Origin: Tahibacter amnicola
Lineage (GTDB): Bacteria > Pseudomonadota > Gammaproteobacteria > Xanthomonadales > Rhodanobacteraceae
Reading direction: 5' to 3'
Assembly: GCF_025398735.1 (NCBI RefSeq)
Contig: NZ_CP104694.1
Coordinates: forward strand, 2,691,001-2,755,000
Length of the DNA stretch: 64,000 bases
Shown piece by piece: positions 1 to 64,000 of this stretch (the first letter of the stretch is position 1; the number at the start of each line of letters is the position of its first letter). Position numbers and translations under genes: made by a program. The notes beneath the pieces are model-generated. The model was not told where the DNA came from. It was given only the letters and a program-made list of their open reading frames with translations, and ran no database searches.

Positions 1-1762
1 CAAGCTTCTGTGACAGGTGTAATCCCAGTCCTGTCCCCTGCCGGGGCGCTGGCGCGGAGACATCGAATTGCCGGAACGCCTGGAACAGGTTGACCTGGTC
101 TTCGGGTTTGATCCCCGTGCCCGTATCGCGCACGCCGATCGTCACCTCATCCGTGTTCCAGGACAGCTGGATACTGACGCGGCCGGGAGCTTCGGTGAAC
201 TTGATCGCATTGCTCGTCAGGTTGATGAGGATCTGGCTCAATGCCCTGCGATCGGTCGGCAAGAAGTGATTGGCTGCCGGCAGCTCCAGCTGGAATGCAA
301 GCCCCTTCTCCTCTGCCATGGGACGCAGCATGGTGGCGACTTCCTCGACCACGGAAATCAGTCCCGTCGGCTCCCGGCGCAACTCGATTTTTCCCGATTC
401 GATCTTGGCCAGGTCCAGCAGGTCATTGATGAGTGAAAGCAGGTGTCGTGCGTTGTTCCGGACTGTGGTGAGCTGCTTTCGCTGGACGGGATTGAGGGGG
501 CCCGGCAGGCCCATCAGCAACGTGCCGGTAAAGCCGATGACTGCATTGAGGGGCGTGCGCAGCTCATGCGACATGCTGGCGAGGAAGCGGTCCTTGGCCT
601 CGGCGGCAATCTGCAGTTCTATATTCTTCTCGCTGAGAATGTTCTCGATGCGCTTGCGCTCGCTGATGTCGCGGATGGCGCTGGACACCAGGATTCCTTC
701 CGCAGTCTCCAGCGGACTCAGGCTGATCTCGACGGGGAACTCGGAGCCGTCCTTGCGCAGTCCGTACAGCTCCAGACCGACGCCCATGGCCCTGGGGCGT
801 GGCTGGGCGAAGAAGTCCATCCGGTGGGATGGGTGGCGCCGCCGATAGCGTGCCGGAACCAGCATTTCGACGGCCTGACCGAGCAGCTCGTCGCGCGGAT
901 AGCCGAACAGTCGTTCGGCCTGCGAATTGACCAGGACGATATGGCCGCCGCGGTCGACGATGACCATTGCATCCGGTGCCGATTCGAGCAATCCGCGGAA
1001 CTTGCTTTCGGCGCGCTTCCGGTCGCTGATATCGCGGACGGCGCTGAGAACCAGCATGCCTTCTTCTGTCGTGATCGGGCTGAGACTGACCTCGACCGGA
1101 AACTCCGTACCGTCCTTGCGTACACCGAACAAGTCCAGGTCGGCTCCCATGGAGCGTGTACGCGGCTGGCGAAAATACTGGGAACGATGGCCGACATGCG
1201 GCATGCGCAGGCGCTGCGGAAGCAGGACTTCGACGGGCTGGCCGCACAGCTCGCCGTGCGCGTAGCCGAACATGTGTTCCGCCTGGCGATTAGCCACCAC
1301 GATCAGTCCTGCGGGATTGGCCAGGACGATGCCATCGGGCATCGATTCCAGGAACGCGCCGAAGCGCGCCTCGACCAGCTTGGCGTCGCGCAGCGTCTTG
1401 AGCGGCGTCACATTCTTCTTGCTGCACAATATGTAGCTGCTACCGTCGACGCTCGACACCAGGCGGCTGGAGACATCGACGTTGATCAGCGCGCCGTCCT
1501 TGCACATGCGCACGGACTCATAGGTGCCGACGCCGAGTTCCAGCACGCGCGCCAGCATGCGTCTTTCCTCGCCCGCAAGCGGCGGAGGAACGGTCACCTC
1601 GCTCAGGAGCCGGCCTTCCGCTTCATGACGGGAAAAGCCGAACATGCGTTCTGCCCCCGTTGACCAGCGAACGATCCGCCCGTCCGGCGACATCACTACC
1701 AAGGCGTCGGGGTTCTCCTCCCGTAGCAGTCGATCCAGGTCCGGATCGTGCACGTCCATCAT
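1..1762 (-). CDS. PAS-PAS-PAS sensor histidine kinase (3' end cut by window edge)
   Basis: Translating the minus strand from an ATG-ATG pair at 1762/1759 gives one open frame that runs off the left edge without a stop. It begins with three PAS domains, each recognisable by a core such as [14 protein letters not shown] or [14 protein letters not shown] followed by N/S-x-Q/A-E-x-(L/M)FGY. A HisKA domain follows, with the phospho-acceptor in [20 protein letters not shown]. The HATPase domain shows an N box ([13 protein letters not shown]), G1 ([11 protein letters not shown]) and G2 ([12 protein letters not shown]) just before the edge. No membrane segment is visible, so it is probably cytoplasmic. 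A GGGAGG ribosome binding site at 1766-1771 fits the second ATG (1759) better. It is transcribed away from two kinases with near-identical HisKA segments. The signal sensed and the partner regulator are unknown. Only the last part of the ATPase domain is missing from view. Confidence 0.9.
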
Positions 1763-2111
1763 GGGCCTCCCTTGGAGAGCTGGCCGCTGGCCACTCCATC
1801 TCCGGAAAACCACTCATCGTTTCGCAGCCGCGGTACGACAGGGTCGACGCGATAGCTACGAGGGGCCAACACCTGCACCGAGTGGCCGGATCACCGATGG
1901 GGCATCGGATGTCGGCCGAGGACGCGGCTGGACTGGCCGCGAATCCCTGACGCTAGGATAGCGCAATCTCCGCTGGCAGTCCGTGCGCCGGTCGTCACGG
2001 CGCACCGGTGCTGCAGTAGACTGGGCAGGGACACATTGTGGAATTCGGCCGGCGCCGCTCGGCCGTTCCTGGAAAGGGGAGGCGGAACCCGTCCGCGTCG
2101 GGAGCCTGGGG
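1763..2111. other. Divergent intergenic region between two kinase genes
   Basis: This 349-bp stretch separates a leftward kinase from a rightward kinase operon and must hold both promoters. Open frames in it have no ribosome binding site or protein-like composition. I could not pick out a convincing promoter or operator. Confidence 0.5.
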
Positions 2112-4532
2112 ATGAAGGCGAGAATGCATCGTTCGGCATCGTTGCTCGAGCGGGCAAGCCGAGTCGCAAGGCTGGCGGGCCTGGTGATTGCGGCTGTCGG
2201 CATCTCGTCGCTGCTGGCGTGGTTCGCTGGCTCGCTGTTGCCGAGTCCGCTCGGCGAGGCACTGCGTGCAATTCGCCCTGGTGCGGCGCTGTGCGTGCTA
2301 CTTGCGGGAACGGCGCTGGTGCTGCATGTGAGGTCGCTGCAGCGGCAGTGGGAAACGGTATGCGTTGCAATGCTGCTGGCCATCGTCGTGGCGACGGCTG
2401 TTACGTACGTCGTGGCTGAGCCCGACATCGATCAATGGCTTGCCCTGGAAAAGGCGGGTGGCCAGCGACCCTTGCGCATGGGCCTTGCTTCTACCTTTTG
2501 CTTCGCGCTCATCGGCATCGCTCTCGCGCTCAGCGACGTCAGTTGGCGCGGATTCCGGCCGGCCCAGTGGTGCTGTCTGCTGTGCCTGTGGTTCTCGATC
2601 GTGGCCTTGACTGGCATGGCATTCGGCGCGGCGGGTCCGCGCACGATACCGGTAATGGCCAATGTGACAGCGCTGGCGGCGCTCAGCTGGGGCGTTCTGT
2701 CGATCGGCATACTGTTGAGCCGGCCGCAGGTCGGCATCATGCGGTTGCTGACCAGCGATACCTCTTCCGGGTACATCCTGCGACGGTTGTTGCCGGCCAT
2801 GGTGCTCATTGCCATCGTGGTCGAAAGTCTGTCAGTTGCGCTGACATACAGTGGCGTGATCTCCAATGAATTTGGCAAGTCGCTCAGTGTCGCGGTCAAC
2901 ATCACGTACCTGTGCGTGCTGGTGTGGTGGGTCGTTGCACCCCAGGCCCGCCTTGAACTGGCCCAGCGGCAGACCACCGCGGCGCTTGCCGACAGCGAGG
3001 AAAACCTTGCTATCACCTTGGACAGCATTGGCGATGCGGTCATCGCCACCGGCCCGTCGGGAATAATCCAGCGCATGAATCCCGTAGCCGAGCGACTGAC
3101 GGGGTGGGCACGCGAGGAAGGGGTGGGACGGCCACTGGGCGAGGTTCTCCGCCTGGTCGACGAACGCACGGGCGATGTGCTCGAAAGCCCCGTGGCGCGC
3201 GTGCTCCGCGAGGCACATCCGGTAGAGCTCGGACGGGCGGTCCTGCTGTTGCCGCGCCACGGCGATCCTATTCCGATATCCGACAGTGGCGCACCGATTC
3301 GCTCCGGGACGAATGAGGTGCGCGGCGTGGTGCTGGTATTCAGGGACCGGACAGACGAGCACCGCGCGGAGCTGGAAATCCGCAAGCTGGCGGAAATAGT
3401 GGACTATTCCACCGACGCCATTATCCGTAAAGATGCATCGGGTACGATAACGCATTGGAACCGCGGCGCGGTTAGCCTGTTTGGTTATTCCGCGGCGGAG
3501 GCGGTCGGCCAGTCGATTGACCTGTTGCTGCCAGTTGGGGCGGCTGAGGAACGCTCCCGGATCATGGCCAGGCGCATGGCCAATTCGCGCATGGAGCCGT
3601 TCGAGACCGTCCGGCGTCACAAGGATGGGCACGAGGTGGCGGTCTCCGTCGCGATTTCCCCCATCGATGACGGTTACGGGAATGTCGTGGGATCTTCGAT
3701 GATCGCGCGGGACATTTCCGAGCGGCAGCGTGCGGCGGAATTGCGCGAGCGTACCTATCGCCTGGAAATGGAAAACGCGCGGGTCGAGGAGTCGAACCGC
3801 CTCAAGAGCGAGTTCCTGGCCAACATGTCGCACGAGTTGCGTACGCCACTCAATGCCATCATCGGGTTCACCGGAACACTGCTGATGAGACTGCCTGGCC
3901 CTCTCACCGGCGGCCAGGAGAAACAGCTGACGACGATCCAGCAGAGCGCGCGTCACCTGCTGTCGCTGATCAACGACCTGCTGGACCTGGCGAAGATCGA
4001 AGCGGGGAAGATCGACCTGCATCCGGAGCTGATCGACTGCCGAAACATCATCGACGACGTCATGGCGTCGCTGCGGCCGGAGATCGTACGAAAGGGATTG
4101 TCCATGACAGTCAACCTGCCCGAGCTGGACGCATGGGTCACCGCAGACCGGCGCGCTGCGACCCAGATCCTCCTCAATCTGGCGGGTAATGCGGTCAAGT
4201 TTACCGAACGCGGCGGCGTCACCATCAGCGTGGAACAGACGCAGAGCAGTGGGCAGGTGCGGACATCCATCGCCGTTCAGGATACAGGGCCGGGCATCGA
4301 GCGCGGCGATCTTCCCAAGTTGTTCGTTGCCTATGGACAGCTCGATTCGTCCTCGACGCGACGCCACGAAGGGACGGGCCTGGGGCTTCGTCTCAGCCAG
4401 AAGCTGGCGGAACTGATGGGCGGCACCATCTGGGTCGAAAGCGTTGTAGGTCAAGGCAGCTGCTTTCGCTTCGAGTGGCGCCACGAAGCGTGCATGGGCA
4501 GTGGCATCGGCGATGTCGGCAGCACACTTTGA
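2112..4532 (+). CDS. Membrane PAS-PAS sensor histidine kinase
   Basis: This is a sensor kinase of 806 residues from the chosen ATG. The open frame extends 43 codons further upstream, but the ATG at 2112 has GGGAGCC just before it and starts a sensible membrane protein (MKARMHRSAS). The first ~290 residues carry about eight hydrophobic segments, forming an integral membrane sensor region. Two PAS domains follow (ITLDSIGDAVIATGPSG and YSTDAIIRKDASGTITHWN). The HisKA box is [20 protein letters not shown]. The ATPase domain has LLNLAGNAVKFTE, DTGPGIERGDLPKLF and GTGLGLRLSQKL. No receiver domain is present. It heads a rightward operon with a second kinase 78 bp downstream and a HEAT-repeat gene after that. 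The ligand and the cognate regulator cannot be told from the sequence. Confidence 0.92.
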   Translation: MKARMHRSASLLERASRVARLAGLVIAAVGISSLLAWFAGSLLPSPLGEALRAIRPGAALCVLLAGTALVLHVRSLQRQWETVCVAMLLAIVVATAVTYVVAEPDIDQWLALEKAGGQRPLRMGLASTFCFALIGIALALSDVSWRGFRPAQWCCLLCLWFSIVALTGMAFGAAGPRTIPVMANVTALAALSWGVLSIGILLSRPQVGIMRLLTSDTSSGYILRRLLPAMVLIAIVVESLSVALTYSGVISNEFGKSLSVAVNITYLCVLVWWVVAPQARLELAQRQTTAALADSEENLAITLDSIGDAVIATGPSGIIQRMNPVAERLTGWAREEGVGRPLGEVLRLVDERTGDVLESPVARVLREAHPVELGRAVLLLPRHGDPIPISDSGAPIRSGTNEVRGVVLVFRDRTDEHRAELEIRKLAEIVDYSTDAIIRKDASGTITHWNRGAVSLFGYSAAEAVGQSIDLLLPVGAAEERSRIMARRMANSRMEPFETVRRHKDGHEVAVSVAISPIDDGYGNVVGSSMIARDISERQRAAELRERTYRLEMENARVEESNRLKSEFLANMSHELRTPLNAIIGFTGTLLMRLPGPLTGGQEKQLTTIQQSARHLLSLINDLLDLAKIEAGKIDLHPELIDCRNIIDDVMASLRPEIVRKGLSMTVNLPELDAWVTADRRAATQILLNLAGNAVKFTERGGVTISVEQTQSSGQVRTSIAVQDTGPGIERGDLPKLFVAYGQLDSSSTRRHEGTGLGLRLSQKLAELMGGTIWVESVVGQGSCFRFEWRHEACMGSGIGDVGSTL

Positions 4533-4610
4533 CTCTTTTCGGAATTGCGCCATGCGAAGCAGTGTCGCGCCCATCGTGGATTTGGAGCTGCAGTGTGCGA
4601 GGGGGGCACC

Positions 4611-7379
4611 ATGACCTACTTCTTGCCCTCGCATCTGCATCGGATCGGCCAGCTGCGGAGCGTTCTGACCTTGGGTGTTGGCATCGGTGCTATCGCCGGT
4701 TGGACGTTGGATGTGCATTGGTTGGTGGGGGAGCAGCTGTCGGCCGACCGGATCCGAATCCAGTCGGCGATAGCGTTGACGCTGTACGGAATGGTCCTGG
4801 TGGGCCGGGACTGGCTGTCGCGCACGCGGCAATCGTTCGGTATCGCGCTGGCTGGTGCGCTGCTGGTAGCTTTGGCTGGAAGTAACCTGAGTTACTACGT
4901 GGCGGAACTGTCTGCGCCGCCGACGGGACTGCACCCGGCGCTGACACAAATCCACCTGGAACGGATGACGCCGGCCACGGCGCTCGGCTACTTCCTGCTG
5001 GGGGCTGCCCTGTGGATCGACTGGATGCGCAATGAGCGCATCTGGTCCGCGTCCGCCGCCATAGGGCTCGCCGTCGCGGCAATGGGCAGCTTGTCGCGGC
5101 TGGGGCGTCTGAGTAGCAGCTACGCCGGCATCGTTGTCTGGTCGTACACGGGAATTACTCTTCTGACCGCAGTGGGGTTCGTGACAGGAGGAATGTCGCA
5201 ATACCTGTGGGCCACCCGGCGGGCGCGGGCACGCTGGGTGCTGAGTCGCCGGGCGTCGGCGGCGTTCGGCATCGCCATCGCATTGCTGCTGACGGTCACT
5301 GGTTGGGCCTACTCCTCCATGGCCAGAATGGTCGACACCACCAACCAGGTCAACCAGACCCGGGAAGTGATTGCGCAGATCCACGCGTTGGAGACGGATG
5401 TGGCCGTGCTGGAGAGCGCTCAGCGCAGGGTGCAGGCGGATGCCGGTCAATCCACGCGTGACCGGTGGACTGACGCGGTTGCGGCCGTGAGCAGGGATGC
5501 CAGGGTGCTGCAGACGCTGCTGGCAACGAATCCCGCTCAGCATGAGCGGGTCAGTCAGCTGCTGGCCGGCGTTTCCGAGCGCGTCGCGGTCGGGCGGCAG
5601 GTCCTTGGCGCGAACGGACACACCGATGCGGACCGCTTGGCGGAGGTTTCCAACCGGGACATCGTCATTGGCGACCGCATCGCCGTGCTGTTCAAGCAAC
5701 TGCGCCAGCAGGAAGATCAACTGCTGGACGGCCGGCTGGCGTCGTCCCAGGCGGCATCGCAGGAAACGTTCCTGCTGTTGCCGCTGGGTGTCCTCGTGAG
5801 CCTCGCCATCCTCATGATCACGCTCTTTGCACTCAATGACGGTGCGGACGAGCGGCAACGAGTGCAGAACGCGCTCGCCGAACGCGAAGATCTTTTCAGC
5901 AAGGCATTCCGGCTCAGTCCCGACTGCATGCTCATCGTGCGACTGGCGGATCGGACGGTCGTCAAAGCCAGCGAATCGGCCTGCAAGCTGTGGAATACCA
6001 CGGAGGAGGAAGTGGTCGGGAAGCCGACCAGTGCCTTCTGCCAGTGGGATGACCCGGAACAACGGGAGGCCTTCATGGACGCCCTGCGGCAACGCGGTGA
6101 GTCACTCAACCAGGAAGTCTTGCTCCATTTGCACGATGGAAGGGAATTGACGTTTGCCATTTCAGCGCGGCTGGCCATGTTCGGTGGCGAGCCCAGCATC
6201 TTGAGCGTGATGCACGACATCACCGACCGGAAGCGCGACGAGATGGCTCTGCGGCGTAGCGAGATGCGCTATCGCGGAACGCTCGACTGCATGCTCGAAG
6301 GTTGTCAGATTATCGACCGGGACTGGCGTTACGCCTATCTGAACGATGCGGCGGCGGCGCACGGACGCCAGCCGAAGGAGGCGCTGCTGGGTCGAAAGCT
6401 CACGGACTGCTTTCCGGGCATCGAGGCGACGCCCCTGTTCGCCATCATGAGCCGCTGCATGGAAGAGCGCGTTGGCGTGGTGCTGGAGAACGAGTATACG
6501 TTTCCAGACGGCGTGCGCGTGTGGTACGAACTGGGCATTCAGCCTGCGCCGGAAGGTATTTTCATCCTGTCGCTGGATATCTCGGCGCGCAAGGCGGCGG
6601 AGAAGATCCTCCATGATACCAATCGCGAACTGGAACGGCTGGTGACGGAGCGCACCTGCGAGCTGCAGAAGGCGAAGGAGCAGGCCGAGTCAAGCGACCG
6701 GCTGAAGTCGGAGTTTCTGGCGACGATGAGCCATGAATTGCGTACGCCGCTCAACGCGATCATCGGTTTCACCGGTACCCTGCTCATGAAATTGCCGGGG
6801 CCCCTGACCACGACGCAGGAAAAACAGCTGGTAACCGTGCAGGCCAGTGCGCGTCACCTGCTGTCCCTCATCAACGATATCCTGGATGTTGCCAAGATCG
6901 AATCGGGGAAAGTGAAGTTGGTACTTGAACCACTGGCCTGTCAGCCCCTCATCGATAGTGTCGTGGCAGCCCTTGGCGCCAGTGCCGCCGCCAAGGAAAT
7001 CGGTCTGCACGTCGTCGTGCCCGCAACGCCGGTCATCGTCAATGCCGACCGACGTGCGCTCGAACAGATTCTGATCAACCTGGTGAGCAATGCCATCAAG
7101 TTCACCGAGCAGGGGGCCGTCTCTGTCGCGCTGGAATTGTCCGACTGTGCGATCCTTCTACGCGTCATAGACTCGGGCATCGGCATCGCACCGGAGGACC
7201 AGGTGCGCTTGTTCCGGTCGTTCGTGCAGATCAGTGACGGCGCACCGGGCCGCGCCGAAGGAACCGGACTCGGACTGTACCTTTCGCAAGCGCTGGCCCG
7301 GTTGATGGAAGGGCAGATTGCCGTGACCAGCGAGGCAGGGAAAGGCAGCACGTTCACCCTGCAATTGCCGCGCCCCTGA
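4611..7379 (+). CDS. Membrane sensor histidine kinase with CHASE3-like and two PAS domains
   Basis: This is a kinase of 922 residues. The open frame starts 22 codons earlier, but the ATG at 4611 is preceded by GAGGGGGG and begins MTYFLPSHLH. The first ~240 residues hold six or seven hydrophobic segments. A predicted extracytoplasmic helical stretch follows (from MARMVDTTNQVNQTREVIAQ), resembling CHASE3-type sensors, and then another membrane segment (LLPLGVLVSLAILMITLFAL). Two PAS domains come next, the first with SPDCMLIVRLADRTVVKASE and the second with CMLEGCQIIDRDWRYAYLND. A short coiled coil leads into HisKA ([20 protein letters not shown]). The ATPase boxes are [24 protein letters not shown] and GTGLGLYLSQAL. 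The HisKA region is almost the same as in the two neighbouring kinases, which points to local duplication. It is co-transcribed with the kinase upstream and the HEAT gene downstream. Confidence 0.92.
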   Translation: MTYFLPSHLHRIGQLRSVLTLGVGIGAIAGWTLDVHWLVGEQLSADRIRIQSAIALTLYGMVLVGRDWLSRTRQSFGIALAGALLVALAGSNLSYYVAELSAPPTGLHPALTQIHLERMTPATALGYFLLGAALWIDWMRNERIWSASAAIGLAVAAMGSLSRLGRLSSSYAGIVVWSYTGITLLTAVGFVTGGMSQYLWATRRARARWVLSRRASAAFGIAIALLLTVTGWAYSSMARMVDTTNQVNQTREVIAQIHALETDVAVLESAQRRVQADAGQSTRDRWTDAVAAVSRDARVLQTLLATNPAQHERVSQLLAGVSERVAVGRQVLGANGHTDADRLAEVSNRDIVIGDRIAVLFKQLRQQEDQLLDGRLASSQAASQETFLLLPLGVLVSLAILMITLFALNDGADERQRVQNALAEREDLFSKAFRLSPDCMLIVRLADRTVVKASESACKLWNTTEEEVVGKPTSAFCQWDDPEQREAFMDALRQRGESLNQEVLLHLHDGRELTFAISARLAMFGGEPSILSVMHDITDRKRDEMALRRSEMRYRGTLDCMLEGCQIIDRDWRYAYLNDAAAAHGRQPKEALLGRKLTDCFPGIEATPLFAIMSRCMEERVGVVLENEYTFPDGVRVWYELGIQPAPEGIFILSLDISARKAAEKILHDTNRELERLVTERTCELQKAKEQAESSDRLKSEFLATMSHELRTPLNAIIGFTGTLLMKLPGPLTTTQEKQLVTVQASARHLLSLINDILDVAKIESGKVKLVLEPLACQPLIDSVVAALGASAAAKEIGLHVVVPATPVIVNADRRALEQILINLVSNAIKFTEQGAVSVALELSDCAILLRVIDSGIGIAPEDQVRLFRSFVQISDGAPGRAEGTGLGLYLSQALARLMEGQIAVTSEAGKGSTFTLQLPRP

Positions 7380-7390
7380 GGGGCCTTTCT
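7372..7390 (+). terminator. Short hairpin over the kinase stop codon
   Basis: GCCCC (7372-7376) and GGGGC (7380-7384) flank the TGA stop and are followed by CTTTCT. The stem is only 5 bp and the next gene starts 26 bp after the stop, so it may attenuate rather than end transcription. Confidence 0.35.
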
Positions 7391-7405
7391 CCTGGAGAAT
7401 TCGCG

Positions 7406-8281
7406 ATGCCTGTGCGGAAAGTCCGTCTCCTCTCTGCGCGTCTGACGGGTCGCAGCCTCGTCGGCATGGCGCTCCAGCAATGGGACAGCGACGAAAGCTG
7501 GTACGCGATCCATGAGCTGCGCGCGCGCGGCTGTGCCACCATGGTGGATCGATGCCTGCGTCTGTCTCGCAGCCGAAATTGGCGCAAGCGTGCACTGGCC
7601 GTCGACGTGCTGTGCCAACTCGCAATACCCCGCACATCGCGCGGCGGAGGATTTGCGCCCGGCGAACCGTTTGGTGTCGAACAGGCGCACCATGTGCTGC
7701 TGCATGCATTGGACGACCCGCATGCGGCCGTCGTGCTGGCAGCCATCTACGAGTGCGGCCACCGTCGCTTCGCTGCCGCCCAGCGACGTCTGCTGGAATT
7801 CGTTGCGCATCCGTCGCCCGACGTGCGCCACGCCGTGGCTTTTGCGCTGGCGCCTGGGAGTGATGAGACGCCGGAGAGTGACGCGGCGATCGCCGCACTG
7901 CTGCAGCTGATGCAGGATCGCGACGAGGATGTCCGCGACTGGGCAACGTTTAAGATTGGCGAGCAGTCGACCCGCGACACGCCGGCCATCCGCGAAGCGC
8001 TGTGGCGAAATACGTCGGATCCCCATGTCGACGTGCGCGGCGAGGCCATGGTTGGCCTGGCGCGGCGGCGCGACCACCGGTTGTTTTCGCTATTGCCTCG
8101 CCTGCTCGAGGATGACCAGTGGCGCGGGTGGGTGCACAACATCACGGAGGATTTCGCCGACGACGGCCTGTGGCAGGCCTTGGTCAGTTTCGCCGCCTCG
8201 TTTCAGGGATCCGTAGCGGCGCGAGCCGTCCTCGACAGGATGGTGGCAGAGGCGGAATCGCTCAGGAATGCCCCCCACTGA
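7406..8281 (+). CDS. HEAT-repeat protein
   Basis: This is a 291-residue protein made mostly of helical repeats of about 30 residues. Examples are LLHALDDPHAAVVLAAIYEC, LLEFVAHPSPDVRHAVAFAL and ALWRNTSDPHVDVRGEAMVG, which match the D-P-x-x-x-V-R-x-x-A pattern of HEAT/PBS-lyase repeats. These repeats usually form a protein-binding scaffold. No enzyme motif, signal peptide or membrane segment is seen. The start codon has a GGAG site about ten bases upstream. It lies 26 bp after the second kinase in the same direction, so it is probably co-transcribed with the kinases. A role as an accessory to signalling is inference only; it could equally be an unrelated repeat protein of the operon. Confidence 0.85.
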   Translation: MPVRKVRLLSARLTGRSLVGMALQQWDSDESWYAIHELRARGCATMVDRCLRLSRSRNWRKRALAVDVLCQLAIPRTSRGGGFAPGEPFGVEQAHHVLLHALDDPHAAVVLAAIYECGHRRFAAAQRRLLEFVAHPSPDVRHAVAFALAPGSDETPESDAAIAALLQLMQDRDEDVRDWATFKIGEQSTRDTPAIREALWRNTSDPHVDVRGEAMVGLARRRDHRLFSLLPRLLEDDQWRGWVHNITEDFADDGLWQALVSFAASFQGSVAARAVLDRMVAEAESLRNAPH

Positions 8282-8294
8282 TCACCAGGGGGGC
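8270..8294. terminator. Hairpin between convergent genes
   Basis: GCCCCCC at 8270-8276 pairs with GGGGGGC at 8288-8294 around the stop codon of the HEAT-repeat gene. It sits between two convergent genes and could stop transcription from either side. No T run follows. Confidence 0.45.
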
Positions 8295-8301
8295 TGGCGT
8301 G

Positions 8302-9642
8302 TCACCGCAGCGCGCGTCGCACCCATCGCAGGCCGTAGCGGATGCCGGCCAGGCCGAGCGTGCACTGCAATGCCAGTGTCAGCCAGACGATGGCGGGAAT
8401 ATCGCGCCACGTCGCCGCCGACGTCGATACGCTGAACGCCGGCGCTGGCGGTTGCGTCAGGATGTAGAGGATGGCCGATTCGCCCAACAGCGGTGCGTCC
8501 GTGGCGTCGGACAGCAGGCGTGGCACCAGCAGCCGTCCGTTGGGCAAGGGTACGCTGGCGGCAAGCACCAGCAGCGAGATCACCCGCGCTTCCCGATACG
8601 CACCGACCCGGCGCGCCGCGGCTGCGCCGAAGGCGGTTGCCGACCCGCCGAGACCGGCAATGACCGGACCAGAATCGATATCGACGTAGTGCTCCCCCGT
8701 GTGTGACCGGGCGAACTCCCGGTAGCCGGAGAACCAGAACGTTTCCTGCCAGAACTCCCTGGTGTGAATCTGCCACCACTGGCGCGCCTGCTCCGGCCAC
8801 AGTTCCGGCGCATGCTGCATCAGCCAGACGTTGGCGCTGCCGCGAACATCCGTCGGGTGCGGGGTCGGCGTGCCGTACCAGGCTAGTGGTGGCATCCCCA
8901 GGCTGGGCGCCATTCCATCGATGAATCCACGCACGCCGGTTGCGGCGGATGCGGAGTGATCTGTTTGCAGGATGGCATCAGCGCGCCGGATGGCCTGCCA
9001 GGCCGCAGCGACGTCGGCCGGGAATATCTGCCCGGGATAGTCGGCGAGCAGACCTGTTGTCGACGCAGCGATTTCCGCCGACAGGCCTTCTACCTGGGTG
9101 TGGAGCAGCGCGTCGTGGCGACGATCGCCGGTCAGGTTCGTATAGCTGGTGAGCGCATCGATCAGCAGCATCCGGTAGAACACGTTCTCGCGTTCCAGGT
9201 AGGCATCGCCCCAGTGCTGTTTGACCCACGTCGCATGCGCGGGATCGATCACCAGGGCAACGGCTGCCTCGATGGCCTCGCGGGCGTATACCGCCGGCCG
9301 CTCGCCGACGGGACTGGCCTGCCACGCGCGGTCCAGGTTCTCCGTGGCGCGCAGGTAGAAAACGGTGCCGAACAGCGGCCATTCCGTTCCGGAGATGTTG
9401 TTGATGGACAGCTTGGCGGCCGCCCCGCTTTGGCGGCGCTCCACCGCCCACTCCGCCAACGCGCCCGACAAGGCCCGGTGCCAGCGCCAGCTTTGGCTGG
9501 CCGGGCCCGGCCCGCCGAGGTGCGCATCGGAAACGGCACGCGCCAGTTCCCATCCAGGCCAGAGAAAGAACAGGCCGCTGACGGCGCTCACCACGATTCC
9601 CAGCATTGCCAGCACGAGGCGGCGCGCAAGACGATTCGGCAT
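8302..9642 (-). CDS. Membrane-anchored protein of unknown function, barrel-like
   Basis: This is a 446-residue protein with an N-terminal membrane anchor or signal (LARRLVLAMLGIVVSAVSGLFFLW) and a second hydrophobic helix near the C-terminus (IPAIVWLTLALQCTLGLAGI) ending in basic residues. The part between should be extracytoplasmic. It is rich in aromatic residues and amphipathic helices and has the motifs FWQETFWFSGYREF and DIDSGPVIAGLGGSATAFG. These recall helical (alpha/alpha)6-barrel enzymes such as the linalool dehydratase/isomerase group, but I am not sure of that assignment. Its stop lies 20 bp from the convergent HEAT-repeat gene. It is preceded by a strong hairpin that ends the gene upstream, so it is probably transcribed alone. 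Confidence 0.6.
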   Translation of the reverse strand: MPNRLARRLVLAMLGIVVSAVSGLFFLWPGWELARAVSDAHLGGPGPASQSWRWHRALSGALAEWAVERRQSGAAAKLSINNISGTEWPLFGTVFYLRATENLDRAWQASPVGERPAVYAREAIEAAVALVIDPAHATWVKQHWGDAYLERENVFYRMLLIDALTSYTNLTGDRRHDALLHTQVEGLSAEIAASTTGLLADYPGQIFPADVAAAWQAIRRADAILQTDHSASAATGVRGFIDGMAPSLGMPPLAWYGTPTPHPTDVRGSANVWLMQHAPELWPEQARQWWQIHTREFWQETFWFSGYREFARSHTGEHYVDIDSGPVIAGLGGSATAFGAAAARRVGAYREARVISLLVLAASVPLPNGRLLVPRLLSDATDAPLLGESAILYILTQPPAPAFSVSTSAATWRDIPAIVWLTLALQCTLGLAGIRYGLRWVRRALR

Positions 9643-9734
9643 GTATCAGCCACGGATCCGGAAGCCGGGGCCGAGAATACCTCAGGCGCTACGCATGGTT
9701 GCAATGCGGTATGTACGGAAGTGCGCAATAGCGA

Positions 9735-9773
9735 GCCGCTTCCGTCCCTCGCAACGCAAGGGACGGAAGCGGC
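9735..9773. terminator. Strong 15-bp hairpin
   Basis: GCCGCTTCCGTCCCT (9735-9749) is perfectly complementary to AGGGACGGAAGCGGC (9759-9773), with a 9-base loop. It begins nine bases past the stop of the leftward gene at 9782, so it most likely terminates that transcript. A T run is not obvious. Confidence 0.7.
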
Positions 9774-9781
9774 GAGGGGCA

Positions 9782-11005
9782 TCAACGCGTGGAGATTTTC
9801 AGCGTGGTGCCCGACGCACTGTCGCAGTAGCTGCCCGGATCCGTCGCCTTGACGCGCACGTAGTAGCTGCCCCGGATGTTGATCGGAATCGGACGGCCGC
9901 CGGTCCACCAGTGGAAAATCCAGGTGGGGTAATAGGCGCGGACGAATGCACGACTGAGCGGCGAGGGTTTCGTGGTTTCGTCGATCACGGTGACGTCGCC
10001 CATGTCGGATGGATCGTTGAACGCGCCGTTCTTTACGCGTACTTCGATCTTGGGCGCCGAGTCCGGTCCGTAGGGGGCTGCCGTCGTGCCGGATGTGGAC
10101 ACTTCCACTTCGCTGGCGTTGAACGGGCCATAAGTCATGTAGTCGCCGCAGATCAATCCCAATGTATGTGTCTGCGTCGCCGGCGCCAGCGTGTGGCCTG
10201 CCGGGGCCGGGCGCGACAGATCGTCGGCTTCGGCGCTGAAATCGGTCTGCGCGGCGAATTTCGTCATCAGCACCTGTCGCGACGTGCGCCAGGACCCCAG
10301 GTACGTACGTCGCTCGATAATGACGGCGCCGTCCTGGAAGGTGGCATTGTTCCGGGCGAAACCGGCAATCGTGTCCGCCTGGTTCTGGTGTACCACATGC
10401 ATGCCTTTGCCGGTTGAGAATGGCTCACCGAAGACGTACACCTTGGTCGTGACCGGCAGCACGATGGAACCCGAAGCCGGCTTGAACAGTGCGTCGAGCT
10501 GCGGCAGGGCCCACTGCAGCGGATCGGCTGTCGTCGTGGCATACATGTTCTGCCAGGGCAGATTGCGCATGGCCTTGAGCAGGCCTGGATGGCGAATGTA
10601 GTCCAGGGCACCGGCCGCCTGCTTGCCCGCGTCGGTCTGGTTCAACCCGGCAGCCTTGTTGCTGATCTCGTGATACCCACTGGTCGCACTGAATACGGGG
10701 CCGAAATTTGACGCCAGCTCCGCCTCTGTCTGGTTGTTGAGGCTGGCCAGGCGATAGATCAGGGGCTTGGTCGGCGATACATCGTTGACGTCGATCACGA
10801 CGCGGTACTCTTCGCCGGCGTCGGTCTTCACGAAGATGTGGTAGTGCAGGTACTTGCCCTTGCCGGGCTCGTCGAGCTTCTCCAGGAAACTCTTTTCCGG
10901 TTGCAGCGTACCGACGACATACCCGTATCGCGCCAGCTGCGCGAATACCGGTGTAGCGGTAGCGAGTATCGCGGCCGTGAGCAGCGCGCGGATCACGATT
11001 TTCAT
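9782..11005 (-). CDS. Exported protein of unknown function
   Basis: This is a 407-residue protein with a clear signal peptide (MKIVIRALLTAAILATATPVFA). The mature part is soluble and has no membrane helix. It contains TNLTF-free beta-rich sequence with pieces such as YGYVVGTLQPEKSFLEKLDE, IFVKTDAGEEYRVVIDVND and YYVRVKATDPGSYCDSASG, which look like beta-sandwich domains. The middle third (residues ~95-260) resembles a hydrolase-like or DUF2278-type fold, but I cannot name it with confidence. The start codon follows GGAGGA, a good ribosome binding site. It stands alone, with a long upstream region and a strong hairpin after the stop. Confidence 0.6.
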   Translation of the reverse strand: MKIVIRALLTAAILATATPVFAQLARYGYVVGTLQPEKSFLEKLDEPGKGKYLHYHIFVKTDAGEEYRVVIDVNDVSPTKPLIYRLASLNNQTEAELASNFGPVFSATSGYHEISNKAAGLNQTDAGKQAAGALDYIRHPGLLKAMRNLPWQNMYATTTADPLQWALPQLDALFKPASGSIVLPVTTKVYVFGEPFSTGKGMHVVHQNQADTIAGFARNNATFQDGAVIIERRTYLGSWRTSRQVLMTKFAAQTDFSAEADDLSRPAPAGHTLAPATQTHTLGLICGDYMTYGPFNASEVEVSTSGTTAAPYGPDSAPKIEVRVKNGAFNDPSDMGDVTVIDETTKPSPLSRAFVRAYYPTWIFHWWTGGRPIPINIRGSYYVRVKATDPGSYCDSASGTTLKISTR

Positions 11006-11476
11006 GGAATCCTCCTCCCTTCGTTGACGGAATGAACAACATCCCGCCGCCGATCCGTTCGGCGGTCGCCGGTGGCCTGTAACCGAAAATCGGGAGTGGC
11101 TGGCGAAGGGTTGGTCGTGCTGCCGCTTCGGAGTGAGGGCAGTAGCAGCGCTACAGCCCGAATGAGAAGCACGTCCAGCGCGGGTAGAACGAGTCAGTCA
11201 CTTCCGATTCGAGTGTTACAGGCCACGAGTGCCGGGATGACGCGGTGTCGCCGGGCGCGGACGTCGCGATCACACGTAATCAGCGCGATATCCACTGTCC
11301 GGCGTGCACGCGTCGGACAGGTGCGTGCCGGGCGTACGGCCCGGATGGTGCCACCAGCGTCATAGACGCGTCGTGGTCCATTTACCCTACCGGGGCGGCC
11401 TGTCGCGTGCGCGATTCGGAAAAGAGGGAGAGGTGGAGTTGTGCAGAACAGACCACTTCGGGAATTGGCTGTGCTG
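11006..11476. other. Intergenic region, upstream of an exported protein
   Basis: This stretch of 471 bp lies between two leftward genes. It must hold the promoter for the gene ending at 9782. Open frames in both directions are arginine-rich shadows with no ribosome binding site. I see no RNA gene or repeat. Confidence 0.5.
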
Positions 11477-12325
11477 TCAGTCGGAATTCGGGGATGCGCC
11501 GCCGATCCATTCCAGTACGACCAGGACGGGGTAGTGATCGGAGACGACGGGAACCTCGTGCACCTGCTGGCTGATGACTCGCCACTGGTGCGATGCGCCA
11601 AACAGGACGTAGTCCAGTTTGTCGTTGGTCGAAGGGAATGTGGCGACGTTGCTGATCGGTGCGGTTGCATCGCCGAGCACGCGGGTCAGGATGCGCAGCG
11701 GTTTCGATCGCGGCGTGTCGTTCAGATCCCCGGCAACGACGACAGGGCCGGCCGCCTTGAGAAGCTCGGCCAGCCGACGCGCCTGCTGCACGCGGCCGGC
11801 GCGCGTTTCATAGTCGAGGTGCAGCCCCATGAACACGAACGGTGGAAGGCCGTTGGTGGGCGCGAGCGTCACCTGGATTGCCGACCGGGGCTCGTGATCC
11901 TTCGGATAGGGCAGCGGATGGTTGGTCACCGTGGTGGACGGCCAGCGGAACAGCAATGCCTGGCCGTATTCGCCGCCGTCGTAGTCGAAGAACTTGCCGA
12001 AGACGTGCGTCATGTGCGTCAGGCGAGCCAGTTCCGCGCCCTGGTCGACGAGGCCCGTGCGACGAACGTTGTTGTCGATCTCCTGCAGGGCGACAACGTC
12101 CGGTTCGAAGCGCCTGATGATGTCGGCGACACGGGGAAGATCCAGCCGGCCATCCATGCCTTCGCCATGATGGATGTTGTAGCTGAGCACACGCAGCTGG
12201 GGGTGTTGGGTCTGCGAATGCACAGCCAGGGGGAAGACCGACAGCAGCGCCAGGATGATGTGCCAACGACGTGGTGATGCAACGGCGAGCCAGCGCTGTG
12301 GGCAAATCCGGCGGGTGATGCGCAT
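11477..12325 (-). CDS. Exported endonuclease/exonuclease/phosphatase-family protein
   Basis: This 282-residue protein has all the motifs of the EEP fold: LSYNIHHG near the N-terminus (Asn), LQEID (metal-binding Glu), GDLNDTP (catalytic Asp-Asn) and SDHYPVLVVL at the C-terminus (Asp-His). Family members cleave phosphodiester bonds in nucleic acids, phospholipids or inositol phosphates; the substrate here is unknown. The N-terminus (RWHIILALLSVFPLAVHSQ) is a signal peptide or anchor, so it acts outside the cytoplasm. The open frame continues upstream to 12514. I chose the ATG at 12325 because it gives a compact signal sequence with a weak GAGACG site; 12358 is an alternative. Confidence 0.85.
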   Translation of the reverse strand: MRITRRICPQRWLAVASPRRWHIILALLSVFPLAVHSQTQHPQLRVLSYNIHHGEGMDGRLDLPRVADIIRRFEPDVVALQEIDNNVRRTGLVDQGAELARLTHMTHVFGKFFDYDGGEYGQALLFRWPSTTVTNHPLPYPKDHEPRSAIQVTLAPTNGLPPFVFMGLHLDYETRAGRVQQARRLAELLKAAGPVVVAGDLNDTPRSKPLRILTRVLGDATAPISNVATFPSTNDKLDYVLFGASHQWRVISQQVHEVPVVSDHYPVLVVLEWIGGASPNSD

Positions 12326-12631
12326 CGCGTCGTCTCGTGGGCTGGCAGGATGGCGCATCGTATACCAGGGGATGATGCGAAGATCCTTGCGCTTTTGCGC
12401 CGGCACGTCGCATTTCCGCTTTACAGGAATCGATCGCGTCGTTAGAGATGCCGCGTTGGTGCAAACGAAAGCGGCTGCTGGACGAAACTTGCGGGCGTGG
12501 CGGCGTCGGAGCACATGGCGTCCTGCATGTCAGGAGCTTCGATGAAGAGCTGGACCCTCGCTGCCCCCGGGCGCAGACTAGAGCGCGTCGCCGTCGCGTG
12601 TCGGCGCGACGGCCAGCAGGGGGGCGTGGTC

Positions 12632-14445
12632 ATGCACAGGCATGTACGCGGCGCACCCGTTGCCAGGGCATGGCTACAGACGGGGTTTTTGGCAGCAGCG
12701 ATGGCGGGCGGATGGCTCCCGGCTGTTGCGCAGGGGGCAATCATCACGGTCGGCTTGCCCGGCGAATCGGGATGCGCGTTCACCTCCCTGCAGACAGCAA
12801 TCAATGCGGCGGCAGCGTCGAGCGGCCTGGATATCCTGCGTCTCTCCGTCGGCACTTTTTCGGCACAACGATTGCAGATCATGGACAGCGGCGACCTCGC
12901 CATCGAGGGCGGCTGGCTGGCATGTACCTTGCCGATCCCGAATGCGGGAACCACCACGCTGAGCGGACAGGAGCGAACCCTGCGGGTTCGGTCATTGCGC
13001 ACACCGGGGCGGGGCGCCTCACCCTGAGTGACCTCGCCATCACCGGTGGCAACGGCTTGGCGGGTGGCGCCATCAATTCGGAAACCACTGCGGCACTGAC
13101 GCTCAATCGCGTGCTGCTCTACAGCAACCGCGCCTCCGTGGGTGGCGGACTGGCTGTCACCGGAAATTTGGTGACACCCAAGGAAGTCAATCTGTTCGGC
13201 GTCGGGTTCAACAGCAATACGGCCACCGCGAGCGGCGGTGGACTGTATGCCAATTACTCCGACGTGACGATCGGTGGCGATGGCATCAACTACTTCGCCA
13301 GCAACGTCGCGCAGGGGACCACCAACCTCAATGGCGGCGGCGCCATCTACCTGAGCAACAGCGACTTGCTGGTCGACAGTCTCGCACCCGCGCAAAGTCC
13401 GTTCATGGATAACAACTTCGCGCAGCGTCACGGCGGCGCGATCGCCTACGTCAACCAGTCGTCGGGATACCACTACATCTCCATCTTCAACCGGAACCGG
13501 CTGCGTATCCTGGATATTTCGAACAACGCGACAGCTTCGGGCGGCAAAGGCGGTGCGATCTACGTCAACTCGCTGGAACTCACCAGCGGAACGCACAATC
13601 ATTCCAGTGTCAACTTGTATAATGTCAACCTGATTGACAACGACGCGTCCGAGGGCGGTGCTTTCCATGTCGAGGCGACGGGAAATTCGATCGGTTCGGA
13701 AAGCGTCATCATCATGAACCAGGGCACGGACAACGGTGGTCCGCCATCCTGCCCGCCAGGTGTCCGCTGCAACAGCCTGGAACTCAATCGCACGGGAAAC
13801 TCCAGCACGATTTCCCTGGTTTCGGGCGGCAGCAGCGGGCATGCACGGTTTTCGATGTACCGCGGCTATGCGCTGCAGAACATCAGTCCGCTGGGCGGTT
13901 TCATCAATGGCAATGGCCGGGTCTACCTGGACAACAGCGTCATCGCCAACAACACCCTTGGCAACGCCTATGTGATCGCGACCGTGTTTCACGAGCTGCA
14001 GATCCGCAACAGCACGTTTGCAGGAAACACGTTTGGCGCAGGACAGGTGATCTACCACGCACTGACACCCACCTATTTCCGCCTGCACAACAGCATCGTG
14101 TTCCAGCCCGGGAAACAGATCTACTTCATCGGCGGTGGTGTCATTGCGGATCCGCGCAACCTGCTGGTGCCGGTCGACCATGGCATCGCCGATACGACCG
14201 GCCGCAACATCCAGCAGACGACCGAGCCCTTCTTCGTCGATCCGGGCCAGAACAACTTCCAGCTGCAGGTGTTTTCCTCGGCACGCAACCGCTACGGTCC
14301 CGGCAACAGCGTGCTGATGCCGACGATCGATCTGCTCGGAGGCATGCGCCCGACGCCGCCGGATTTCCCGACCCCCTACGACTTCGGGGCCTTCGAATAC
14401 GGCGCGGTACCCGATTCGATCCTGTGGGCGGATTTCGAGCCCTAG
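12632..14445 (+). pseudogene. Right-handed beta-helix exported protein, split by a frameshift
   Basis: The N-terminal half reads in one frame from the ATG at 12632, which has AGGGGGG seven bases upstream. It gives a signal peptide (QTGFLAAAMAGGWLPAVAQG) and a start typical of beta-helix proteins (FTSLQTAINAAAASSGLDIL). That frame stops at 13027. From about 12965 the protein continues in another frame (VIAHTGAGRLTLSDLAITGG) to 14445, with repeated parallel beta-helix coils (GGGLYANYSDVTIGG, GGAIYLSNSDLLVDS). The join lies between 12955 and 12990 and needs one extra base, so this sequence appears to lack a base. That is either a true mutation or a sequencing error. The restored protein would have about 600 residues and ends DSILWADFEP, a variant of the tail shared with other exported proteins here. 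An ATG at 12542 with AGGAGC is an alternative start. Confidence 0.75.
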
Positions 14446-14449
14446 CGCG

Positions 14450-14752
14450 TCACGGATCGAGCGCGCCGTACGCGGCACCCAGCACGGCTCCGCCGAGCAT
14501 CCACGGCAGCATCAGGAGCGTGTGCGCCCCCGGCGGTCCGGCGATCAAGGCCAGCATGTCGGTGACGACCAGTGCCGGGCTGGCGAGGGCCGACAGGGCA
14601 ACGCCGATCAATCCCCAGTCGCCGTCGCGCTGATCCCAGGCCAGGTAGAAGCCGCGCCCGATACAGAAAAGCACCGCGCCCCAAAATGCGCCCGCCAGGC
14701 TGCCAAAAACGCGGGACGGAAGCGGTGACGGAGGTGGGGTGGCGTCGCTCAT
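14450..14752 (-). CDS. Small membrane protein
   Basis: This is a 100-residue protein starting MSDATPPPSP, with three hydrophobic stretches (SLAGAFWGAVLFCIGRGFYL, GLIGVALSALASPALVVTDM and HTLLMLPWMLGGAVLGAAYG). It is integral to the membrane, but the function is not recognised. The open frame extends far upstream, but only the start at 14752 gives a sensible protein. It is convergent with the beta-helix gene, leaving four bases between the stops. Confidence 0.7.
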   Translation of the reverse strand: MSDATPPPSPLPSRVFGSLAGAFWGAVLFCIGRGFYLAWDQRDGDWGLIGVALSALASPALVVTDMLALIAGPPGAHTLLMLPWMLGGAVLGAAYGALDP

Positions 14753-14878
14753 GCGCCGAGGATACCTGACCTCGCGCCGACGCAGCCGCACTGGACAGCA
14801 ATCGGTCATGAGTCCCCGGGCTGGGCGAGGTGCTACAGTCGACAACCTCCTCACATGACTCCAAGGGCGAGTGGCGCA

Positions 14879-15808
14879 ATGACGGTTCCCGCTTTCTATC
14901 CCATCGGTATTCCCGGCCACCCATGGACAGACGCAGAGAAGGCCGAGTGGTTGTCGCGCCAGGTGCGTCAACGCAGCTATCAGGCCGATGTCCTTGATGC
15001 GGTCGAGCCCTTGCGGGAACACTTCGACGTCGTGGAATACGGATGCGTGGTCTATGGCGATGAGCGCTTTCCACTGCTGGCCATCAGGAACCGGTGGGGT
15101 GATGCCTTACCGACGGTGCTGGTGACGGGCGGCGTCCACGGGTACGAAACCAGTGGTGTTCACGGTGCCCTGCATTTCCTGACGCATCATGCCGCGGCAT
15201 ACGCGGGACGCGTGAACCTGCTGGTCGCACCTTGCGTGAGCCCCTGGGCCTATGAGCGCGTGCATCGGTGGAATGCCAACGCCATTGATCCAAACCGCTC
15301 CTTCCGCGAGGGCAGCCCCGCGCAGGAGTCCGCAGCGCTGATGCGGCTGGTTGCGCCGCTGCGTGATCGCGTGCTGGTACATATCGATCTGCACGAAACC
15401 ACCGATACGGACGAGTCCGAGTTCCGGCCGGCGCTTTCGGCACGCGACGGCAAGCCTTTCGAACCGGGTGAGATTCCCGATGGCTTCTATCTCGTGGGTG
15501 ACACGGAAAACCCGCAGCCGGAATTCCAGCAGGCCATCATCGCTGCCGTGGCGAAGGTCACCCACATCGCTCCAGCCGATGGCAACGGCGAAATCATCGG
15601 TTCCCCTGTCGTGGCGCCCGGCGTCATCAACTACCCGCTGGCGCAGCTGGGGTTGTGCGCCAGCATCACGAATGCGCGGTACACGACGACGACCGAAGTC
15701 TATCCCGACAGCCCGCGCGCGACGCCGGCACAATGCAATATGGCCCAGTCAGCTGCTGTCTGCGCAGCGATTGACCATGCGTTGGGGCAGCAGGCGGCTG
15801 TGAAGTAG
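14879..15808 (+). CDS. M14-family zinc metallopeptidase-like protein
   Basis: This is a 309-residue soluble protein of the M14 carboxypeptidase / aspartoacylase-like group. The zinc site is seen as GGVHGYETSG (His87, Glu90) and HIDLHETTD (His172). DPNRSF (Asn139-Arg140) is the usual substrate carboxylate-binding pair. A late TTTTEVYPDSP supplies the likely catalytic Glu. Such enzymes remove C-terminal amino acids or deacylate amino acids; the substrate here is not known. There is no signal peptide, so it is cytoplasmic. The ATG at 14855 is in frame, but AAGGGCGAG before 14879 makes that the better start. Confidence 0.85.
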   Translation: MTVPAFYPIGIPGHPWTDAEKAEWLSRQVRQRSYQADVLDAVEPLREHFDVVEYGCVVYGDERFPLLAIRNRWGDALPTVLVTGGVHGYETSGVHGALHFLTHHAAAYAGRVNLLVAPCVSPWAYERVHRWNANAIDPNRSFREGSPAQESAALMRLVAPLRDRVLVHIDLHETTDTDESEFRPALSARDGKPFEPGEIPDGFYLVGDTENPQPEFQQAIIAAVAKVTHIAPADGNGEIIGSPVVAPGVINYPLAQLGLCASITNARYTTTTEVYPDSPRATPAQCNMAQSAAVCAAIDHALGQQAAVK

Positions 15809-15907
15809 CACGTAATGGACCATTCGCGGCTGTCCCGATCGGATGGCCGCGACCGCCGTTCCATCGGGTGGTGCTATCAAACGCGCAGCATGCGCTGGAA
15901 GAGAGAC

Positions 15908-16339
15908 ATGACCGCCATTCCGGACCTTGCGCCGTATCCTGACGTCGCGCTGCCCGAGGGGCGCCTGGTCGCGGTTGGCTGGCTTGGCCGCGCCGCCGGG
16001 TTTTCACCGGGATACACCGACGAAGCGGTTTTCCGTACATTGCGGGCGCTCTGCAAGGATCCGTGGCGTCCCGCGCTGGCTGCCGGCGTACACGGGTGTG
16101 ACCTGTGCCAGTTCGATCGCCCGGCATTTTCGGGTGAACTCTTCGTGCCCCATGCGGGACGTATCTACGTCGCCCCCGTCGGAATTGTCCACTACATCGG
16201 CGCGCACTGGTATCGTCCGCCGGACACTTTCCTTGAGGCCGTGACGCATTGCCCGCCGATGCGAAGCACGGCGTATTTCAGGTCGCTGTTGGACTGCGGC
16301 GGCAGGGCGCTGCTGGGCGCGCGCAGGACCGTTGGCTAG
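15908..16339 (+). CDS. Small conserved protein with G-x-H-x-C-x-x-C motif
   Basis: This is a 143-residue protein starting MTAIPDLAPYPDVALPEGRL. It contains VGWLG near the N-terminus, AGVHGCDLCQF in the middle (a His and two Cys that could bind a metal) and YVAPVGIVHYIGAHWYRPPD near the end. This layout resembles a family of unknown function found in many bacteria (I think the one now called DUF7919), with the H-x-C-x-x-C core. GGAAGAGAG lies at 15897-15905, right before the ATG, and fixes the start. It follows the M14-like peptidase by 99 bp and may be co-transcribed. No enzymatic role is known to me. Confidence 0.75.
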   Translation: MTAIPDLAPYPDVALPEGRLVAVGWLGRAAGFSPGYTDEAVFRTLRALCKDPWRPALAAGVHGCDLCQFDRPAFSGELFVPHAGRIYVAPVGIVHYIGAHWYRPPDTFLEAVTHCPPMRSTAYFRSLLDCGGRALLGARRTVG

Positions 16340-16356
16340 GGTTCCTTCCCGCGGCG

Positions 16357-16372
16357 TCCCCGTTCGCGGGGA
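16357..16372 (+). terminator. Short hairpin with a TTCG loop
   Basis: TCCCCG (16357-16362) pairs with CGGGGA (16367-16372) around TTCG, shortly after the stop at 16339. The stem is short and no T run follows, so it is only a possible terminator. Confidence 0.35.
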
Positions 16373-16494
16373 TATCGAAGCTGTACGCTTCGTACACAGG
16401 TGTAAAAATTTCGTGTATCCGTCGTGGGCGCGATACAGTACCGCCACGGAATAGGGAAGACGCGGTTACAGGAGTGGACCCGAAAGGAGGCAGC

Positions 16495-17208
16495 ATGAAA
16501 GCAATCGTGGTCGGTGCCAGCTCGGGAATTGGAAGAGCTGTAGCCCTGGAGCTTTCCCGGCGAGGCTTTGCGCTCGGACTGATGGCGCGGCGCAAGGCCT
16601 TGCTCGAAGCGCTGTGCGAACAACTGCCGGAAGGCACGCACGTGCAGGAAACGGATGTGCGGGAATCCGGGCAGGCGATGGACGATCTTGCCGCCCTGAT
16701 CGAACGCATGGGGCCGGTGGACGTCATCGTGCTGGCGGCGGGCGTCGGCGATATCAACCGGCCACTGGAATGGCGCGTCGAACGCGAAGGCCTGCTGACC
16801 AATGTGCTGGGGTTCGCGGCACTCGCCAACGTCGCCATTCACCACTTTGAAGCGCGCAGGCAGGGGCACCTGGTCGGCATTTCCTCCATCGCCGCCCTGC
16901 GCGGTGGCGGGTCTGCGCCGGCGTATAACGCTTCCAAGGCGTTTATCTCGAACTACCTGCAGGGACTGCGGCAACGGGTCACGCAGCGCAAGCTGCCCAT
17001 CACCGTCACCGAGATTCAGCCCGGTTATGTCGATACCGCAATGGTGAAAGGCGATGCCGTGTTCTGGATGGCGACGCCGGAAGTCGCCGCGCGGCAGATT
17101 GTCGATGCCATCGTCCGCCGGAAGCCCCATGCGTATGTGACGCGCCGCTGGCGTCTTTTCGCCTGGTTGCTCAAGCTGACGCCGGATTTCATCTATCGCC
17201 GCATGTAG
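16495..17208 (+). CDS. Short-chain dehydrogenase/reductase
   Basis: This is a 237-residue classical SDR enzyme. The cofactor loop GASSGIG is at residues 7-13, AAGVGD sits at the NNAG-like position, and the catalytic set is Ser130/131 (GISSIAAL), Tyr144 and Lys148 (YNASK). It would oxidise or reduce an alcohol or ketone with NAD(P); the substrate is unknown. The end of the protein (RRKPHAYVTRRWRLFAWLLK) resembles SDRs with a basic, membrane-associating tail. A near-perfect AAAGGAGG at 16483-16490 sets the start, although the frame opens earlier. Confidence 0.93.
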   Translation: MKAIVVGASSGIGRAVALELSRRGFALGLMARRKALLEALCEQLPEGTHVQETDVRESGQAMDDLAALIERMGPVDVIVLAAGVGDINRPLEWRVEREGLLTNVLGFAALANVAIHHFEARRQGHLVGISSIAALRGGGSAPAYNASKAFISNYLQGLRQRVTQRKLPITVTEIQPGYVDTAMVKGDAVFWMATPEVAARQIVDAIVRRKPHAYVTRRWRLFAWLLKLTPDFIYRRM

Positions 17209-17469
17209 CGAGCCCGGCGCGGCGGATGGTGCCGCCACAGGCACGTTCCCCGCTCTCCACGACCCCGGGTGGTGGCGTGAAGCGTTCTTCCGCTACTTCG
17301 GGTGTGACATCAGACGCTTGCCCCGGATTTGAGCCCCCGGATGCCTGGTTTCGTCCCTGTTTGGGTGTTTGCAGGGGAATGACGGGCGCCTAGCGTGGGG
17401 CCGCCGGTCTTTCTGGCCTGGCCCGCGTCACCATGGCGTGCTGCGGCAATCCCTGATGAAGGTGCTGTG

Positions 17470-17958
17470 ATGAAAACGATCATGCTGGGTGTGGTCACCG
17501 TGGTGTTGGCGATGGTCGCAGGCCCGACCTGGGCCGCGGCAGGAAAGGGGATGACCTGGGGCAAATACAGCCACGACGTGACGACCGGTACCGACCTGGT
17601 CGGTTGCGGTGGCGTGTGCAATCCGTATGTTGGTGACACGCAGTGCCGCACCCTGCTGCCGATCCTGTGCGTGCGAATTGATGGCTCGCCCAATCCGGGC
17701 GTCGCGGCCGATTTCTACCACGGGTGGCGCGAGGGCCACATCACCACGACCATGCCGTTGGCGGGCACGGCATTGACGAGCCAGGCCGTCGCCGACCAGA
17801 TCTGCGCGGCCACGTTTGGAACCGGATGGGTGATGGCCGAGCATCACCACCCCACCGGTGGTGGCGGCTGGAGCTGGTATGCCTTCGGCAATATCCGGCA
17901 GGACACGCGCTTCTGGACGCGGATCCAGAACCAGCCGGGCAATTGCTGGGATCCGTGA
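17470..17958 (+). CDS. Exported Cys-containing protein of unknown function
   Basis: This is a 162-residue protein with a signal peptide (MKTIMLGVVTVVLAMVAGPTWA). The mature part has several Cys (VGCGGVCNPYVGDTQC, LPILCVRID, QICAATFG, NCWDP) that could form disulfides. It also has aromatic motifs EHHHPTGGGGWSWYAFGN and TRFWTRIQNQPGNCW. Similar small exported proteins occur in related bacteria, without known function. The ATG at 17470 is chosen because it opens the signal peptide; GAAGGTG lies upstream. A strong terminator follows, so the gene is transcribed alone. Confidence 0.75.
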   Translation: MKTIMLGVVTVVLAMVAGPTWAAAGKGMTWGKYSHDVTTGTDLVGCGGVCNPYVGDTQCRTLLPILCVRIDGSPNPGVAADFYHGWREGHITTTMPLAGTALTSQAVADQICAATFGTGWVMAEHHHPTGGGGWSWYAFGNIRQDTRFWTRIQNQPGNCWDP

Positions 17959-18012
17959 TGCATCCGCATCGGCAGTCTGACGCGAGCTGTCGGACGTTCG
18001 CGGCTGTTTCCT

Positions 18013-18040
18013 CTCCGCCGGCGCGCGCCGGCGGAGTTTT
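18013..18040 (+). terminator. Rho-independent terminator
   Basis: CTCCGCCGGCGC (18013-18024) and GCGCCGGCGGAG (18025-18036) form a perfect GC-rich hairpin followed by TTTT. It ends the rightward gene at 17958 and lies just before the stop of the convergent gene at 18049. Confidence 0.85.
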
Positions 18041-18048
18041 GGCCGTCT

Positions 18049-19665
18049 TTACGGCTGGAAGCCGTCGGCGAAGAGCTTGTCCGATGGCCGCGAGCTGAGA
18101 ACGACATCACCGAACGTGCTGATATTGGCCTTGATGATCATGTGGCCATCTGCTCCGATCCAGCCGTCAAAGCCGCGGCTGAAATCCGCGCCCTCATCGG
18201 GCAGGTCGAAGCTGTTCACCGTGGCGGAGACGACGCCCGCGGTCGTCGGCACGGGAACGGACTGCCCCTGCTCAAGGATGCGCCGTGGTGCGCGACCGTG
18301 CTCGAGCAGCCAGATGGCGGGCACGTTGCCGGGATCGGTCCTGGCTTCCAGGATGACGTCGCCATTGGCCAGCACCGCGTTTGCCCCGAAGCTGCGCCAG
18401 GTGCGGCCCGGTTCCGGGGCCAGTGCGCCGGACTGGCCGATGAGCGCGACCGGCTCCGGCGCCATGCCGTCACCCACGCGCCACACGCCCTGGACTTCGG
18501 TGTTGCTGGTGGTCAAGACGCTGCCACCGAATGCCGCATAGCGGCCCGCGGTGCTCAGCGAGGTGGTCTGGAAACTCCGCCAGGTGGAACCTTCCCAGTG
18601 CGGGCCAAAGGTGTCGGTGAGCCCCTGGCCGACGATCGGGCGGTTGATGGCACCGTCGTGCCGGAACAGGCCGTAGCGGCCTTCGACGACGCCGGGTATC
18701 CGGTAGATCGCAAAGAACGTGAACGTGCCGGGCGTCGCGGGGTAGGGGCGGAAAAGGCCTGAGAAATAGGCATCGGCGAGGCCGACAGAAGGACCGCGCG
18801 TGCCCACTTCGTTCTCCATGGCAATGGCCCGGGGCGCGCCGTGGCAGATTTCCCAGATGCCGCTGCGCGCACCGGTGATGTCGAAAATGCCATAGACGCG
18901 GCCGCTGGCCGTTACGGTCAGGTCCCAGGGGGCCCAGTGGGACATGAACTTGTCATTGGTGCCGAGGTTGGGACCCAACGCGTCGGTACTATCCGAACGA
19001 ACGCAGGGAACATTGCCCTGTCCGGGGACATGCCGGGTGACAAGGGCGGTCGAGCCGGCAGTCGCGTGCCTGGCGTTACCGTGGATCAGCGCGCCGCCAC
19101 CGGGCAGTCCGCGCGTGTGGACGAAGTTGGAGGCGTCCGTGTAGGTCCAGCCCGCACCGAGGCCCGGGCCGAGCGTCGAGTCGGTCTTGGTGCGGACGAT
19201 CTCGGTGTTTTTCACCGTATCCCAGCGCCACAGGCCGAAGGTGAGGGTGTCGGGGATTGCCGCATCACCGGCGCGTGCGAGAAAGATGCGCTGGCCGTCC
19301 GCGGCTGTGTCGATCTCGCCGGTGGCGTCGGTGAATACGTGATGGGCTTCGCCCCCTGTCCGGCCAGGCCCTTGCGGGCCAGTGACGCCGAACTGCGCGT
19401 AGCGCGTGAGGATGCCCTGGCGACTGGCCCAGTTCCCGTTGAGGCCGGACTGGGTGAGGCGGACAAGGAATCCAAGCTGTCCGGCCCCCGCGTCGCCGAG
19501 GCGGTACTCGGACAGATTGCGGTGGGTATTGTCAGGCAGGCCGGCGAGGAGGACGCGCCCATCCGGCGCGGCGACGATGCGCCAATCCACTGCCTGGGCG
19601 TTGGTCAGTGAAACGGGAAGGAAGATCCCGGCGAGGGCGGCGAATACTACGGTCCTTGTCAGCAT
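18049..19665 (-). CDS. Exported beta-repeat protein with GFE-type C-terminal tail
   Basis: This is a 538-residue protein. The ATG at 19665 follows AGGGGAGAA and opens a signal peptide (MLTRTVVFAALAGIFLPVSLTNAQA). The mature chain shows loosely repeated units of 60-80 residues with short beta strands around G-x-x-x-x-W/F, such as RYGLFRHDGAINRPIVGQG and RYAAFGGSVLTTSNTEVQG. This suggests a beta-propeller or the tandem-repeat 'choice-of-anchor' type of protein seen in related bacteria. No catalytic motif is visible. It ends SDKLFADGFQP, a tail shared with four other exported proteins in the window. The upstream frame extension lacks a start signal. Confidence 0.7.
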   Translation of the reverse strand: MLTRTVVFAALAGIFLPVSLTNAQAVDWRIVAAPDGRVLLAGLPDNTHRNLSEYRLGDAGAGQLGFLVRLTQSGLNGNWASRQGILTRYAQFGVTGPQGPGRTGGEAHHVFTDATGEIDTAADGQRIFLARAGDAAIPDTLTFGLWRWDTVKNTEIVRTKTDSTLGPGLGAGWTYTDASNFVHTRGLPGGGALIHGNARHATAGSTALVTRHVPGQGNVPCVRSDSTDALGPNLGTNDKFMSHWAPWDLTVTASGRVYGIFDITGARSGIWEICHGAPRAIAMENEVGTRGPSVGLADAYFSGLFRPYPATPGTFTFFAIYRIPGVVEGRYGLFRHDGAINRPIVGQGLTDTFGPHWEGSTWRSFQTTSLSTAGRYAAFGGSVLTTSNTEVQGVWRVGDGMAPEPVALIGQSGALAPEPGRTWRSFGANAVLANGDVILEARTDPGNVPAIWLLEHGRAPRRILEQGQSVPVPTTAGVVSATVNSFDLPDEGADFSRGFDGWIGADGHMIIKANISTFGDVVLSSRPSDKLFADGFQP

Positions 19666-20260
19666 GATTCTCCCCTGTGGCGACTGCGCGGGCCTGCGGC
19701 CCTGTTGTTCGGATCCCTGGGACGCGGACGCTGGTAACGTCAGTCCGACGGAGGGAATTGGCAAGTGTAGCGGCTGGGGACAGGCAAGGCTGTGCGCCGC
19801 AACGCATCTTTGCTTTCCGGCCGGCATGGCTCGCGCGCCCTCCGTGACGAATCGCTGCGAACGGGTTCCAAGGAACTGGCCCGATAACGGCACCACCGTG
19901 TGCTTTTCGATCGATAGCAGAGTAGAGGGCGGTGCTGCTTCAGGCCGCTACGTTCGGAGCGACAAATTGCCGCAGTGGTTCCGGTGCCGACATTCGGATC
20001 TGGCGCCCGCATGGGCGCGGTGTTGTCTAGCACCGCTAGCAACTTTTCGCGCGTTTTGACAATTTTCAACGGGGCTGCAGATGTTCCATGGCAGCTGCAT
20101 GGCCAAATCAGATTTCGCGATTAGATACTGCGACGTATATGACTACCATGACCTCGCCCGCAGACGGGCTGCTCCTGCCGGATCAGCCGCTTTGTTTCTG
20201 CGCAACGCGAACGGAAAACGCGGCCGGCAGGGCATTCTTCTAGCCATGGAAGTCATACCG
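19666..20260. other. Divergent intergenic region
   Basis: This 595-bp region separates two divergent exported-protein genes and should contain both promoters. A TTGACA at 20056-20061 is a possible -35 box for the rightward gene, but no good -10 sits at the right distance. The open frames here have no ribosome binding sites. Confidence 0.4.
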
Positions 20261-21316
20261 ATGAAACGTAATACGATGTTGCTGGCCGCTGCCAGCCTGA
20301 TCCTGATTCCCGCCTTCTCCGCGATGGCTGCCAGCCCGCGTCCGACCTGGATCAAGTTCACCCCGGACAAAGTGGTCGCCGGTGGCGAAGTCCGCCTGGA
20401 ATGGTCCTCGCCGTCCGCTCCCTACGGCTGCTCGATCTCGGGTGTTCCGGGCGTCGGCGGCGTGCCGACCTCGGGCTCGCGCACGGTGACGGCCACCACC
20501 GACCTCAACGCGCTGCTCACCTGCGATTACCACGGAACGCAGGCTTCGGCCTCGCTGCAGATCGTCGCGGTCAGCCCGAAGCCGACCGTCACCGCGCACT
20601 TCGCGCCCGAATCCATCGCTGCCGGCCAGTGGACCAATCTGTCCTGGTTCGCCCAGTACGCCACCTCCTGCAGCGCTGACAACGGCGTGAACATTTCTGG
20701 TACGTCGGGCCTGTACTCGATGAATCCGCGCCAGAACACCACGGTCACGGTGACCTGTACCGGTCCGGGCGGCGTGGCGTCGGCCACGGCGAACCTGGCT
20801 GTGGTCAACGTGTTCTCGCCGTCGGTTGCCGTGTGGGCGTCGCCGTCCGTGCTGGCGGCTGCAGACTACTCGCTGATCTCGTTCTACTCGCAGAACGCCA
20901 CCAGCTGCGATCGCGGCGGTACCTTCGGATCGTTCTACGAATATTTCAGCCAGAGCGGCAATGTGTCGGTGCAGTGCTGGGGCCCGGGTGGTACGTCGAC
21001 GGCGTTCACCAGCGTGACCGTGCAGGGCGCCCGCGCCAAGCAGGCCGGTGAAGTGGCCTCGCTGGAACTGGCGGCGCTCGGCCTGGATACCTCGCTGCTG
21101 CGCGCCCGCCGTGCGGACCTCAACCGTGACGGTTTCGCCGACGTCATCGCCGTTGACGCCAAGGCCCGCCAGGCCCACATCATCCTGGGCGGTTCGAAGG
21201 GCAAGCTGGACGTCGTTCGCACCATCGACGGCATCGACAGCCTCGACGCGATCGAGTCGGTGAGCTTCCCGGCTAACGGTGACGCGCAGGCCATCTCGGT
21301 CAAGCTGGCCCGTTAA
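20261..21316 (+). CDS. Exported protein with three Ig-like domains and an FG-GAP-like motif
   Basis: This is a 351-residue protein. The ATG at 20261 opens a signal peptide (MKRNTMLLAAASLILIPAFSAMAA) with GGAAG upstream. Three Ig-like units of about 80 residues follow, each with a Cys pair (for example APYGCSIS...LLTCDY, ATSCSADN...VTCTGPGG and ATSCDRGG...VQCWGPGG). The C-terminal part contains ADLNRDGFADVIAVD, a calcium-binding D-x-N-x-D-G-x-x-D loop of the FG-GAP/VCBS type. It lacks the GFE-type tail. It is most likely secreted or on the surface, with a binding or structural role. Confidence 0.75.
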   Translation: MKRNTMLLAAASLILIPAFSAMAASPRPTWIKFTPDKVVAGGEVRLEWSSPSAPYGCSISGVPGVGGVPTSGSRTVTATTDLNALLTCDYHGTQASASLQIVAVSPKPTVTAHFAPESIAAGQWTNLSWFAQYATSCSADNGVNISGTSGLYSMNPRQNTTVTVTCTGPGGVASATANLAVVNVFSPSVAVWASPSVLAAADYSLISFYSQNATSCDRGGTFGSFYEYFSQSGNVSVQCWGPGGTSTAFTSVTVQGARAKQAGEVASLELAALGLDTSLLRARRADLNRDGFADVIAVDAKARQAHIILGGSKGKLDVVRTIDGIDSLDAIESVSFPANGDAQAISVKLAR

Positions 21317-21340
21317 TCGTTGCTGATACACCGCTGAAAC

Positions 21341-21369
21341 AGGAGCGTCGGCATCCTGCCGGCGCTCCT
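21341..21369 (+). terminator. Hairpin after Ig-like protein gene
   Basis: AGGAGCGTCGGC (21341-21352) pairs with GCCGGCGCTCCT (21358-21369), with one G-T pair. It lies 25 bp after the stop. No T run follows. Confidence 0.55.
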
Positions 21370-21430
21370 CGGGCGGAGGTATCCATTGCTTTATAAACAG
21401 TAGCGTGATGGCGCTCCTGCGCCGTGCGCG

Positions 21431-21604
21431 CTATGCCTGCCGTGTTTGTTGCTTGGCGGCTTCCACCAGGTCGCAGAATACCGCCCGCCACAGTTGCCGG
21501 TCGGTGATGCCAAGGGCCTGGGTCCAGTAGTGCTCGTCGTGTTCCGCATCCACTACGATGCGTTCGTCATCCGGCTTTGCAGTGTCAAGCGAGGGGTCTG
21601 CCAT
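21431..21604 (-). CDS. DUF3606 protein
   Basis: This is a 57-residue protein, MADPSLDTAKPDDERIVVDA followed by an acidic, aromatic part (EHDEHYWTQALGITDRQLWRAV). The pattern D-x-x-R-I, then Y/W-W at the helix and G-x-(T/S)-x-x-x-L-x-x-A-V, is that of DUF3606, a family of short proteins of unknown function common in Proteobacteria. AAGGAG sits just before the ATG at 21604; the frame continues upstream but has no other start signal. Confidence 0.85.
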   Translation of the reverse strand: MADPSLDTAKPDDERIVVDAEHDEHYWTQALGITDRQLWRAVFCDLVEAAKQQTRQA

Positions 21605-21945
21605 GATCCACTCCTTGTTCGGTAGGGCGACGATTGTTCGAGACGTGTTTACCTGTTTTTGTCGCGCGAGTTGTCGCGGGTGATCCCTCCGCCGCGGTGC
21701 GTGCGTTGCGCACCACGCTGGGCGCACGGCCCCCTGCAGAATGCCGCCGCGGGATGTGAATATCCCGTCAATGTTTCCGGCCGGTGTGCTTGTCGCTCGG
21801 GAGCAGTTGGTGTAGGCGAAGGTTGTCCATGGAGACAGTGCCGGTGCGCTACGCGTATCGAAACAAATCGGCCGAAGTTCGAGAATGTGTCACCGAGCCG
21901 GCGGCGAGCCGCGCCTCTACCAACCTGACCCCGTTGCCCCGTCCC

Positions 21946-22305
21946 ATGATCGAAGCCTCCTGCCACTGCGGTGCTATCCGGATCGAGGTGGCCTTGAAAC
22001 CGGGCTTCCTGATCGATTGCAACTGCTCGATCTGTCGGCGCAACGGCGCACTGTGGGCCATCTACGCCGCCGAAGCGGTGACGGTCCGGGCTCGGGACGG
22101 GTCTATGGCCGACTACATCTGGGGCGCGCGGTCCATCCGCACCGTGCATTGCCGGCACTGTGGCTGCACGACGCATTGGCAGTCGCTCGGATCTGCAGGT
22201 ACGCGCCGAGTGGGGGTGAATACGCGCAATATCGATCCCGATCAGATGCGCGGAATCCGGATTCGTGCATTTGACGGGGCCGGGACGTGGGAATTTACCG
22301 ACTGA
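21946..22305 (+). CDS. GFA (CENP-V/glutathione-dependent formaldehyde-activating)-family protein
   Basis: This is a 119-residue zinc protein starting MIEASCHCGAIRIEV, the usual N-terminus of the family. The zinc ligands are visible as C-H-C at residues 6-8, C-N-C-S-I-C at 25-30 and HCRHCGC further on. The family is named for S-hydroxymethylglutathione formation, but most members, including this one, have no proven activity. It is cytoplasmic. The frame extends upstream to 21784. The ATG at 21946 fits the family, but its ribosome binding site is weak, and 21829 is possible. Confidence 0.85.
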   Translation: MIEASCHCGAIRIEVALKPGFLIDCNCSICRRNGALWAIYAAEAVTVRARDGSMADYIWGARSIRTVHCRHCGCTTHWQSLGSAGTRRVGVNTRNIDPDQMRGIRIRAFDGAGTWEFTD

Positions 22306-22350
22306 GTAGCGAGGCATTACACGGCGCGTGGGGCGGCCATGATGTGTCCC

Positions 22351-22746
22351 TCACGCCGGCGCGGATTTCGTCGGATCGCCAGCGCTGGCATTGAGTGCCA
22401 CTGCTTCCCTGACCAAGCGCGATACGACCGCGGGTTTCCACGGCGTGCCTTCCACTAGCTCAAACGTGGCGAGCTCGTACTTCCCGCCGGGTTTGAGGCG
22501 TGGTTCGATCGCGCGCAGGCGCTTGCCGCGCCAGAAGCCGAACAGCACACGGTTCTCCTCCACGCGAATCAGCAGGACCGGGCCATTCGAGAAATACACA
22601 AGGTGACCCCATTTGATCACCTCCTGCAGCGGTGCGGCCTTTTGCACCGCGGTGCGCAATCCCTCGGCGCAGTCGCGTCGCCATCCGCTGAGAGCCGCGA
22701 TATAGGCATCCGGATCGGCGGCGGGAACGGATTTCTTCATGGCCAT
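22351..22746 (-). CDS. DUF1801-family protein
   Basis: This is a 131-residue cytoplasmic protein. It contains ADPDAYIAALSGWRRDCAEG, EVIKWGHLVYFSNGPVLL and VLFGFWRGKRL, the features of DUF1801 (YdhG-like) proteins, which share the fold of the iron-chaperone frataxin. The role is unknown. The C-terminus (NASAGDPTKSAPA) is low complexity. A second ATG two codons in is equally possible. Confidence 0.8.
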   Translation of the reverse strand: MAMKKSVPAADPDAYIAALSGWRRDCAEGLRTAVQKAAPLQEVIKWGHLVYFSNGPVLLIRVEENRVLFGFWRGKRLRAIEPRLKPGGKYELATFELVEGTPWKPAVVSRLVREAVALNASAGDPTKSAPA

Positions 22747-22867
22747 GGCCTATTCCCCGGCAGCGAAGGGCGCAAGTGACTGCGGCGAGCGCGCCCATGG
22801 TACGTGTTCACGCCGCGGCGGCAATGGGCTCGCGAAGGACTGCCGCGATTCCTTTGCGCGACGGGAC

Positions 22868-25800
22868 CTACTCGAACCCGTCGGCGAACAGCCGATCCGC
22901 ATTCGGCGGCTCGCCGTTCGCGTCACGGCCATCGAGTTCGCGCAAAAAGGCCAGCAGGTTGGCCATGTCCGCGCCAGGCAGTGCCAGTACGCGCCGGTGC
23001 GGTTCGGCAAGGGCGCGGTCGGCGGTTGTCGATACCGTGATGTCGTCGATGCTGATCGGTTCCCAGCCGTTGCTGAACTGGGTCAGCTCCAGGACGACCG
23101 TGTTCGTGGCGCCGGCCTGGAGGGGGATGTCCTCGAAGCGGACGCGGGTCCATTCGAAGTGCGTGGGCTGGCGCAGGAACGAATGGTCCCGCACCGTGGT
23201 GCCATTGACGCGAAGCCGGATCGTGCCGTTTACCGAGGGAATGAAGCGCACCTCGATCGCGCCGTTGCCGGCAGTGCCTTCCACATTCGTCCAGGTCACG
23301 CCGTCGCCGGCACTGTCGATACCCTGCACGTGGCGACCGTGCGCACTGCTGTCGGAATTGAACTGCGGGAAGTTGTCCATGAACGCGCTGCCGTTGAGCT
23401 GGGCATGTTCCGCCTGGAGCATCCGGCCCCCGGTGACGCTGAACACGTCCTCCAGTCGCGTCGCGGAGCCGTCGTGGAAATAGGGGCCTGTTTCCCACAC
23501 GCCGATCAGCGTTGGTGTATCAATGCCGGCGAGTGTCTGCCCGAGACGCTGCCCGGAGCTGTCACGCAGCGTGCCGACGTTGTGGAGCGTTGCGGTGCCG
23601 ACACTCGAATCCGTGTACTCGGCGCCTGGCAGGTGGCAGCTGCCACAGCCCTGGGCAGTGAAGACCGCCGCACCAGCTTGTGCGCCGCTGGTCAGCGTGC
23701 CGTTGGGCTGACGGTAGGGACTCCTTGGAATGGTGAACGGATCAAGCGAGGCCACGTAGGCGGCGAGCTGGTCCAGTTCGGCGCTACGCCCCGCGTTGGG
23801 GCTTCCCAGCGAAGGATGAGGTTCCTGACCCGGCGGGAGAAATCCGCGGCCGCGGAATTCGTTGACCATGTCGAGGACGAAATCCTGGATCTCGTCGAAG
23901 TTGCCTGTCCAGTGCACATTGCCGTGCTGCATGCCGTGGCGGCCATGAAGCGTCGTCGTGTTGCGGAAGCCTTCGCCGCGTTGCGTGAAATCCCAGGTGC
24001 GTCCGTCGTGACCACCATCGAGGTGACAGCTGGCGCAGGAGATATAGCCTTCGAAACTCATGTCATTGATGCCGTCGACGGAGTCGCCGGCAAAGTAGAA
24101 GGTGCGCTTGCCGGCCAGAACTTCCGGAGACAGCCGTTCGGCAACGCCGCTAGGTATCGTCGCGGGCGCCAGCGTGCGCGTGCCGCTGCGCAGGAAGTCG
24201 CCGACGGGGATGGCGGTGACATCGCGGCTGAGCAGGTTCTGGGACCACAGCGTCTGGGTGGTGGTGTCCAGCAGCAGGCCCTGCGGTGCGGCGCCGGATG
24301 GCAGGCGCCAGACCGTGCTGCGGCCTGCGCCGCCGCGAATCGCGAAGTCGTCGAATACGGCAATCGTGTTGTTGCCCTGCAGGGCGGCGAACGCATAGTC
24401 CCCGCGCGGTGAGAACACCAGTGCCGACGGGGAATCGGCATTGTCGATGTCCACGCGGCCGCGTGCCGCGCCGGGCTCGGCGCGCCCGGGCTCCTGCGGA
24501 ACGCCGCCCGCGGCAGTGAGATTGATCCGGCCAAGCACCGGGCGAACCGTGGAATCGTGCGTCGACGCCTGGTTGAAGAGCGTATCGAGCTTGAAGAAGA
24601 GGCCGCGGTTGGTGTCCGCCTTCACCGCGGTGTACCAGAGCCAGTCCTGTTGCGGCGCCAGCACGAGGCTGGTGATGTAGTTCGGAACACCGGGTCCGTC
24701 CGAGCCGCCCGAATCAAGGCCAGGCACGCCACGGTCGCGCCACAGCGGCAGCGTTCGTGTCAGGGTCATGGCCGTGGCGTTGATATCCCATACCTCGCCA
24801 TAGTGTTCGCGCGAAATCAGTCGCGAAACGAAGGCACGGGAGCCATTGCCCGTGAGCGCTATGGCGTGGGCGCCAGGCCCGAGTTCGAGCCGCCCGCTTT
24901 CCGTGCGCGTGGCGGTGGCGTACTGCACCAGCTGGCCGTTGTTCCGGTCGGTGTTGCCGCGACGGGCGAGCGACACGAAGGCGCGGACGCCGTCGCGCTG
25001 GATGGCGACGGCCTGCGGGGCACTGCCGTAGCCTGTATCGATGTTGGCCAGCAGCTGCCCGGTGGCCGAGAGCACCAGGACCCGGTCGGCGTCGCGTGCG
25101 GTGATCCAGGCTTCGCCAGCGGGTGTCACTGCCACCGAAGTGGGGTGTACGGGGTTGTCTGAGGCGAGCAGCGCGCGCAGGTCGATCCGTTGCTGCACCG
25201 TCCTGCTATCGGCACCGTAGCGAATGACGGCGTCGTTGTCCGGATCGACGACCCAGATCGTCCGTCGTGTATCGTCCAGCGACAGGGTGCTCGAATGCGT
25301 CGGCAGTGGATTGGCAGGAATGGCGGCGACGGTTTGCATCGTGGTATCGACGACCGTCGAAACGGTGCCGCCGGGCTTGAGGTCGCGCACCTGCAGTTTG
25401 ACGTCGAAATGTCCGGCTTCCGCAAAGCTGTGGCTGGCCGACGGCGTGGACGACCACGCGGTCGCCGCGCTGCCGTCGCCGAACGTGAAACGGTATTGCA
25501 GGGCGTCGTTCTCCGGATCCGTGGCCGATGCGGTGAAGGTGACGGAAGTGCCCGGAGCAACCGGGCTTTGGTCCGCCGAGAACGCACTGATCACCGGCGC
25601 CGCATTGCCGCCCATCGCGGTCGCACCGGTGGAGAAGCGGAACGTGTAGCCCTCGATGCCGTTACCGGCGGCGTCCTTGATCCCGCCGGCGGGAATGACG
25701 ACTTCGTAGGTGGTATTGGGCGCCAGATAGCTGCGCGGCGTGATCGTGAGCAGGCGATCGTGCGCAAATGACGTCCATGCCGCGACGGGTTCCCCGCCGA

Positions 25801-27094
25801 GCGGACGCACGATCACCGAGGTGCCGTTGACGATGGTGAACGACTCCAGCGTTTCGGAAATGACCAGCGTGATGGGCGCGCCGACCGGGAAATTGGTCTG
25901 GTCCGGGCGCGGTACGTGGTAACCCACCGTGGGGGAGCGGGTATCGGGTGTGGCCTGGTGGCACCACACGCCTACGCCATCGCGGCCTGGCGCGCTGTAG
26001 GCGCCGCTGACCAGCAGGTTTCCCAGCGGCAAGGTGTACTGGCTCACGTCCAACGCCCCCGACACGCTGCCCGCTGGCCGTGCATTGCCGACTTCGTCGA
26101 GTTCGAGGACAGGTTCCAGCCGCTCCATGTCGATCTTGTGGCGACGCGCGAACACGTACTGGTCCTGCGTCTGGATATACGGCACGTTGCTGCCCGCATT
26201 CATCGAGGCCGTGCCGCGCAGGTCAATCGTCGTGACCAGCCGCAGGTTGGCCGGATCGCTGTAGTCGACCACGATCATCTGGTCCTGATTGGTGCCACCC
26301 ACCATCAGCAGATAGTTCTCCCAGACCGCCGGGCCCAGGTAGCCGCCGATCGCGCCGGGCAACTTGTCCAGCAGCTGCGGCGGGCGGGGTGGGGTATCGA
26401 AGACCGGCGCAATATCGTAGGCAAGAACGCCCAGCATCGACTGGTCTGACACGATGAACAGCAGGTTGCCAATCAACACGCCGTTGCCCGCCACGCCGTG
26501 GTCGACCAGGGCATCCCACTCGGCGAGCAGCTGGTTGGCGCGCCACAGGCGCGCAACGCCGGGCGAGGGCGAATAGGATATCGGATGGAACGGCACCGCC
26601 CAGGGGTAGTACAGGTGGTGCAGGCCGAAGGCACCGGGTGGCGGCGTCTGCACGTTGTAGAACGACTCGGGAATCGTGTCGAAATTGGCGTTCACGCCGG
26701 GCGAGACGCGCCGCAGGCGCATGCCGCCGCCATTGCCGGCGTAGTCGCCGGACTTGCTGTGACCGTGATTGCCGTGGTCGCTGATCCACGGCACTGCGGC
26801 GGTGTTGTTGACGACCGTCAGCGTCGTCGGATCACTGGGGGTCGTGAACAGCCATTCGCGCCGCACGCCGCCGGTAACGTCGTTCGAATAGAGCCGGCCG
26901 TTGTGATAGATGATGCTGGTGGTCCGGTCGAATCCCACCTGTCGGCTCAACAGCTGGCCTGGCGTGCAGGACACGTTGGTGGGAAACCCCGGGACTACCG
27001 GAGGAAGCTGCGCCTGGGCCAGGCCTGAAAACGCGAGTGCCGCCATCAGCGAGCACAACGGCTTCCGGATTCCCGAACGGTTCTGCGATGGCAT
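22868..27094 (-). CDS. Large exported two-heme cytochrome c with Ig, PKD and propeller-like regions
   Basis: This is a 1408-residue exported protein with a signal peptide (PLCSLMAALAFSGLAQA). The first ~390 residues look like a beta-propeller. A bacterial Ig-like domain follows (FPVGAPITLVISETLES, LAPNTTYEVVIPAGGIKDAA), then a PKD-like domain (FTFGDGSAATAW). Next is a second propeller-like region with YVTN-type repeats. The cytochrome c peroxidase/MauG-like part has two heme sites, CASCH (Cys1020) and CGSCH (Cys1150). A CBM6-like beta-sandwich comes next (EVRFIPSVNGTIRLRVNGTT). The protein ends NADRLFADGFE. Di-heme MauG-like proteins move electrons or reduce peroxide in the periplasm; this much larger build is unusual and its substrate is unknown. 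It stands alone. Confidence 0.8.
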   Translation of the reverse strand: MPSQNRSGIRKPLCSLMAALAFSGLAQAQLPPVVPGFPTNVSCTPGQLLSRQVGFDRTTSIIYHNGRLYSNDVTGGVRREWLFTTPSDPTTLTVVNNTAAVPWISDHGNHGHSKSGDYAGNGGGMRLRRVSPGVNANFDTIPESFYNVQTPPPGAFGLHHLYYPWAVPFHPISYSPSPGVARLWRANQLLAEWDALVDHGVAGNGVLIGNLLFIVSDQSMLGVLAYDIAPVFDTPPRPPQLLDKLPGAIGGYLGPAVWENYLLMVGGTNQDQMIVVDYSDPANLRLVTTIDLRGTASMNAGSNVPYIQTQDQYVFARRHKIDMERLEPVLELDEVGNARPAGSVSGALDVSQYTLPLGNLLVSGAYSAPGRDGVGVWCHQATPDTRSPTVGYHVPRPDQTNFPVGAPITLVISETLESFTIVNGTSVIVRPLGGEPVAAWTSFAHDRLLTITPRSYLAPNTTYEVVIPAGGIKDAAGNGIEGYTFRFSTGATAMGGNAAPVISAFSADQSPVAPGTSVTFTASATDPENDALQYRFTFGDGSAATAWSSTPSASHSFAEAGHFDVKLQVRDLKPGGTVSTVVDTTMQTVAAIPANPLPTHSSTLSLDDTRRTIWVVDPDNDAVIRYGADSRTVQQRIDLRALLASDNPVHPTSVAVTPAGEAWITARDADRVLVLSATGQLLANIDTGYGSAPQAVAIQRDGVRAFVSLARRGNTDRNNGQLVQYATATRTESGRLELGPGAHAIALTGNGSRAFVSRLISREHYGEVWDINATAMTLTRTLPLWRDRGVPGLDSGGSDGPGVPNYITSLVLAPQQDWLWYTAVKADTNRGLFFKLDTLFNQASTHDSTVRPVLGRINLTAAGGVPQEPGRAEPGAARGRVDIDNADSPSALVFSPRGDYAFAALQGNNTIAVFDDFAIRGGAGRSTVWRLPSGAAPQGLLLDTTTQTLWSQNLLSRDVTAIPVGDFLRSGTRTLAPATIPSGVAERLSPEVLAGKRTFYFAGDSVDGINDMSFEGYISCASCHLDGGHDGRTWDFTQRGEGFRNTTTLHGRHGMQHGNVHWTGNFDEIQDFVLDMVNEFRGRGFLPPGQEPHPSLGSPNAGRSAELDQLAAYVASLDPFTIPRSPYRQPNGTLTSGAQAGAAVFTAQGCGSCHLPGAEYTDSSVGTATLHNVGTLRDSSGQRLGQTLAGIDTPTLIGVWETGPYFHDGSATRLEDVFSVTGGRMLQAEHAQLNGSAFMDNFPQFNSDSSAHGRHVQGIDSAGDGVTWTNVEGTAGNGAIEVRFIPSVNGTIRLRVNGTTVRDHSFLRQPTHFEWTRVRFEDIPLQAGATNTVVLELTQFSNGWEPISIDDITVSTTADRALAEPHRRVLALPGADMANLLAFLRELDGRDANGEPPNADRLFADGFE

Positions 27095-27666
27095 GCGAGC
27101 GTTACCTTATCCTGCGGGCCGCCCAGGCACAGCAAGACCCGCGCCGTGCGCGCAGCGCACGACGAACCGTGACCAAGGTTTTCGGGAATGGTGTGTCCGG
27201 GCCGCCATGGCCTCGGAAAACTGGCGGTATTTCCGCCGGAACCCTTTCTAATCAAGCGCTCACCGTGTCGCAACCGTTTGGAGGCGCTGGCGGATCGGTG
27301 GCGCGCGGGTGCGGACGAGCGGCCTGAATGAGCGCCGGTACTGACGGAAACTTGCCGCTGCAGGCCGCGACGGGCGTTGTTGGCCGGGCCGTTGACACGC
27401 ATTCCACCGTTGCCGGTCCTCGTTCGGGAGCGTCGGCGGGTGCGGTGTGCGCTGCTTTCCGTCTTCCTGGCCGGAAAGCGGGCCGGGGGGCGTGGATCAA
27501 TAACAAAAGTGGACAAAGCGCCTTGTCGTCTTTGGGGCGGCTGGCGGGCGCAACGGCAGTTGGATTGACCGACGGATGCGGATGCTGTCATTGTCCGGTT
27601 GTTGCGAAAGCACTTTGTCGCATCACGCGAAGTATCTGCACCTACTCGACCGGAAGGAGTCTTGGC
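27095..27666. other. Divergent intergenic region
   Basis: This region of 572 bp lies between the giant cytochrome gene and the CHRD gene, which point away from each other. It must hold both promoters. The open frames that cross it are shadows. No repeat or RNA gene was seen. Confidence 0.45.
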
Positions 27667-28179
27667 ATGAGGTGGATCCGTCAGTTGATGATGCTGCTGT
27701 TCCTGTTTCCCGCGTTGGTTTCCGCCCAGTCCTTGCAGGCCACGCTCAACGGTATGAACGAAGTGCCGCCTGCGGATCTGGACGGGAGCGGAACAGCGCA
27801 GGTCACCATCGTCGGTACGACGATCAACTATTCCATTTCCGTTGCCAACATCACGCTGCCGCCGACGGCGCAGCATATCCACCAGGCCGCTGCAGGCGTC
27901 AACGGACCTATCGTGGTCAACCTTCCCGGCACCTGGGCAAGCGGCAGCCTGGTGGGAAGCACCACCGCCTCGCAGCCGACCATCGATGCCATTCTCGCCA
28001 ATCCGGCCGGCTTCTACGTCAACGTTCACAACGCGGATTTTCCGGGCGGCGCCGTGCGCGGCCAGCTGGGCGGAGTGCCCTCGGGCGAACCGGTCAACCT
28101 GCCGGTGCTCCAACCTGCCGTCCTCGCGCTGATGCTGGTGTCGCTGCTGCTGATCGGGCTGTACTGGGTGCGTCGCTAG
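27667..28179 (+). CDS. CHRD-domain exported protein with IPTL-like C-terminal anchor
   Basis: This is a 170-residue protein. GGAAGGAG at 27651-27658 sets the ATG at 27667, which opens a signal peptide (LMMLLFLFPALVSAQ). The CHRD domain shows ATLNGMNEVPPADLDGSGTA, HIHQAAAGVNGPIVVNL and FYVNVHNADFPGGAVRGQLG. CHRD domains occur in chordin and in many bacterial secreted proteins, without known enzymatic action. The C-terminus is a single hydrophobic helix bounded by NLPVLQP and YWVRR. This resembles the IPTL-type sorting signals removed by exosortase-like systems, although the exact motif differs. Confidence 0.85.
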   Translation: MRWIRQLMMLLFLFPALVSAQSLQATLNGMNEVPPADLDGSGTAQVTIVGTTINYSISVANITLPPTAQHIHQAAAGVNGPIVVNLPGTWASGSLVGSTTASQPTIDAILANPAGFYVNVHNADFPGGAVRGQLGGVPSGEPVNLPVLQPAVLALMLVSLLLIGLYWVRR

Positions 28180-28190
28180 ACTGTCGCGAC

Positions 28191-28580
28191 TCAGGAATCG
28201 CCTGTCTGCCGTCGCGTCCACCGCAGCGCCGGCACGGCGACGAGGAGGCAGGCCAGGGCCACGATGTCCGCGGTCACGACGCGTCCGATCGCGGCGTTGT
28301 ATCCCTCTGAGGTCATGGCCAGCAGCAGGAAACTGAGGAGGCTGATCCCGGCGGCGAGCGCCGCCGGGACCTGCCACTGCCGACGGAACGCCGCTGCTAC
28401 GCAGAACGCACCCAGCATGCCGAACAGGATGGCGCGGTGCCGCATCAGAATCGTGAGATTGGCGTCCCGGAAGTCCAGGCCGTACAACGCGGCCAGCGAC
28501 TCGGCGCCCAGCACGCCGGGCAGCGGGAGCAGGTGGATGACGCCCACGACGAGCATCATCACCGTGATCAGATGGCGCAT
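28191..28580 (-). CDS. Integral membrane protein, four helices
   Basis: This is a 129-residue protein starting MRHLITVMMLVVGVIHLLPL, with about four membrane helices. Conserved-looking patches are HLLPLPGVLG, LYGLDFRDANLTILMRHRA and GRVVTADIVALACLLVA. Close relatives exist in many Proteobacteria and are sometimes misnamed phosphopantetheine adenylyltransferase; nothing in the sequence supports that activity. CGGAG precedes the ATG at 28580. It is convergent with the CHRD gene, 11 bp away. Confidence 0.75.
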   Translation of the reverse strand: MRHLITVMMLVVGVIHLLPLPGVLGAESLAALYGLDFRDANLTILMRHRAILFGMLGAFCVAAAFRRQWQVPAALAAGISLLSFLLLAMTSEGYNAAIGRVVTADIVALACLLVAVPALRWTRRQTGDS

Positions 28581-28712
28581 GGTGCACTCCGGGAAACGCA
28601 GTAGCGCGTCGCGCCGGAGTCTTGCGCGGGTGCGGCGGCGTGGCAACTACGTCGCAGGTAAATATCCCTGCCGTGGCCGAGCTGCCGCGACAGGGAAGGG
28701 GCCGATGTCCGG

Positions 28713-30272
28713 TCAGTCCTTTGTCGCGGCGGCAGTCCGCTCTTTCACGTAATAGGCGCGCATGCTGCCGACCTCGACCGTCAGTCCTGTCACCGTACCG
28801 TGGGCGTCGCGATGGAACTCCAGTTGCCGTGCCGCGGTAGCGCTGGACAGCTCCGGTGCCACGAAGCGATTGGGAGTCAGCGCCAGCAGTGGCGAGGTTT
28901 CCTCCTCACCCAGTGACATCGCCGGTGCTTGGCCCATGGTGACGGTCAGCGTCTTGGGCTTGTCCGGTGGAGCGATCCCTTGCAGAGACATGTACTGCTT
29001 GTCGAGCTGGTAGGCACCGGCGTAGTCCTGGTACCGCGCGTGCGACAGGTCGATTGCAACGGTGCGAACCGGCGCGTTCACCGGCCAGCCGAAGGCATCG
29101 GCCGCAGCGTTGCGGATTTCGCGATTCAACGCACCGCCATTGGCGCCGTTGGTCAGGATGACGATCCCATCGCCTGTGACGAGATGGCCCTCGATCCAGG
29201 CCTTGTAGCTGTCGTTGGCGCCGCCGTGGTGGAAGATGCGCGTGTGTCCCGCACTTTCCAGGAAGGGGCCCAGTCCGCGCGTGGAGCGGGCCACCTCGGT
29301 CATCATCTCCTGGGCGAGGCTGCGGGAAAGGAAGGTGCTTTCTCCGCGATAGCTCTTGATCAGCGATGCGGTGAACGTACCCAGGTCACGGGCGCTGGAC
29401 CATAGGCCCGAAGCCGCCAGCTCGGGCATCGACTGCCAGCCCACGGGTGCTGCAGCGGCTGCGCCGTTGTCGTCGTGCGCTTCGGCGATATTGCCCCGCT
29501 CAGCCGACAACGGATTCTCGAAATTCGCACGTCGCATGCCCAGCGGTTCGAAAACCAGACTCTGGGCGAGAGCACCGAATGTCTTCTGCGTGGCATCCTC
29601 CAGAACGAGCTGGGTCACGGTTGTTCCGCCACCGGAATACTGCGCCCGCGTGCCGGGTTCGTACTCGAAACGCACCGGTGGATTCTTCGCCGGTGGCAGG
29701 CCGTCAAGGGTTTGCACCGCGGTCGGCAGCGGAGCGCCGGGAGGGTAGTCCTTGAAGCCATGCTGGCCCAGTCCTGACGTGTGTGACATCAGCATGCGCA
29801 GGGTCGGCTGCTTGCCGCGCGTGATTTCCGGCGCGTCGGGCGTATGCCAGCGCCGAAGATACGTGTTTACGTCCTTGTCCAGGTCCAGCGTTCCCTGGTC
29901 GACCAGGCGCAGCACGGTCGCTGCGGTCACGACCTTGCTCACGGATCCGCACGAGAACAGCGTATCGCCGTCCACCTTGTCGTTACCGCCGGCTGCACGA
30001 ACGCCATAGCCCCGCACGTGTGCGACCTCGCCGTTGCGCAGGATGGCGATGGCCAGCCCGGGCACCTTGTGATGGGCCATGCGTTCGGCCAGCGTCCAGC
30101 GCGGCGGCTCCTGCCCCGGTTCCAGGACCATCGGGCGCAGCCCATTCTCCATGGCGGCTATCCGCGCACGATCGTCGACGCGCACAGGCTTTGGCGGCGC
30201 GGCAGCGCAGGCGCTCACAGCGGCGCTCAGGCCAATGATGGCAAGGCGGACGACGCGTTCGGTTCCTTTCAT
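28713..30272 (-). CDS. Serine hydrolase lipoprotein, class C beta-lactamase family
   Basis: This is a 519-residue protein with a lipoprotein signal (AIIGLSAAVSAC, lipobox Cys at residue 22), so it is likely anchored to a membrane on the periplasmic side. The active-site S-x-x-K is S110-V-S-K113 (LFSCGSVSKVVTAATV). The second motif is YSGGG (Tyr-x-Gly in place of Tyr-x-Asn), and HHGG takes the place of the KTG triad. Such proteins include esterases, D-aminopeptidases and penicillin-binding enzymes; true antibiotic hydrolysis is not implied. The C-terminal ~130 residues form a separate beta domain often found in this group (ARYQDYAGAYQL). TGGAGTG precedes the ATG. Confidence 0.88.
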   Translation of the reverse strand: MKGTERVVRLAIIGLSAAVSACAAAPPKPVRVDDRARIAAMENGLRPMVLEPGQEPPRWTLAERMAHHKVPGLAIAILRNGEVAHVRGYGVRAAGGNDKVDGDTLFSCGSVSKVVTAATVLRLVDQGTLDLDKDVNTYLRRWHTPDAPEITRGKQPTLRMLMSHTSGLGQHGFKDYPPGAPLPTAVQTLDGLPPAKNPPVRFEYEPGTRAQYSGGGTTVTQLVLEDATQKTFGALAQSLVFEPLGMRRANFENPLSAERGNIAEAHDDNGAAAAAPVGWQSMPELAASGLWSSARDLGTFTASLIKSYRGESTFLSRSLAQEMMTEVARSTRGLGPFLESAGHTRIFHHGGANDSYKAWIEGHLVTGDGIVILTNGANGGALNREIRNAAADAFGWPVNAPVRTVAIDLSHARYQDYAGAYQLDKQYMSLQGIAPPDKPKTLTVTMGQAPAMSLGEEETSPLLALTPNRFVAPELSSATAARQLEFHRDAHGTVTGLTVEVGSMRAYYVKERTAAATKD

Positions 30273-30546
30273 GAATCACTCCACTGGGCAACGGGAACGG
30301 CCTCGGATGGAGGAAGTGCCGGAAAAGTTTGCTGGTGGTTCCGGGAATGGGCGGAAGACGCCGGACGACGCGTGGCTGCGCCCTGCCAGCGTGTGCGACG
30401 CCGCGTGATCGCGCAGGGGTTAGCCGCCCCGCGAATGGAGTGTCGTTGCCATCGTGGTGGACGTGTTGGTTCTGGGGTCCTGTGGCGCTGCAAAGGGTTC
30501 GTCCCGTTCTCCGTACTATCGCTCGTGTCGCCGGCGGTTCCTGCGG

Positions 30547-31293
30547 CTACACGAGTGCTGCGAACTTCATCACGACAAGGCCGATCATCAACACGACGAT
30601 GCCGGCCATCGCGAGCCTGGAGAGCAGCGGAATTCCCGACGAGGCGACGGCGACCAGCGCGAAAAACGTCGTGCAGGCGGCGAACACCCCGACCAGCAAC
30701 CCGAACAGGCGGCTGTAGGGATCGTTGCTGGCCATTGCCGAAGCGGCCACTGTCCACAGCCAGGCACTGGCGAGGGTCATCAGCACGGCGACCAGGCGCG
30801 CACCGATGGCGAGCGCCGAAACCAGTCGTGACGTATCGACAGGCTTGCTCGGCGGCTTTGCGTGTCGTGTGGCAAGGCGTGGCGGTTCCGCACGGAATTC
30901 CCGGGAGCTCGCCTGCACGGGGGGCGCGATGGCTTTGGTATGCGGCACCGGTTCTTCGGATGAGGTCCGATTGAGCGCGTAGACATAAGCATCCACGTAT
31001 TCGCCGTTCGCGCGCCTTGCCTGTACCGCGACACGCTGATACCCATCGCCTTCAAATTCGTCCAGTCGTTGCCAATGGCCTGGCAGTGCCTCAGACGTGA
31101 AGAGGAATCCGGCGACCGGCGCGCCTGATTTGTCCGGTACGAGCGCCGGATAGCCTGCCGCAGCACCCCAGCCTTCGGGGTACAGGACGCCGGTGACCGT
31201 TGCGGACTCCCACTCGCCGGGTACGTCGGCCAGCATATGGGCATTCGAGCGGCCCGGCGCGAGCGTGCCGTAGACAAACAGGCGATGGGACAC
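30547..31293 (-). CDS. Gamma-glutamylcyclotransferase domain fused to membrane helices
   Basis: This is a 248-residue protein. Residues 1-110 form an AIG2/GGCT-like domain, with the binding loop LFVYGTLAPG and the likely catalytic Glu in DEFEGDGYQRV. GGCT proteins cyclise the glutamyl part of gamma-glutamyl peptides into oxoproline. A linker of about 45 residues rich in Pro, Arg and Lys follows. The last ~90 residues hold three hydrophobic helices (LVAVLMTLASAWLWTVAASA, GLLVGVFAACTTFFALVAVA, MAGIVVLMIGLVVMKFAAL). The enzyme domain should face the cytoplasm. The fusion is unusual; GGCT domains are normally stand-alone soluble proteins. Confidence 0.82.
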   Translation of the reverse strand: MSHRLFVYGTLAPGRSNAHMLADVPGEWESATVTGVLYPEGWGAAAGYPALVPDKSGAPVAGFLFTSEALPGHWQRLDEFEGDGYQRVAVQARRANGEYVDAYVYALNRTSSEEPVPHTKAIAPPVQASSREFRAEPPRLATRHAKPPSKPVDTSRLVSALAIGARLVAVLMTLASAWLWTVAASAMASNDPYSRLFGLLVGVFAACTTFFALVAVASSGIPLLSRLAMAGIVVLMIGLVVMKFAALV

Positions 31294-31873
31294 GAAATGC
31301 CTCCAGGAGTGGGCAGGCGATTCTCACTCCGTCAGCCGGCATGGGCAACGCGGACCGGATCATCGTGGGCCCCACCGCGAGCCCCTGTTAAGGGTGGCCC
31401 AGGCGTGCTGCCGAAGGGCGGGTCACAGGCACACGGCTCTCCGAGCCTGCTTCACCAGGCAGTGATTGAAGCAGTCCCGCGCATGGTCGGCCATGTGGCC
31501 GGGACGGGGTCGTGCAGAATGTATCGTTGTGGATCAATGGCTTGGAAACCGTAAGGTTTCCGTAAGGTCTGCCGCCTGCAACGGCGCGAGAGTGTGCCCA
31601 CCGTGGTGGTCGGCGCGTCCCGGCGCACTGGCACCGTGGTATCGCATGTCCCGATCTTCCCAGGGGAGGGATTCGCCAATAGTATACCTTTCGTCAGGCA
31701 GCCGGCGATCGGGGGATACGCCGGCGAGCCCGCCCAGTGGCGCGGAAGAGCGCCATCCCCAGGGGGAAATCCGATCCGGCCTGGCGGGTCGGCAGCGTGT
31801 CATTGCGTGCAGGGCCTGGCCAGTTTTGCTGGTCTGGTGATGGCTGTCCGTCTTCCACTATTGGGGAAAGTCC
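31294..31873. other. Divergent intergenic region
   Basis: This 580-bp stretch lies between the GGCT fusion gene and the monoheme cytochrome gene. No supported open frame, RNA gene or repeat was found in it. Both promoters must lie here. Confidence 0.45.
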
Positions 31874-33523
31874 ATGAACTACGAAGCATCGTCCTTCGGC
31901 ATGCCGCGTGTGCTGCTGTCCGTTCTCGTGGCCGCCACGGTGTTCGTTTCATCCGCGTCGGCGGACGATACGCCCACTTATCTCGACACGTTTCCCGCAT
32001 TCAATCCGCAGTTGACGACCGACCTTCCCGGCGACGTCGACGTCTCGCTCAAGAAGCAGCTGGAGAACGACAAGAAATTTGCCCAGGTGCAGCGCCTGTT
32101 CGACCTGTGGTCGTGGCAGTCCTTCATCACGCTCAACTGGCCGGTTAACGACAAGGGGGAATTCTCACCGTCCGTGAGCGACACGGCGTTCGGGCCGGCG
32201 AAGTGGACGACGTGGTATGAAAGCCCCTCGATTTTCCGTCGCGACGGCGGTGTGCCGGCCGCCTGCGCAAAGCCATCGAAGGAGCTTCTGCTATCACTGA
32301 CGCGCGAGGCCAACCTGCCCATCGCGCGCGACCTGAAGCCATTTGCGTTGCCCAAAGGGTTCGACAAGCGCAAGACGCGGCTCCTGGGAAATATCTCGGC
32401 GATCGGCGATGCCAGCCCGGCGACGCCCGCGACGTCGACTGACACCCATCCGGATGTACTGGACGAAACCGTGCAGGCGTTCTCGGCCCCGATGATCGAC
32501 CAGAACGGCAACTATGTGTTCTACGAAATCCAGATAGACCCCAACGAAGTGGGCTACATCTGCACCTACAAGCTCTACAACATCAACGGCCAGGTGGAAT
32601 TCACCAAAGGTGATCCGACCAAGAAGGCGGACCTGCCCAGCGGTACCGACAAGGTCGACGGCAGCGGCGCGTGGGAGCTGAAACTGGCCTGGCGCATTCT
32701 GACCGCATCCGACGACAAAAGCCGTTTCCTCACCACCGCGGCCCTGGTTCCGCCGACGAATGGAAAATGCCCCGGCGGTTCGACTCCTGGAAAGGACAAC
32801 CAATGCCCGGTGGACGTCGGCATGGTCGGCATGCACATCGCGCACAAGTCCCAAAGTTCGCCCCAGTGGATCTGGGCCACGTTTGAGCAGATCGACAATC
32901 TGGCAGTCAATAACGTGGCCCATCCGAACCTCAAGCCCTCCTTCTTCGACCCTTCCTGCGAAATCTGTGTGCCCAACCAGCCGCCGGCGCACAACCAGAG
33001 TACCGGCCAGTGGGCGACCACGCCGCCGACGCAGGCCTGGCGCGCCATTCCGATTCCGCCGGACAAGGTGGCGCTCAACGAGCAGGCCGCACTGGCACTG
33101 GCAAAGGCGAATTCCGCGATGCAGTACTACCAGCTGATCGATACGCAATGGCCGACGGATCCGTCGGCACCGCCTGCGAACCCGAAAGACGGCCTGCCGA
33201 ACGCCATCAACAACAAGCCCGGCGGCAACCCGACGCCCGTGTACCTGACCAATATCACCATGGAGACGTACTTCCAGGCCGGCGTACAGGCTGCCTGCAA
33301 GCAGGAGGAGGTCAATACGTGCCCCGCACCATCCTGGCTGACTGCCAACCAGGCCTCGCAGCCTGTCGACATGACGTCCGTATTCGGCACCGAAAGCTGC
33401 ATGGGCTGTCATTCTTCGGCCGGGTTGTACGTGACCCCGACGAAGACCAGCGGCCAGCTCAACGGTGACTTCTCCTGGCTGTTCGCGCAGAAGGCGCAGC
33501 TGGCGAAACCGAACAAACCCTAG
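31874..33523 (+). CDS. Exported monoheme cytochrome c-family protein
   Basis: This is a 549-residue protein with a signal peptide (LLSVLVAATVFVSSASA). The single heme site CMGCH is near the C-terminus (Cys509-His513, in GTESCMGCHSSAGLY). The rest is not like a small cytochrome c. It contains LWSWQSFITLNWPVND, PQWIWATFEQIDN and HPNLKPSFFDP, which belong to a larger family of periplasmic cytochrome c proteins of unknown function found in Proteobacteria. GGGGAAAG precedes the start. It is likely a periplasmic electron carrier or redox enzyme. A terminator follows the stop. Confidence 0.8.
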   Translation: MNYEASSFGMPRVLLSVLVAATVFVSSASADDTPTYLDTFPAFNPQLTTDLPGDVDVSLKKQLENDKKFAQVQRLFDLWSWQSFITLNWPVNDKGEFSPSVSDTAFGPAKWTTWYESPSIFRRDGGVPAACAKPSKELLLSLTREANLPIARDLKPFALPKGFDKRKTRLLGNISAIGDASPATPATSTDTHPDVLDETVQAFSAPMIDQNGNYVFYEIQIDPNEVGYICTYKLYNINGQVEFTKGDPTKKADLPSGTDKVDGSGAWELKLAWRILTASDDKSRFLTTAALVPPTNGKCPGGSTPGKDNQCPVDVGMVGMHIAHKSQSSPQWIWATFEQIDNLAVNNVAHPNLKPSFFDPSCEICVPNQPPAHNQSTGQWATTPPTQAWRAIPIPPDKVALNEQAALALAKANSAMQYYQLIDTQWPTDPSAPPANPKDGLPNAINNKPGGNPTPVYLTNITMETYFQAGVQAACKQEEVNTCPAPSWLTANQASQPVDMTSVFGTESCMGCHSSAGLYVTPTKTSGQLNGDFSWLFAQKAQLAKPNKP

Positions 33524-33539
33524 TTGGCAGGCGACATGG

Positions 33540-33562
33540 ACGGCGCGTCAACGACGCGCCGT
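33540..33562 (+). terminator. Hairpin after monoheme cytochrome gene
   Basis: ACGGCGCGTC (33540-33549) pairs perfectly with GACGCGCCGT (33553-33562) around a 3-base loop, 17 bp after the stop. It is followed by TCC, with no longer T run. Confidence 0.65.
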
Positions 33563-33607
33563 TCCGGTCGCCCGCGGGGGCGGTGGAAACGCCGAAGGCC
33601 GCCCACG

Positions 33608-33713
33608 CTACGGCACGTCGAACCCGTCCGCCAGAAGACGGTCTTCCAGGCGCGTTCCGGAGGTGCGATGGACGTCCGGCCGCCGACAAACACGATGCTT
33701 CCGCTGCTATCGT
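33608..33713 (-). pseudogene. Possible remnant of an exported protein C-terminus
   Basis: On the minus strand one frame ends GTRLEDRLLADGFDVP before a stop at 33608-33610. The tail matches the GFE-type ending of intact exported proteins nearby (NADRLFADGFE and others). The frame is closed by a stop about 105 bp upstream, and no complete gene is present. This could be the tail of a decayed gene or a chance match. Confidence 0.35.
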
Positions 33714-33794
33714 CGGTGGAGCGCTCGATCCGCGTTCCGTGCCACGGGAGAGCACGGATGAAGCGGTGGCGGGTTGCCGGGCCGTCGCGGGAAA

Positions 33795-34235
33795 CTACGG
33801 CGCCCCGCGCTCGACCAGCCGGGCCAGCAGCGTCAGCGACTCCTGCCATCCCAGGTAACACTGCTCGACGGGGATTGCGTCGGGAACGCCGCTCTGTTCC
33901 ACCTGAAGGTCGGTACCGCAGGACACCTCGCGCAGCGTGACAGTGGTGATCATCGTGCCGGGCAGGTTGGGATCGTCGAAGCGGTCTTCATTGACGATGC
34001 GCTGGTTCGGTATGAGTTCCAGGTAGGTGCCGCCAAAGCTGTGGCTGGCGCCGGTGGAAAATTGGGTGAACGACATGCGGTACGTGCCGCCGACGCGCGC
34101 ATCCAGTTCGTGAACCGTGCAGGTGAAGCCGTCCGGAGGCAGCCACTTGGCAGAGGCCGCGGCATCGAGAAAGGCGCGGTAGACGCGCTCGGGCGGTGCA
34201 GTGAGGACGCGGTGCAGGCGGACGGTACCGGGCAT
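33795..34235 (-). CDS. SRPBCC / AHSA1-like protein
   Basis: This is a 146-residue cytoplasmic protein. It starts MPGTVRLHRVLTAPPERVYR and contains AFLDAAASAKWLPPDGFTC, MSFTQFSTGASHSFGG and a final helix WQESLTLLARLVE. This is the plan of START-fold (SRPBCC) proteins of the AHSA1 type, which bind small hydrophobic ligands in a cavity. GGAAGGAAC lies just upstream of the ATG at 34235; the frame opens earlier. Neighbours give no clue to its ligand. Confidence 0.88.
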   Translation of the reverse strand: MPGTVRLHRVLTAPPERVYRAFLDAAASAKWLPPDGFTCTVHELDARVGGTYRMSFTQFSTGASHSFGGTYLELIPNQRIVNEDRFDDPNLPGTMITTVTLREVSCGTDLQVEQSGVPDAIPVEQCYLGWQESLTLLARLVERGAP

Positions 34236-34929
34236 GTTCGTTCCTTCCGTTGACAGGGAATCGGCTCCCGGCGAATCCGGGGGCACGCACAGCGCTGTCC
34301 ATTTTTATCGGATCGACTGTTGTCGGAAAGTAGACGAATGTCCGCCCCGCCGACAGATCGGCGTGGCACGTCATGCCGCTGCACCTGATCAGTTCACGAA
34401 GGCGGCCTCGATCAGGGCAAATCCCAGTTGGCGGGCGTCCGCGCCGGTGCCGCGGTCCCTTGGGCAATACGGCTGCGCCACCGCGAAATCCACCTGCAGG
34501 CGCCCGGGTGCTGTGATCCGCCGTTTCAGCGCAAATGTGCGCATGCCTGTCCTGCGGTGGACGACGTCCGCGTAGGGCTCGCCATTGACCTGCCCTCGGG
34601 TGTTCCTTGCGCGCGCAACGGCGACGCGCCCGTGCTATCGCGGATTGCCGAGCAGCGGACGCGGCACGGTCAGGCGAAAAGGCCGTGATGCCCGCCGGCA
34701 TTCGGTGTTTCCGGATGGTCGGCGTCGCGGGAAATAACGTCACCTTAACGTTCGAGGGCGCACTGTAGCCGGAACCGGGTGCTCCCCGGCTGGCCTTCGG
34801 TGCCATCGGCGCCGAAGCTGATCTTTCCTTCCGGCGGGAATGATGTCCTGCGTACGCGCCTCCCCGCTGATGCTCCAGCGCACGCCCGCCCTCGCTGTAT
34901 GAGGCTCTCAGGCCCTGTCGGACCAGGCC
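34236..34929. other. Intergenic region upstream of small-protein cassette 1
   Basis: This is 694 bp without a supported gene. It contains, at 34729-34789, a stretch that is clearly related to one between the two genes of cassette 2 (see the regulatory entry). The rest shows no signal I can defend. Confidence 0.5.
34729..34789. promoter_or_regulatory. Conserved non-coding element, cassette copy 1
   Basis: This stretch aligns with 62645-62707. The shared core is AATAAC, then five different bases, then CTTAACG, one base, TC, two bases, GGGCGCAC, one base and GTAG, giving 28 identical of 38 bases with no gap, counted by eye. It lies ~140 bp before gene A. It could be a promoter or an operator; the GGGAA-TAAC part is like the -35 region of some ECF sigma factors, but that is a guess. 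Confidence 0.5.
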
Positions 34930-35289
34930 ATGGACAGTTTTGTCCTCGTCATTGTCGATGACCCAGGCAACACATCGGTGTTTAAGGGAGCTGGCAACTC
35001 CGCATCGGCCCGTGGCCAGAATGTCGTGCATGAACTGCGGAACAAGTTTCCGGGACTGCAGGTGACCTGCGCTGGCCGGACACAGGACATGGCGATCTGC
35101 GCGACGGTCACTGTCGTAGGGCCCGTCCTATACAGTCGCTTCATGATGACCTTGCGGACGGCCCTGTGGCGTTCCGGCACGCGACTGGGTTCGGCCTCGA
35201 CACAGCTCCAGGTTGCTGGCCGCGAGGCATGCGCCGAGCTGTGTCATTCCGCACGCGCTGTGCTGGCGTCGAGAGGGAGTCCGCCGTGA
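34930..35289 (+). CDS. Small-protein cassette 1, gene A (unknown function)
   Basis: This is a 119-residue protein starting MDSFVLVIVDDPGNTSVFKG. Its first 86 residues align without a gap to the protein at 62282-62608, with 41 identical by eye. Shared elements are IVDDP-x-NT, LR-x-x-FPG-x-Q, VVGPV and RSGTRL. The C-terminal 30 residues differ. There are no membrane segments, no signal peptide and no known motif. The ribosome binding site is weak. The next small gene starts 47 bp after its stop. The paralogy with the second locus is the main evidence that this is a real gene. Confidence 0.75.
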   Translation: MDSFVLVIVDDPGNTSVFKGAGNSASARGQNVVHELRNKFPGLQVTCAGRTQDMAICATVTVVGPVLYSRFMMTLRTALWRSGTRLGSASTQLQVAGREACAELCHSARAVLASRGSPP

Positions 35290-35336
35290 GGTCGCCCGCG
35301 CCGTGTCTTTTCGCCACGCATCACCCAGGGAGTTTC

Positions 35337-35606
35337 ATGCGCCAGCATCACGTCACGTTGTTTCAATGCCGAATTGCCACGGGGCGCAGCATCGGGCCTG
35401 TTCTCTTGCGAAAAATGTGGTCGTCTGCCTGTGGCTCGCACAACGTCAGTGTCGCGCGGGATCTGCATCGCGGCACGAACCGGCACACCTACTCGTTCTG
35501 CGGTCCACCCGCCACGGTCGACCTGGCGCAGATCGAGCGGCGTCTGCGCGACCTGCTGAGCCAGTCGGTGCTGGGCGATGATTTTCACCTGGTGCGCGTT
35601 CCGTGA
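35337..35606 (+). CDS. Small-protein cassette 1, gene C (unknown function)
   Basis: This is an 89-residue basic protein starting MRQHHVTLFQCRIATGRSIG and ending LSQSVLGDDFHLVRVP. AGGGAG at 35328-35332 gives a clear start. Cys are present (FQC, SACGSH, SFCGPP), and the C-terminal third (DLAQIERRLRDLLSQSVLG) looks helical. No family is recognised, and no counterpart exists in the second copy of the cassette. The stop overlaps a GTG start of gene B (GTGA), which suggests translational coupling. Confidence 0.6.
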   Translation: MRQHHVTLFQCRIATGRSIGPVLLRKMWSSACGSHNVSVARDLHRGTNRHTYSFCGPPATVDLAQIERRLRDLLSQSVLGDDFHLVRVP

Positions 35607-36034
35607 ACGCCGCCGATCCGGCGACTTCGGGCGCGGCAACGGCCGATGTCGTCGTGAATAGCGACCCTGTCATGACCTACGACATCGGCGTGGGCCGATG
35701 CGTATCGATCGATGGCGATATGGTGGTCGCCATGATCGACAGTGCGGTGTTGATGAAGCTTCTGCCGGGACAGCGCTGGCAACGCTTCGGAAAAAGCCGT
35801 CTGCTGCTGTCACCAGCGGCCTGCAGCCGGGTGCGTCCACCCGTAGTGGACCAGGAACTGTTCGTCGATCGCGCGGCGATCGCTGCGCAACAGTCGGCTT
35901 CGGTCGACGTCGAGGGTGATGGTGTATTGTGCGCCGTCCACCTCGGCGCGCTGCTGGAAAATCTCGATCCACAACGCTGCACAGTGGATAAACCAAAAAA
36001 GCGTGTGTGGGAGTATCGAGGACCTCGCGGCTAG
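35603..36034 (+). CDS. Small-protein cassette 1, gene B (unknown function)
   Basis: Gene B begins with GTG at 35603, overlapping the stop of gene C, or with ATG at 35672 as in its paralogue. From MTYDIGVGRCVSIDGD the protein is 120 residues and is very close to the one at 62939-63295. Shared parts include IDSAVL-x-KLLPGQ, WQRFG-x-SRL, CSR-x-RPPVV, ASVD and LLENLDP. The first ~40 bp of the coding sequence are almost identical at the DNA level. There is no signal peptide, membrane helix or known domain. A cold shock gene follows 261 bp downstream. Confidence 0.75.
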   Translation: MNAADPATSGAATADVVVNSDPVMTYDIGVGRCVSIDGDMVVAMIDSAVLMKLLPGQRWQRFGKSRLLLSPAACSRVRPPVVDQELFVDRAAIAAQQSASVDVEGDGVLCAVHLGALLENLDPQRCTVDKPKKRVWEYRGPRG

Positions 36035-36295
36035 CGCCGTGCCGCGGTGCTTGTCACCGCGGTGTATGGCGCTGTTTCAGGCGGACGCTGCAGGGCGCCG
36101 CAAAAACAGTCATCGCATTCGCTGCCAATTGCGAGTACAGTCGAGAAACTGTGCTTGCCAGGGTCACCGTGAATAGTGACCCGATGCGGTCGATCCGACG
36201 ATCCGCTCCATCGCTCACCTCGCTTTCACCTTGCAGACCCAGTATCGCTGGTGCGCGTGCGCCGGCATAACACCTATATTTGCGAGGAATACACC

Positions 36296-36508
36296 ATGTC
36301 AGATCGTCAGGTCGGTACCGTCAAGTGGTTTAACGACGCCAAGGGTTTCGGTTTCATTACGCCGGAGAACGGCTCGGCCGATCTCTTCGTCCATTTCCGC
36401 TCCATCCAGGGCGCTGGCTTCAAGACACTTGCCGAGGGACAGCGGGTGAGTTTCAGCGCGGTCCCTGGCCAGAAAGGCATGCAGGCTGCGGACGTCCAGG
36501 TCGCCTGA
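36296..36508 (+). CDS. Cold shock protein (CspA family)
   Basis: This is a 70-residue single cold shock domain. RNA-binding motif 1 is KGFGFI and motif 2 is DLFVHF, with [11 protein letters not shown] at the start. These proteins bind single-stranded RNA or DNA and act as RNA chaperones in the cytoplasm. GAGG precedes the ATG at 36296. The untranslated leader could be as long as 260 bases, as is common for csp genes, where it controls expression at low temperature. A strong terminator follows. Confidence 0.97.
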
Positions 36509-36919
36509 GTTCGGCCGGGCACAACCCCAGGCGATGCCTGGGGTTCTTTCGTGGTGAGACTGGACCGGTTGCAGGCATTCCGCGTGCGGACGCCGTCGTG
36601 CTACAGGCAGTCCATGGGCACCCGCTCATCCGCTGATCACCCCTGCGCGGCGGTGACCACGACAAATTCCTGCTTCAGATAAAAATTGCAGCGTTGCCTG
36701 CACACGCTGGCGCGCGTTTCGCTCCCGCAGTTGCGGGGTGCCGGGCTCCAACACCCGTTGGATGTGGCCGCGTGTTGTCGCGTGCCAGTGGCCTGATGCG
36801 CGGTCACACCTCTCTTCGCCGTTCCGCATGACGTCACCCTCGGCTGCGGGGCAGCCAGCGCGGGGCGCTGGCTGCTGGCTACGGAACGATACACGTGGCA
36901 TGCCGCGACGGGCATCCCG
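36509..36919. other. Intergenic region between convergent genes
   Basis: Apart from the cold shock terminator, this 411-bp region between convergent genes holds no supported gene. The open frames on the minus strand are rich in Arg, Cys and Ser and lack ribosome binding sites. Confidence 0.45.
36523..36550 (+). terminator. Rho-independent terminator of the cold shock gene
   Basis: AACCCCAGGC (36523-36532) pairs with GCCTGGGGTT (36536-36545), with a 3-base loop and CTTTC after it. Confidence 0.85.
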
Positions 36920-36921
36920 TC
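36907..36921 (-). terminator. Short hairpin at the end of the LamG-like gene
   Basis: GACGGG and CCCGTC, three bases apart, overlap the stop codon of the leftward gene. It is too short to be sure. Confidence 0.3.
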
Positions 36922-37666
36922 ATTCGGCGATCTTGCCCGCCGGGAAATACTTGTTGCGAAGGTACGATGTGGTCGCCTGCAGGTCGCCGTCAGGCAGCGC
37001 GGAGGCGTACGTGACGACCTCGGCGAGATCCCCTTTGAGGTAGTGCGTGGAGTACCAGGCGCCGACCTGCGCCAGTGTCCACGGACCTTGCGTGCGCAAT
37101 CCGGTGGAGAGCTTGAGCGCGCCGTTCCGGTAGATGTTCAGGCGCGAACCATCGTACCGCGCTGCGAGGATGTGGTAGTCGCGGGTGAGTCCGACATCGG
37201 CCGTGATCGCCGGCATGCCATTGCCGGTGCCGACAGCAAGGACGTTCTGGCCGTTCTCCCACCGAAGCTGATTGTTCGGTGAGTTACCCCCGGGGCCGAG
37301 GATCATGCTGAAACCCTCGCCCGGATTGCTGTTCTTTCCCACCACGAACATCGTGAACTGCGTGGGGCTTATCGGTGTTGACAGATAGAGCGACTGGGTG
37401 CCGCCGAAGCGGATGACGGGAAGGCCATTGATTGCGCCGCTGACCCATTGGGGTTGCCGGGCCACATTCGTGCCGGTCATGTAAGCGTGGTGACCCAGGC
37501 CGCTCTGGTCACCCCAATGAGTGACCTTGCCGTTGCTGATGGTGACACCGACATCGGCGCGCAACCACATATCGGCGCCCGGTGTTTGCGCGGGTGCGGT
37601 CGTTGCCAGGCCGAGTGCAAGGGTGATACCACAGATCAAAGAACAAACCTTCTTTCCCACATTCAT
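36920..37666 (-). CDS. Exported LamG / concanavalin A-like protein
   Basis: This is a 248-residue protein with a signal peptide (VCSLICGITLALGLATTAPAQ). The mature chain is a beta-sandwich of the LamG type: ADMWLRADVGVTISNGKVTH, WGDQSGLGHHA, MFVVGKNSNPGEGF, YHILAARYDGSRLNIYRNG and DLAEVVTYASALPDGD. Such domains bind sugars or proteins. The ATG at 37681 is in frame, but the AAGGAG lying inside its first codons points to 37666 as the real start. The promoter should lie in the divergent region upstream. Confidence 0.85.
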   Translation of the reverse strand: MNVGKKVCSLICGITLALGLATTAPAQTPGADMWLRADVGVTISNGKVTHWGDQSGLGHHAYMTGTNVARQPQWVSGAINGLPVIRFGGTQSLYLSTPISPTQFTMFVVGKNSNPGEGFSMILGPGGNSPNNQLRWENGQNVLAVGTGNGMPAITADVGLTRDYHILAARYDGSRLNIYRNGALKLSTGLRTQGPWTLAQVGAWYSTHYLKGDLAEVVTYASALPDGDLQATTSYLRNKYFPAGKIAE

Positions 37667-38166
37667 ACACTGCTCCTTCAAAGTGGAATGATGCGTTGGC
37701 GGAGTTGGCGCACGCGCGGTGATCAGTCGCGCGGAACGCGCTTTCCGCTGTCCATCCTCGATCGTATTGATCAGTCACGTTCGTCGATGGTCGATGCGGC
37801 AATGACCGGAAAATGCGGTGACGATTTCAGATGCATCTGACCGGTCGCTGCGGCGATCGTGTGTATAGAATCTACTTATGAACGAAAGTACACAAATGGC
37901 GTTGGTCACGATGTGTTGCAAATTCTGACCGCGGGGCGTGCGATTGCGTATGGTCATGTCGTCCCGTCGCTCACCCGGCTTGAGCAGATACGTGCATCGA
38001 TGCGGCATGGGGTTGACGAAAAGCGGCGCCGCTACGAAGACAGCCGCATAGGTTCTGTCGTATGACGGAATAGGGTGACCGTCTCCCTTGTGCGTCGGAC
38101 AACCGGAAGCGCCGATTCGCGCACTCAGGCAACGGCGCCCACACGGCGTCATCGAGGGAATGGACT
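37667..38166. other. Divergent intergenic region
   Basis: This is 500 bp between two divergent exported-protein genes. It holds a 14-bp palindrome (separate entry). The open frames in it are not supported. Confidence 0.45.
37827..37840. promoter_or_regulatory. 14-bp perfect palindrome, possible operator
   Basis: TCAGATGCATCTGA is a perfect inverted repeat in the divergent region between two exported-protein genes. A palindrome of this length is the size of a typical dimeric repressor site, but no regulator is encoded nearby and chance cannot be excluded. Confidence 0.3.
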
Positions 38167-39555
38167 ATGCTATTGCGTGTTTTCTCGGGATGTCTGCTGA
38201 CCATTGCTGTGACAACGCCGGCGACCGCGGCGACCTGGCTGGTCAATACAACGCAGGATGCGCCGGATGCGCAGCCGGGAGATGGCCAATGCGCCACCGC
38301 GGCCGGGCACTGCACCTTGCGGGCCGCCATCCAGGAAGCCAACGCTACCCCGGGCTATGACACGCTGCGCGTGCCTGGCGGCTTCTACTTCCCGGACCTG
38401 CAGGGGGCTCCGCCGGACGATACCGCGCAGGCGGGTGACCTGGATATCCGCGAACCCTTGCTGTTCCGTGGCGAGCCGGACGACAAACCGGTGCAGATTG
38501 GCGACTCCACCCTCCACTCGGCCGAGGGAGAACGGGTGTTTGACATCGACACGGGCGACGCATCGATGCCGGTGCGCTTCGAGCACATCACGATCCAGTT
38601 TGGCAAGTCGCATGATGAACTGGGCGGTGGCGCTGCCGTGGTGAGGGCGGGCAGTGTGGTGGAATTTGATCGGTCCGTCCTGTACGCCAACGGTGCCGAT
38701 CGGCGCGGCAACGCCCTGGCGGTCTATGGCCGCGCGACACTGATTCACAGCCACGTCTTCGACAATCACCGTTCCTGGAACTGGATCGTGGGAGAAGGCG
38801 GCGGCGCCATCTATGTGGGTATCGGAGGTGCGTTGCGCCTGTTCGAGGTGGGTGTAGACAGCAACAACCATTGCTTCGGCGGCGGGATACTGGCGCACGG
38901 GCCGAGTACCATCCAGATCGAGCGATCGTCGATCCGGCAGAATCGCGGCGGCAACCTCGGCTGCGTCGACAACTCGGCGCGTGGAGACCTTCTGGCGTTG
39001 CTCGGACCGGTGCAGATGGATGTGTCCGACAGCACGCTCGGCGATGCGCGCGAGGTGCTGTATGCAACCGACGGAGCGCAGGTGCGTTTCACGCACGTCA
39101 CCGCCTACGGCGAAGCGGCCACCGGCCACTTCGCGCTGGTGGGCGAAACGACCCGGCTGCGGATCGCCAACAGCGTGATCGGAAGACCGTCGTGGCCGGA
39201 ATTCTGCGTCGCGCCAGCAGGCGCCATCGTGAGCCTGGGCGGAAATGTCATCGAGCAGCCCGCGCCTTGTGGCATCATGCCGCTGGCAACGGATCGTCTG
39301 GTATCGGCCTTCGGATTGACGTCGTTTGATATCGATGAACTGGGACCAGGGCTCGCCATTGATGTGCGTCGTCTGTATGCGCCGTCGGCCGCGAGCAGCC
39401 CGGTCGTGGACGCGGGGCTGGCTGCGCATTGCACCGGCAGCGACGCATTCGGTTCGTCGCGTCCCGTGGCGGGCAGTTCAGGGCAGCCGGCGCGGTGCGA
39501 TGCGGGCGCGGTGGAATGGCCGCCGACGCATCTGCACAGGGATGGATTCGAATAG
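38167..39555 (+). CDS. Exported CSLREA-type beta-helix protein with GFE-type tail
   Basis: This is a 462-residue protein with a signal peptide (MLLRVFSGCLLTIAVTTPATAA). A CSLREA-like segment follows (VNTTQDAPDAQPGDGQCATA, CTLRAAIQEANATPG), which leads beta-helix proteins in many Proteobacteria. The rest is made of short repeated beta strands as in pectate-lyase-like folds (LGGGAAVVRAGSVVEFDRSV, GGAIYVGIGGALRLFEVGVD). No lyase residues are recognised. The end, HLHRDGFE, belongs to the tail group of this window. GAGGG precedes the start. Confidence 0.83.
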   Translation: MLLRVFSGCLLTIAVTTPATAATWLVNTTQDAPDAQPGDGQCATAAGHCTLRAAIQEANATPGYDTLRVPGGFYFPDLQGAPPDDTAQAGDLDIREPLLFRGEPDDKPVQIGDSTLHSAEGERVFDIDTGDASMPVRFEHITIQFGKSHDELGGGAAVVRAGSVVEFDRSVLYANGADRRGNALAVYGRATLIHSHVFDNHRSWNWIVGEGGGAIYVGIGGALRLFEVGVDSNNHCFGGGILAHGPSTIQIERSSIRQNRGGNLGCVDNSARGDLLALLGPVQMDVSDSTLGDAREVLYATDGAQVRFTHVTAYGEAATGHFALVGETTRLRIANSVIGRPSWPEFCVAPAGAIVSLGGNVIEQPAPCGIMPLATDRLVSAFGLTSFDIDELGPGLAIDVRRLYAPSAASSPVVDAGLAAHCTGSDAFGSSRPVAGSSGQPARCDAGAVEWPPTHLHRDGFE

Positions 39556-39617
39556 CGCTGACGCGGGTCGATCCGGTCGGGTCCGCGGTTCTCACCTGTC
39601 GATGAGGTGCCTTTACC

Positions 39618-39965
39618 ATGATCACGTCCATCCATCGCAAACGCTCCGTCTGGTCTGCTCCCGGAATCACGCTGATCGCTGCCGCGCTGGCGGGCCTGCA
39701 ACCCGCATTCGCTGCGTGCAACAACCAGACAGGTGATCCGGTGATGTCAACGGCGCAGGCGACAGGCATTGCCGACAGCGCGTTGCGAAGCGCCGGTCAT
39801 CCGGTCGAGCAGCTCGTTCGCAGTGACAAGATCCTCTTTGACGCCGCCAGCTGCCAGTGGCGGATGCACTACCGCTACGAGGAAAGCGATCCGTCGGTCG
39901 TTGCGCGCCGGTTCCATGTATATGTCGACGACACGACTGGAAAGGCAGATGTGCAGGAGCAATAG
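39618..39965 (+). CDS. Small exported protein
   Basis: This is a 115-residue protein with a long signal peptide (APGITLIAAALAGLQPAFAA). The mature part has two Cys (ACNNQTGD and ASCQWRMHYRYEES) and ends FHVYVDDTTGKADVQEQ, which looks like a small alpha/beta domain of the PepSY or cystatin type; I cannot decide. GAGGTG precedes the ATG. It follows the beta-helix gene by 62 bp and could share its transcript. Confidence 0.65.
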   Translation: MITSIHRKRSVWSAPGITLIAAALAGLQPAFAACNNQTGDPVMSTAQATGIADSALRSAGHPVEQLVRSDKILFDAASCQWRMHYRYEESDPSVVARRFHVYVDDTTGKADVQEQ

Positions 39966-40079
39966 GTTCCTGTGACCAGATCCGCGCGCGGGGTGAATGG
40001 GTTGTGCGACGCGCAGTGACAGCGACAGTCAGCGCTTCCAGCGTGCCCTTCGTGAGGCACGGCAGCGTAAAGCCAGGCG

Positions 40080-40946
40080 CTAGCGGCGCACGGGGCAGGT
40101 CGACTCCTGAAACCTTCCGTCCAACCAGTTGCACAAGACCTGCAGCACCTCATCCTTTTCCGGCTCGTTGAGTATCTCGTGATACAGCGCCGGAAACTCC
40201 CGGGATGTGACGACATCGGCCGGTGCGGCAGCGGCGAAGCGGCGACTGCCCTCCGGTAAGACCAGGCGATCCTGTCCGGCGAAGAGCAGCAGCGTAGGCG
40301 TTTTCCAGCGCGGCGCGCTGCCAATGACGTCGCTACCGGCGTCGAGGATAAATCGCGCCAGACGCGGTGTGATGCGGTCATGGACCAGCGGATCGGCGCG
40401 ATAGGTGTCGACGATGGTGCGGTCGCGCGATACGAAGTCCGCATTCACGCCGTTGTGCGCGCGCAGGTCGGGTGCAATGGGGCCGAGGGCGGCGAGCAGC
40501 AGGCGCTGTGCCAGGGTCATGCCCGGATCCAGCGCTGGCGAAGACAGGATCAGCGCATCGACCGGGCGATACCAGTCGGCGGGTCTGTCGGCCAGTCCCT
40601 CCGCAACGAAACGGCCGGCGATGCTGCCGCCCATGCTGTGACCAAGCAGGACGCGATGTGTGCCCTGCGGCGCGTCAAGGGTATCCAGGGCCGTGGCCAC
40701 GTCGCGCAGCAGCGCATCGCCCTGGGGAATGCGTCCTTTGGCTCCGCCGCTCCGGCCGTGGCCGCGATGGTCGAACGCCACGACATGCCAGCCCCGGTGT
40801 GTAAGCGCCGCAGCCACATGGGCATAGCGTGCGCCGTGTTCGCCCAGTCCGTGAACGATCAGCACGGTACCGCGCGGCGTGCCGGGTGTCGTCCAGCGGT
40901 GAACATGCAGGGGGATGCCGTCGGATGCGGCGAGGGGATTGTTCAT
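40080..40946 (-). CDS. Alpha/beta hydrolase, lysophospholipase / monoacylglycerol lipase type
   Basis: This is a 288-residue serine hydrolase. The nucleophile is in GHSMGG, the acid in GQDRLVLPEG and the His in LYHEILNEPEKDE. VIVHGLGEHGARY near the start forms the oxyanion loop and FDHRGHGRSGG is the usual next strand. This pattern fits the PldB/monoacylglycerol lipase group, which cleaves one fatty acid from lysophospholipids or glycerides. There is no signal peptide, so it is cytoplasmic. The ribosome binding site is weak. It is 63 bp downstream of the spermidine synthase gene in the same direction and may share its transcript. Confidence 0.9.
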   Translation of the reverse strand: MNNPLAASDGIPLHVHRWTTPGTPRGTVLIVHGLGEHGARYAHVAAALTHRGWHVVAFDHRGHGRSGGAKGRIPQGDALLRDVATALDTLDAPQGTHRVLLGHSMGGSIAGRFVAEGLADRPADWYRPVDALILSSPALDPGMTLAQRLLLAALGPIAPDLRAHNGVNADFVSRDRTIVDTYRADPLVHDRITPRLARFILDAGSDVIGSAPRWKTPTLLLFAGQDRLVLPEGSRRFAAAAPADVVTSREFPALYHEILNEPEKDEVLQVLCNWLDGRFQESTCPVRR

Positions 40947-41009
40947 CGGTCGAGTGTAGTGCGTCGCGCGTGATCCAATACAGTGGCGGGTGCCGATGTT
41001 CGTGCCTGA

Positions 41010-42563
41010 TCAGTCTGGCGCCACTCGCAGCCAGTCCTTCTCGAAGTAGCGCACCAGTGCCAGGTCGTCGAGGCGATTGGGTTGTACCGGGCGCGGCGCC
41101 ATGTCCGGCGGGAAGACGAACATGGCCGCGGCGGTGGCGGTGTCCAGGAACCGCGTACGGACCGCGAACTGTGTTGGCGGCCGCATGGCCGCATCGTGGC
41201 TGGCAAGCACATAGCCCCACTCGCCGAAGGAGGGCACATAGGCGTGATAAGGAAGCGTGTGCCAGCCCGCTTCGCGCAATGTGGTGTCGATGCACCAGAA
41301 GGCGTGGGGCACGTAGAACGGCGACGAAGCCTGCACCGCCACGACGCCATCGGCAGCCAGGTGTCGCGACAGCAGGCGATAAAACGGCACGGAGTACAGT
41401 TTTCCCGTGGCAAACGTGGTCGGGTCGGGGAAGTCGACGATCGCCACGTCAAAGGTGTTCGACGATTGCTCCAGCCAATGGATCGCGTCGTCGTTGATGA
41501 CCCGCAGACGGCGGTCAGCCAGCGCGCCCTGGTTGAGACTGACGAGTTCCGGAAGGGTCGCGAACAGGTCGGTGACTTCGGCATCCAGGTCGACCAGCGT
41601 GACCGATTGCACTTCGGGATATTTCAGCACTTCCCGCGCCGCAAGCCCGTCGCCGCCACCGAGGATGAGCACCGAGCGGGTGCCGGGTCGTAGTGACATG
41701 GCCGGATGAACCAGTGCCTCGTGGTAGCGATACTCATCCCGCGAGGAGAACTGCAAGTCGCCGTTGAGATACAGGCGAAGGTCGTCCTGCCAGCGCGTGA
41801 GAACGACGCGTTGATAAGGGGATTGCGCGCCATGCACGACAGTCCCGCCGTAGGCACGGTTCTCGGCCCACTCGGTGAGCCGGGGCGCCATGGCCATGCC
41901 GACGCCGAGGACGGCGAGCACGCCCGCAATCCGCAACCATAGGCCGCCGGCCTGCGCGAGCTGGCGCCGAAGCACAAACAGGGTGTAGGCGGCGACAACG
42001 GCGTTGAGCAGACCGAACAGGAAGGCGGTTCGCACCAGGCCCAGCCAGGGAGCCAGGATCAGCGGAAAGAGCAGCGATACCGCCAGCGCGCCCAGGTAGT
42101 CGAAGGTCAGCACGCGGCTGACGAGGTCGCCGAGTGCCGGCCGCTCGCCGTCGGATTGCTGGTTCAACAGCCGCGTCACCAGTGGAATCTCCATCCCCAC
42201 CAGCAGGCCGACGATGAAGACGAGTCCATACAGCAGGCTGCGAAACGCCCACGACTGTGCCGCAAACAGCGCAAACAGCAGGGCCGCGGAGCATCCGCCG
42301 ATGAGCCCCACCAGGAGTTCCACTTCGACAAAGGAGCGTAGCAGTCGATCGTCGCGGATGTAGCGCGAGAGGTGTGAGCCAATCCCCATTGCAAACAGGT
42401 AGCACCCGATCACGGTGGAGAATTGCAGCAGCGAATCGCCGAGCAGGTAGCTCGCCAGCGCGGCGATCACCAGCTCGTAGGCCAGGCCGCACGAGGCGGC
42501 GATGAACACCGAGAAGACCAGTACGATAGCAGGCGTGGACAGCGGACGCCGGTGTGGGGCCAT
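41010..42563 (-). CDS. speE: Membrane-bound polyamine aminopropyltransferase (spermidine synthase)
   Basis: This is a 517-residue protein. The first ~230 residues hold about seven membrane helices (AIVLVFSVFIAASCGLAYEL, SLLYGLVFIVGLLVGMEIPL, AGVLAVLGVGMAMA). The C-terminal half is a Rossmann-type aminopropyltransferase, with YQRVVLTRWQDDLRLYLNGD, LILGGGDGLAAREVLKYPEV, VTLVDLDAEVTDLF and VAIVDFPDP. These are the substrate and decarboxylated S-adenosylmethionine-binding motifs of spermidine synthases. The long soluble forms lack the N-terminal membrane part; this one is the membrane type found in many bacteria. The substrate (putrescine or another amine) is not certain. ATG at 42563 gives a sensible start; the frame opens earlier. 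Confidence 0.9.
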   Translation of the reverse strand: MAPHRRPLSTPAIVLVFSVFIAASCGLAYELVIAALASYLLGDSLLQFSTVIGCYLFAMGIGSHLSRYIRDDRLLRSFVEVELLVGLIGGCSAALLFALFAAQSWAFRSLLYGLVFIVGLLVGMEIPLVTRLLNQQSDGERPALGDLVSRVLTFDYLGALAVSLLFPLILAPWLGLVRTAFLFGLLNAVVAAYTLFVLRRQLAQAGGLWLRIAGVLAVLGVGMAMAPRLTEWAENRAYGGTVVHGAQSPYQRVVLTRWQDDLRLYLNGDLQFSSRDEYRYHEALVHPAMSLRPGTRSVLILGGGDGLAAREVLKYPEVQSVTLVDLDAEVTDLFATLPELVSLNQGALADRRLRVINDDAIHWLEQSSNTFDVAIVDFPDPTTFATGKLYSVPFYRLLSRHLAADGVVAVQASSPFYVPHAFWCIDTTLREAGWHTLPYHAYVPSFGEWGYVLASHDAAMRPPTQFAVRTRFLDTATAAAMFVFPPDMAPRPVQPNRLDDLALVRYFEKDWLRVAPD

Positions 42564-42715
42564 GGACGAACCCGATCGGGAAGGCGCCGGAAGTCTAGCG
42601 GGAATGACCAGGAAGCGGGGCGATCGTCGCCGGCGGGCCTGGACCGCACCGTGCACCCGTAGCAGTATCCGACTTCCACCGACAGGGTATCCCTGCGCCA
42701 GGCGCCGTCATCCCG

Positions 42716-43234
42716 ATGAGCCAATACAGCTATTCCGTTACCTGTACCGAGTGCGGTGCCGTTGACGAGGGCCAGGTGGACGAAATGACCGCTGCCTTCG
42801 CGATGGAAGACCATTGCGATCGCTGTCGGCAATGTGGTTCACAGCGTGTCCGGTCGAGCTGGGCCATGCCGCGGATCTCCGAGGCGACACTGACACGGTG
42901 GAGTCGTGAGGCGTCGTTGAGTTTCCTGTCGCAGGACGAAGATATCGTGCTGTCCGAGGCCGACGGCGAGCTGCTGCTCGCCTGCGCCGATCATCCGCAA
43001 ACACTGCCGGAGAAGCGCCTCACCCTGGCCCGTGCGATCTGCGTGCGTATCCACGACGGCCTCACGAGCGAAGAAGATGATCGCCAGCAGGAAGCCCGCC
43101 TGGCCGCTGCGGCGCTGCGCGCGCGTCCTCAACTGCTGGATGCGCTGGCCGTCGATTCGTATATCGGGCGCGTCGTCGCACCATGGCTTCATCGCGCATT
43201 CGACGAAGCGAGCGGGCAGTTCGTGCCCGAGTGA
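42716..43234 (+). CDS. Small protein with N-terminal zinc-ribbon-like cysteines
   Basis: This is a 172-residue protein. The N-terminus has CTECG and, after 28 residues, CDRCRQCG, a possible zinc ribbon with an extra Cys. The rest is helical and acidic (LSEADGELLLACADHPQTLP, DGLTSEEDDRQQEARLAAAA), with no known domain. The ribosome binding site is weak. It lies 152 bp from the divergent spermidine synthase gene and 173 bp before the proline-rich peptide gene, in the same direction as the latter. A role with that peptide is speculative. Confidence 0.65.
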   Translation: MSQYSYSVTCTECGAVDEGQVDEMTAAFAMEDHCDRCRQCGSQRVRSSWAMPRISEATLTRWSREASLSFLSQDEDIVLSEADGELLLACADHPQTLPEKRLTLARAICVRIHDGLTSEEDDRQQEARLAAAALRARPQLLDALAVDSYIGRVVAPWLHRAFDEASGQFVPE

Positions 43235-43407
43235 CACCGCGTCGGCAGGAACGTCTTCCACGGTATACAAGCGCCGAAAGTGGCTCGCCAGTCCCGCGAA
43301 AATGGCACTGCTTCGCAGGGGCAATCTGGGCTACTACTGGCGCCCGGCATCTGCGCCTGGAACAGGACACAGAAGCCGCAACCGACTCGGCATAGAGGAG
43401 TTTTCCC

Positions 43408-43554
43408 GTGAATGAAGCCTTGCGTGAATTGAACCTGGAAGAGATCGAAATGGTCGCCGGTGGATTCGACGGCGTGATCATCTGCCCGCCGCCGCGCGTG
43501 TGGGGCCCACTCGGCCTCGTGCCGCCGCCCAGCGTCGTACCGCCGCCGCGCTGA
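43408..43554 (+). CDS. Double-glycine-leader precursor peptide with proline-rich core
   Basis: This is a 48-residue peptide in a frame too short for the usual ORF cutoff. A GAGGAG at 43395-43400 lies seven bases before a GTG start. The leader MNEALRELNLEEIEMVAGG has the form of class II bacteriocin and microcin leaders (E-L/I-x-x-L-x-x-x-E-M/V-x-x-V-x-GG), which are cut after GG by C39 peptidase-type transporters. The 29 residues after GG have ten prolines, in three PPP groups and one single P (CPPPRVWGP, VPPPSVVPPPR), one Cys and one Trp. I know no close match. A strong hairpin follows at 43574-43604. No C39 transporter or modifying enzyme is in view, so export would need a gene elsewhere. 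Confidence 0.7.
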   Translation: MNEALRELNLEEIEMVAGGFDGVIICPPPRVWGPLGLVPPPSVVPPPR

Positions 43555-43573
43555 TCACAGTGCTCCGCTGCGT

Positions 43574-43604
43574 GGGCGCCCATCGGTCCTGCTGATGGGC
43601 GCCC
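43574..43604 (+). terminator. Rho-independent-like terminator of the peptide gene
   Basis: GGGCGCCCATC (43574-43584) and GATGGGCGCCC (43594-43604) are perfectly complementary, with GTTTCC after. It starts 20 bp after the peptide stop and also lies near the end of the convergent MBL gene at 43639. Confidence 0.75.
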
Positions 43605-43638
43605 GTTTCCTCGCCGTACGCCGAACTGCGGTGCTGAA

Positions 43639-45207
43639 TCAGGCGATGTCCAGTTCCACCCACAGACCGCGCTTGTCCGGATCGACGGACACCCGCTGAA
43701 TCGAACCGGAGGGTGTACGGAAGGGCGCCTTGCCGTTGAGCAGCCAGGCGTCGTCGGCGCGAACAACGCGTTTTCCTGCCCGCCGGTGCAATGCGTCGAG
43801 AATCTCGTTGAAGGGCATCGCCCCCCAGCGAACGCGCTCGGCGTCATCCTTGTTGGTGGGAATGAAGGCGGTGAGGTCCTTGTCGACCATCAGTTCCAGT
43901 CCCTTCTGCTTGAGCGTCGCGTTCTCGCTGCCGTGGTGGCCCACCTTGTACAGCACCGTGCGGGCGAGCAGGTCATGCGCGGTGACCGTCTTGCCGTCGA
44001 CCTTCCAAGACACATTCTGCCAGCTCAGCCAATTGCCGACCTGGGCGTCGGCGGCAAACAGCATGACGCGGCCGCTGTCGATAAATTCGAACGCCAGAAC
44101 GACACTGGAATTGTTGGTGCGGTTGTCCAGCTGGATGGCCAGGTCCGAGCTCACGCCGAGCCAGTCATTGTCGATGCGGCGGTAGGCTTCGTCCTTCGCC
44201 AGGTAGCTCGTGGTGAGGAGTTTCGACGCCTTGCGTTCCGCCGGATCGGTGTCGATCGCGCTGCCCTGGATCAGCCGGTCCAGATCCGAGCCGATATCGG
44301 CATCGAAGGGCGTTGCCAGATCCTGCGCGGCATAGCTGCTGGCGCCAAACGCGTTGATCAGTGCGTCGGCCTGCCGGCTCGACGCGCCAAGCCCATACAT
44401 TTCACTCTTGCGCTCGCGCACCGCGATCAGCGATTCGTCGCGGGGCGGACCCAGCACATAGATGCGCAGGTTGGGCAGCCCCGGCAGGGTGATCGGCTTG
44501 TCCGCGGGTTCCACGTAGCGCACGTTTCCGTTGCCCAGCGCCACCAGCGCCTCGCGTGCGGCACGGGTTTTCTCCCCTTTCGCGCCGAAGTGAAAACCCA
44601 GCAGGCCATCGATGCCGGCGCGCATCATGGCCATGTGCCCGTCGTCGGCGACGCCGGCAAGACGTGCCTGGGCGCCTTGCAGGGCTGTCAGCGCGTTGCC
44701 CTTGAAGCGGTCGAAGGCGGCGGCCTGCGGGTCTTCCGGATCTTCCGTCCAGCCCAGCCACACTTCGCCCACGTCGAATTTCCCGAAGGCCTCGCGTGCG
44801 GTGTGAAAACCGGAAATGTGATCCCAGTGTTCGTGCGTGCCGACGATGACATCAATGCGCGGCTTCTTGCCGTTGCGGCGGTTGGCGCCGACGCAGGCTT
44901 CGATATCGGCGACGACTTCGTCGATCTTCCGGTTACCGTTCAGGATGGACGTATGGATACCGCAGTCGATCAGCATCCAGAACGGGCTTCCGTCGCTCTT
45001 CTCGAAACGCAGGAGATGCGCATCGCCGATTCCCTGGCAATAGAAGCGCACGGTTGCCAGGCCCGGCGCATTGGCGCGGTCGCGGTCGGGCATCGACGCT
45101 GTCTTCTTGGCGGCGCGTTTGGAGACGACTTCCCGGGCGGGCTTGCGCGCCGTCGTGCGCCTGCCTTTGACGGATGGCGCACGGTTCCTGGGGGACTTGC
45201 TAGCCAT
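43639..45207 (-). CDS. ComEC-like MBL-fold hydrolase, coupled to the double protease
   Basis: This is a 522-residue protein from the ATG at 45207, which has GGGAGG upstream. The first ~45 residues are rich in Lys and Arg (ASKSPRNRAPSVKGRRTTAR), perhaps a nucleic acid-binding tail. The MBL core follows, with THEHWDH at residues 124-130 (His125, His127, Asp129, His130), FAADAQVGNW and KVGHHGSEN. The KVGHHGS motif is typical of the ComEC/Rec2-type MBL domain, which is a nuclease in competence systems. There is no signal peptide or membrane helix, so it is cytoplasmic. The gene start overlaps the stop of the protease gene by 8 bp, so the two should be translated together. Confidence 0.85.
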   Translation of the reverse strand: MASKSPRNRAPSVKGRRTTARKPAREVVSKRAAKKTASMPDRDRANAPGLATVRFYCQGIGDAHLLRFEKSDGSPFWMLIDCGIHTSILNGNRKIDEVVADIEACVGANRRNGKKPRIDVIVGTHEHWDHISGFHTAREAFGKFDVGEVWLGWTEDPEDPQAAAFDRFKGNALTALQGAQARLAGVADDGHMAMMRAGIDGLLGFHFGAKGEKTRAAREALVALGNGNVRYVEPADKPITLPGLPNLRIYVLGPPRDESLIAVRERKSEMYGLGASSRQADALINAFGASSYAAQDLATPFDADIGSDLDRLIQGSAIDTDPAERKASKLLTTSYLAKDEAYRRIDNDWLGVSSDLAIQLDNRTNNSSVVLAFEFIDSGRVMLFAADAQVGNWLSWQNVSWKVDGKTVTAHDLLARTVLYKVGHHGSENATLKQKGLELMVDKDLTAFIPTNKDDAERVRWGAMPFNEILDALHRRAGKRVVRADDAWLLNGKAPFRTPSGSIQRVSVDPDKRGLWVELDIA

Positions 45208-48200
45208 GATGGGCCTCCCGGTCGGCATGGATGAGTGCAAAGGGCTCCGCTACGGATTTGCGGCAGTCGCCGCCGAAATACAGGGCGCGCAGCGGCGAAA
45301 GATAGCTCGCTCCCATGGACTCCCGCTGGCGCTGCAGCCGATCTTCACTCGCGCAGTTCTTCAGCACGCTGTAGCGAATCTCGCGCACGTTGTCGCGTGG
45401 ATCGATCACCAGCGTCGCTCCGCCGCGGAACCAGAAGAAGCCATTGGCGACGTCTTTTCCGTCAAAGGGAATGGGCCGTCGCTGCGTGATCACGGCGATG
45501 ATTTCGGTTCGATGTGAGCCGTCGGGCGCGATACGGCGCGCGGGACGGATGTTGTGGACTTCGAACGTCGTGTTACACAGCTGGTAAGTGGATCCGTCGG
45601 CGACGGCGACCTCCTTGCCGAGTTCGTCGTAGCGTCGGATGCCTGGCATCAGGCCAAACTCGCGCAGGCGTTCGGCGTCTTCGGCAAAGATCTCGCTGAG
45701 TTTACGCGACACGTTCCCGCAGTTCTCGCGGTTGAGATTAAAAATCTCGTGGCGAGTCAGGACGCGGTTGAAGTTGATGTCGACCGCGTCAACCAGTCGA
45801 TCGAGCCATACCGGCGTCGGATCGTGGAAGGTACCCCAGGACAAGGTCTCTTCCGACACGGTACGCACATCCGCTGGCAGAATGCCGCGCTTGCGGAACG
45901 ATTCCATGATCGCCACGCGGTAGCCGTGGCGGTCCTCGACGACGAGATCGCGATCGGCGGTGATGATGGCGCGCAGATACTCGCCGAACGTGATATCGAC
46001 CGGCGGGCAGTAATCCAGCGCACGGATGCACATCGTCAGGAAATACGAGGCCGTCTCGCAGGTTTCCGTCGTCAGCCGATTGACCAGGTCCGGATGCAGC
46101 GCGCCGGCCGCGAGCACGCCCGTGCCGTTGGTCGCAATGCGGATCAGGTCGGCGGTGCGGTATGACACCACGTTGAGGAAAGCGTCATAGACCGCATGCA
46201 CCAGGATGGATCCGCGGGCGTGAGGTTCCTTGGTATCGGCATAGACCAGGTTGCTCACCTCGGCGCCGACGTAGTCGCGCAACGGGCCGTGCCGGTTGGC
46301 GCCTTCGCCGAACTGCTTGGCAATGCCGCTCAGCAGCTTCGCCGCCGTCAGGTTGCCGTGCGCATGGCCGATCTCGAAGCGGACGAGGTCGGTGATCATG
46401 AAGTGCTGGAACAGCGCAACGATATCGGCGAAGGCTTCGTGGAAGGCGATGACGTCGGGGTTGGAAGGTTCCTCAAAACGCCGGTGGAGGCCGTCGAGCA
46501 GTGCGTGCGTCATTTCGTGGGCGATGATGTCGCTGGAGAGGCACGTGAACACCATTGTGCCGGGGGCGGTCGCATCGACGCCGCTGGAACGCGACTGGAA
46601 GTAGCCGAACAGCAGTGCCTTTTTCTGGGGGCTGTAGTACGCATTCTCGTCGCGCAGTCCGTGTGGGTAGATCCGCAGGCGTCGCGTCTCGTTGTTGCCG
46701 GTGGGCGCCCATAGTGCGCTGCGTCCCAGCGCCCGTTCGAAATGGCCGATGGTCGTCATCGCCACGGCGTAGACCATCTGCTGGTGGAACTGCGGATTGC
46801 CTTCCGAGGGCGCCAGCCCGTCTTGGGCCAGCAGATAGGGATCGTTGAGATCGACCGGTTCGTACACTTTGCCGGAAGCGGGATCGACGTCGATGACTTC
46901 CAGGTACTCGCCGACCGGGCCTGGCTGCAGCGCTTCCATCCGGCTCCGGCGTTCGGTCAATGGACCGTCCTTCTCGTGGGTCGGCATGTCGTCCCACGGC
47001 ACTGTCAAAACAGTTTCGTTGAGCTGGCGCGACTGGATCTGCTTGCCGAGGCTGGGGTCGAGTGCATACACGCGCAGACGCCGCCTGGGCGGTACCGCTG
47101 GCTTGGGACGACGAGCCAGTCCGCTGGACTTTGGCGCCGCTGCGGGGATCGACGGACGATTGCGGCCGACCAGTCTTTCCAGAAACGCCCGCAACAGACG
47201 GGATGGCTGGCCGTGGTCCAGCGCCGCTTCCAGGTAACGGCTGCACGCCGCGGCGGGAATCGTTTGAGGTGGGCGGTCCGGATCGTCAATGGCCTCGTCC
47301 ACCTCGACCACCCGCTGGGCGATCTGGGTCAGTTCCAGCGCGAGCATTTCCTTCTGCGCGGTTGATACCGCGTCGAGACTCACGCCACCGCCGCCGAACA
47401 GCAGGTTGGCGACCGAAAACGATGCCTTCGCCGGTGGCCGCTTCGTCAACTGCGCGGCTGGCAGCGGCAGGATGTCGAGCGCGGCAAGCGCGTTGCAGAC
47501 ACCGTTGCCGATGGTCTTGCGTGTCCGCGCCAGGTCCATCTTCGCGGTCGACTTGCGGGCGCTGGCGAACAGGGCGTGGCGGGCGGCTTCGACGCGCATC
47601 CAGGGTTCCGGATACTTTTTTACCTCGTCCCAATGTTCGGCCAGCCACAGCGCCGCGGCCGCTGCGATCTGCGGCGTGGCGGCGGAGGTGCCCGCACCGT
47701 CCATGTCCACCAGGTTGGCACAGTCGATCTGTGCCCAGGGCACGTTGGGCGTATAGGCGCCCAGGGCCGTTTCCATTTTCTCGTCGGGCCCGAAGTTGCC
47801 CTGCATCGTGCGATTGGCCAGGCCCGTGTAGGCGCGACCATCGGCCATGACGCCGCAGGCCGCCAGCACGCGGTGCAGGCGTGCAGGAAATACGACGGTT
47901 CTGGGTGTCGGCGTGCCGGCAAAATTGTTGCCGGCGGCGGTAACCATCAGCAGGCCTGCGTCATAGGCGAGGTTGACCGCGTCCACCAGTGCGCGTGAGC
48001 TCACGCCGCCCATGCTCATCGACAACACGTGCGCGCCGTGGGTCCTGGCGTAGTCGATGCCTTGCACCATGGTGCCCAGGCGGAACCGGACCACCCAGTC
48101 TGCAATGCGGACGGGAAGGATGCGTGCCAGGGGCGCACCGCCGATGGCTGCGGCGAATGTTTTCCAGGGGTCGGACGGGTTCGCCATCTGCGCGCCGGCC

Positions 48201-48877
48201 AGCAGGCTCAGCGTGCCGGTGCCGTGGCCGCGATTGCGGATGAAACCCAGCCCGTCGGGGGTACGGTCAGTGGCGTCATTGGGCGGGTCGCCGGCCACGA
48301 AATTGCGCTGCAGGGCGTGCATCAGATTGACAGGCACCGTTGCATGCGCCTTGTCGAACCCGGTATCCAGGTGCGCGATGATGATCTGCGCCTGCTTGTC
48401 GCCCACGCGCGCCCGCGCCTGCGCCAGCGCGCTGAAGCCGTCCAGCAGATTCCACCCGACGCTGGGCCCCTTGGGGCGACCGCCTTCGGCGTTCTGATCG
48501 TCGAACGTGCATTGCGGCTTCGCCGCAGCGAGGGCGAGCGCTGATTCGTTGCCCGGCGAATCGCCATGGGGCCATTGCTGCTCGAGGTCCGGTTCGATCG
48601 CCTCGATCGGCCCCAGGCCGCCGGCCACACCGAGTCCCTGCTGTCGTTCCAGCAAGGCATGGGCGTTATCCCAGGGGTTGTCACTGGCAGGCTCCGCCGT
48701 CACGCGCAGCCAGGTGGCCGACCCTTTCTTCGCCAGCCCGAATGCCGCGTCTGCCGGTCTTGCCGGCACTTCCAGGATGGGTTCGGCACGAATGCCAGGC
48801 GTCGCCGAGAGCGATTGCGCCCCGGCCCCGTTCTTGCCGCCGCGCACCTTTACCAGGACTTCATGGACCTTTGCCAT
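45200..48877 (-). CDS. Subtilase fused to an HExxH metallopeptidase
   Basis: This is a 1225-residue protein without a signal peptide, so it appears to be cytoplasmic. After a ~160-residue N-terminal part that may be an inhibitory pro-region, there is a complete subtilisin (S8) domain: Asp171 in HLDTGFD, His218 in RGHGTGT, Asn317 in AAGNN and Ser398 in GTSAATP. Residues ~600-1200 form a second protease domain. It has HEMTH (His787, Glu788, His791) and a third ligand, Glu814, in EAFADI, the pattern of thermolysin-like (M4) or related gluzincins. Two unrelated protease active sites in one intracellular protein are uncommon. The stop overlaps the MBL gene start by 8 bp. The two proteins probably act together; their target is unknown. 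Confidence 0.85.
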   Translation of the reverse strand: MAKVHEVLVKVRGGKNGAGAQSLSATPGIRAEPILEVPARPADAAFGLAKKGSATWLRVTAEPASDNPWDNAHALLERQQGLGVAGGLGPIEAIEPDLEQQWPHGDSPGNESALALAAAKPQCTFDDQNAEGGRPKGPSVGWNLLDGFSALAQARARVGDKQAQIIIAHLDTGFDKAHATVPVNLMHALQRNFVAGDPPNDATDRTPDGLGFIRNRGHGTGTLSLLAGAQMANPSDPWKTFAAAIGGAPLARILPVRIADWVVRFRLGTMVQGIDYARTHGAHVLSMSMGGVSSRALVDAVNLAYDAGLLMVTAAGNNFAGTPTPRTVVFPARLHRVLAACGVMADGRAYTGLANRTMQGNFGPDEKMETALGAYTPNVPWAQIDCANLVDMDGAGTSAATPQIAAAAALWLAEHWDEVKKYPEPWMRVEAARHALFASARKSTAKMDLARTRKTIGNGVCNALAALDILPLPAAQLTKRPPAKASFSVANLLFGGGGVSLDAVSTAQKEMLALELTQIAQRVVEVDEAIDDPDRPPQTIPAAACSRYLEAALDHGQPSRLLRAFLERLVGRNRPSIPAAAPKSSGLARRPKPAVPPRRRLRVYALDPSLGKQIQSRQLNETVLTVPWDDMPTHEKDGPLTERRSRMEALQPGPVGEYLEVIDVDPASGKVYEPVDLNDPYLLAQDGLAPSEGNPQFHQQMVYAVAMTTIGHFERALGRSALWAPTGNNETRRLRIYPHGLRDENAYYSPQKKALLFGYFQSRSSGVDATAPGTMVFTCLSSDIIAHEMTHALLDGLHRRFEEPSNPDVIAFHEAFADIVALFQHFMITDLVRFEIGHAHGNLTAAKLLSGIAKQFGEGANRHGPLRDYVGAEVSNLVYADTKEPHARGSILVHAVYDAFLNVVSYRTADLIRIATNGTGVLAAGALHPDLVNRLTTETCETASYFLTMCIRALDYCPPVDITFGEYLRAIITADRDLVVEDRHGYRVAIMESFRKRGILPADVRTVSEETLSWGTFHDPTPVWLDRLVDAVDINFNRVLTRHEIFNLNRENCGNVSRKLSEIFAEDAERLREFGLMPGIRRYDELGKEVAVADGSTYQLCNTTFEVHNIRPARRIAPDGSHRTEIIAVITQRRPIPFDGKDVANGFFWFRGGATLVIDPRDNVREIRYSVLKNCASEDRLQRQRESMGASYLSPLRALYFGGDCRKSVAEPFALIHADREAHHG

Positions 48878-49070
48878 GCGACACCCCCGCGATGTCCGAG
48901 CTGCTGGGGAGGAAGTGTCGTCGTGGCGATCTTCATCTCACTCAGGGAAGGTTGGGTGAGCGGACAAGTTGGATGTCTGCCGTCCCCATAACCCGGCCAA
49001 ACGGTGGTCCGGCGGCATTTTGCCGCCCCTTTACGCCAGGGGGCTCAACGGAACGGCGGGTGGGCGCCGA

Positions 49071-50210
49071 TCAGACAGACCGGTTGGTCGGTTCCGGCTC
49101 GTCGCCGGGCCGGACCAGCCGCGGGCGTGCCACATAATCCATTTGTGACGCGCGTGTCTTGACGCTGCCATGTATCAGCGACTGCTCCGGAACGAACCGT
49201 GGGCGTGCGCGATGCAGGTACCAGCGCCGCTTGCCGCCGCCACGGCCGTCCGGGCGCCACCGCGGTATCGGCAACCATTCGAGCAGGTACCACCAGGGGC
49301 GCTGCCGCAGCTCGTCGTGCGCTGTTGCCGCGGCGTTGGCGGCGGTGATGCTGGCCATGTCGGTCTGCTCGGATGCGTCGTCGCCGGTGAGCATGCGGGC
49401 CGAAAGCTTCGGCCGGAACTCCAGCCCGGCCTGTTGCGCGTGATCGCGCATCCACGCCAGGGGAATGCGCGAAAGGCCGGATTCTGCCTCGGGGTACCCG
49501 CCGCCCACGTCCGCGTGGGCGCCGGCAAACCAGACCTGCCGCACATCGGTGCGGCGTTCCGCCGTCGGCGCGCCAGGTTCGCTGTTCCACAGGTTCTGCA
49601 CGAACATCACGCGGTGTTCGTCCAGCGCCAGTGCGTGGCGGACCGTTTCAACCCGGTCGTTGGTAAAGGTGTAGTCGAAAATCTGCGGGCGCCAGGGTGT
49701 GCCGACAGCGCTCACCGTATCGAACAAGCCCAGGAAACGGACTTTTGGAACAAAGCGGCTGAATGCATTACGGAATTCTTTTGCGGCGTCATCATTGCCG
49801 CGCTGGGCGTAGGTGCGCCAGGCGAAGTCGACCATCTCCTCCTGCCCCCGGTGCAACAGGCCTACCTTCCGGATCATGCCGATCAGCACGCGCAACGCAT
49901 AGGCCCCGCGGCTGAAGCCGAACCCGTAGATCAGGTCATCCTCGCGATACTCGGCCATGAGGTAGCGGTACGCGGAGCAGACGTGCCGCTTCATCAGATA
50001 GCCCGTGGTGGCGTCCAGGAACATCAGCCACCGGCGGTCCCAGCGCGTATCCGGCGACTCGGGTTCGACGGTGCCGACACCCGGCTGGTAGTACACGACC
50101 TGGTTTTCATCGCGCGCCAGCATCCGGTTCAGTCGCTGGATATTGGTCATGCCTTCGCCGGGTGCATTGCTGGTTCCGTCGATGCAGATGACGAGGCGGC
50201 GTGAGGGCAT
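49071..50210 (-). CDS. DUF2235 alpha/beta hydrolase
   Basis: This is a 379-residue protein starting MPSRRLVICIDGTSNAPGEG, with GGAGGAAC upstream. The family signature GFSRGAYALRVLIGMIRKVG holds the serine nucleophile. WFAGAHADVGGGYPEAESGL, with the likely His, is typical too. DUF2235 includes type VI secretion phospholipase effectors (Tle1 group) as well as stand-alone enzymes. No type VI gene or immunity gene is in view, so a housekeeping role is as likely. It is in the same direction as the protease operon and ends 193 bp before it. Confidence 0.9.
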   Translation of the reverse strand: MPSRRLVICIDGTSNAPGEGMTNIQRLNRMLARDENQVVYYQPGVGTVEPESPDTRWDRRWLMFLDATTGYLMKRHVCSAYRYLMAEYREDDLIYGFGFSRGAYALRVLIGMIRKVGLLHRGQEEMVDFAWRTYAQRGNDDAAKEFRNAFSRFVPKVRFLGLFDTVSAVGTPWRPQIFDYTFTNDRVETVRHALALDEHRVMFVQNLWNSEPGAPTAERRTDVRQVWFAGAHADVGGGYPEAESGLSRIPLAWMRDHAQQAGLEFRPKLSARMLTGDDASEQTDMASITAANAAATAHDELRQRPWWYLLEWLPIPRWRPDGRGGGKRRWYLHRARPRFVPEQSLIHGSVKTRASQMDYVARPRLVRPGDEPEPTNRSV

Positions 50211-50506
50211 GGGTGGTTCCTCCGGGTGCGCAAACATGGCGACCGGCGACGAACCAGGCCGATCACCGTTGAGGTGTCGGGCAGGCAGGTGACCTCCCAT
50301 GCCGTGCGCAAACCCGCGGAAGTGCCTGGCGTCCAGGCCCGCGCACCCGCGTGGAGCGAAACGGGCACTATCTCCCGCATGCCCTCTCGCCACTGGTTCT
50401 GCGTTGACACGTACCACCGCGAATGCCGCACGCCGCGGCGATAGTCCGGTAGCCCAGGCGCCGGGCGGCTTTGGGCGCAACGGTGATCACGGTAGACTTC
50501 GTACGA
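50211..50506. other. Divergent intergenic region
   Basis: This 296-bp region separates the DUF2235 gene from the TPR-PAS gene; both promoters should lie here. No other feature was found. Confidence 0.4.
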
Positions 50507-52594
50507 ATGGACTCCCGAATCTGCGTACTCCTCCTGGCGTTCGCCGCCGCCGTGGCATCGCCGGGCGAGGCGCTGTCCGGCACATTTCCGCATTGCGACG
50601 AACCTGTCGCGCCGTTGGCACCGCCGGACCCGACAATCTGCCTGTCACGCAACGAAGTGGCTTCGCCGGTAGCAGCGACCGGCCAGGCCCTGCAGGGTTT
50701 GTTCGCGCGGACCGAGGAACACGTCGCCGCCGGCCGCTTCGACGCGGCTTCCGATGCGCTGGCCTGCGCGGATGCAATCGCCGGTGCAGCACCGGCGTTT
50801 CGCTACGAGGTGGTCCGTCGCTTCGGCATCCTGGAGTTCCGGCGCGAGCGGATTCCCCAGGCATTGCGGCACTTCCACTGTGCGGCGGAAATGGCGGCAG
50901 CCAGTGGCGATCCGGTCGCACAGGCGCGCGACCTGAAGAATGTGGGTGCCGCGCTGCGACGCCTGGGCGACTTCCAGGGCGCTCTCCAGGCGCTGACAAC
51001 CAGCCTCACGATGCAGCGCGCAGCCGGCGCTGTCTCGGGCGCCGTGCTGAACAACCTGGCCGATGTCTACCGTGACCTCGACGAGCCCCGGCCGGCTTTG
51101 CAGTACTACCGCGAAGCGCTGAAGTGGTACCAGGACAACGGCGAGAAGACCGAAGCGGCGCACGTTCTCGAATCGATGGCCGAAGCGTCGCTGGACGCCG
51201 CTGATGCCGCGCAGGCCGATGCCTGGCTGCAGGAGGCGCTGGCGACCTACCGCGCCGAGAAGAACCGGGTCTATGAACTTCGCGTACACGATGGGCTGGC
51301 GCGGGCGGCGCTGGCGCAGGGGGATCTCGCCCGGGCGCGGCACTGGAGCGCCTCAGCGCTGGCGATTGCCGCCGACGGTGCGCTGCCGCTGCCACCGGCG
51401 TTGCAGCGACAGATCGCCCGGACCGAGCGGTTGTCCGGCCGGCCGGACGCGGCGATCGCGCAGCTGCGGTCGGCCCTGGGCAGCGCGGTCGATGACGATC
51501 CGGAACGTGTGCCGCTGTGGGAGGAACTCGCTGCTGCCCAGACGGATGCGGGCGAGCACGCCGCCGCCAACGACAGTCTGCGCCGCGCCAATGGTGAAGC
51601 GCGGGAAGTGTCGCGTGCGCAGCACCACCGCCAGCTGGACTGGTTGCGCATCCGCTTCGAAACAGCTGAGCGCGACCGGACCATCGCTGCGCTGGAAAGC
51701 GAAAACCGGGCGCGCACGCTGCAGTTGTGGGGGCTTGTGGTGTCCGGTCTCGCCGCGATACTGGGATTGTGGTTGCTGTTCGAACGGCGACGGCAGCGGC
51801 ATCGACTCGAAGCCGAGGCCCGTCGCGTGCGTCTTGAAGAGGAACTGGCGCGCTACCGTCGCGAAGCCGATGCTTTGGCGGAAGACCGCAATCTGCTCAA
51901 GTCCCTGCTCGACAGCCGGGATGATGCCGCCTGCCTGCTCGATGCGGAGGGGCAGATCCTGGTCTGCAACCGCGCGGCGTGCCGTCTCATCGGTGTCGAC
52001 GCCGACCAGCTGACGGGGCAGTCCATGACAGCCTATCTGGACGCCGGCGATGGCGCTGCGTCGGAGACTGTCTTCGAACGCATGGAAGACAGCACCACGC
52101 AGACCCTGGAATTGGCGACCCGTGACGGCGCGCGCGTTGCCGCGCGCATCACGCAATGGCCGGGGGGCGGCGGGCGGCTGGTGATGGAGCTCGCGCCGCG
52201 CAGCGACGTGGCGGCTGCTGCGGAAGTTACGCCGCTCGACACTGGGGAATCGGATGGCGACGACATGCGCCAGGCGTTCCGTGTCGCCCTGGTGGATCTG
52301 ATGCTCGCGGCCATCGAGGCCTGGGAGAGCGCTACCGCCAGCAACCGGATCGAGCTGGCGGAGAAAAGCCGCATCTGGCGCGTGAACATCGACGACGGGC
52401 GCCTGCGCGCCCGTGCGATGGAACGGTATCTGAGCGTGGCCAAGCTTCCACAGAACCCGCGTTGGCGCGACGTCCTGCGTACCGCCTACTACGTGCTGGG
52501 CCAATGCGCCGGCATGACCGCCGAATCGCGGGCCCGGCTCCAGGGACGGGTCGATGTGGTGCTCGGGTTCACCCGTCGTGACGCGATGGTGTAG
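50507..52594 (+). CDS. Membrane TPR-PAS sensor with an unidentified C-terminal module
   Basis: This is a 695-residue protein. A signal peptide (MDSRICVLLLAFAAAVASPG) precedes about 350 residues of TPR repeats (ALQALTTSLTMQRAAG, ALQYYREALKWYQDNGEKTE). One membrane helix follows (LQLWGLVVSGLAAILGLWLL), then a cytoplasmic coiled coil, then a PAS domain (DDAACLLDAEGQILVCNRAA). The usual histidine kinase or GGDEF domain is missing. Instead there is a ~90-residue module with RIELAEKSRIWRVNIDDGRL and RAMERYLSVAKLPQNPRWRD, which I do not recognise but which looks conserved in character. The TPR part faces the periplasm and may sense a protein. It is convergent with the next gene, 3 bp away. Confidence 0.75.
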   Translation: MDSRICVLLLAFAAAVASPGEALSGTFPHCDEPVAPLAPPDPTICLSRNEVASPVAATGQALQGLFARTEEHVAAGRFDAASDALACADAIAGAAPAFRYEVVRRFGILEFRRERIPQALRHFHCAAEMAAASGDPVAQARDLKNVGAALRRLGDFQGALQALTTSLTMQRAAGAVSGAVLNNLADVYRDLDEPRPALQYYREALKWYQDNGEKTEAAHVLESMAEASLDAADAAQADAWLQEALATYRAEKNRVYELRVHDGLARAALAQGDLARARHWSASALAIAADGALPLPPALQRQIARTERLSGRPDAAIAQLRSALGSAVDDDPERVPLWEELAAAQTDAGEHAAANDSLRRANGEAREVSRAQHHRQLDWLRIRFETAERDRTIAALESENRARTLQLWGLVVSGLAAILGLWLLFERRRQRHRLEAEARRVRLEEELARYRREADALAEDRNLLKSLLDSRDDAACLLDAEGQILVCNRAACRLIGVDADQLTGQSMTAYLDAGDGAASETVFERMEDSTTQTLELATRDGARVAARITQWPGGGGRLVMELAPRSDVAAAAEVTPLDTGESDGDDMRQAFRVALVDLMLAAIEAWESATASNRIELAEKSRIWRVNIDDGRLRARAMERYLSVAKLPQNPRWRDVLRTAYYVLGQCAGMTAESRARLQGRVDVVLGFTRRDAMV

Positions 52595-52597
52595 GGC

Positions 52598-52984
52598 TCA
52601 GGGCGTGACACAGACGGCGCAGACCCCGGCCAGGCCCTGGTCGATGCTGTATCCCAGATGGTGGCCCGAGGTGCGGTAGCTCTTGGGCGCCGCAATGATC
52701 GGCACAGGCGTGTCTGCCAGGCCTGGAACATCCAGCTTGCTGCAATAGTCGTCGATCGCCAGCGACACCTGCGTCCACGCGTCCGGCGGCTTGGCCAGGT
52801 CCACGATGCCGCACTTGTCGATCAAGTGGCGCAGTCCCGCGCCGTCAAACTGAAATTCGTCCACGACCAGTGGCGATGCGGCCGGCTGCGTGCACCAGTC
52901 CTTGGGAACGGTTTCGTGTGCGCTGGCCGAGGTTGCGCCGGACAGCGCGGCGACGGCAGCACAGAGCACAAAGAGTCGACGCAT
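52598..52984 (-). CDS. Small exported protein
   Basis: This is a 128-residue protein with a signal peptide (MRRLFVLCAAVAALSGATSASA). The mature part has Cys (DWCTQPA, DKCGIVD, DDYCSKL, GVCAVCVTP) that could form disulfides. It includes PLVVDEFQFDGAGLRHLIDK. No family is known to me. GGAGGAATC precedes the start. Confidence 0.65.
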   Translation of the reverse strand: MRRLFVLCAAVAALSGATSASAHETVPKDWCTQPAASPLVVDEFQFDGAGLRHLIDKCGIVDLAKPPDAWTQVSLAIDDYCSKLDVPGLADTPVPIIAAPKSYRTSGHHLGYSIDQGLAGVCAVCVTP

Positions 52985-53345
52985 CGGAGGAATCTCCAGG
53001 GGAAGAAGGGGGGCAAGCCTATTCGCGTCCCACTGTCCGGGTCCACCGGGATCCCGGGTAGAAGTCGGGAATAATTGATGTAACCGGCTTGATCTGAAAA
53101 GGAATCGAGCACGGTTCGCGCGACACGACGCGCCGCGTTGCGCGGCGTGTCAGACCGCCCGTGCGGCCGATTGCCCGGCTCGTTCCCGCCCTGGCCCGGC
53201 TTCGTCCTCGTCGCCGCAGTGGCCGCCGACTAGCGTGATCGGCAGGCGGTGACTCCCACGCCGCCCGGCTCTTACCCCCGTCGCACAGGACGTTCTGTGC
53301 GACGGCACCGTCCGCCGCCGAGCCCGGCCCATTTTGGAGACAGCA
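52985..53345. other. Intergenic region with an inverted repeat
   Basis: This is a 361-bp region between two divergent exported-protein genes. It contains a perfect 11-bp inverted repeat at 53278-53305 (separate entry) and several shorter GC-rich hairpins. Confidence 0.45.
53278..53305. promoter_or_regulatory. 11-bp perfect inverted repeat upstream of an exported-protein gene
   Basis: CCGTCGCACAG (53278-53288) and CTGTGCGACGG (53295-53305) are separated by six bases, 40 bp before the start at 53346. It could be an RNA hairpin in the leader or an operator. Confidence 0.4.
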
Positions 53346-54392
53346 ATGTTCACAGCTTTCGGTATGCGCAAATCCTTCCTCGCCATGGCGCTTGCCCTGG
53401 CGCTTCCGCAACTGGCCGTCGCCGACGATTCCGAAGGCGAGACGCCACCGGAAGAGCAGGAAGCGGCGCTCAAGACGGAGGTTCCCAAGGGTGCACTGGC
53501 CTTCCTGCACTACCTGGAGGATCTCGATGCCCGCTACCCGGATGCCGGCCTGGTCGACTTCAAGACATTCTTCGCCATCGAAGGCGAGACCTTTGCGCTG
53601 CGCTTCTGCGGAGCGGTGGGTATTGATGGTCCCTGCGTGCCGGCCGAGGACGAGGAGGGCAACGACATCTATGTGCCGGTGCAGGGCAGGACGGCGCGCA
53701 CGTCCGGATCGCTCGATGGCGACGACGACCTGGGTGGTGGCACGGGCGCCGGCGACTGGTTTGACTGGGCGCGCGGGCACACCGTCAATGTTGGCGTGAT
53801 CCCGGAAACCAGGGCCTGCCCGACTCATGCGAAGCTCGTCAGCATCCATCACGACGATGAAGACCGCCGCAACAACAACTCGCACAGCGGCTGGATCGGC
53901 GCTACCCGCGCCAACGACAACACCACCTGGCGCTTCTGCAAACTGGACGAGCTGGACTCGCTCTCGTTCCGTCCGCTACCGACAGCCGGTGACGACAACG
54001 ACTACTCCGTGCTCAACATGGGCGCGCTGTGCCCCTCGGGCGGGCGTCGCGTGATGCGCATGGAAGAAGGCGAGGTGTGGCGCAGCCACGCCGACACTCA
54101 CGGCGGCGTCGCGCCGAGCTTCCGTGCCTACAACCTCCAGTTCACCTTCTACTGCCACTTCGACGGCGCCAGGAAGGCGTCGCTGGGCCCGATGAACCAG
54201 TTCCCTGTGCTGGGCTTCCCGTACGGTGTGTATGCGCCCAAGACCCTGCCGACCACCTATGCGCTGGAGCGCGGACGCGTGTACCAGGACGACGAAGACT
54301 ACGCCAACATCAACTTCTGGATGTTCGGCAGTCCCGACCTGGTGATGTCTGGCACGACCAACACCGTTCGCCGTCTGGCGAAGGTGCGCTGA
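53346..54392 (+). CDS. Exported acidic protein of unknown function
   Basis: This is a 348-residue protein with a signal peptide (SFLAMALALALPQLAVADD) and an acidic N-terminal part (EGETPPEEQEAALKTE). The mature chain has a few Cys and is rich in Asp, Glu, Tyr and His, with the patches SIHHDDEDRRNNNSHSGWIG and FTFYCHFDGARKASLGPMNQ. No domain is recognised. TTGGAGA lies six bases before the ATG at 53346. A terminator follows. Confidence 0.7.
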   Translation: MFTAFGMRKSFLAMALALALPQLAVADDSEGETPPEEQEAALKTEVPKGALAFLHYLEDLDARYPDAGLVDFKTFFAIEGETFALRFCGAVGIDGPCVPAEDEEGNDIYVPVQGRTARTSGSLDGDDDLGGGTGAGDWFDWARGHTVNVGVIPETRACPTHAKLVSIHHDDEDRRNNNSHSGWIGATRANDNTTWRFCKLDELDSLSFRPLPTAGDDNDYSVLNMGALCPSGGRRVMRMEEGEVWRSHADTHGGVAPSFRAYNLQFTFYCHFDGARKASLGPMNQFPVLGFPYGVYAPKTLPTTYALERGRVYQDDEDYANINFWMFGSPDLVMSGTTNTVRRLAKVR

Positions 54393-54418
54393 GCCCGACG
54401 TTCCGTCAGGGCTAATCC

Positions 54419-54446
54419 GGGGCGGCGTCATGCCGCCCCATTTATC
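54419..54446 (+). terminator. Terminator-like hairpin
   Basis: GGGGCGGC (54419-54426) pairs with GCCGCCCC (54432-54439) and is followed by ATTTAT, 26 bp after the stop at 54392. Confidence 0.65.
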
Positions 54447-54527
54447 GCATCAGGTCACTCCAATCCGCTACGCCGGATGTAGTCGTTGCCGGGCGCAGCG
54501 GCCGGTGCGAGGCAATGGCCCGGTGTT

Positions 54528-55121
54528 TCAGTCTGCGTTGCTGGCGCTTGCGCTCTGCTCGCAACGGACCGCTTTCGCATAGGGATCGTTGAAGCACTGC
54601 TCCAGCTTTGACAGCGCATCGAGTAGTCCCCGGTTGGCTTTGACCGCGGGAACGTTCGGTTCTGCCTGGATGGCGGACGCGAGCTGGACCTTCTGTCTGG
54701 CGAATTCGGCTTTGTCTGCCTGCCAGTACGCGATAGTTGCCAATGCGAATTCGTTCCAGCGATAGCCGAACGTGAGGACGTCGTCCGCGGGGCGCAGGCC
54801 ATGGGCCTTGCCGATCTTTGCGGCTTCGGCGTTCTCGCCACCGAATGCCAGTGATTGCGCCTGATGCCAGTACAACAGGCGGTCCGGTTCTTTCTGCAGT
54901 GCAATATAGCGCCGGATGAGTTCACCAGCTTCCCGATAACAGCCGGCATCAGACAGCGCGCGCCAGCCGTTGCCCGGAGTCTGGTCGAATGCCTTGTAGG
55001 GCAAGGCAAGGTCAGATTTCGCCCGTTCTTCGAGCTGCTCTGCGCAGGAGGTTGCCGACGCGGGGTTGACCCAGAGCAAGGCGGCCAGCAGGCCCGTGGC
55101 CAGAAACAGGTGATTCTTCAT
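54528..55121 (-). CDS. Exported helical protein of unknown function
   Basis: This is a 197-residue protein with a signal peptide (MKNHLFLATGLLAALLWVNP). The mature chain is helical and looks TPR-like: DAGCYREAGELIRRYIALQK, YWHQAQSLAFGGENAEAAKI and GYRWNEFALATIAYWQADKA. The C-terminus has one Cys pair. GAGGGAC precedes the start at 55121. Confidence 0.7.
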   Translation of the reverse strand: MKNHLFLATGLLAALLWVNPASATSCAEQLEERAKSDLALPYKAFDQTPGNGWRALSDAGCYREAGELIRRYIALQKEPDRLLYWHQAQSLAFGGENAEAAKIGKAHGLRPADDVLTFGYRWNEFALATIAYWQADKAEFARQKVQLASAIQAEPNVPAVKANRGLLDALSKLEQCFNDPYAKAVRCEQSASASNAD

Positions 55122-55266
55122 GCGTGCATGTCCCTCAGCCAGGAGTTGGCGACGCATAGAAGAGGGCAGACGTGAATAGTTCCGTAGCGGTGGCGCGACG
55201 CGCCTACCACCAGCGCAGGGTCTTACCGCGTCCCGCACTGTTGCAGTGCGGGACGCGGCACGGTCT

Positions 55267-58200
55267 TCAATTCGCCTGGAAGCCGTTGGCGAAGATGCGG
55301 TCGGCCACCGTTACGGTGTGAGCCACGGAGGTCGAGGCGGTCTCGTAGTTGGCGTCACCGCCGTAGGCTACGGCGAGGTTGTCGCTGCCTTCCGCCGTCA
55401 TCACCAGGTTGCAGGACGTCGCCGGCAGCGTGATCGTGCAGCTGGTCGTGCTGCGCGGTGCGCTGACGGTTACGACGCCGGTGGCGGCCGCGGCGCCAGC
55501 GGGTGTCGACAAAGCGATCGTGACCATGACACTGGTACCGGTCACCGACGGGCTGGGCGAGTGCGACACGACCGAAAGACCTGGCGTGGCCTTGTCCACC
55601 ACATGCTGGAAACCCAGGCTGGTCGCTGTGTTGTAGCTGGCATCGCCACCGTAGCTGGCCGTCAGCGTCTTGGTACCGGCTGTCGTGGAGTTCAGGGAAC
55701 AGCTGCCCGAACCGTTGGACAAGGTGACCTGGCATTGCGCGCTGCCGTCGGAGACGGTGACCGTCCCGCTGGGCGTCGCGGCCGCACCATTGGCCGTGAC
55801 GCTTACGCTGTAGGGCTCACCGACGAGCGTGCTGTCGGGCGTGGACGACTGGATGACCACGATCGGATTCGCCTTGCTCACCGTGTGCGTTTCCGTGTCG
55901 CTGCTGGTGGCGAAATTGGCGTCGCCGCCATAGTTCGCGGTCAGTGTCTTGGTGCCGGTCGTGGTCGAGGTGAGATCGCAACTGCCGCTGCCGCTGCTCA
56001 AGGTGGCGTTACACGTGGTGCTGCCATCGCCGATCGTGACCGTACCGGTTGGCGTGCCGGCCGAACTGCTCACGGAAACACTGACCGTATAGGCCTGCCC
56101 GACGGCCGAGGGGTTCGGCGTATGCGTGCCGATGGTCGTGGTGGTCGACGCCTTGTTCACGGTGTGCGTTTCGGTGTCGCCGCTGGTGGTGAAATTCGCA
56201 TCGCCGCCGTAGTTCGCGGTCAACGTCTTGGTGCCCGCGGTCGTGGAGGTGAGGCTGCAGCTGCCTGATCCGCTGGAGAGCGTCGCGTTGCAGCTGACGC
56301 TGCCGTCGCCGATCGTGACCGAACCAGTCGGCGTGCCGCCCGTGCTGCTGACGCTGATGTTCACCGTATACGCCTGGCCGACGACCGACGGGCTGGGGTT
56401 GTGCGTGCCGATGGTCGTGGTGGTCGACGCCTTGTTCACCGCATGCGTCTCGGTGTCGCTGCTGGTAGTGAAGTTCGCATCGCCGCCGTAGTTCGCGGTC
56501 AATGTCTTGGTACCCGCGGTCGTGGAGGTGAGGCTGCAGCTGCCTGATCCGCTGGAGAGCGTCGCGTTGCAGCTGGCGCTGCCGTCACCGATCGTCACGG
56601 TGCCAGTCGGCGTGCCACCCGTGCTGCTGACGCTGACGTTCACCGTATACGCCTGGCCGACTGTCGACGGGTCGGGCGTATGCGTGCCGATGGTCGTGGT
56701 GGTCGACGCCTTGTTCACCGTATGCGTCTCGGTGTCGCTGCTGGTAGTGAAGTTCGCATCGCCGCCGTAGTTCGCGGTCAATGTCTTGGTGCCCGCGGTC
56801 GTGGAGGTGAGGCTGCAGCTGCCTGATCCGCTGGAGAGCGTCGCGTTGCAGCTGGCGCTGCCGTCACCGATCGTCACGGTGCCAGTCGGCGTGCCGCCCG
56901 TGCTGCTGACGCTGATGTTCACCGTATACGCCTGGCCGACTGTCGACGGGTCGGGCGTATGGGTACCGATCGTCGTCGTGGTCGATGCCTTGTTCACCGT
57001 GTGCGTTTCCGTGTCACTGCTGGTGGCGAAGGTCGTGTCGCCGCCGTAGCTGGCTGTCAACGTTCTGCTGCCGGCGGTGGTCGAGGTAAGGCTGCAGCTG
57101 CCGTTTCCGGCAGACAGGGTTGCATTGCAGCTGGCGCTGCCGTCACCGATCGTGACCGTACCCGTCGGCGTTCCGCCGGTGCCGGTGACGCTGACATTGA
57201 CGGTGTAGGCCTGGCCCACGGTCGACGGGTGCGGATTGTGCGTGCCGATGGTCGTCGTCGAGGCGACCTTGTTCACCGTGTGGGTTTCCGTGTCGCTGCT
57301 GGTGTTGAAATTGGCGTCCCCGCCATAGTCGGCCGTCAGCGTCTTCGTGCCGGACGTCGTCGACGTCAGGCTGCAGCTGCCCGCGCCACTGCCGAGCGTG
57401 GCGTTGCAGCTGACGCTGCCGTCGCTGATGGTGACCGTGCCGGTCGGCGTGCCGGCCGTGCTGGTCACGCTCACGTTCACCGTGTAAGCCTGCCCGACCG
57501 TCGACGGATGCGGATTGTGCGTTCCGATCGTCGTCGTCGTGGCCGCCTTGTTTACCGTGTGCGATTCGGTATCGCTGCTGCTGTTGAAGTTGCTGTCTCC
57601 ACCGTAATTGGCCGTCAGCGTCTTGGTGCCGGCCGTGGTCGAGGTCAGGCTGCAGCTGCCGGCGCCGCTGGAGAGCGTCGCATTGCAGCTCGTCGCGCCG
57701 TCGCCGATGGTGACGGTACCGGTCGGCGTGCCGCCCGAGCCGGTCACGCTGACGTTCACGGTGTAGGACTGGCCCACCGTGGAGGGATGCGGATTGTGTG
57801 TGCCGATCGTCGTCGTCGACGCCGTCTTGCCCACCGTGTGGGATTCGGTATCCGATGCGCTGGTGAAAAGCGTGTCGCCGCTGTAGGTGGCCGTGAGCGT
57901 CTTGGTGCCGGCAGTGGTCGACGTCAGGTTGCAGCTGCCGCTGCCGCTGGAGAGGGTGATGTTGCAGCTGGCGCTACCATCGCTGACTGACACGGTGCCG
58001 CCGGGCGTACCGCCTGTACCTGCTACCGTGACGTTCACGGCGTAGGCCTGTCCTACCGCCGAGGGATCCGGCGAATGGGACGTAATGGTGACGGTCGGCG
58101 TGCGTTGCGTGACCGTGTGCGTCACGGTAGCGCTGGTGCTGCTGTCAAAACCTTCAAAACCCAGATAGTTCGCGGTCAGCGTCCTGGTGCCCGGCGTCGG

Positions 58201-59376
58201 CGCACTCATCGAACAACTGCCGCTGCCGCTGGACAAGGTACCGGTACACGTGTTCGTTCCGTCGCTCACCTCGACGGTGCCGGTCGGCGTGGTGGTTGGC
58301 GAGGCGGTGTTCCGCGTGACGGTAAAGCTGACCGTATAGTTCGTGCCGAATGGTTGGTTGTCCGGCGTGTGGCCCGTGATCGCCGTGCTCGTGTTCTGCG
58401 ACTCGCTGAAGTACCAGGCGGCCGTTGGCGAGAAGGTCAGTGCGGCCGAGGTGACGCGCGCATGGTTGCTGGTGAAGATCGTGCCGCCGGTGGAACACGC
58501 GGCGAACGAAGTGCCTGCGTTGAATTCCGCCGTGATATCGCAGGATTCGGCGACCCCGATGTAGTTGAGCTGCATCGTGTAGTCGTCACTGGTGCCGGCG
58601 GTCATGTCGATACCCGACGCGGCGAGCTTGAAGGTGGCCATGTCTTCGGCCGTCAGGCGGCGCTGCGCCTCGTCCGTGTACTGGCCCTGCTGCATCGACG
58701 ATTCGGTATTGGTGTAGCCGAGTGCTGCAAGGACGCTGCGGTCCGCGTTGGCCGGGAACAGGTGCCCGGCGGGCAGGTTGGCCACCGTGCGGGTATAGGT
58801 GGTCTGATCAATGATCGCCGGATAGGAAAGGGGATCGTTGACGCCGGTGCGGAACCAGTACAGGTTGACGTCGTCTCCGCGCACGTCATCGCGTGAGCCG
58901 TGCAGCGTGTCGGTGCCCGCACCCTGGTCAAAGACCGCATTCGTGCCCTTACCGGACTTGGTGCCGTTGGCCGCCGGATCCGACAGCGCCGATTCCGTCG
59001 CATGATTCGGATGCGCAAGGCCCACGCAGTGCCCCAATTCGTGCAGCAGCACCGATTCCAGGTCCACCTGGCTGCTGCCGATATCGTTATTGGCGTTGAG
59101 GCCCAGGTTGTTGGTCGAAACCCGCTGGGCGTTCCAGGTGCGGATCGCCTTCTGGACCGTGTTTCCAAATTGCGCGGCGGTTGCGCCGGAGGGCAGGACG
59201 GTGGTCTTGATGCACACGCTCAGGGTGCGCTGGCCGCCCGCACCGGTGTAACCAGTCGGATGTGTGATGAGATTGGGAGAGGACTCGCTGGCGAAGATAT
59301 AGGGCCCTGCCTGTGCGGCAGCGGCGAACAGCGGCGAGACCAGCAGCGCGCCCAGGCGCAGGAACCGGCGGTTCAT
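55267..59376 (-). CDS. Exported metzincin-like metalloprotease with about eleven Ig-like repeats
   Basis: This is a 1369-residue protein with a signal peptide (LGALLVSPLFAAAAQA). The N-terminal domain holds HELGHCVGLAH (His112, Glu113, His116, Gly119, His122), the zinc site of metzincins such as matrixins. About eleven Ig-like (Big_3_5-type) repeats of ~93 residues follow, each starting like TTIGTHNPHPSTVGQAYTV and ending with a G-D-x-x-F/Y strand. The C-terminus is ADRIFANGFQAN, a variant of the shared tail. It is probably secreted, with the repeats as a spacer or binding stalk. The ATG overlaps the stop of the upstream small gene in the form ATGA, so the two are translationally coupled. Repeats 6-9 are nearly identical at the DNA level. 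Confidence 0.88.
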   Translation of the reverse strand: MNRRFLRLGALLVSPLFAAAAQAGPYIFASESSPNLITHPTGYTGAGGQRTLSVCIKTTVLPSGATAAQFGNTVQKAIRTWNAQRVSTNNLGLNANNDIGSSQVDLESVLLHELGHCVGLAHPNHATESALSDPAANGTKSGKGTNAVFDQGAGTDTLHGSRDDVRGDDVNLYWFRTGVNDPLSYPAIIDQTTYTRTVANLPAGHLFPANADRSVLAALGYTNTESSMQQGQYTDEAQRRLTAEDMATFKLAASGIDMTAGTSDDYTMQLNYIGVAESCDITAEFNAGTSFAACSTGGTIFTSNHARVTSAALTFSPTAAWYFSESQNTSTAITGHTPDNQPFGTNYTVSFTVTRNTASPTTTPTGTVEVSDGTNTCTGTLSSGSGSCSMSAPTPGTRTLTANYLGFEGFDSSTSATVTHTVTQRTPTVTITSHSPDPSAVGQAYAVNVTVAGTGGTPGGTVSVSDGSASCNITLSSGSGSCNLTSTTAGTKTLTATYSGDTLFTSASDTESHTVGKTASTTTIGTHNPHPSTVGQSYTVNVSVTGSGGTPTGTVTIGDGATSCNATLSSGAGSCSLTSTTAGTKTLTANYGGDSNFNSSSDTESHTVNKAATTTTIGTHNPHPSTVGQAYTVNVSVTSTAGTPTGTVTISDGSVSCNATLGSGAGSCSLTSTTSGTKTLTADYGGDANFNTSSDTETHTVNKVASTTTIGTHNPHPSTVGQAYTVNVSVTGTGGTPTGTVTIGDGSASCNATLSAGNGSCSLTSTTAGSRTLTASYGGDTTFATSSDTETHTVNKASTTTTIGTHTPDPSTVGQAYTVNISVSSTGGTPTGTVTIGDGSASCNATLSSGSGSCSLTSTTAGTKTLTANYGGDANFTTSSDTETHTVNKASTTTTIGTHTPDPSTVGQAYTVNVSVSSTGGTPTGTVTIGDGSASCNATLSSGSGSCSLTSTTAGTKTLTANYGGDANFTTSSDTETHAVNKASTTTTIGTHNPSPSVVGQAYTVNISVSSTGGTPTGSVTIGDGSVSCNATLSSGSGSCSLTSTTAGTKTLTANYGGDANFTTSGDTETHTVNKASTTTTIGTHTPNPSAVGQAYTVSVSVSSSAGTPTGTVTIGDGSTTCNATLSSGSGSCDLTSTTTGTKTLTANYGGDANFATSSDTETHTVSKANPIVVIQSSTPDSTLVGEPYSVSVTANGAAATPSGTVTVSDGSAQCQVTLSNGSGSCSLNSTTAGTKTLTASYGGDASYNTATSLGFQHVVDKATPGLSVVSHSPSPSVTGTSVMVTIALSTPAGAAAATGVVTVSAPRSTTSCTITLPATSCNLVMTAEGSDNLAVAYGGDANYETASTSVAHTVTVADRIFANGFQAN
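55860..58090 (-). repeat. Tandem 279-bp coding repeats
   Basis: The same DNA pattern recurs every 279 bp (for example near 55883, 56162, 56441, 56720, 57000, 57279, 57558 and 57837), each unit encoding one Ig-like repeat of 93 residues. The units from about 56160 to 57000 are nearly identical. They are coding repeats, not a CRISPR array or a transposon. The near-identity suggests recent unit duplication or gene conversion, so copy number may vary between strains. Confidence 0.85.
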
Positions 59377-59933
59377 CGGGCCACCTCCGCAACCTTGGCC
59401 TTGCCATCATGCGCGGCGACGGCGCGCATCTGCTCGACGAAGCGGACCAGTCCGGTGTACTGGGAAATTTCCTTGTAGCGGTGCGCGCTCTGCTGCAGCG
59501 CGTACCACTCGATGACCTGGGCCTTGCCGCCCTGGTTGATCAGAATCCGGGTCACGTCCCCGTCGGAGACTTCAAAGAGAGCCGGCTGGTCGACCCGCAG
59601 CCCGCTGCGCAACATCTGTTCGTGGTTAGCAACGGCAGTTTCGAGCGCGGCCGTGTCCAGATCGGCCAATCGGTGTTCGACCACGGTCTGGGCGAGCGCG
59701 TCGAATTCCTTGGTTCCGAGCTGGCGCTGGTAGATGCCTGCGCGGACGTCGAAGCTGCCATAGCGAATCGTCGCGCATCCGTCCGGACTCACGTCGACGG
59801 TTTCAGCCGCCTCGCTGCCGGCATATTCCGAAGCGATGATTTCCAGGGTCAGCCAGGGTTTGGCGTCGCCGGCACAGGTCGCGTGCGCAGCAGGAACGAG
59901 CAGCAGCAAGGCCGCGGTCAGAACGAAACGCAT
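59373..59933 (-). CDS. Small exported protein coupled to the metalloprotease gene
   Basis: This is a 186-residue protein with a signal peptide (MRFVLTAALLLLVPAAHATC) and AGGGGGAAA before the ATG at 59933. The mature chain includes IRYGSFDVRAGIYQRQLGTK and DQPALFEVSDGDVTRILINQ and looks like a small alpha/beta domain. No family is recognised. Its stop overlaps the protease ATG, so the two are made in step. It could be an inhibitor, chaperone or cofactor of the protease, but nothing in the sequence proves this. Confidence 0.75.
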   Translation of the reverse strand: MRFVLTAALLLLVPAAHATCAGDAKPWLTLEIIASEYAGSEAAETVDVSPDGCATIRYGSFDVRAGIYQRQLGTKEFDALAQTVVEHRLADLDTAALETAVANHEQMLRSGLRVDQPALFEVSDGDVTRILINQGGKAQVIEWYALQQSAHRYKEISQYTGLVRFVEQMRAVAAHDGKAKVAEVAR

Positions 59934-60341
59934 TGAATTTCCCCCTTGTCGAAACGTGGACCCTGGCGGGTCCCCTGTTCCTGGCGACCCATCCTGGCGC
60001 CAGAAAATGCCGCGTACAGCAAGAAACGCACCAGCGGGGCAGTCCTGTAGCCCGCGTCCGCGGCCGGATACTAGGGACCAATTGTGCAGATACGGTGTAG
60101 GTGTTCTGGATGACCGGGCCGTTCCGACGCCTTGCGTCTGCGGTGCGGCGGCAGTATTCCGCCGGCCTGGCGGGGAAATCTCTGACCAGGATCGGAACAC
60201 CCTCGTGGGAATTTCCTGCGGACCGGATGGCAAGCACGGTACCGAGGTTGTCGCGTTGGATCCTGTGGCGGCGATGCGCGAGCCGGTACGGTGTGCTCAC
60301 CGGCGCCGTCGCGCCATCGCAGCGCGGAAGGTGGATCTGCC
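59934..60341. other. Divergent intergenic region
   Basis: This 408-bp region separates the metalloprotease operon from the alpha/beta hydrolase gene and must hold both promoters. No other feature was supported. Confidence 0.4.
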
Positions 60342-61229
60342 ATGAGCCCCGATTTCGTTCCAGATGATCAGTTTCTCACTTTAGGCGGGAACCGGATTCG
60401 CTACTGGAGCGCCGGTGAACAGGGCACGTCAGTCGTACTGGTGCATGCATTGGGCGCATCGATCGAGTACTGGGGACGTGTGATAGGCCCGCTGGCAACG
60501 CATCACCGGGTGTTTGCCCTGGACCTCCTGGGATTTGGACAGAGTGACAAACCCGAGGTGGCGTACGCGGAGCCGCTCCTGGCCGGGGTCGTCCGTGAAT
60601 TCGTGGATGCGTTGCGACTGCAGCGGTTCGCACTGGTCGGCAATTCCATGGGGGGCGCCGTCGCGCAACGAGTGACGCGCGACATTCGGGATCGCGTCTC
60701 GCGGTTGATCCTGGTGTGCGCGGGCGGTCTTGGCTATGGCATCAGCCGGCGCGTCTGCGCACTGAGCCTTCCACTGCTGGGTGAATGGGTTTCGCGGCCA
60801 CGCAAGGCGTTCGTCGACCGTCTTGTGAAAGGATGTGTCGCCCAGCAGGACGCGGTGGCGCCCTCGCTGCTCGATGCTGCGCTACGCTATTTCCAGAGTC
60901 CCGGCGCACACCAGGCGTTTCTCCGGACCTTGCGAAATGGTATTGGTTTCCGCGGTCAGCGGGCCGCCATCGTGGATGCGCACCGTGCGGCCTTTCCGGC
61001 CCTGCCACCCACGCTGGTGATGTGGGGCGATTGCGATCCGCTCATTCCCTTCGACTATGCCGATGCCATCGGGAACATTCCGCACCGGCAGGTGCACCGT
61101 TTCGCCGATTGTGGTCACTATCCCCAGCTGGAGCATCCCGGTGAGTTCTGTCGCGTGACGCTGAACTTCCTGCGCGAACAGCAGGATGCCGCCCTCGACG
61201 GATATCAGCCGCTCACTGCCGCCAGGTAG
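60342..61229 (+). CDS. Alpha/beta hydrolase
   Basis: This is a 295-residue serine hydrolase. The nucleophile is in GNSMGG, the acid in WGDCDPLIP and the catalytic His in DCGHYPQLEHP. VLVHALGASIEYWG and LDLLGFGQSDKP are the strands usual in the epoxide hydrolase / C-C bond hydrolase branch of the fold. It has no signal peptide. The substrate is not known. AAGGTGG precedes the ATG at 60342. The last 25 bp overlap the convergent MBL gene. Confidence 0.88.
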   Translation: MSPDFVPDDQFLTLGGNRIRYWSAGEQGTSVVLVHALGASIEYWGRVIGPLATHHRVFALDLLGFGQSDKPEVAYAEPLLAGVVREFVDALRLQRFALVGNSMGGAVAQRVTRDIRDRVSRLILVCAGGLGYGISRRVCALSLPLLGEWVSRPRKAFVDRLVKGCVAQQDAVAPSLLDAALRYFQSPGAHQAFLRTLRNGIGFRGQRAAIVDAHRAAFPALPPTLVMWGDCDPLIPFDYADAIGNIPHRQVHRFADCGHYPQLEHPGEFCRVTLNFLREQQDAALDGYQPLTAAR

Positions 61230-62011
61230 CGTTCGAACGATGCTTCTACGGCCGCGTCTGCGCCGCCCCGGATATTGCGTCCCCAGGAAAAGCCGAACAC
61301 ATCCTCGAATGCCAGGCCGGCAATGCGCGCACGCATGGCCCGAACGTCGCCCGGCTTCATGGGAATGAAATTGGGATAGCTGTACATGAAGCTGACGTGC
61401 CGCCGGTCGGAAACCACCTGCAGCGCATCACCGGGAAACAGTGCGCCACCAGCGCGCGGCCCGCGTCGCCAGTGCAGCGCCGTGCTACCTGGAAAATGGC
61501 CGCCGCAGCGGATTAGCGTAACATCGTCGGAGAGCGCCAGCGCATCGCCTTCCCAGAATTCAATCTGCTGCGTGGGGCGCCGGACCCATTCCCGGTCGGC
61601 GGCGTGAAGCAGGATGGGAACGCCACCCAGCGCCTCGCTCCATTCCACCATGGACGAATAGAAGTGCGGGTGTGAAATCACGATCCGGTCGACGCCGCCG
61701 CGCTCGTTCAAGGCGGCAACTGCCTCTGCCGTCACCAGGCTCACGCATTCCCACAAGAGGTTGCCGGCGTCGGTTGGCAGCAGCAGTGCCCGCTGGGGGA
61801 TGGCGAAATCGGGCGAAACTGCGATACCAAACAATCCGTCATCCTCCTCCAGACGCAGCGAACAGCGCTCCGTCAGCGCTTCGTGGGTGGTCCAGCGCTG
61901 TCCATTCCAGCCGACGTACTGGCGTTCGTCGTTACAGATGACGCAACACGCGGGGGGCGCGGGCGTTGGCGCGTATTGCGTACCGCAGGTCTCGCACAGG
62001 AAGCAAGGCAT
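61205..62011 (-). CDS. MBL-fold protein with N-terminal zinc-ribbon-like cysteines
   Basis: This is a 268-residue protein starting MPCFLCETCGTQYAPTPAPP, with Cys at 3, 6, 9, 22, 23 and 26 that look like a zinc ribbon. An MBL domain follows. The first metal motif is SHPHFYSSMVEW, in which the usual H-x-H-x-D-H is altered (the Asp-His pair is replaced), followed by CGGHFPGSTALHW and LFPGDALQVV. Loss of the second part of the motif suggests one metal or another activity. The start at 62011 is set by the N-terminal Cys pattern; the frame is open upstream. Confidence 0.8.
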   Translation of the reverse strand: MPCFLCETCGTQYAPTPAPPACCVICNDERQYVGWNGQRWTTHEALTERCSLRLEEDDGLFGIAVSPDFAIPQRALLLPTDAGNLLWECVSLVTAEAVAALNERGGVDRIVISHPHFYSSMVEWSEALGGVPILLHAADREWVRRPTQQIEFWEGDALALSDDVTLIRCGGHFPGSTALHWRRGPRAGGALFPGDALQVVSDRRHVSFMYSYPNFIPMKPGDVRAMRARIAGLAFEDVFGFSWGRNIRGGADAAVEASFERYLAAVSG

Positions 62012-62281
62012 TGTTGATGACGACGTCGCGCCCGCCGTGGGGCAGTGCAGCCACTGTACGCGGGGCGACTGGTGTGTGATGCACCAGAAGGTGCGAATCC
62101 CGGGGATCCAGTCCGCGGCGTGAGCGGCGCGGGGTCTTCCGTACGAAAAGCGCCTTTCGCCGCGCCCGTTCTCGCAAATACCACGGCTGCTTAACTCACG
62201 AGGGCGCATGGTGTGCTGACGCGGTGCGGGATCGGTGAGTCAGGTGCCGGTCGCGGTGCTGGCGGCAACGGAGAAAACACC

Positions 62282-62608
62282 ATGAACAGTTTCACGCTCA
62301 CCATCGTGGACGACCCGGCCAATACCACTGTGTACAAGGGCCCGGGATTTGCCGCCGCCGTTCGCGCCGAAAAAGTCATCCGTTGCCTGCGCCAGGAATT
62401 CCCAGGCTTCCAGTTCGATACGACGCGTGATGACGCGCTGACCTGGCTGGCCGCCTCGGTGGAGGTGGTGGGCCCTGTCGCCTTCGGTCAATTCCTGGTA
62501 TTTCTGCGGGCATCGTTGCTGCGCTCGGGAACCCGGTTGAGGCCGGATCAGGAAACCGTGGCCCACCAGTGCCGCGTCGTCGATACGGAAGCCTACCGCG
62601 TGGCTTAG
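62282..62608 (+). CDS. Small-protein cassette 2, gene A (unknown function)
   Basis: This is a 108-residue protein starting MNSFTLTIVDDPANTTVYKG. It is the paralogue of the protein at 34930-35289 (41 of 86 residues identical, by eye, no gap). GGAGAAAA gives a good ribosome binding site. There is no signal peptide, membrane helix or known motif. The C-terminal 20 residues (ETVAHQCRVVDTEAYRVA) differ from the paralogue. Gene B follows after a 330-bp space that carries the conserved element. Confidence 0.8.
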   Translation: MNSFTLTIVDDPANTTVYKGPGFAAAVRAEKVIRCLRQEFPGFQFDTTRDDALTWLAASVEVVGPVAFGQFLVFLRASLLRSGTRLRPDQETVAHQCRVVDTEAYRVA

Positions 62609-62938
62609 CGTTCAGGCTGGCACCCTGTGGTGTTCGCCGCGAACGGGAATAACACGCGCTTAACGGTCCTGGGCGCACCGTAGGCCGATTCGGGCGTGCT
62701 CCACGTCCCGGCCGGCCTCAGTGCGGATAGCGCTCTGAGCGAATTTCCCGCCATGACGAGCGTACGTTCTGCGCAATTCTCTACTCATCGGTAGATTGTC
62801 CGGCCCCGGGCGGCGTCACCTGCCTTCCTGCCGGATCAGATCGGCGCCGCCGGGCACAGCGCGGCTCGCCCGATCCGCGCGCTTCCTGGCCGCGGTGCCA
62901 GGAGCGCGGCCTTCAGCCCCGGACGAATGGAGAGTGTC
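62609..62938. other. Spacer between genes A and B of cassette 2
   Basis: This 330-bp spacer holds the conserved element at 62645-62707 and no supported gene. The counterpart of gene C (35337-35606) is absent here. Confidence 0.5.
62645..62707. promoter_or_regulatory. Conserved non-coding element, cassette copy 2
   Basis: This aligns with 34729-34789 (28 of 38 core positions the same). Here it lies between genes A and B, whereas in copy 1 it lies upstream of gene A. It may be a promoter for gene B. The reading direction is not known. Confidence 0.5.
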
Positions 62939-63295
62939 ATGACCTACGACATCGGCGTGGGGCGATGCGTGTCGATCGATGCCGACAGCATCGTTGCCTT
63001 GATCGACAGCGCCGTGCTGCAGAAGCTGCTGCCCGGGCAACCCTGGCAGCGGTTCGGTACCAGCCGGCTGATCGTCTCCCCGGGTGCATGCAGTCGGACG
63101 CGGCCGCCGGTGGTTGCCCAGGAACTCTGGATCGATCGCGCGGCCGTAGCCACGCAGACGGCGGCCTCCGTGGATATCGACGGCAACGGCGTCCTGGTGA
63201 CGGTGAACCTGGGCACGCTTCTGGAAAACCTGGATCCGCTGCGCACTCACGAAGAGAAACCTCGCAAGCGGGTGTGGGAACATCGCGGCATATAG
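62939..63295 (+). CDS. Small-protein cassette 2, gene B (unknown function)
   Basis: This is a 118-residue protein starting MTYDIGVGRCVSIDADSIVA; GGAGAG before 62939 sets the start. It is very close to the protein at 35672-36034 over its whole length, sharing IDSAVL-x-KLLPGQ, WQRFG-x-SRL, CSR-x-RPPVV-x-QEL, ASVD and LLENLDP. It is soluble with no known domain. Conservation over the whole length with many changes in the DNA third positions argues that the protein is under selection. Confidence 0.82.
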   Translation: MTYDIGVGRCVSIDADSIVALIDSAVLQKLLPGQPWQRFGTSRLIVSPGACSRTRPPVVAQELWIDRAAVATQTAASVDIDGNGVLVTVNLGTLLENLDPLRTHEEKPRKRVWEHRGI

Positions 63296-63629
63296 TCGCC
63301 GCGTTGCAGGAACGATGTGTGGATACGCATCGGGTGTGCAAATGTGAATTGGCGCGGCCCTCACGCGACGGTCACGGGCCGCAGCGCACACTGAAACCCT
63401 GACAGGGTGGGGCGACTGGTCGTCCCGGTAGACTCCAGCATGCATCCCGGTCGTCGTGAGCCGCTACTCTATCCGTAGCGCCGTATCGCGTTCACTCGAC
63501 CAACCATGCCCAACAGACCGTCGGTCGCTGGACCCTTCGCGTTCCGGCGGACGCGTCGTTTCACCCTGGTTGCACGAACCAGCCGTCACTGGGACGTCCG
63601 CCGTGCACCAGGACTTGGGAGATCAGCTC
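63296..63629. other. Intergenic region
   Basis: This is a 334-bp region between gene B of cassette 2 and a short hydrophilic-protein gene. No supported gene or repeat was found. Confidence 0.4.
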
Positions 63630-63812
63630 ATGGCACCGCAACACCACGATCCGCGCGAATCGGAAGGCGAGCCCGGCATGGGCCAGCACGACCAGGGCAT
63701 GGACAATACGACGGACCGGGGCAAGGAAGGCCCCGGCAAGGACGACGACTCGCATCCCACGCCCGGCAACGAGCCGGTTGAGGAGCCAGGGAAGGCGGAC
63801 AACGCCGATTGA
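63630..63812 (+). CDS. Very hydrophilic 60-residue protein
   Basis: This is MAPQHHDPRESEGEPGMGQH followed by QGMDNTTDRGKEGPGKDDDS and an acidic, proline-rich end (GNEPVEEPGKADNAD). It has no hydrophobic core and is likely disordered. GGGAG is found before the ATG at 63630. Small disordered proteins of this kind (stress or desiccation-type) are common in soil bacteria, but I cannot name it. A weak hairpin follows at 63859-63886. Confidence 0.55.
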   Translation: MAPQHHDPRESEGEPGMGQHDQGMDNTTDRGKEGPGKDDDSHPTPGNEPVEEPGKADNAD

Positions 63813-63858
63813 CGGTAGACGCCGGCCGCGCGAGCTGTTGCCAGCGTGGAGCATTCGT

Positions 63859-63886
63859 GATCGCAGGCGCTCAGGCGCCCGCGATC
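63859..63886 (+). terminator. Weak hairpin after the hydrophilic-protein gene
   Basis: GATCGCAGGCGC (63859-63870) pairs with the following GGCGCCCGCGATC stretch with one mismatch. No T run follows. Confidence 0.35.
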
Positions 63887-64000
63887 CTGCGCGGTGATGT
63901 CCGGAAAACGTCCTGCGGATCTGCGTGATCCGTTCCTTCGTTTTTCGGGTTCGTGGTCCGGTTCCCATTTCCCATGGCGGCCTATCGCGCCCGTCGTCGT

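Follow-up and report, generated by a model that had tools for sequence, protein, structure and literature searches.

A proline-rich peptide with a double-glycine leader in Tahibacter amnicola, probably an orphan precursor for a distant C39-peptidase transporter

Organization of the precursor gene and its neighborhood

The window analyzed here is a stretch of 64,000 nucleotides that corresponds to positions 2691001-2755000 of the Tahibacter amnicola genome (G000). Positions 43408-43554 of this window encode a peptide of 48 residues, which is composed of a leader ending in a double glycine (MNEALRELNLEEIEMVAGG) and a core (FDGVIICPPPRVWGPLGLVPPPSVVPPPR). The features of this gene and of its neighbors are as follows (window coordinates).

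42716..43234, plus strand (same strand, upstream): protein of 172 aa, its cysteines resembling those of a zinc ribbon; a link to the peptide is unproven
43395..43400, plus strand: ribosome-binding site GAGGAG (sequence read directly)
43408-43410, plus strand: start codon GTG (sequence read directly)
43408..43464, plus strand: double-glycine leader of 19 residues, MNEALRELNLEEIEMVAGG (translation and leader-model scores)
43465..43554, plus strand: predicted mature part (core) of 29 residues and stop codon (translation)
43552-43554, plus strand: stop codon TGA (sequence read directly)
43574..43604, plus strand: hairpin 3' of the stop codon, with perfect 11-bp arms at 43574-43584 and 43594-43604 (RNA folding)
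43639-45240, minus strand: MBL-fold protein (matches LmuA of PADLOC with E 3e-10 and, sub-threshold, the anti-phage family 6A-MBL of NCBIfam with E 1.4e-7)
45200-48877, minus strand: subtilase of 1225 aa with a HEMTH motif, overlapping the MBL-fold gene

When the sequence is read again, the GAGGAG element, the GTG start, the stop codon and the 11-bp hairpin all lie where the first-pass annotation had placed them, and its description of a 48-residue peptide with a GG-ending leader and a 29-residue core containing 10 prolines is borne out by translation. The core contains the motif PPPR twice, one Trp and a single Cys at position +7 after the GG; with two Arg and no Lys its net charge is +1, and it contains neither Tyr nor a PRP motif. 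The leader carries Val at −4, Ile at −7, Glu at −8 and Leu at −12 relative to the GG, residues that we take to be the consensus positions of double-glycine leaders. Use of the GTG codon as the start is supported by a relative from genome G269 (described below), in which an ATG codon occupies the corresponding position, with the sequence MN.A[LI]RELN. GC content by codon position (36/48, 23/48 and 38/48) looks coding-like and, by all sequence tests applied, 43408-43554 looks like a real gene. In the predicted fold, which has an energy of −33.4 kcal/mol and a z of −4.1 relative to 200 shuffles, the stem of the 3' hairpin comprises 14 pairs, and this structure perhaps forms the end of the transcript; a U-tract proper is absent behind it, and a scan of positions 42650-43700 yielded no terminator-like and no promoter-like sites.

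The 172-aa protein encoded upstream is devoid of a membrane stretch and has no match in seven other genomes of the genus. It shows a weak match to a Fischerella plasmid (E 1e-5, 34.5% along 106 residues of the query); the genes around this match have no visible link to the 43408-43554 peptide, and an annotated bacteriocin/lantibiotic exporter is located about 1 kb away. On the other side of the peptide gene and convergent to it, the MBL-fold and subtilase genes possibly represent a defence-like protease pair.

The leader, the C39 transporter locus and relatives in other genomes

The leader of the 43408-43554 precursor scored 35.3 bits in a position-score model built from 25 candidate leaders, which were collected with a loose pattern (an ATG codon and a ribosome-site-like stretch being required) from 45 loci fetched via the transporter, none of them via the 43408-43554 peptide. 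In the same model, the next of the 100,876 places in the window reached 12.3 bits, and scores in 30 triplet-shuffled windows went no higher than 19.9 bits. This model replaced, as a test, one derived from 14 leaders that left out both own-genome peptides; the values obtained with the latter (43.1 bits against 10.6 and 14.4) are biased upwards because its leaders were found with profiles seeded by these same two peptides.

Across the whole 6.46-Mb genome, a leader profile gave two matches at E 6.8e-7, both of which are rows of the profile itself, and the next match at E 0.34. The DNA pattern E[IV..]xxV[AS]GG occurs at seven places in the genome (three for a reversed-pattern control), and at only two of these is the leader form part of a short ORF whose start codon lies just upstream: the 43408-43554 ORF and a second one, which we refer to as the sister precursor. 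The sister is also the sole other match to the 43408-43554 peptide in the genome at E ≤10 (E 0.0125), and the search for further leaders of this kind, which the first-pass annotation had proposed, thereby led to an ORF beside the adaptor gene of the transporter. Neither peptide has a Pfam match; NCBIfam returned none for the sister and four sub-threshold matches for the 43408-43554 peptide (the best to the sublancin family, with E 0.0034 and 18 bits where the cut-off is 40), which span the leader and reach no more than four residues past it.

The first-pass annotation had also counted the lack of any C39 transporter in the genome as evidence against its reading. One match to the C39 peptidase family PF03412 is present (E 2.7e-36; G000:C1:4694376-4694762), about 1.96 Mb from the 43408-43554 gene and outside the window. 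The corresponding locus (L032) contains the following genes.

L032:7672-9801, minus strand: C39-peptidase ABC transporter (PCAT) of 709 residues (Pfam domains)
L032:9858-11816: HlyD-type adaptor of 652 residues, directly upstream of the PCAT gene (HlyD_3, E 5.9e-20)
L032:12142-12315, divergent to the adaptor gene: sister precursor with leader MRELNEIEVGQVAGG and a core of 42 residues, DGDIDICPPNWPWRWPRPHHIDLTRVVQPIGNIAQGGFSIGN, the core starting DGDIDICPPNWPWRWPRPHH

An alignment to PDB 4ry2 (E 3.3e-91), which we take to be the transporter PCAT1, indicates that the catalytic triad Cys25/His98/Asp114 of the PCAT is intact; in NCBIfam, the protein comes nearest to NHLP and HlyB-type exporters, whose cut-offs it does not reach. 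A single gene, encoding an aminotransferase, separates the PCAT gene from histidine-kinase and response-regulator genes, and two ORFs of the locus (L032:3062-3670 and 17667-18986) have no Pfam match. The sister precursor begins 325 bases from the adaptor start codon, and its core has the sequence ICPP in common with the 43408-43554 core. The sister core (L032:12187-12315) also carries WPWRWPRP, a Trp/Pro pattern that, in our estimation, recalls indolicidin-like peptides.

Among 398 genomes of the order, with two candidates scored per genome, the closest relative of this PCAT (67% identical) is encoded in G269, a genome of another family; the next best among the matches listed are 48% identical or less. 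Directly upstream of the G269 adaptor and PCAT genes, and on the same strand, lies a precursor gene (MNVAIRELNAAETASVAGG / YDGDWFCGTVPHHFPFPPRPWFNELNLPVIINTPFGG, core starting YDGDWFCGTVPHHFPFPPRPW). A strong hairpin separates this precursor gene from the adaptor gene, so that their co-transcription is not certain; such a hairpin follows directly after the stop codon in all three precursor genes. The leaders of the 43408-43554, sister and G269 precursors are plainly similar, and each of the three cores contains a single Cys at +7 after the GG. The chance that the Cys of both other cores falls at +7 is about 1 in 1,500 (1/42 x 1/37, one Cys per core), a figure that was computed post hoc and is not independent, as the relatives came from profiles containing the 43408-43554 peptide. 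Otherwise, pairwise alignments of the cores are no better than chance (122, 420 and 894 of 2000 shuffles score equally), and DNA words shared upstream of the three genes do not stand out clearly, their observed length being reached by 35, 197 and 65 of 200 shuffles. The sister and G269 cores have net charges of −1 and −2 and contain one PRP each. The first-pass annotation had suggested looking in related genomes for the same leader joined to a different core and had regarded a lack of homologues as counting against it; G269 provides such a combination, beside a PCAT closely related to the one found here.

The family that is defined by the Cys at +7 was found in one genome besides its own within the genomes searched. 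No further member was detected in 10 genomes of the family to which G269 belongs, in 369 genomes sampled from the class or, with a two-row profile of the own-genome peptides, in the 233 own-family genomes searched; the family, order and class searches limit how many candidates are scored in each genome (to 17 or 28 in three of them), and misses are therefore possible. Relatives by their leader only, with other cores, are present in the own family, for example in G107 (MRELNELEVEQVAGG / YLGAFLAGG..., E 2.6e-4). Pattern searches with the 43408-43554 peptide gave 593 matches in genome contigs and 134 in viral contigs, none of which passed (tblastn in the case of the genome contigs), and no confirmed relative was recovered from plasmids or phages; the sister has no relative in plasmids. 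Matches covering the proline-rich part alone, not every one of which was read, were not counted as relatives.

Precursors with GG leaders are also encoded around other PCATs. With the 14-leader model at a threshold of 18 bits, GG-leader ORFs were marked in 19 of 45 named PCAT loci (621 kb), in four of six PCAT loci of the genus (106 kb) and in none of 29 control loci (86 kb). In G007, a genome of the same genus (L041 / L207), seven GG precursors (threshold 14) lie on both sides of the PCAT gene (contig 704856-716832); they have leaders of the type LSKETLR.LTA.E...V.GG, or close to it, and mostly Cys/Pro/Thr-rich cores. A separate GG precursor family, with the leader LVLREL..[IM]EA.DI[FY]GG and short cores carrying the motif VGP[VA][QT]P, occurs in loci L125 (G113), L138 (G148), L139 (G487) and L141 (G128), and the PCATs in the regions fetched from these genomes are 31-37% identical to the own PCAT. 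Matches in G148, G487 and G128 were rejected as relatives of the 43408-43554 peptide; they come chiefly from the G113 row (L125) of a three-row alignment. The precursors of all five genomes resemble the 43408-43554 precursor in having GG leaders near PCATs and, in several cases, proline-rich cores, whereas they differ from it in leader subtype and their cores are unlike. Hence, proline-rich-core precursors recur near these transporters, while the family of the 43408-43554 peptide is narrow.

The adaptors of the own genome and of G269 (L032:9858-11816 and L171:10008-11906) possess an N-terminal extension of about 240-260 aa that is predicted to be cytosolic; in the own adaptor, the membrane stretch follows this long part at residue 268. 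The two extensions are 44% identical, and the similarity to ten other adaptors that were matched starts at residue 236 or later. Among 205 loci, many of which are too short for an adaptor gene, the extension is confined to those of the own genome and G269, and its other matches comprise just 26-28 residues at its end. It gives weak winged-helix matches in Pfam (HTH_33, E 0.077 and 0.012), none in PDB and, for residues 33-102, two plasmid matches (34-36%, E 1e-3 and 2e-3), one of them annotated as an IS630 transposase. Our guess is that the extension might read the leader, which provides a testable idea of how such a system might recognize its cargo.

Candidate export route and possible roles of the peptide

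The C39-type leader, the PCAT with its intact triad, the adaptor encoded upstream of it, the divergent sister gene and the G269 precursor lead us to regard the 43408-43554 product as, very probably, an orphan precursor handled by the single type I secretion system with a C39 peptidase that was found in this genome. The C39 domain would bind the leader in the cytosol and cut it after Gly19; the ABC transporter, the adaptor and a putative TolC channel would then release a proline-rich peptide of 29 residues with its Cys at position 7. Against such an assignment stand the distance of 1.96 Mb to the transporter, the lack of a consensus promoter, and cores that, beyond leader and Cys +7, are not alike above shuffles. 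Likewise unfavorable are the absence of confirmed relatives among genome contigs, plasmids, phages and viral contigs, the single further genome in which the Cys +7 family was detected, and the hairpin between the precursor and adaptor genes of G269. The sister and G269 genes do adjoin the adaptor gene.

Action of the released peptide as a small, bacteriocin-like competition peptide is, in our tentative judgment, its most likely role. This proposal is weakened by the outcome of a crude scan of the stretches flanking the three precursor genes for immunity candidates (ORFs 30-150 aa long that have a ribosome-site-like stretch and encode a window of 19 residues that is hydrophobic), which found none near any of them. 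The same outcome, together with the lack of a hydrophobic window in the 172-aa neighbor, would suit an exported signal or a surface or biofilm peptide devoid of antimicrobial activity, an alternative that ranks next and that we consider rather unlikely. GG proteins with a biofilm function have been described: EbfG1-4 of Synechococcus elongatus are non-antibiotic GG proteins that need the PCAT PteB (PMC4997328). RaxX of Xanthomonas, a GG-leader peptide in which prolines matter, is exported by RaxAB (PMC6637879) and perceived by plants. Furthermore, the histidine-kinase and response-regulator genes lie only one gene away from the PCAT gene; however, no receptor or regulator could be tied to the peptide. 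A sulfated peptide of the RaxX type was rejected, as the core contains no Tyr and the genes of the PCAT locus with a Pfam match, which are all but two ORFs, include no sulfotransferase.

RiPP recognition elements read leaders, and the weak winged-helix domain at the N-terminus of the adaptor could do likewise. Together with the Cys at +7 in all three cores, a candidate site of modification, this would fit a RiPP whose modifying enzyme is encoded elsewhere in the genome; no such enzyme was recognized beside 43408-43554 or beside the PCAT gene, and we judge a RiPP improbable. A speculative reading, to which we give little credence, is that the 43408-43554 peptide and its sister might form a two-peptide product from two distant loci, with a Cys7 disulfide yielding a Pro/Trp-rich heterodimer and with both peptides sorted by the type I secretion system, the winged-helix-like domain of its adaptor reading the leader. 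The orphan position, the missing consensus promoter and the diverged cores could alternatively mark a relict, that is, a duplicated precursor gene whose expression or use has been lost. This is hardly probable, for the leader, the ribosome site, the coding-like composition, the hairpin and the Cys at +7 have all been kept.

Of the first-pass proposal of a secreted proline-rich peptide precursor, the form of a precursor with a C39-type leader is supported, as are the existence of a C39 transporter and of homologous leaders, whereas its hint that the peptide might block ribosomes was not borne out. Entry into cells and ribosome blocking, as by proline-rich antimicrobial peptides, is suggested by the 10 prolines among 29 residues and the repeated PPPR; the composition (net charge of +1, with −1 and −2 in the relatives; two Arg, no Lys and no PRP) led us to reject this very improbable role. 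A chance ORF in GC-rich DNA, in which CCG repeats easily give PPP runs, can be dismissed almost entirely, with a leader that scores 15 bits over the best of 30 shuffled windows in the 25-leader model and with a sister and a G269 relative that adjoin PCAT systems.

Comparison with known peptides exported by C39 transporters

Among the papers listed by the literature searches, no title or abstract opening described this peptide family or its adaptor. The 43408-43554 system has the general features of a PCAT substrate, namely a GG leader, a C39 transporter with an intact triad in the same genome and an HlyD-type adaptor; what it lacks is a position of the precursor gene beside the transporter, which is frequent and not obligatory.

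Class II microcins are described as combining a 15-18-residue leader and an immunity protein of 51-216 aa with export by a PCAT, an adaptor and TolC (PMC10233263 and PMC9746304). The leader (19 residues in 43408-43554), the C39 ABC transporter with a Cys/His/Asp triad and the HlyD-type adaptor are common to the 43408-43554 system and to colicin V/microcin V, with CvaB and CvaA (PMC9746304 and PMC10233263). The core, with 29 residues, falls far short of the 60-90 residues that PMC10233263 gives for class II microcins. Its adaptor of 652 aa, with the added N-terminal part, exceeds the 375-450 aa expected by the pipeline of PMC9746304. Next to a class II microcin gene, one expects an immunity gene whose product measures 51-216 aa and usually has membrane helices; the 172-aa neighbor lies within this length range but has no membrane stretch, and the crude scan found no candidate among ORFs of 30-150 aa in the stretches scanned. 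The 43408-43554 gene also sits far from its presumed transporter. Most class II microcins are neutral or anionic (PMC10233263 and PMC9746304). Of 23 candidates that were mined from Pantoea, Erwinia and Xanthomonas, 12 were inhibitory to E. coli, though weakly (PMC13174018).

Proline-rich antimicrobial peptides, for which a high content of Pro and Arg that can form Pro-Arg-Pro motifs is reported (PMC11678341), are set apart from the 43408-43554 core by its two Arg, its charge of +1 and the lack of PRP. RaxX resembles the 43408-43554 precursor, without any letters having been compared, in being short, in its prolines and in its GG leader, which RaxB removes (PMC6637879); it differs in its Tyr, which the 43408-43554 core lacks, and in its sulfotransferase, none having been recognized at the PCAT locus. 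EbfG1-4 are likewise made as GG precursors and need a C39 transporter; these precursors measure about 9-10 kDa and have a role in biofilm formation (PMC4997328).

The 43408-43554 gene suggests that a C39 transporter and the gene for one of its precursors can lie megabases apart, and that such distant precursors would be missed by neighborhood-based mining and yet be findable by their leader alone. If secreted, the 43408-43554 peptide would present a nearly uncharged, PPP-rich core of 29 residues with a shared single Cys, unlike the classical class II microcins.
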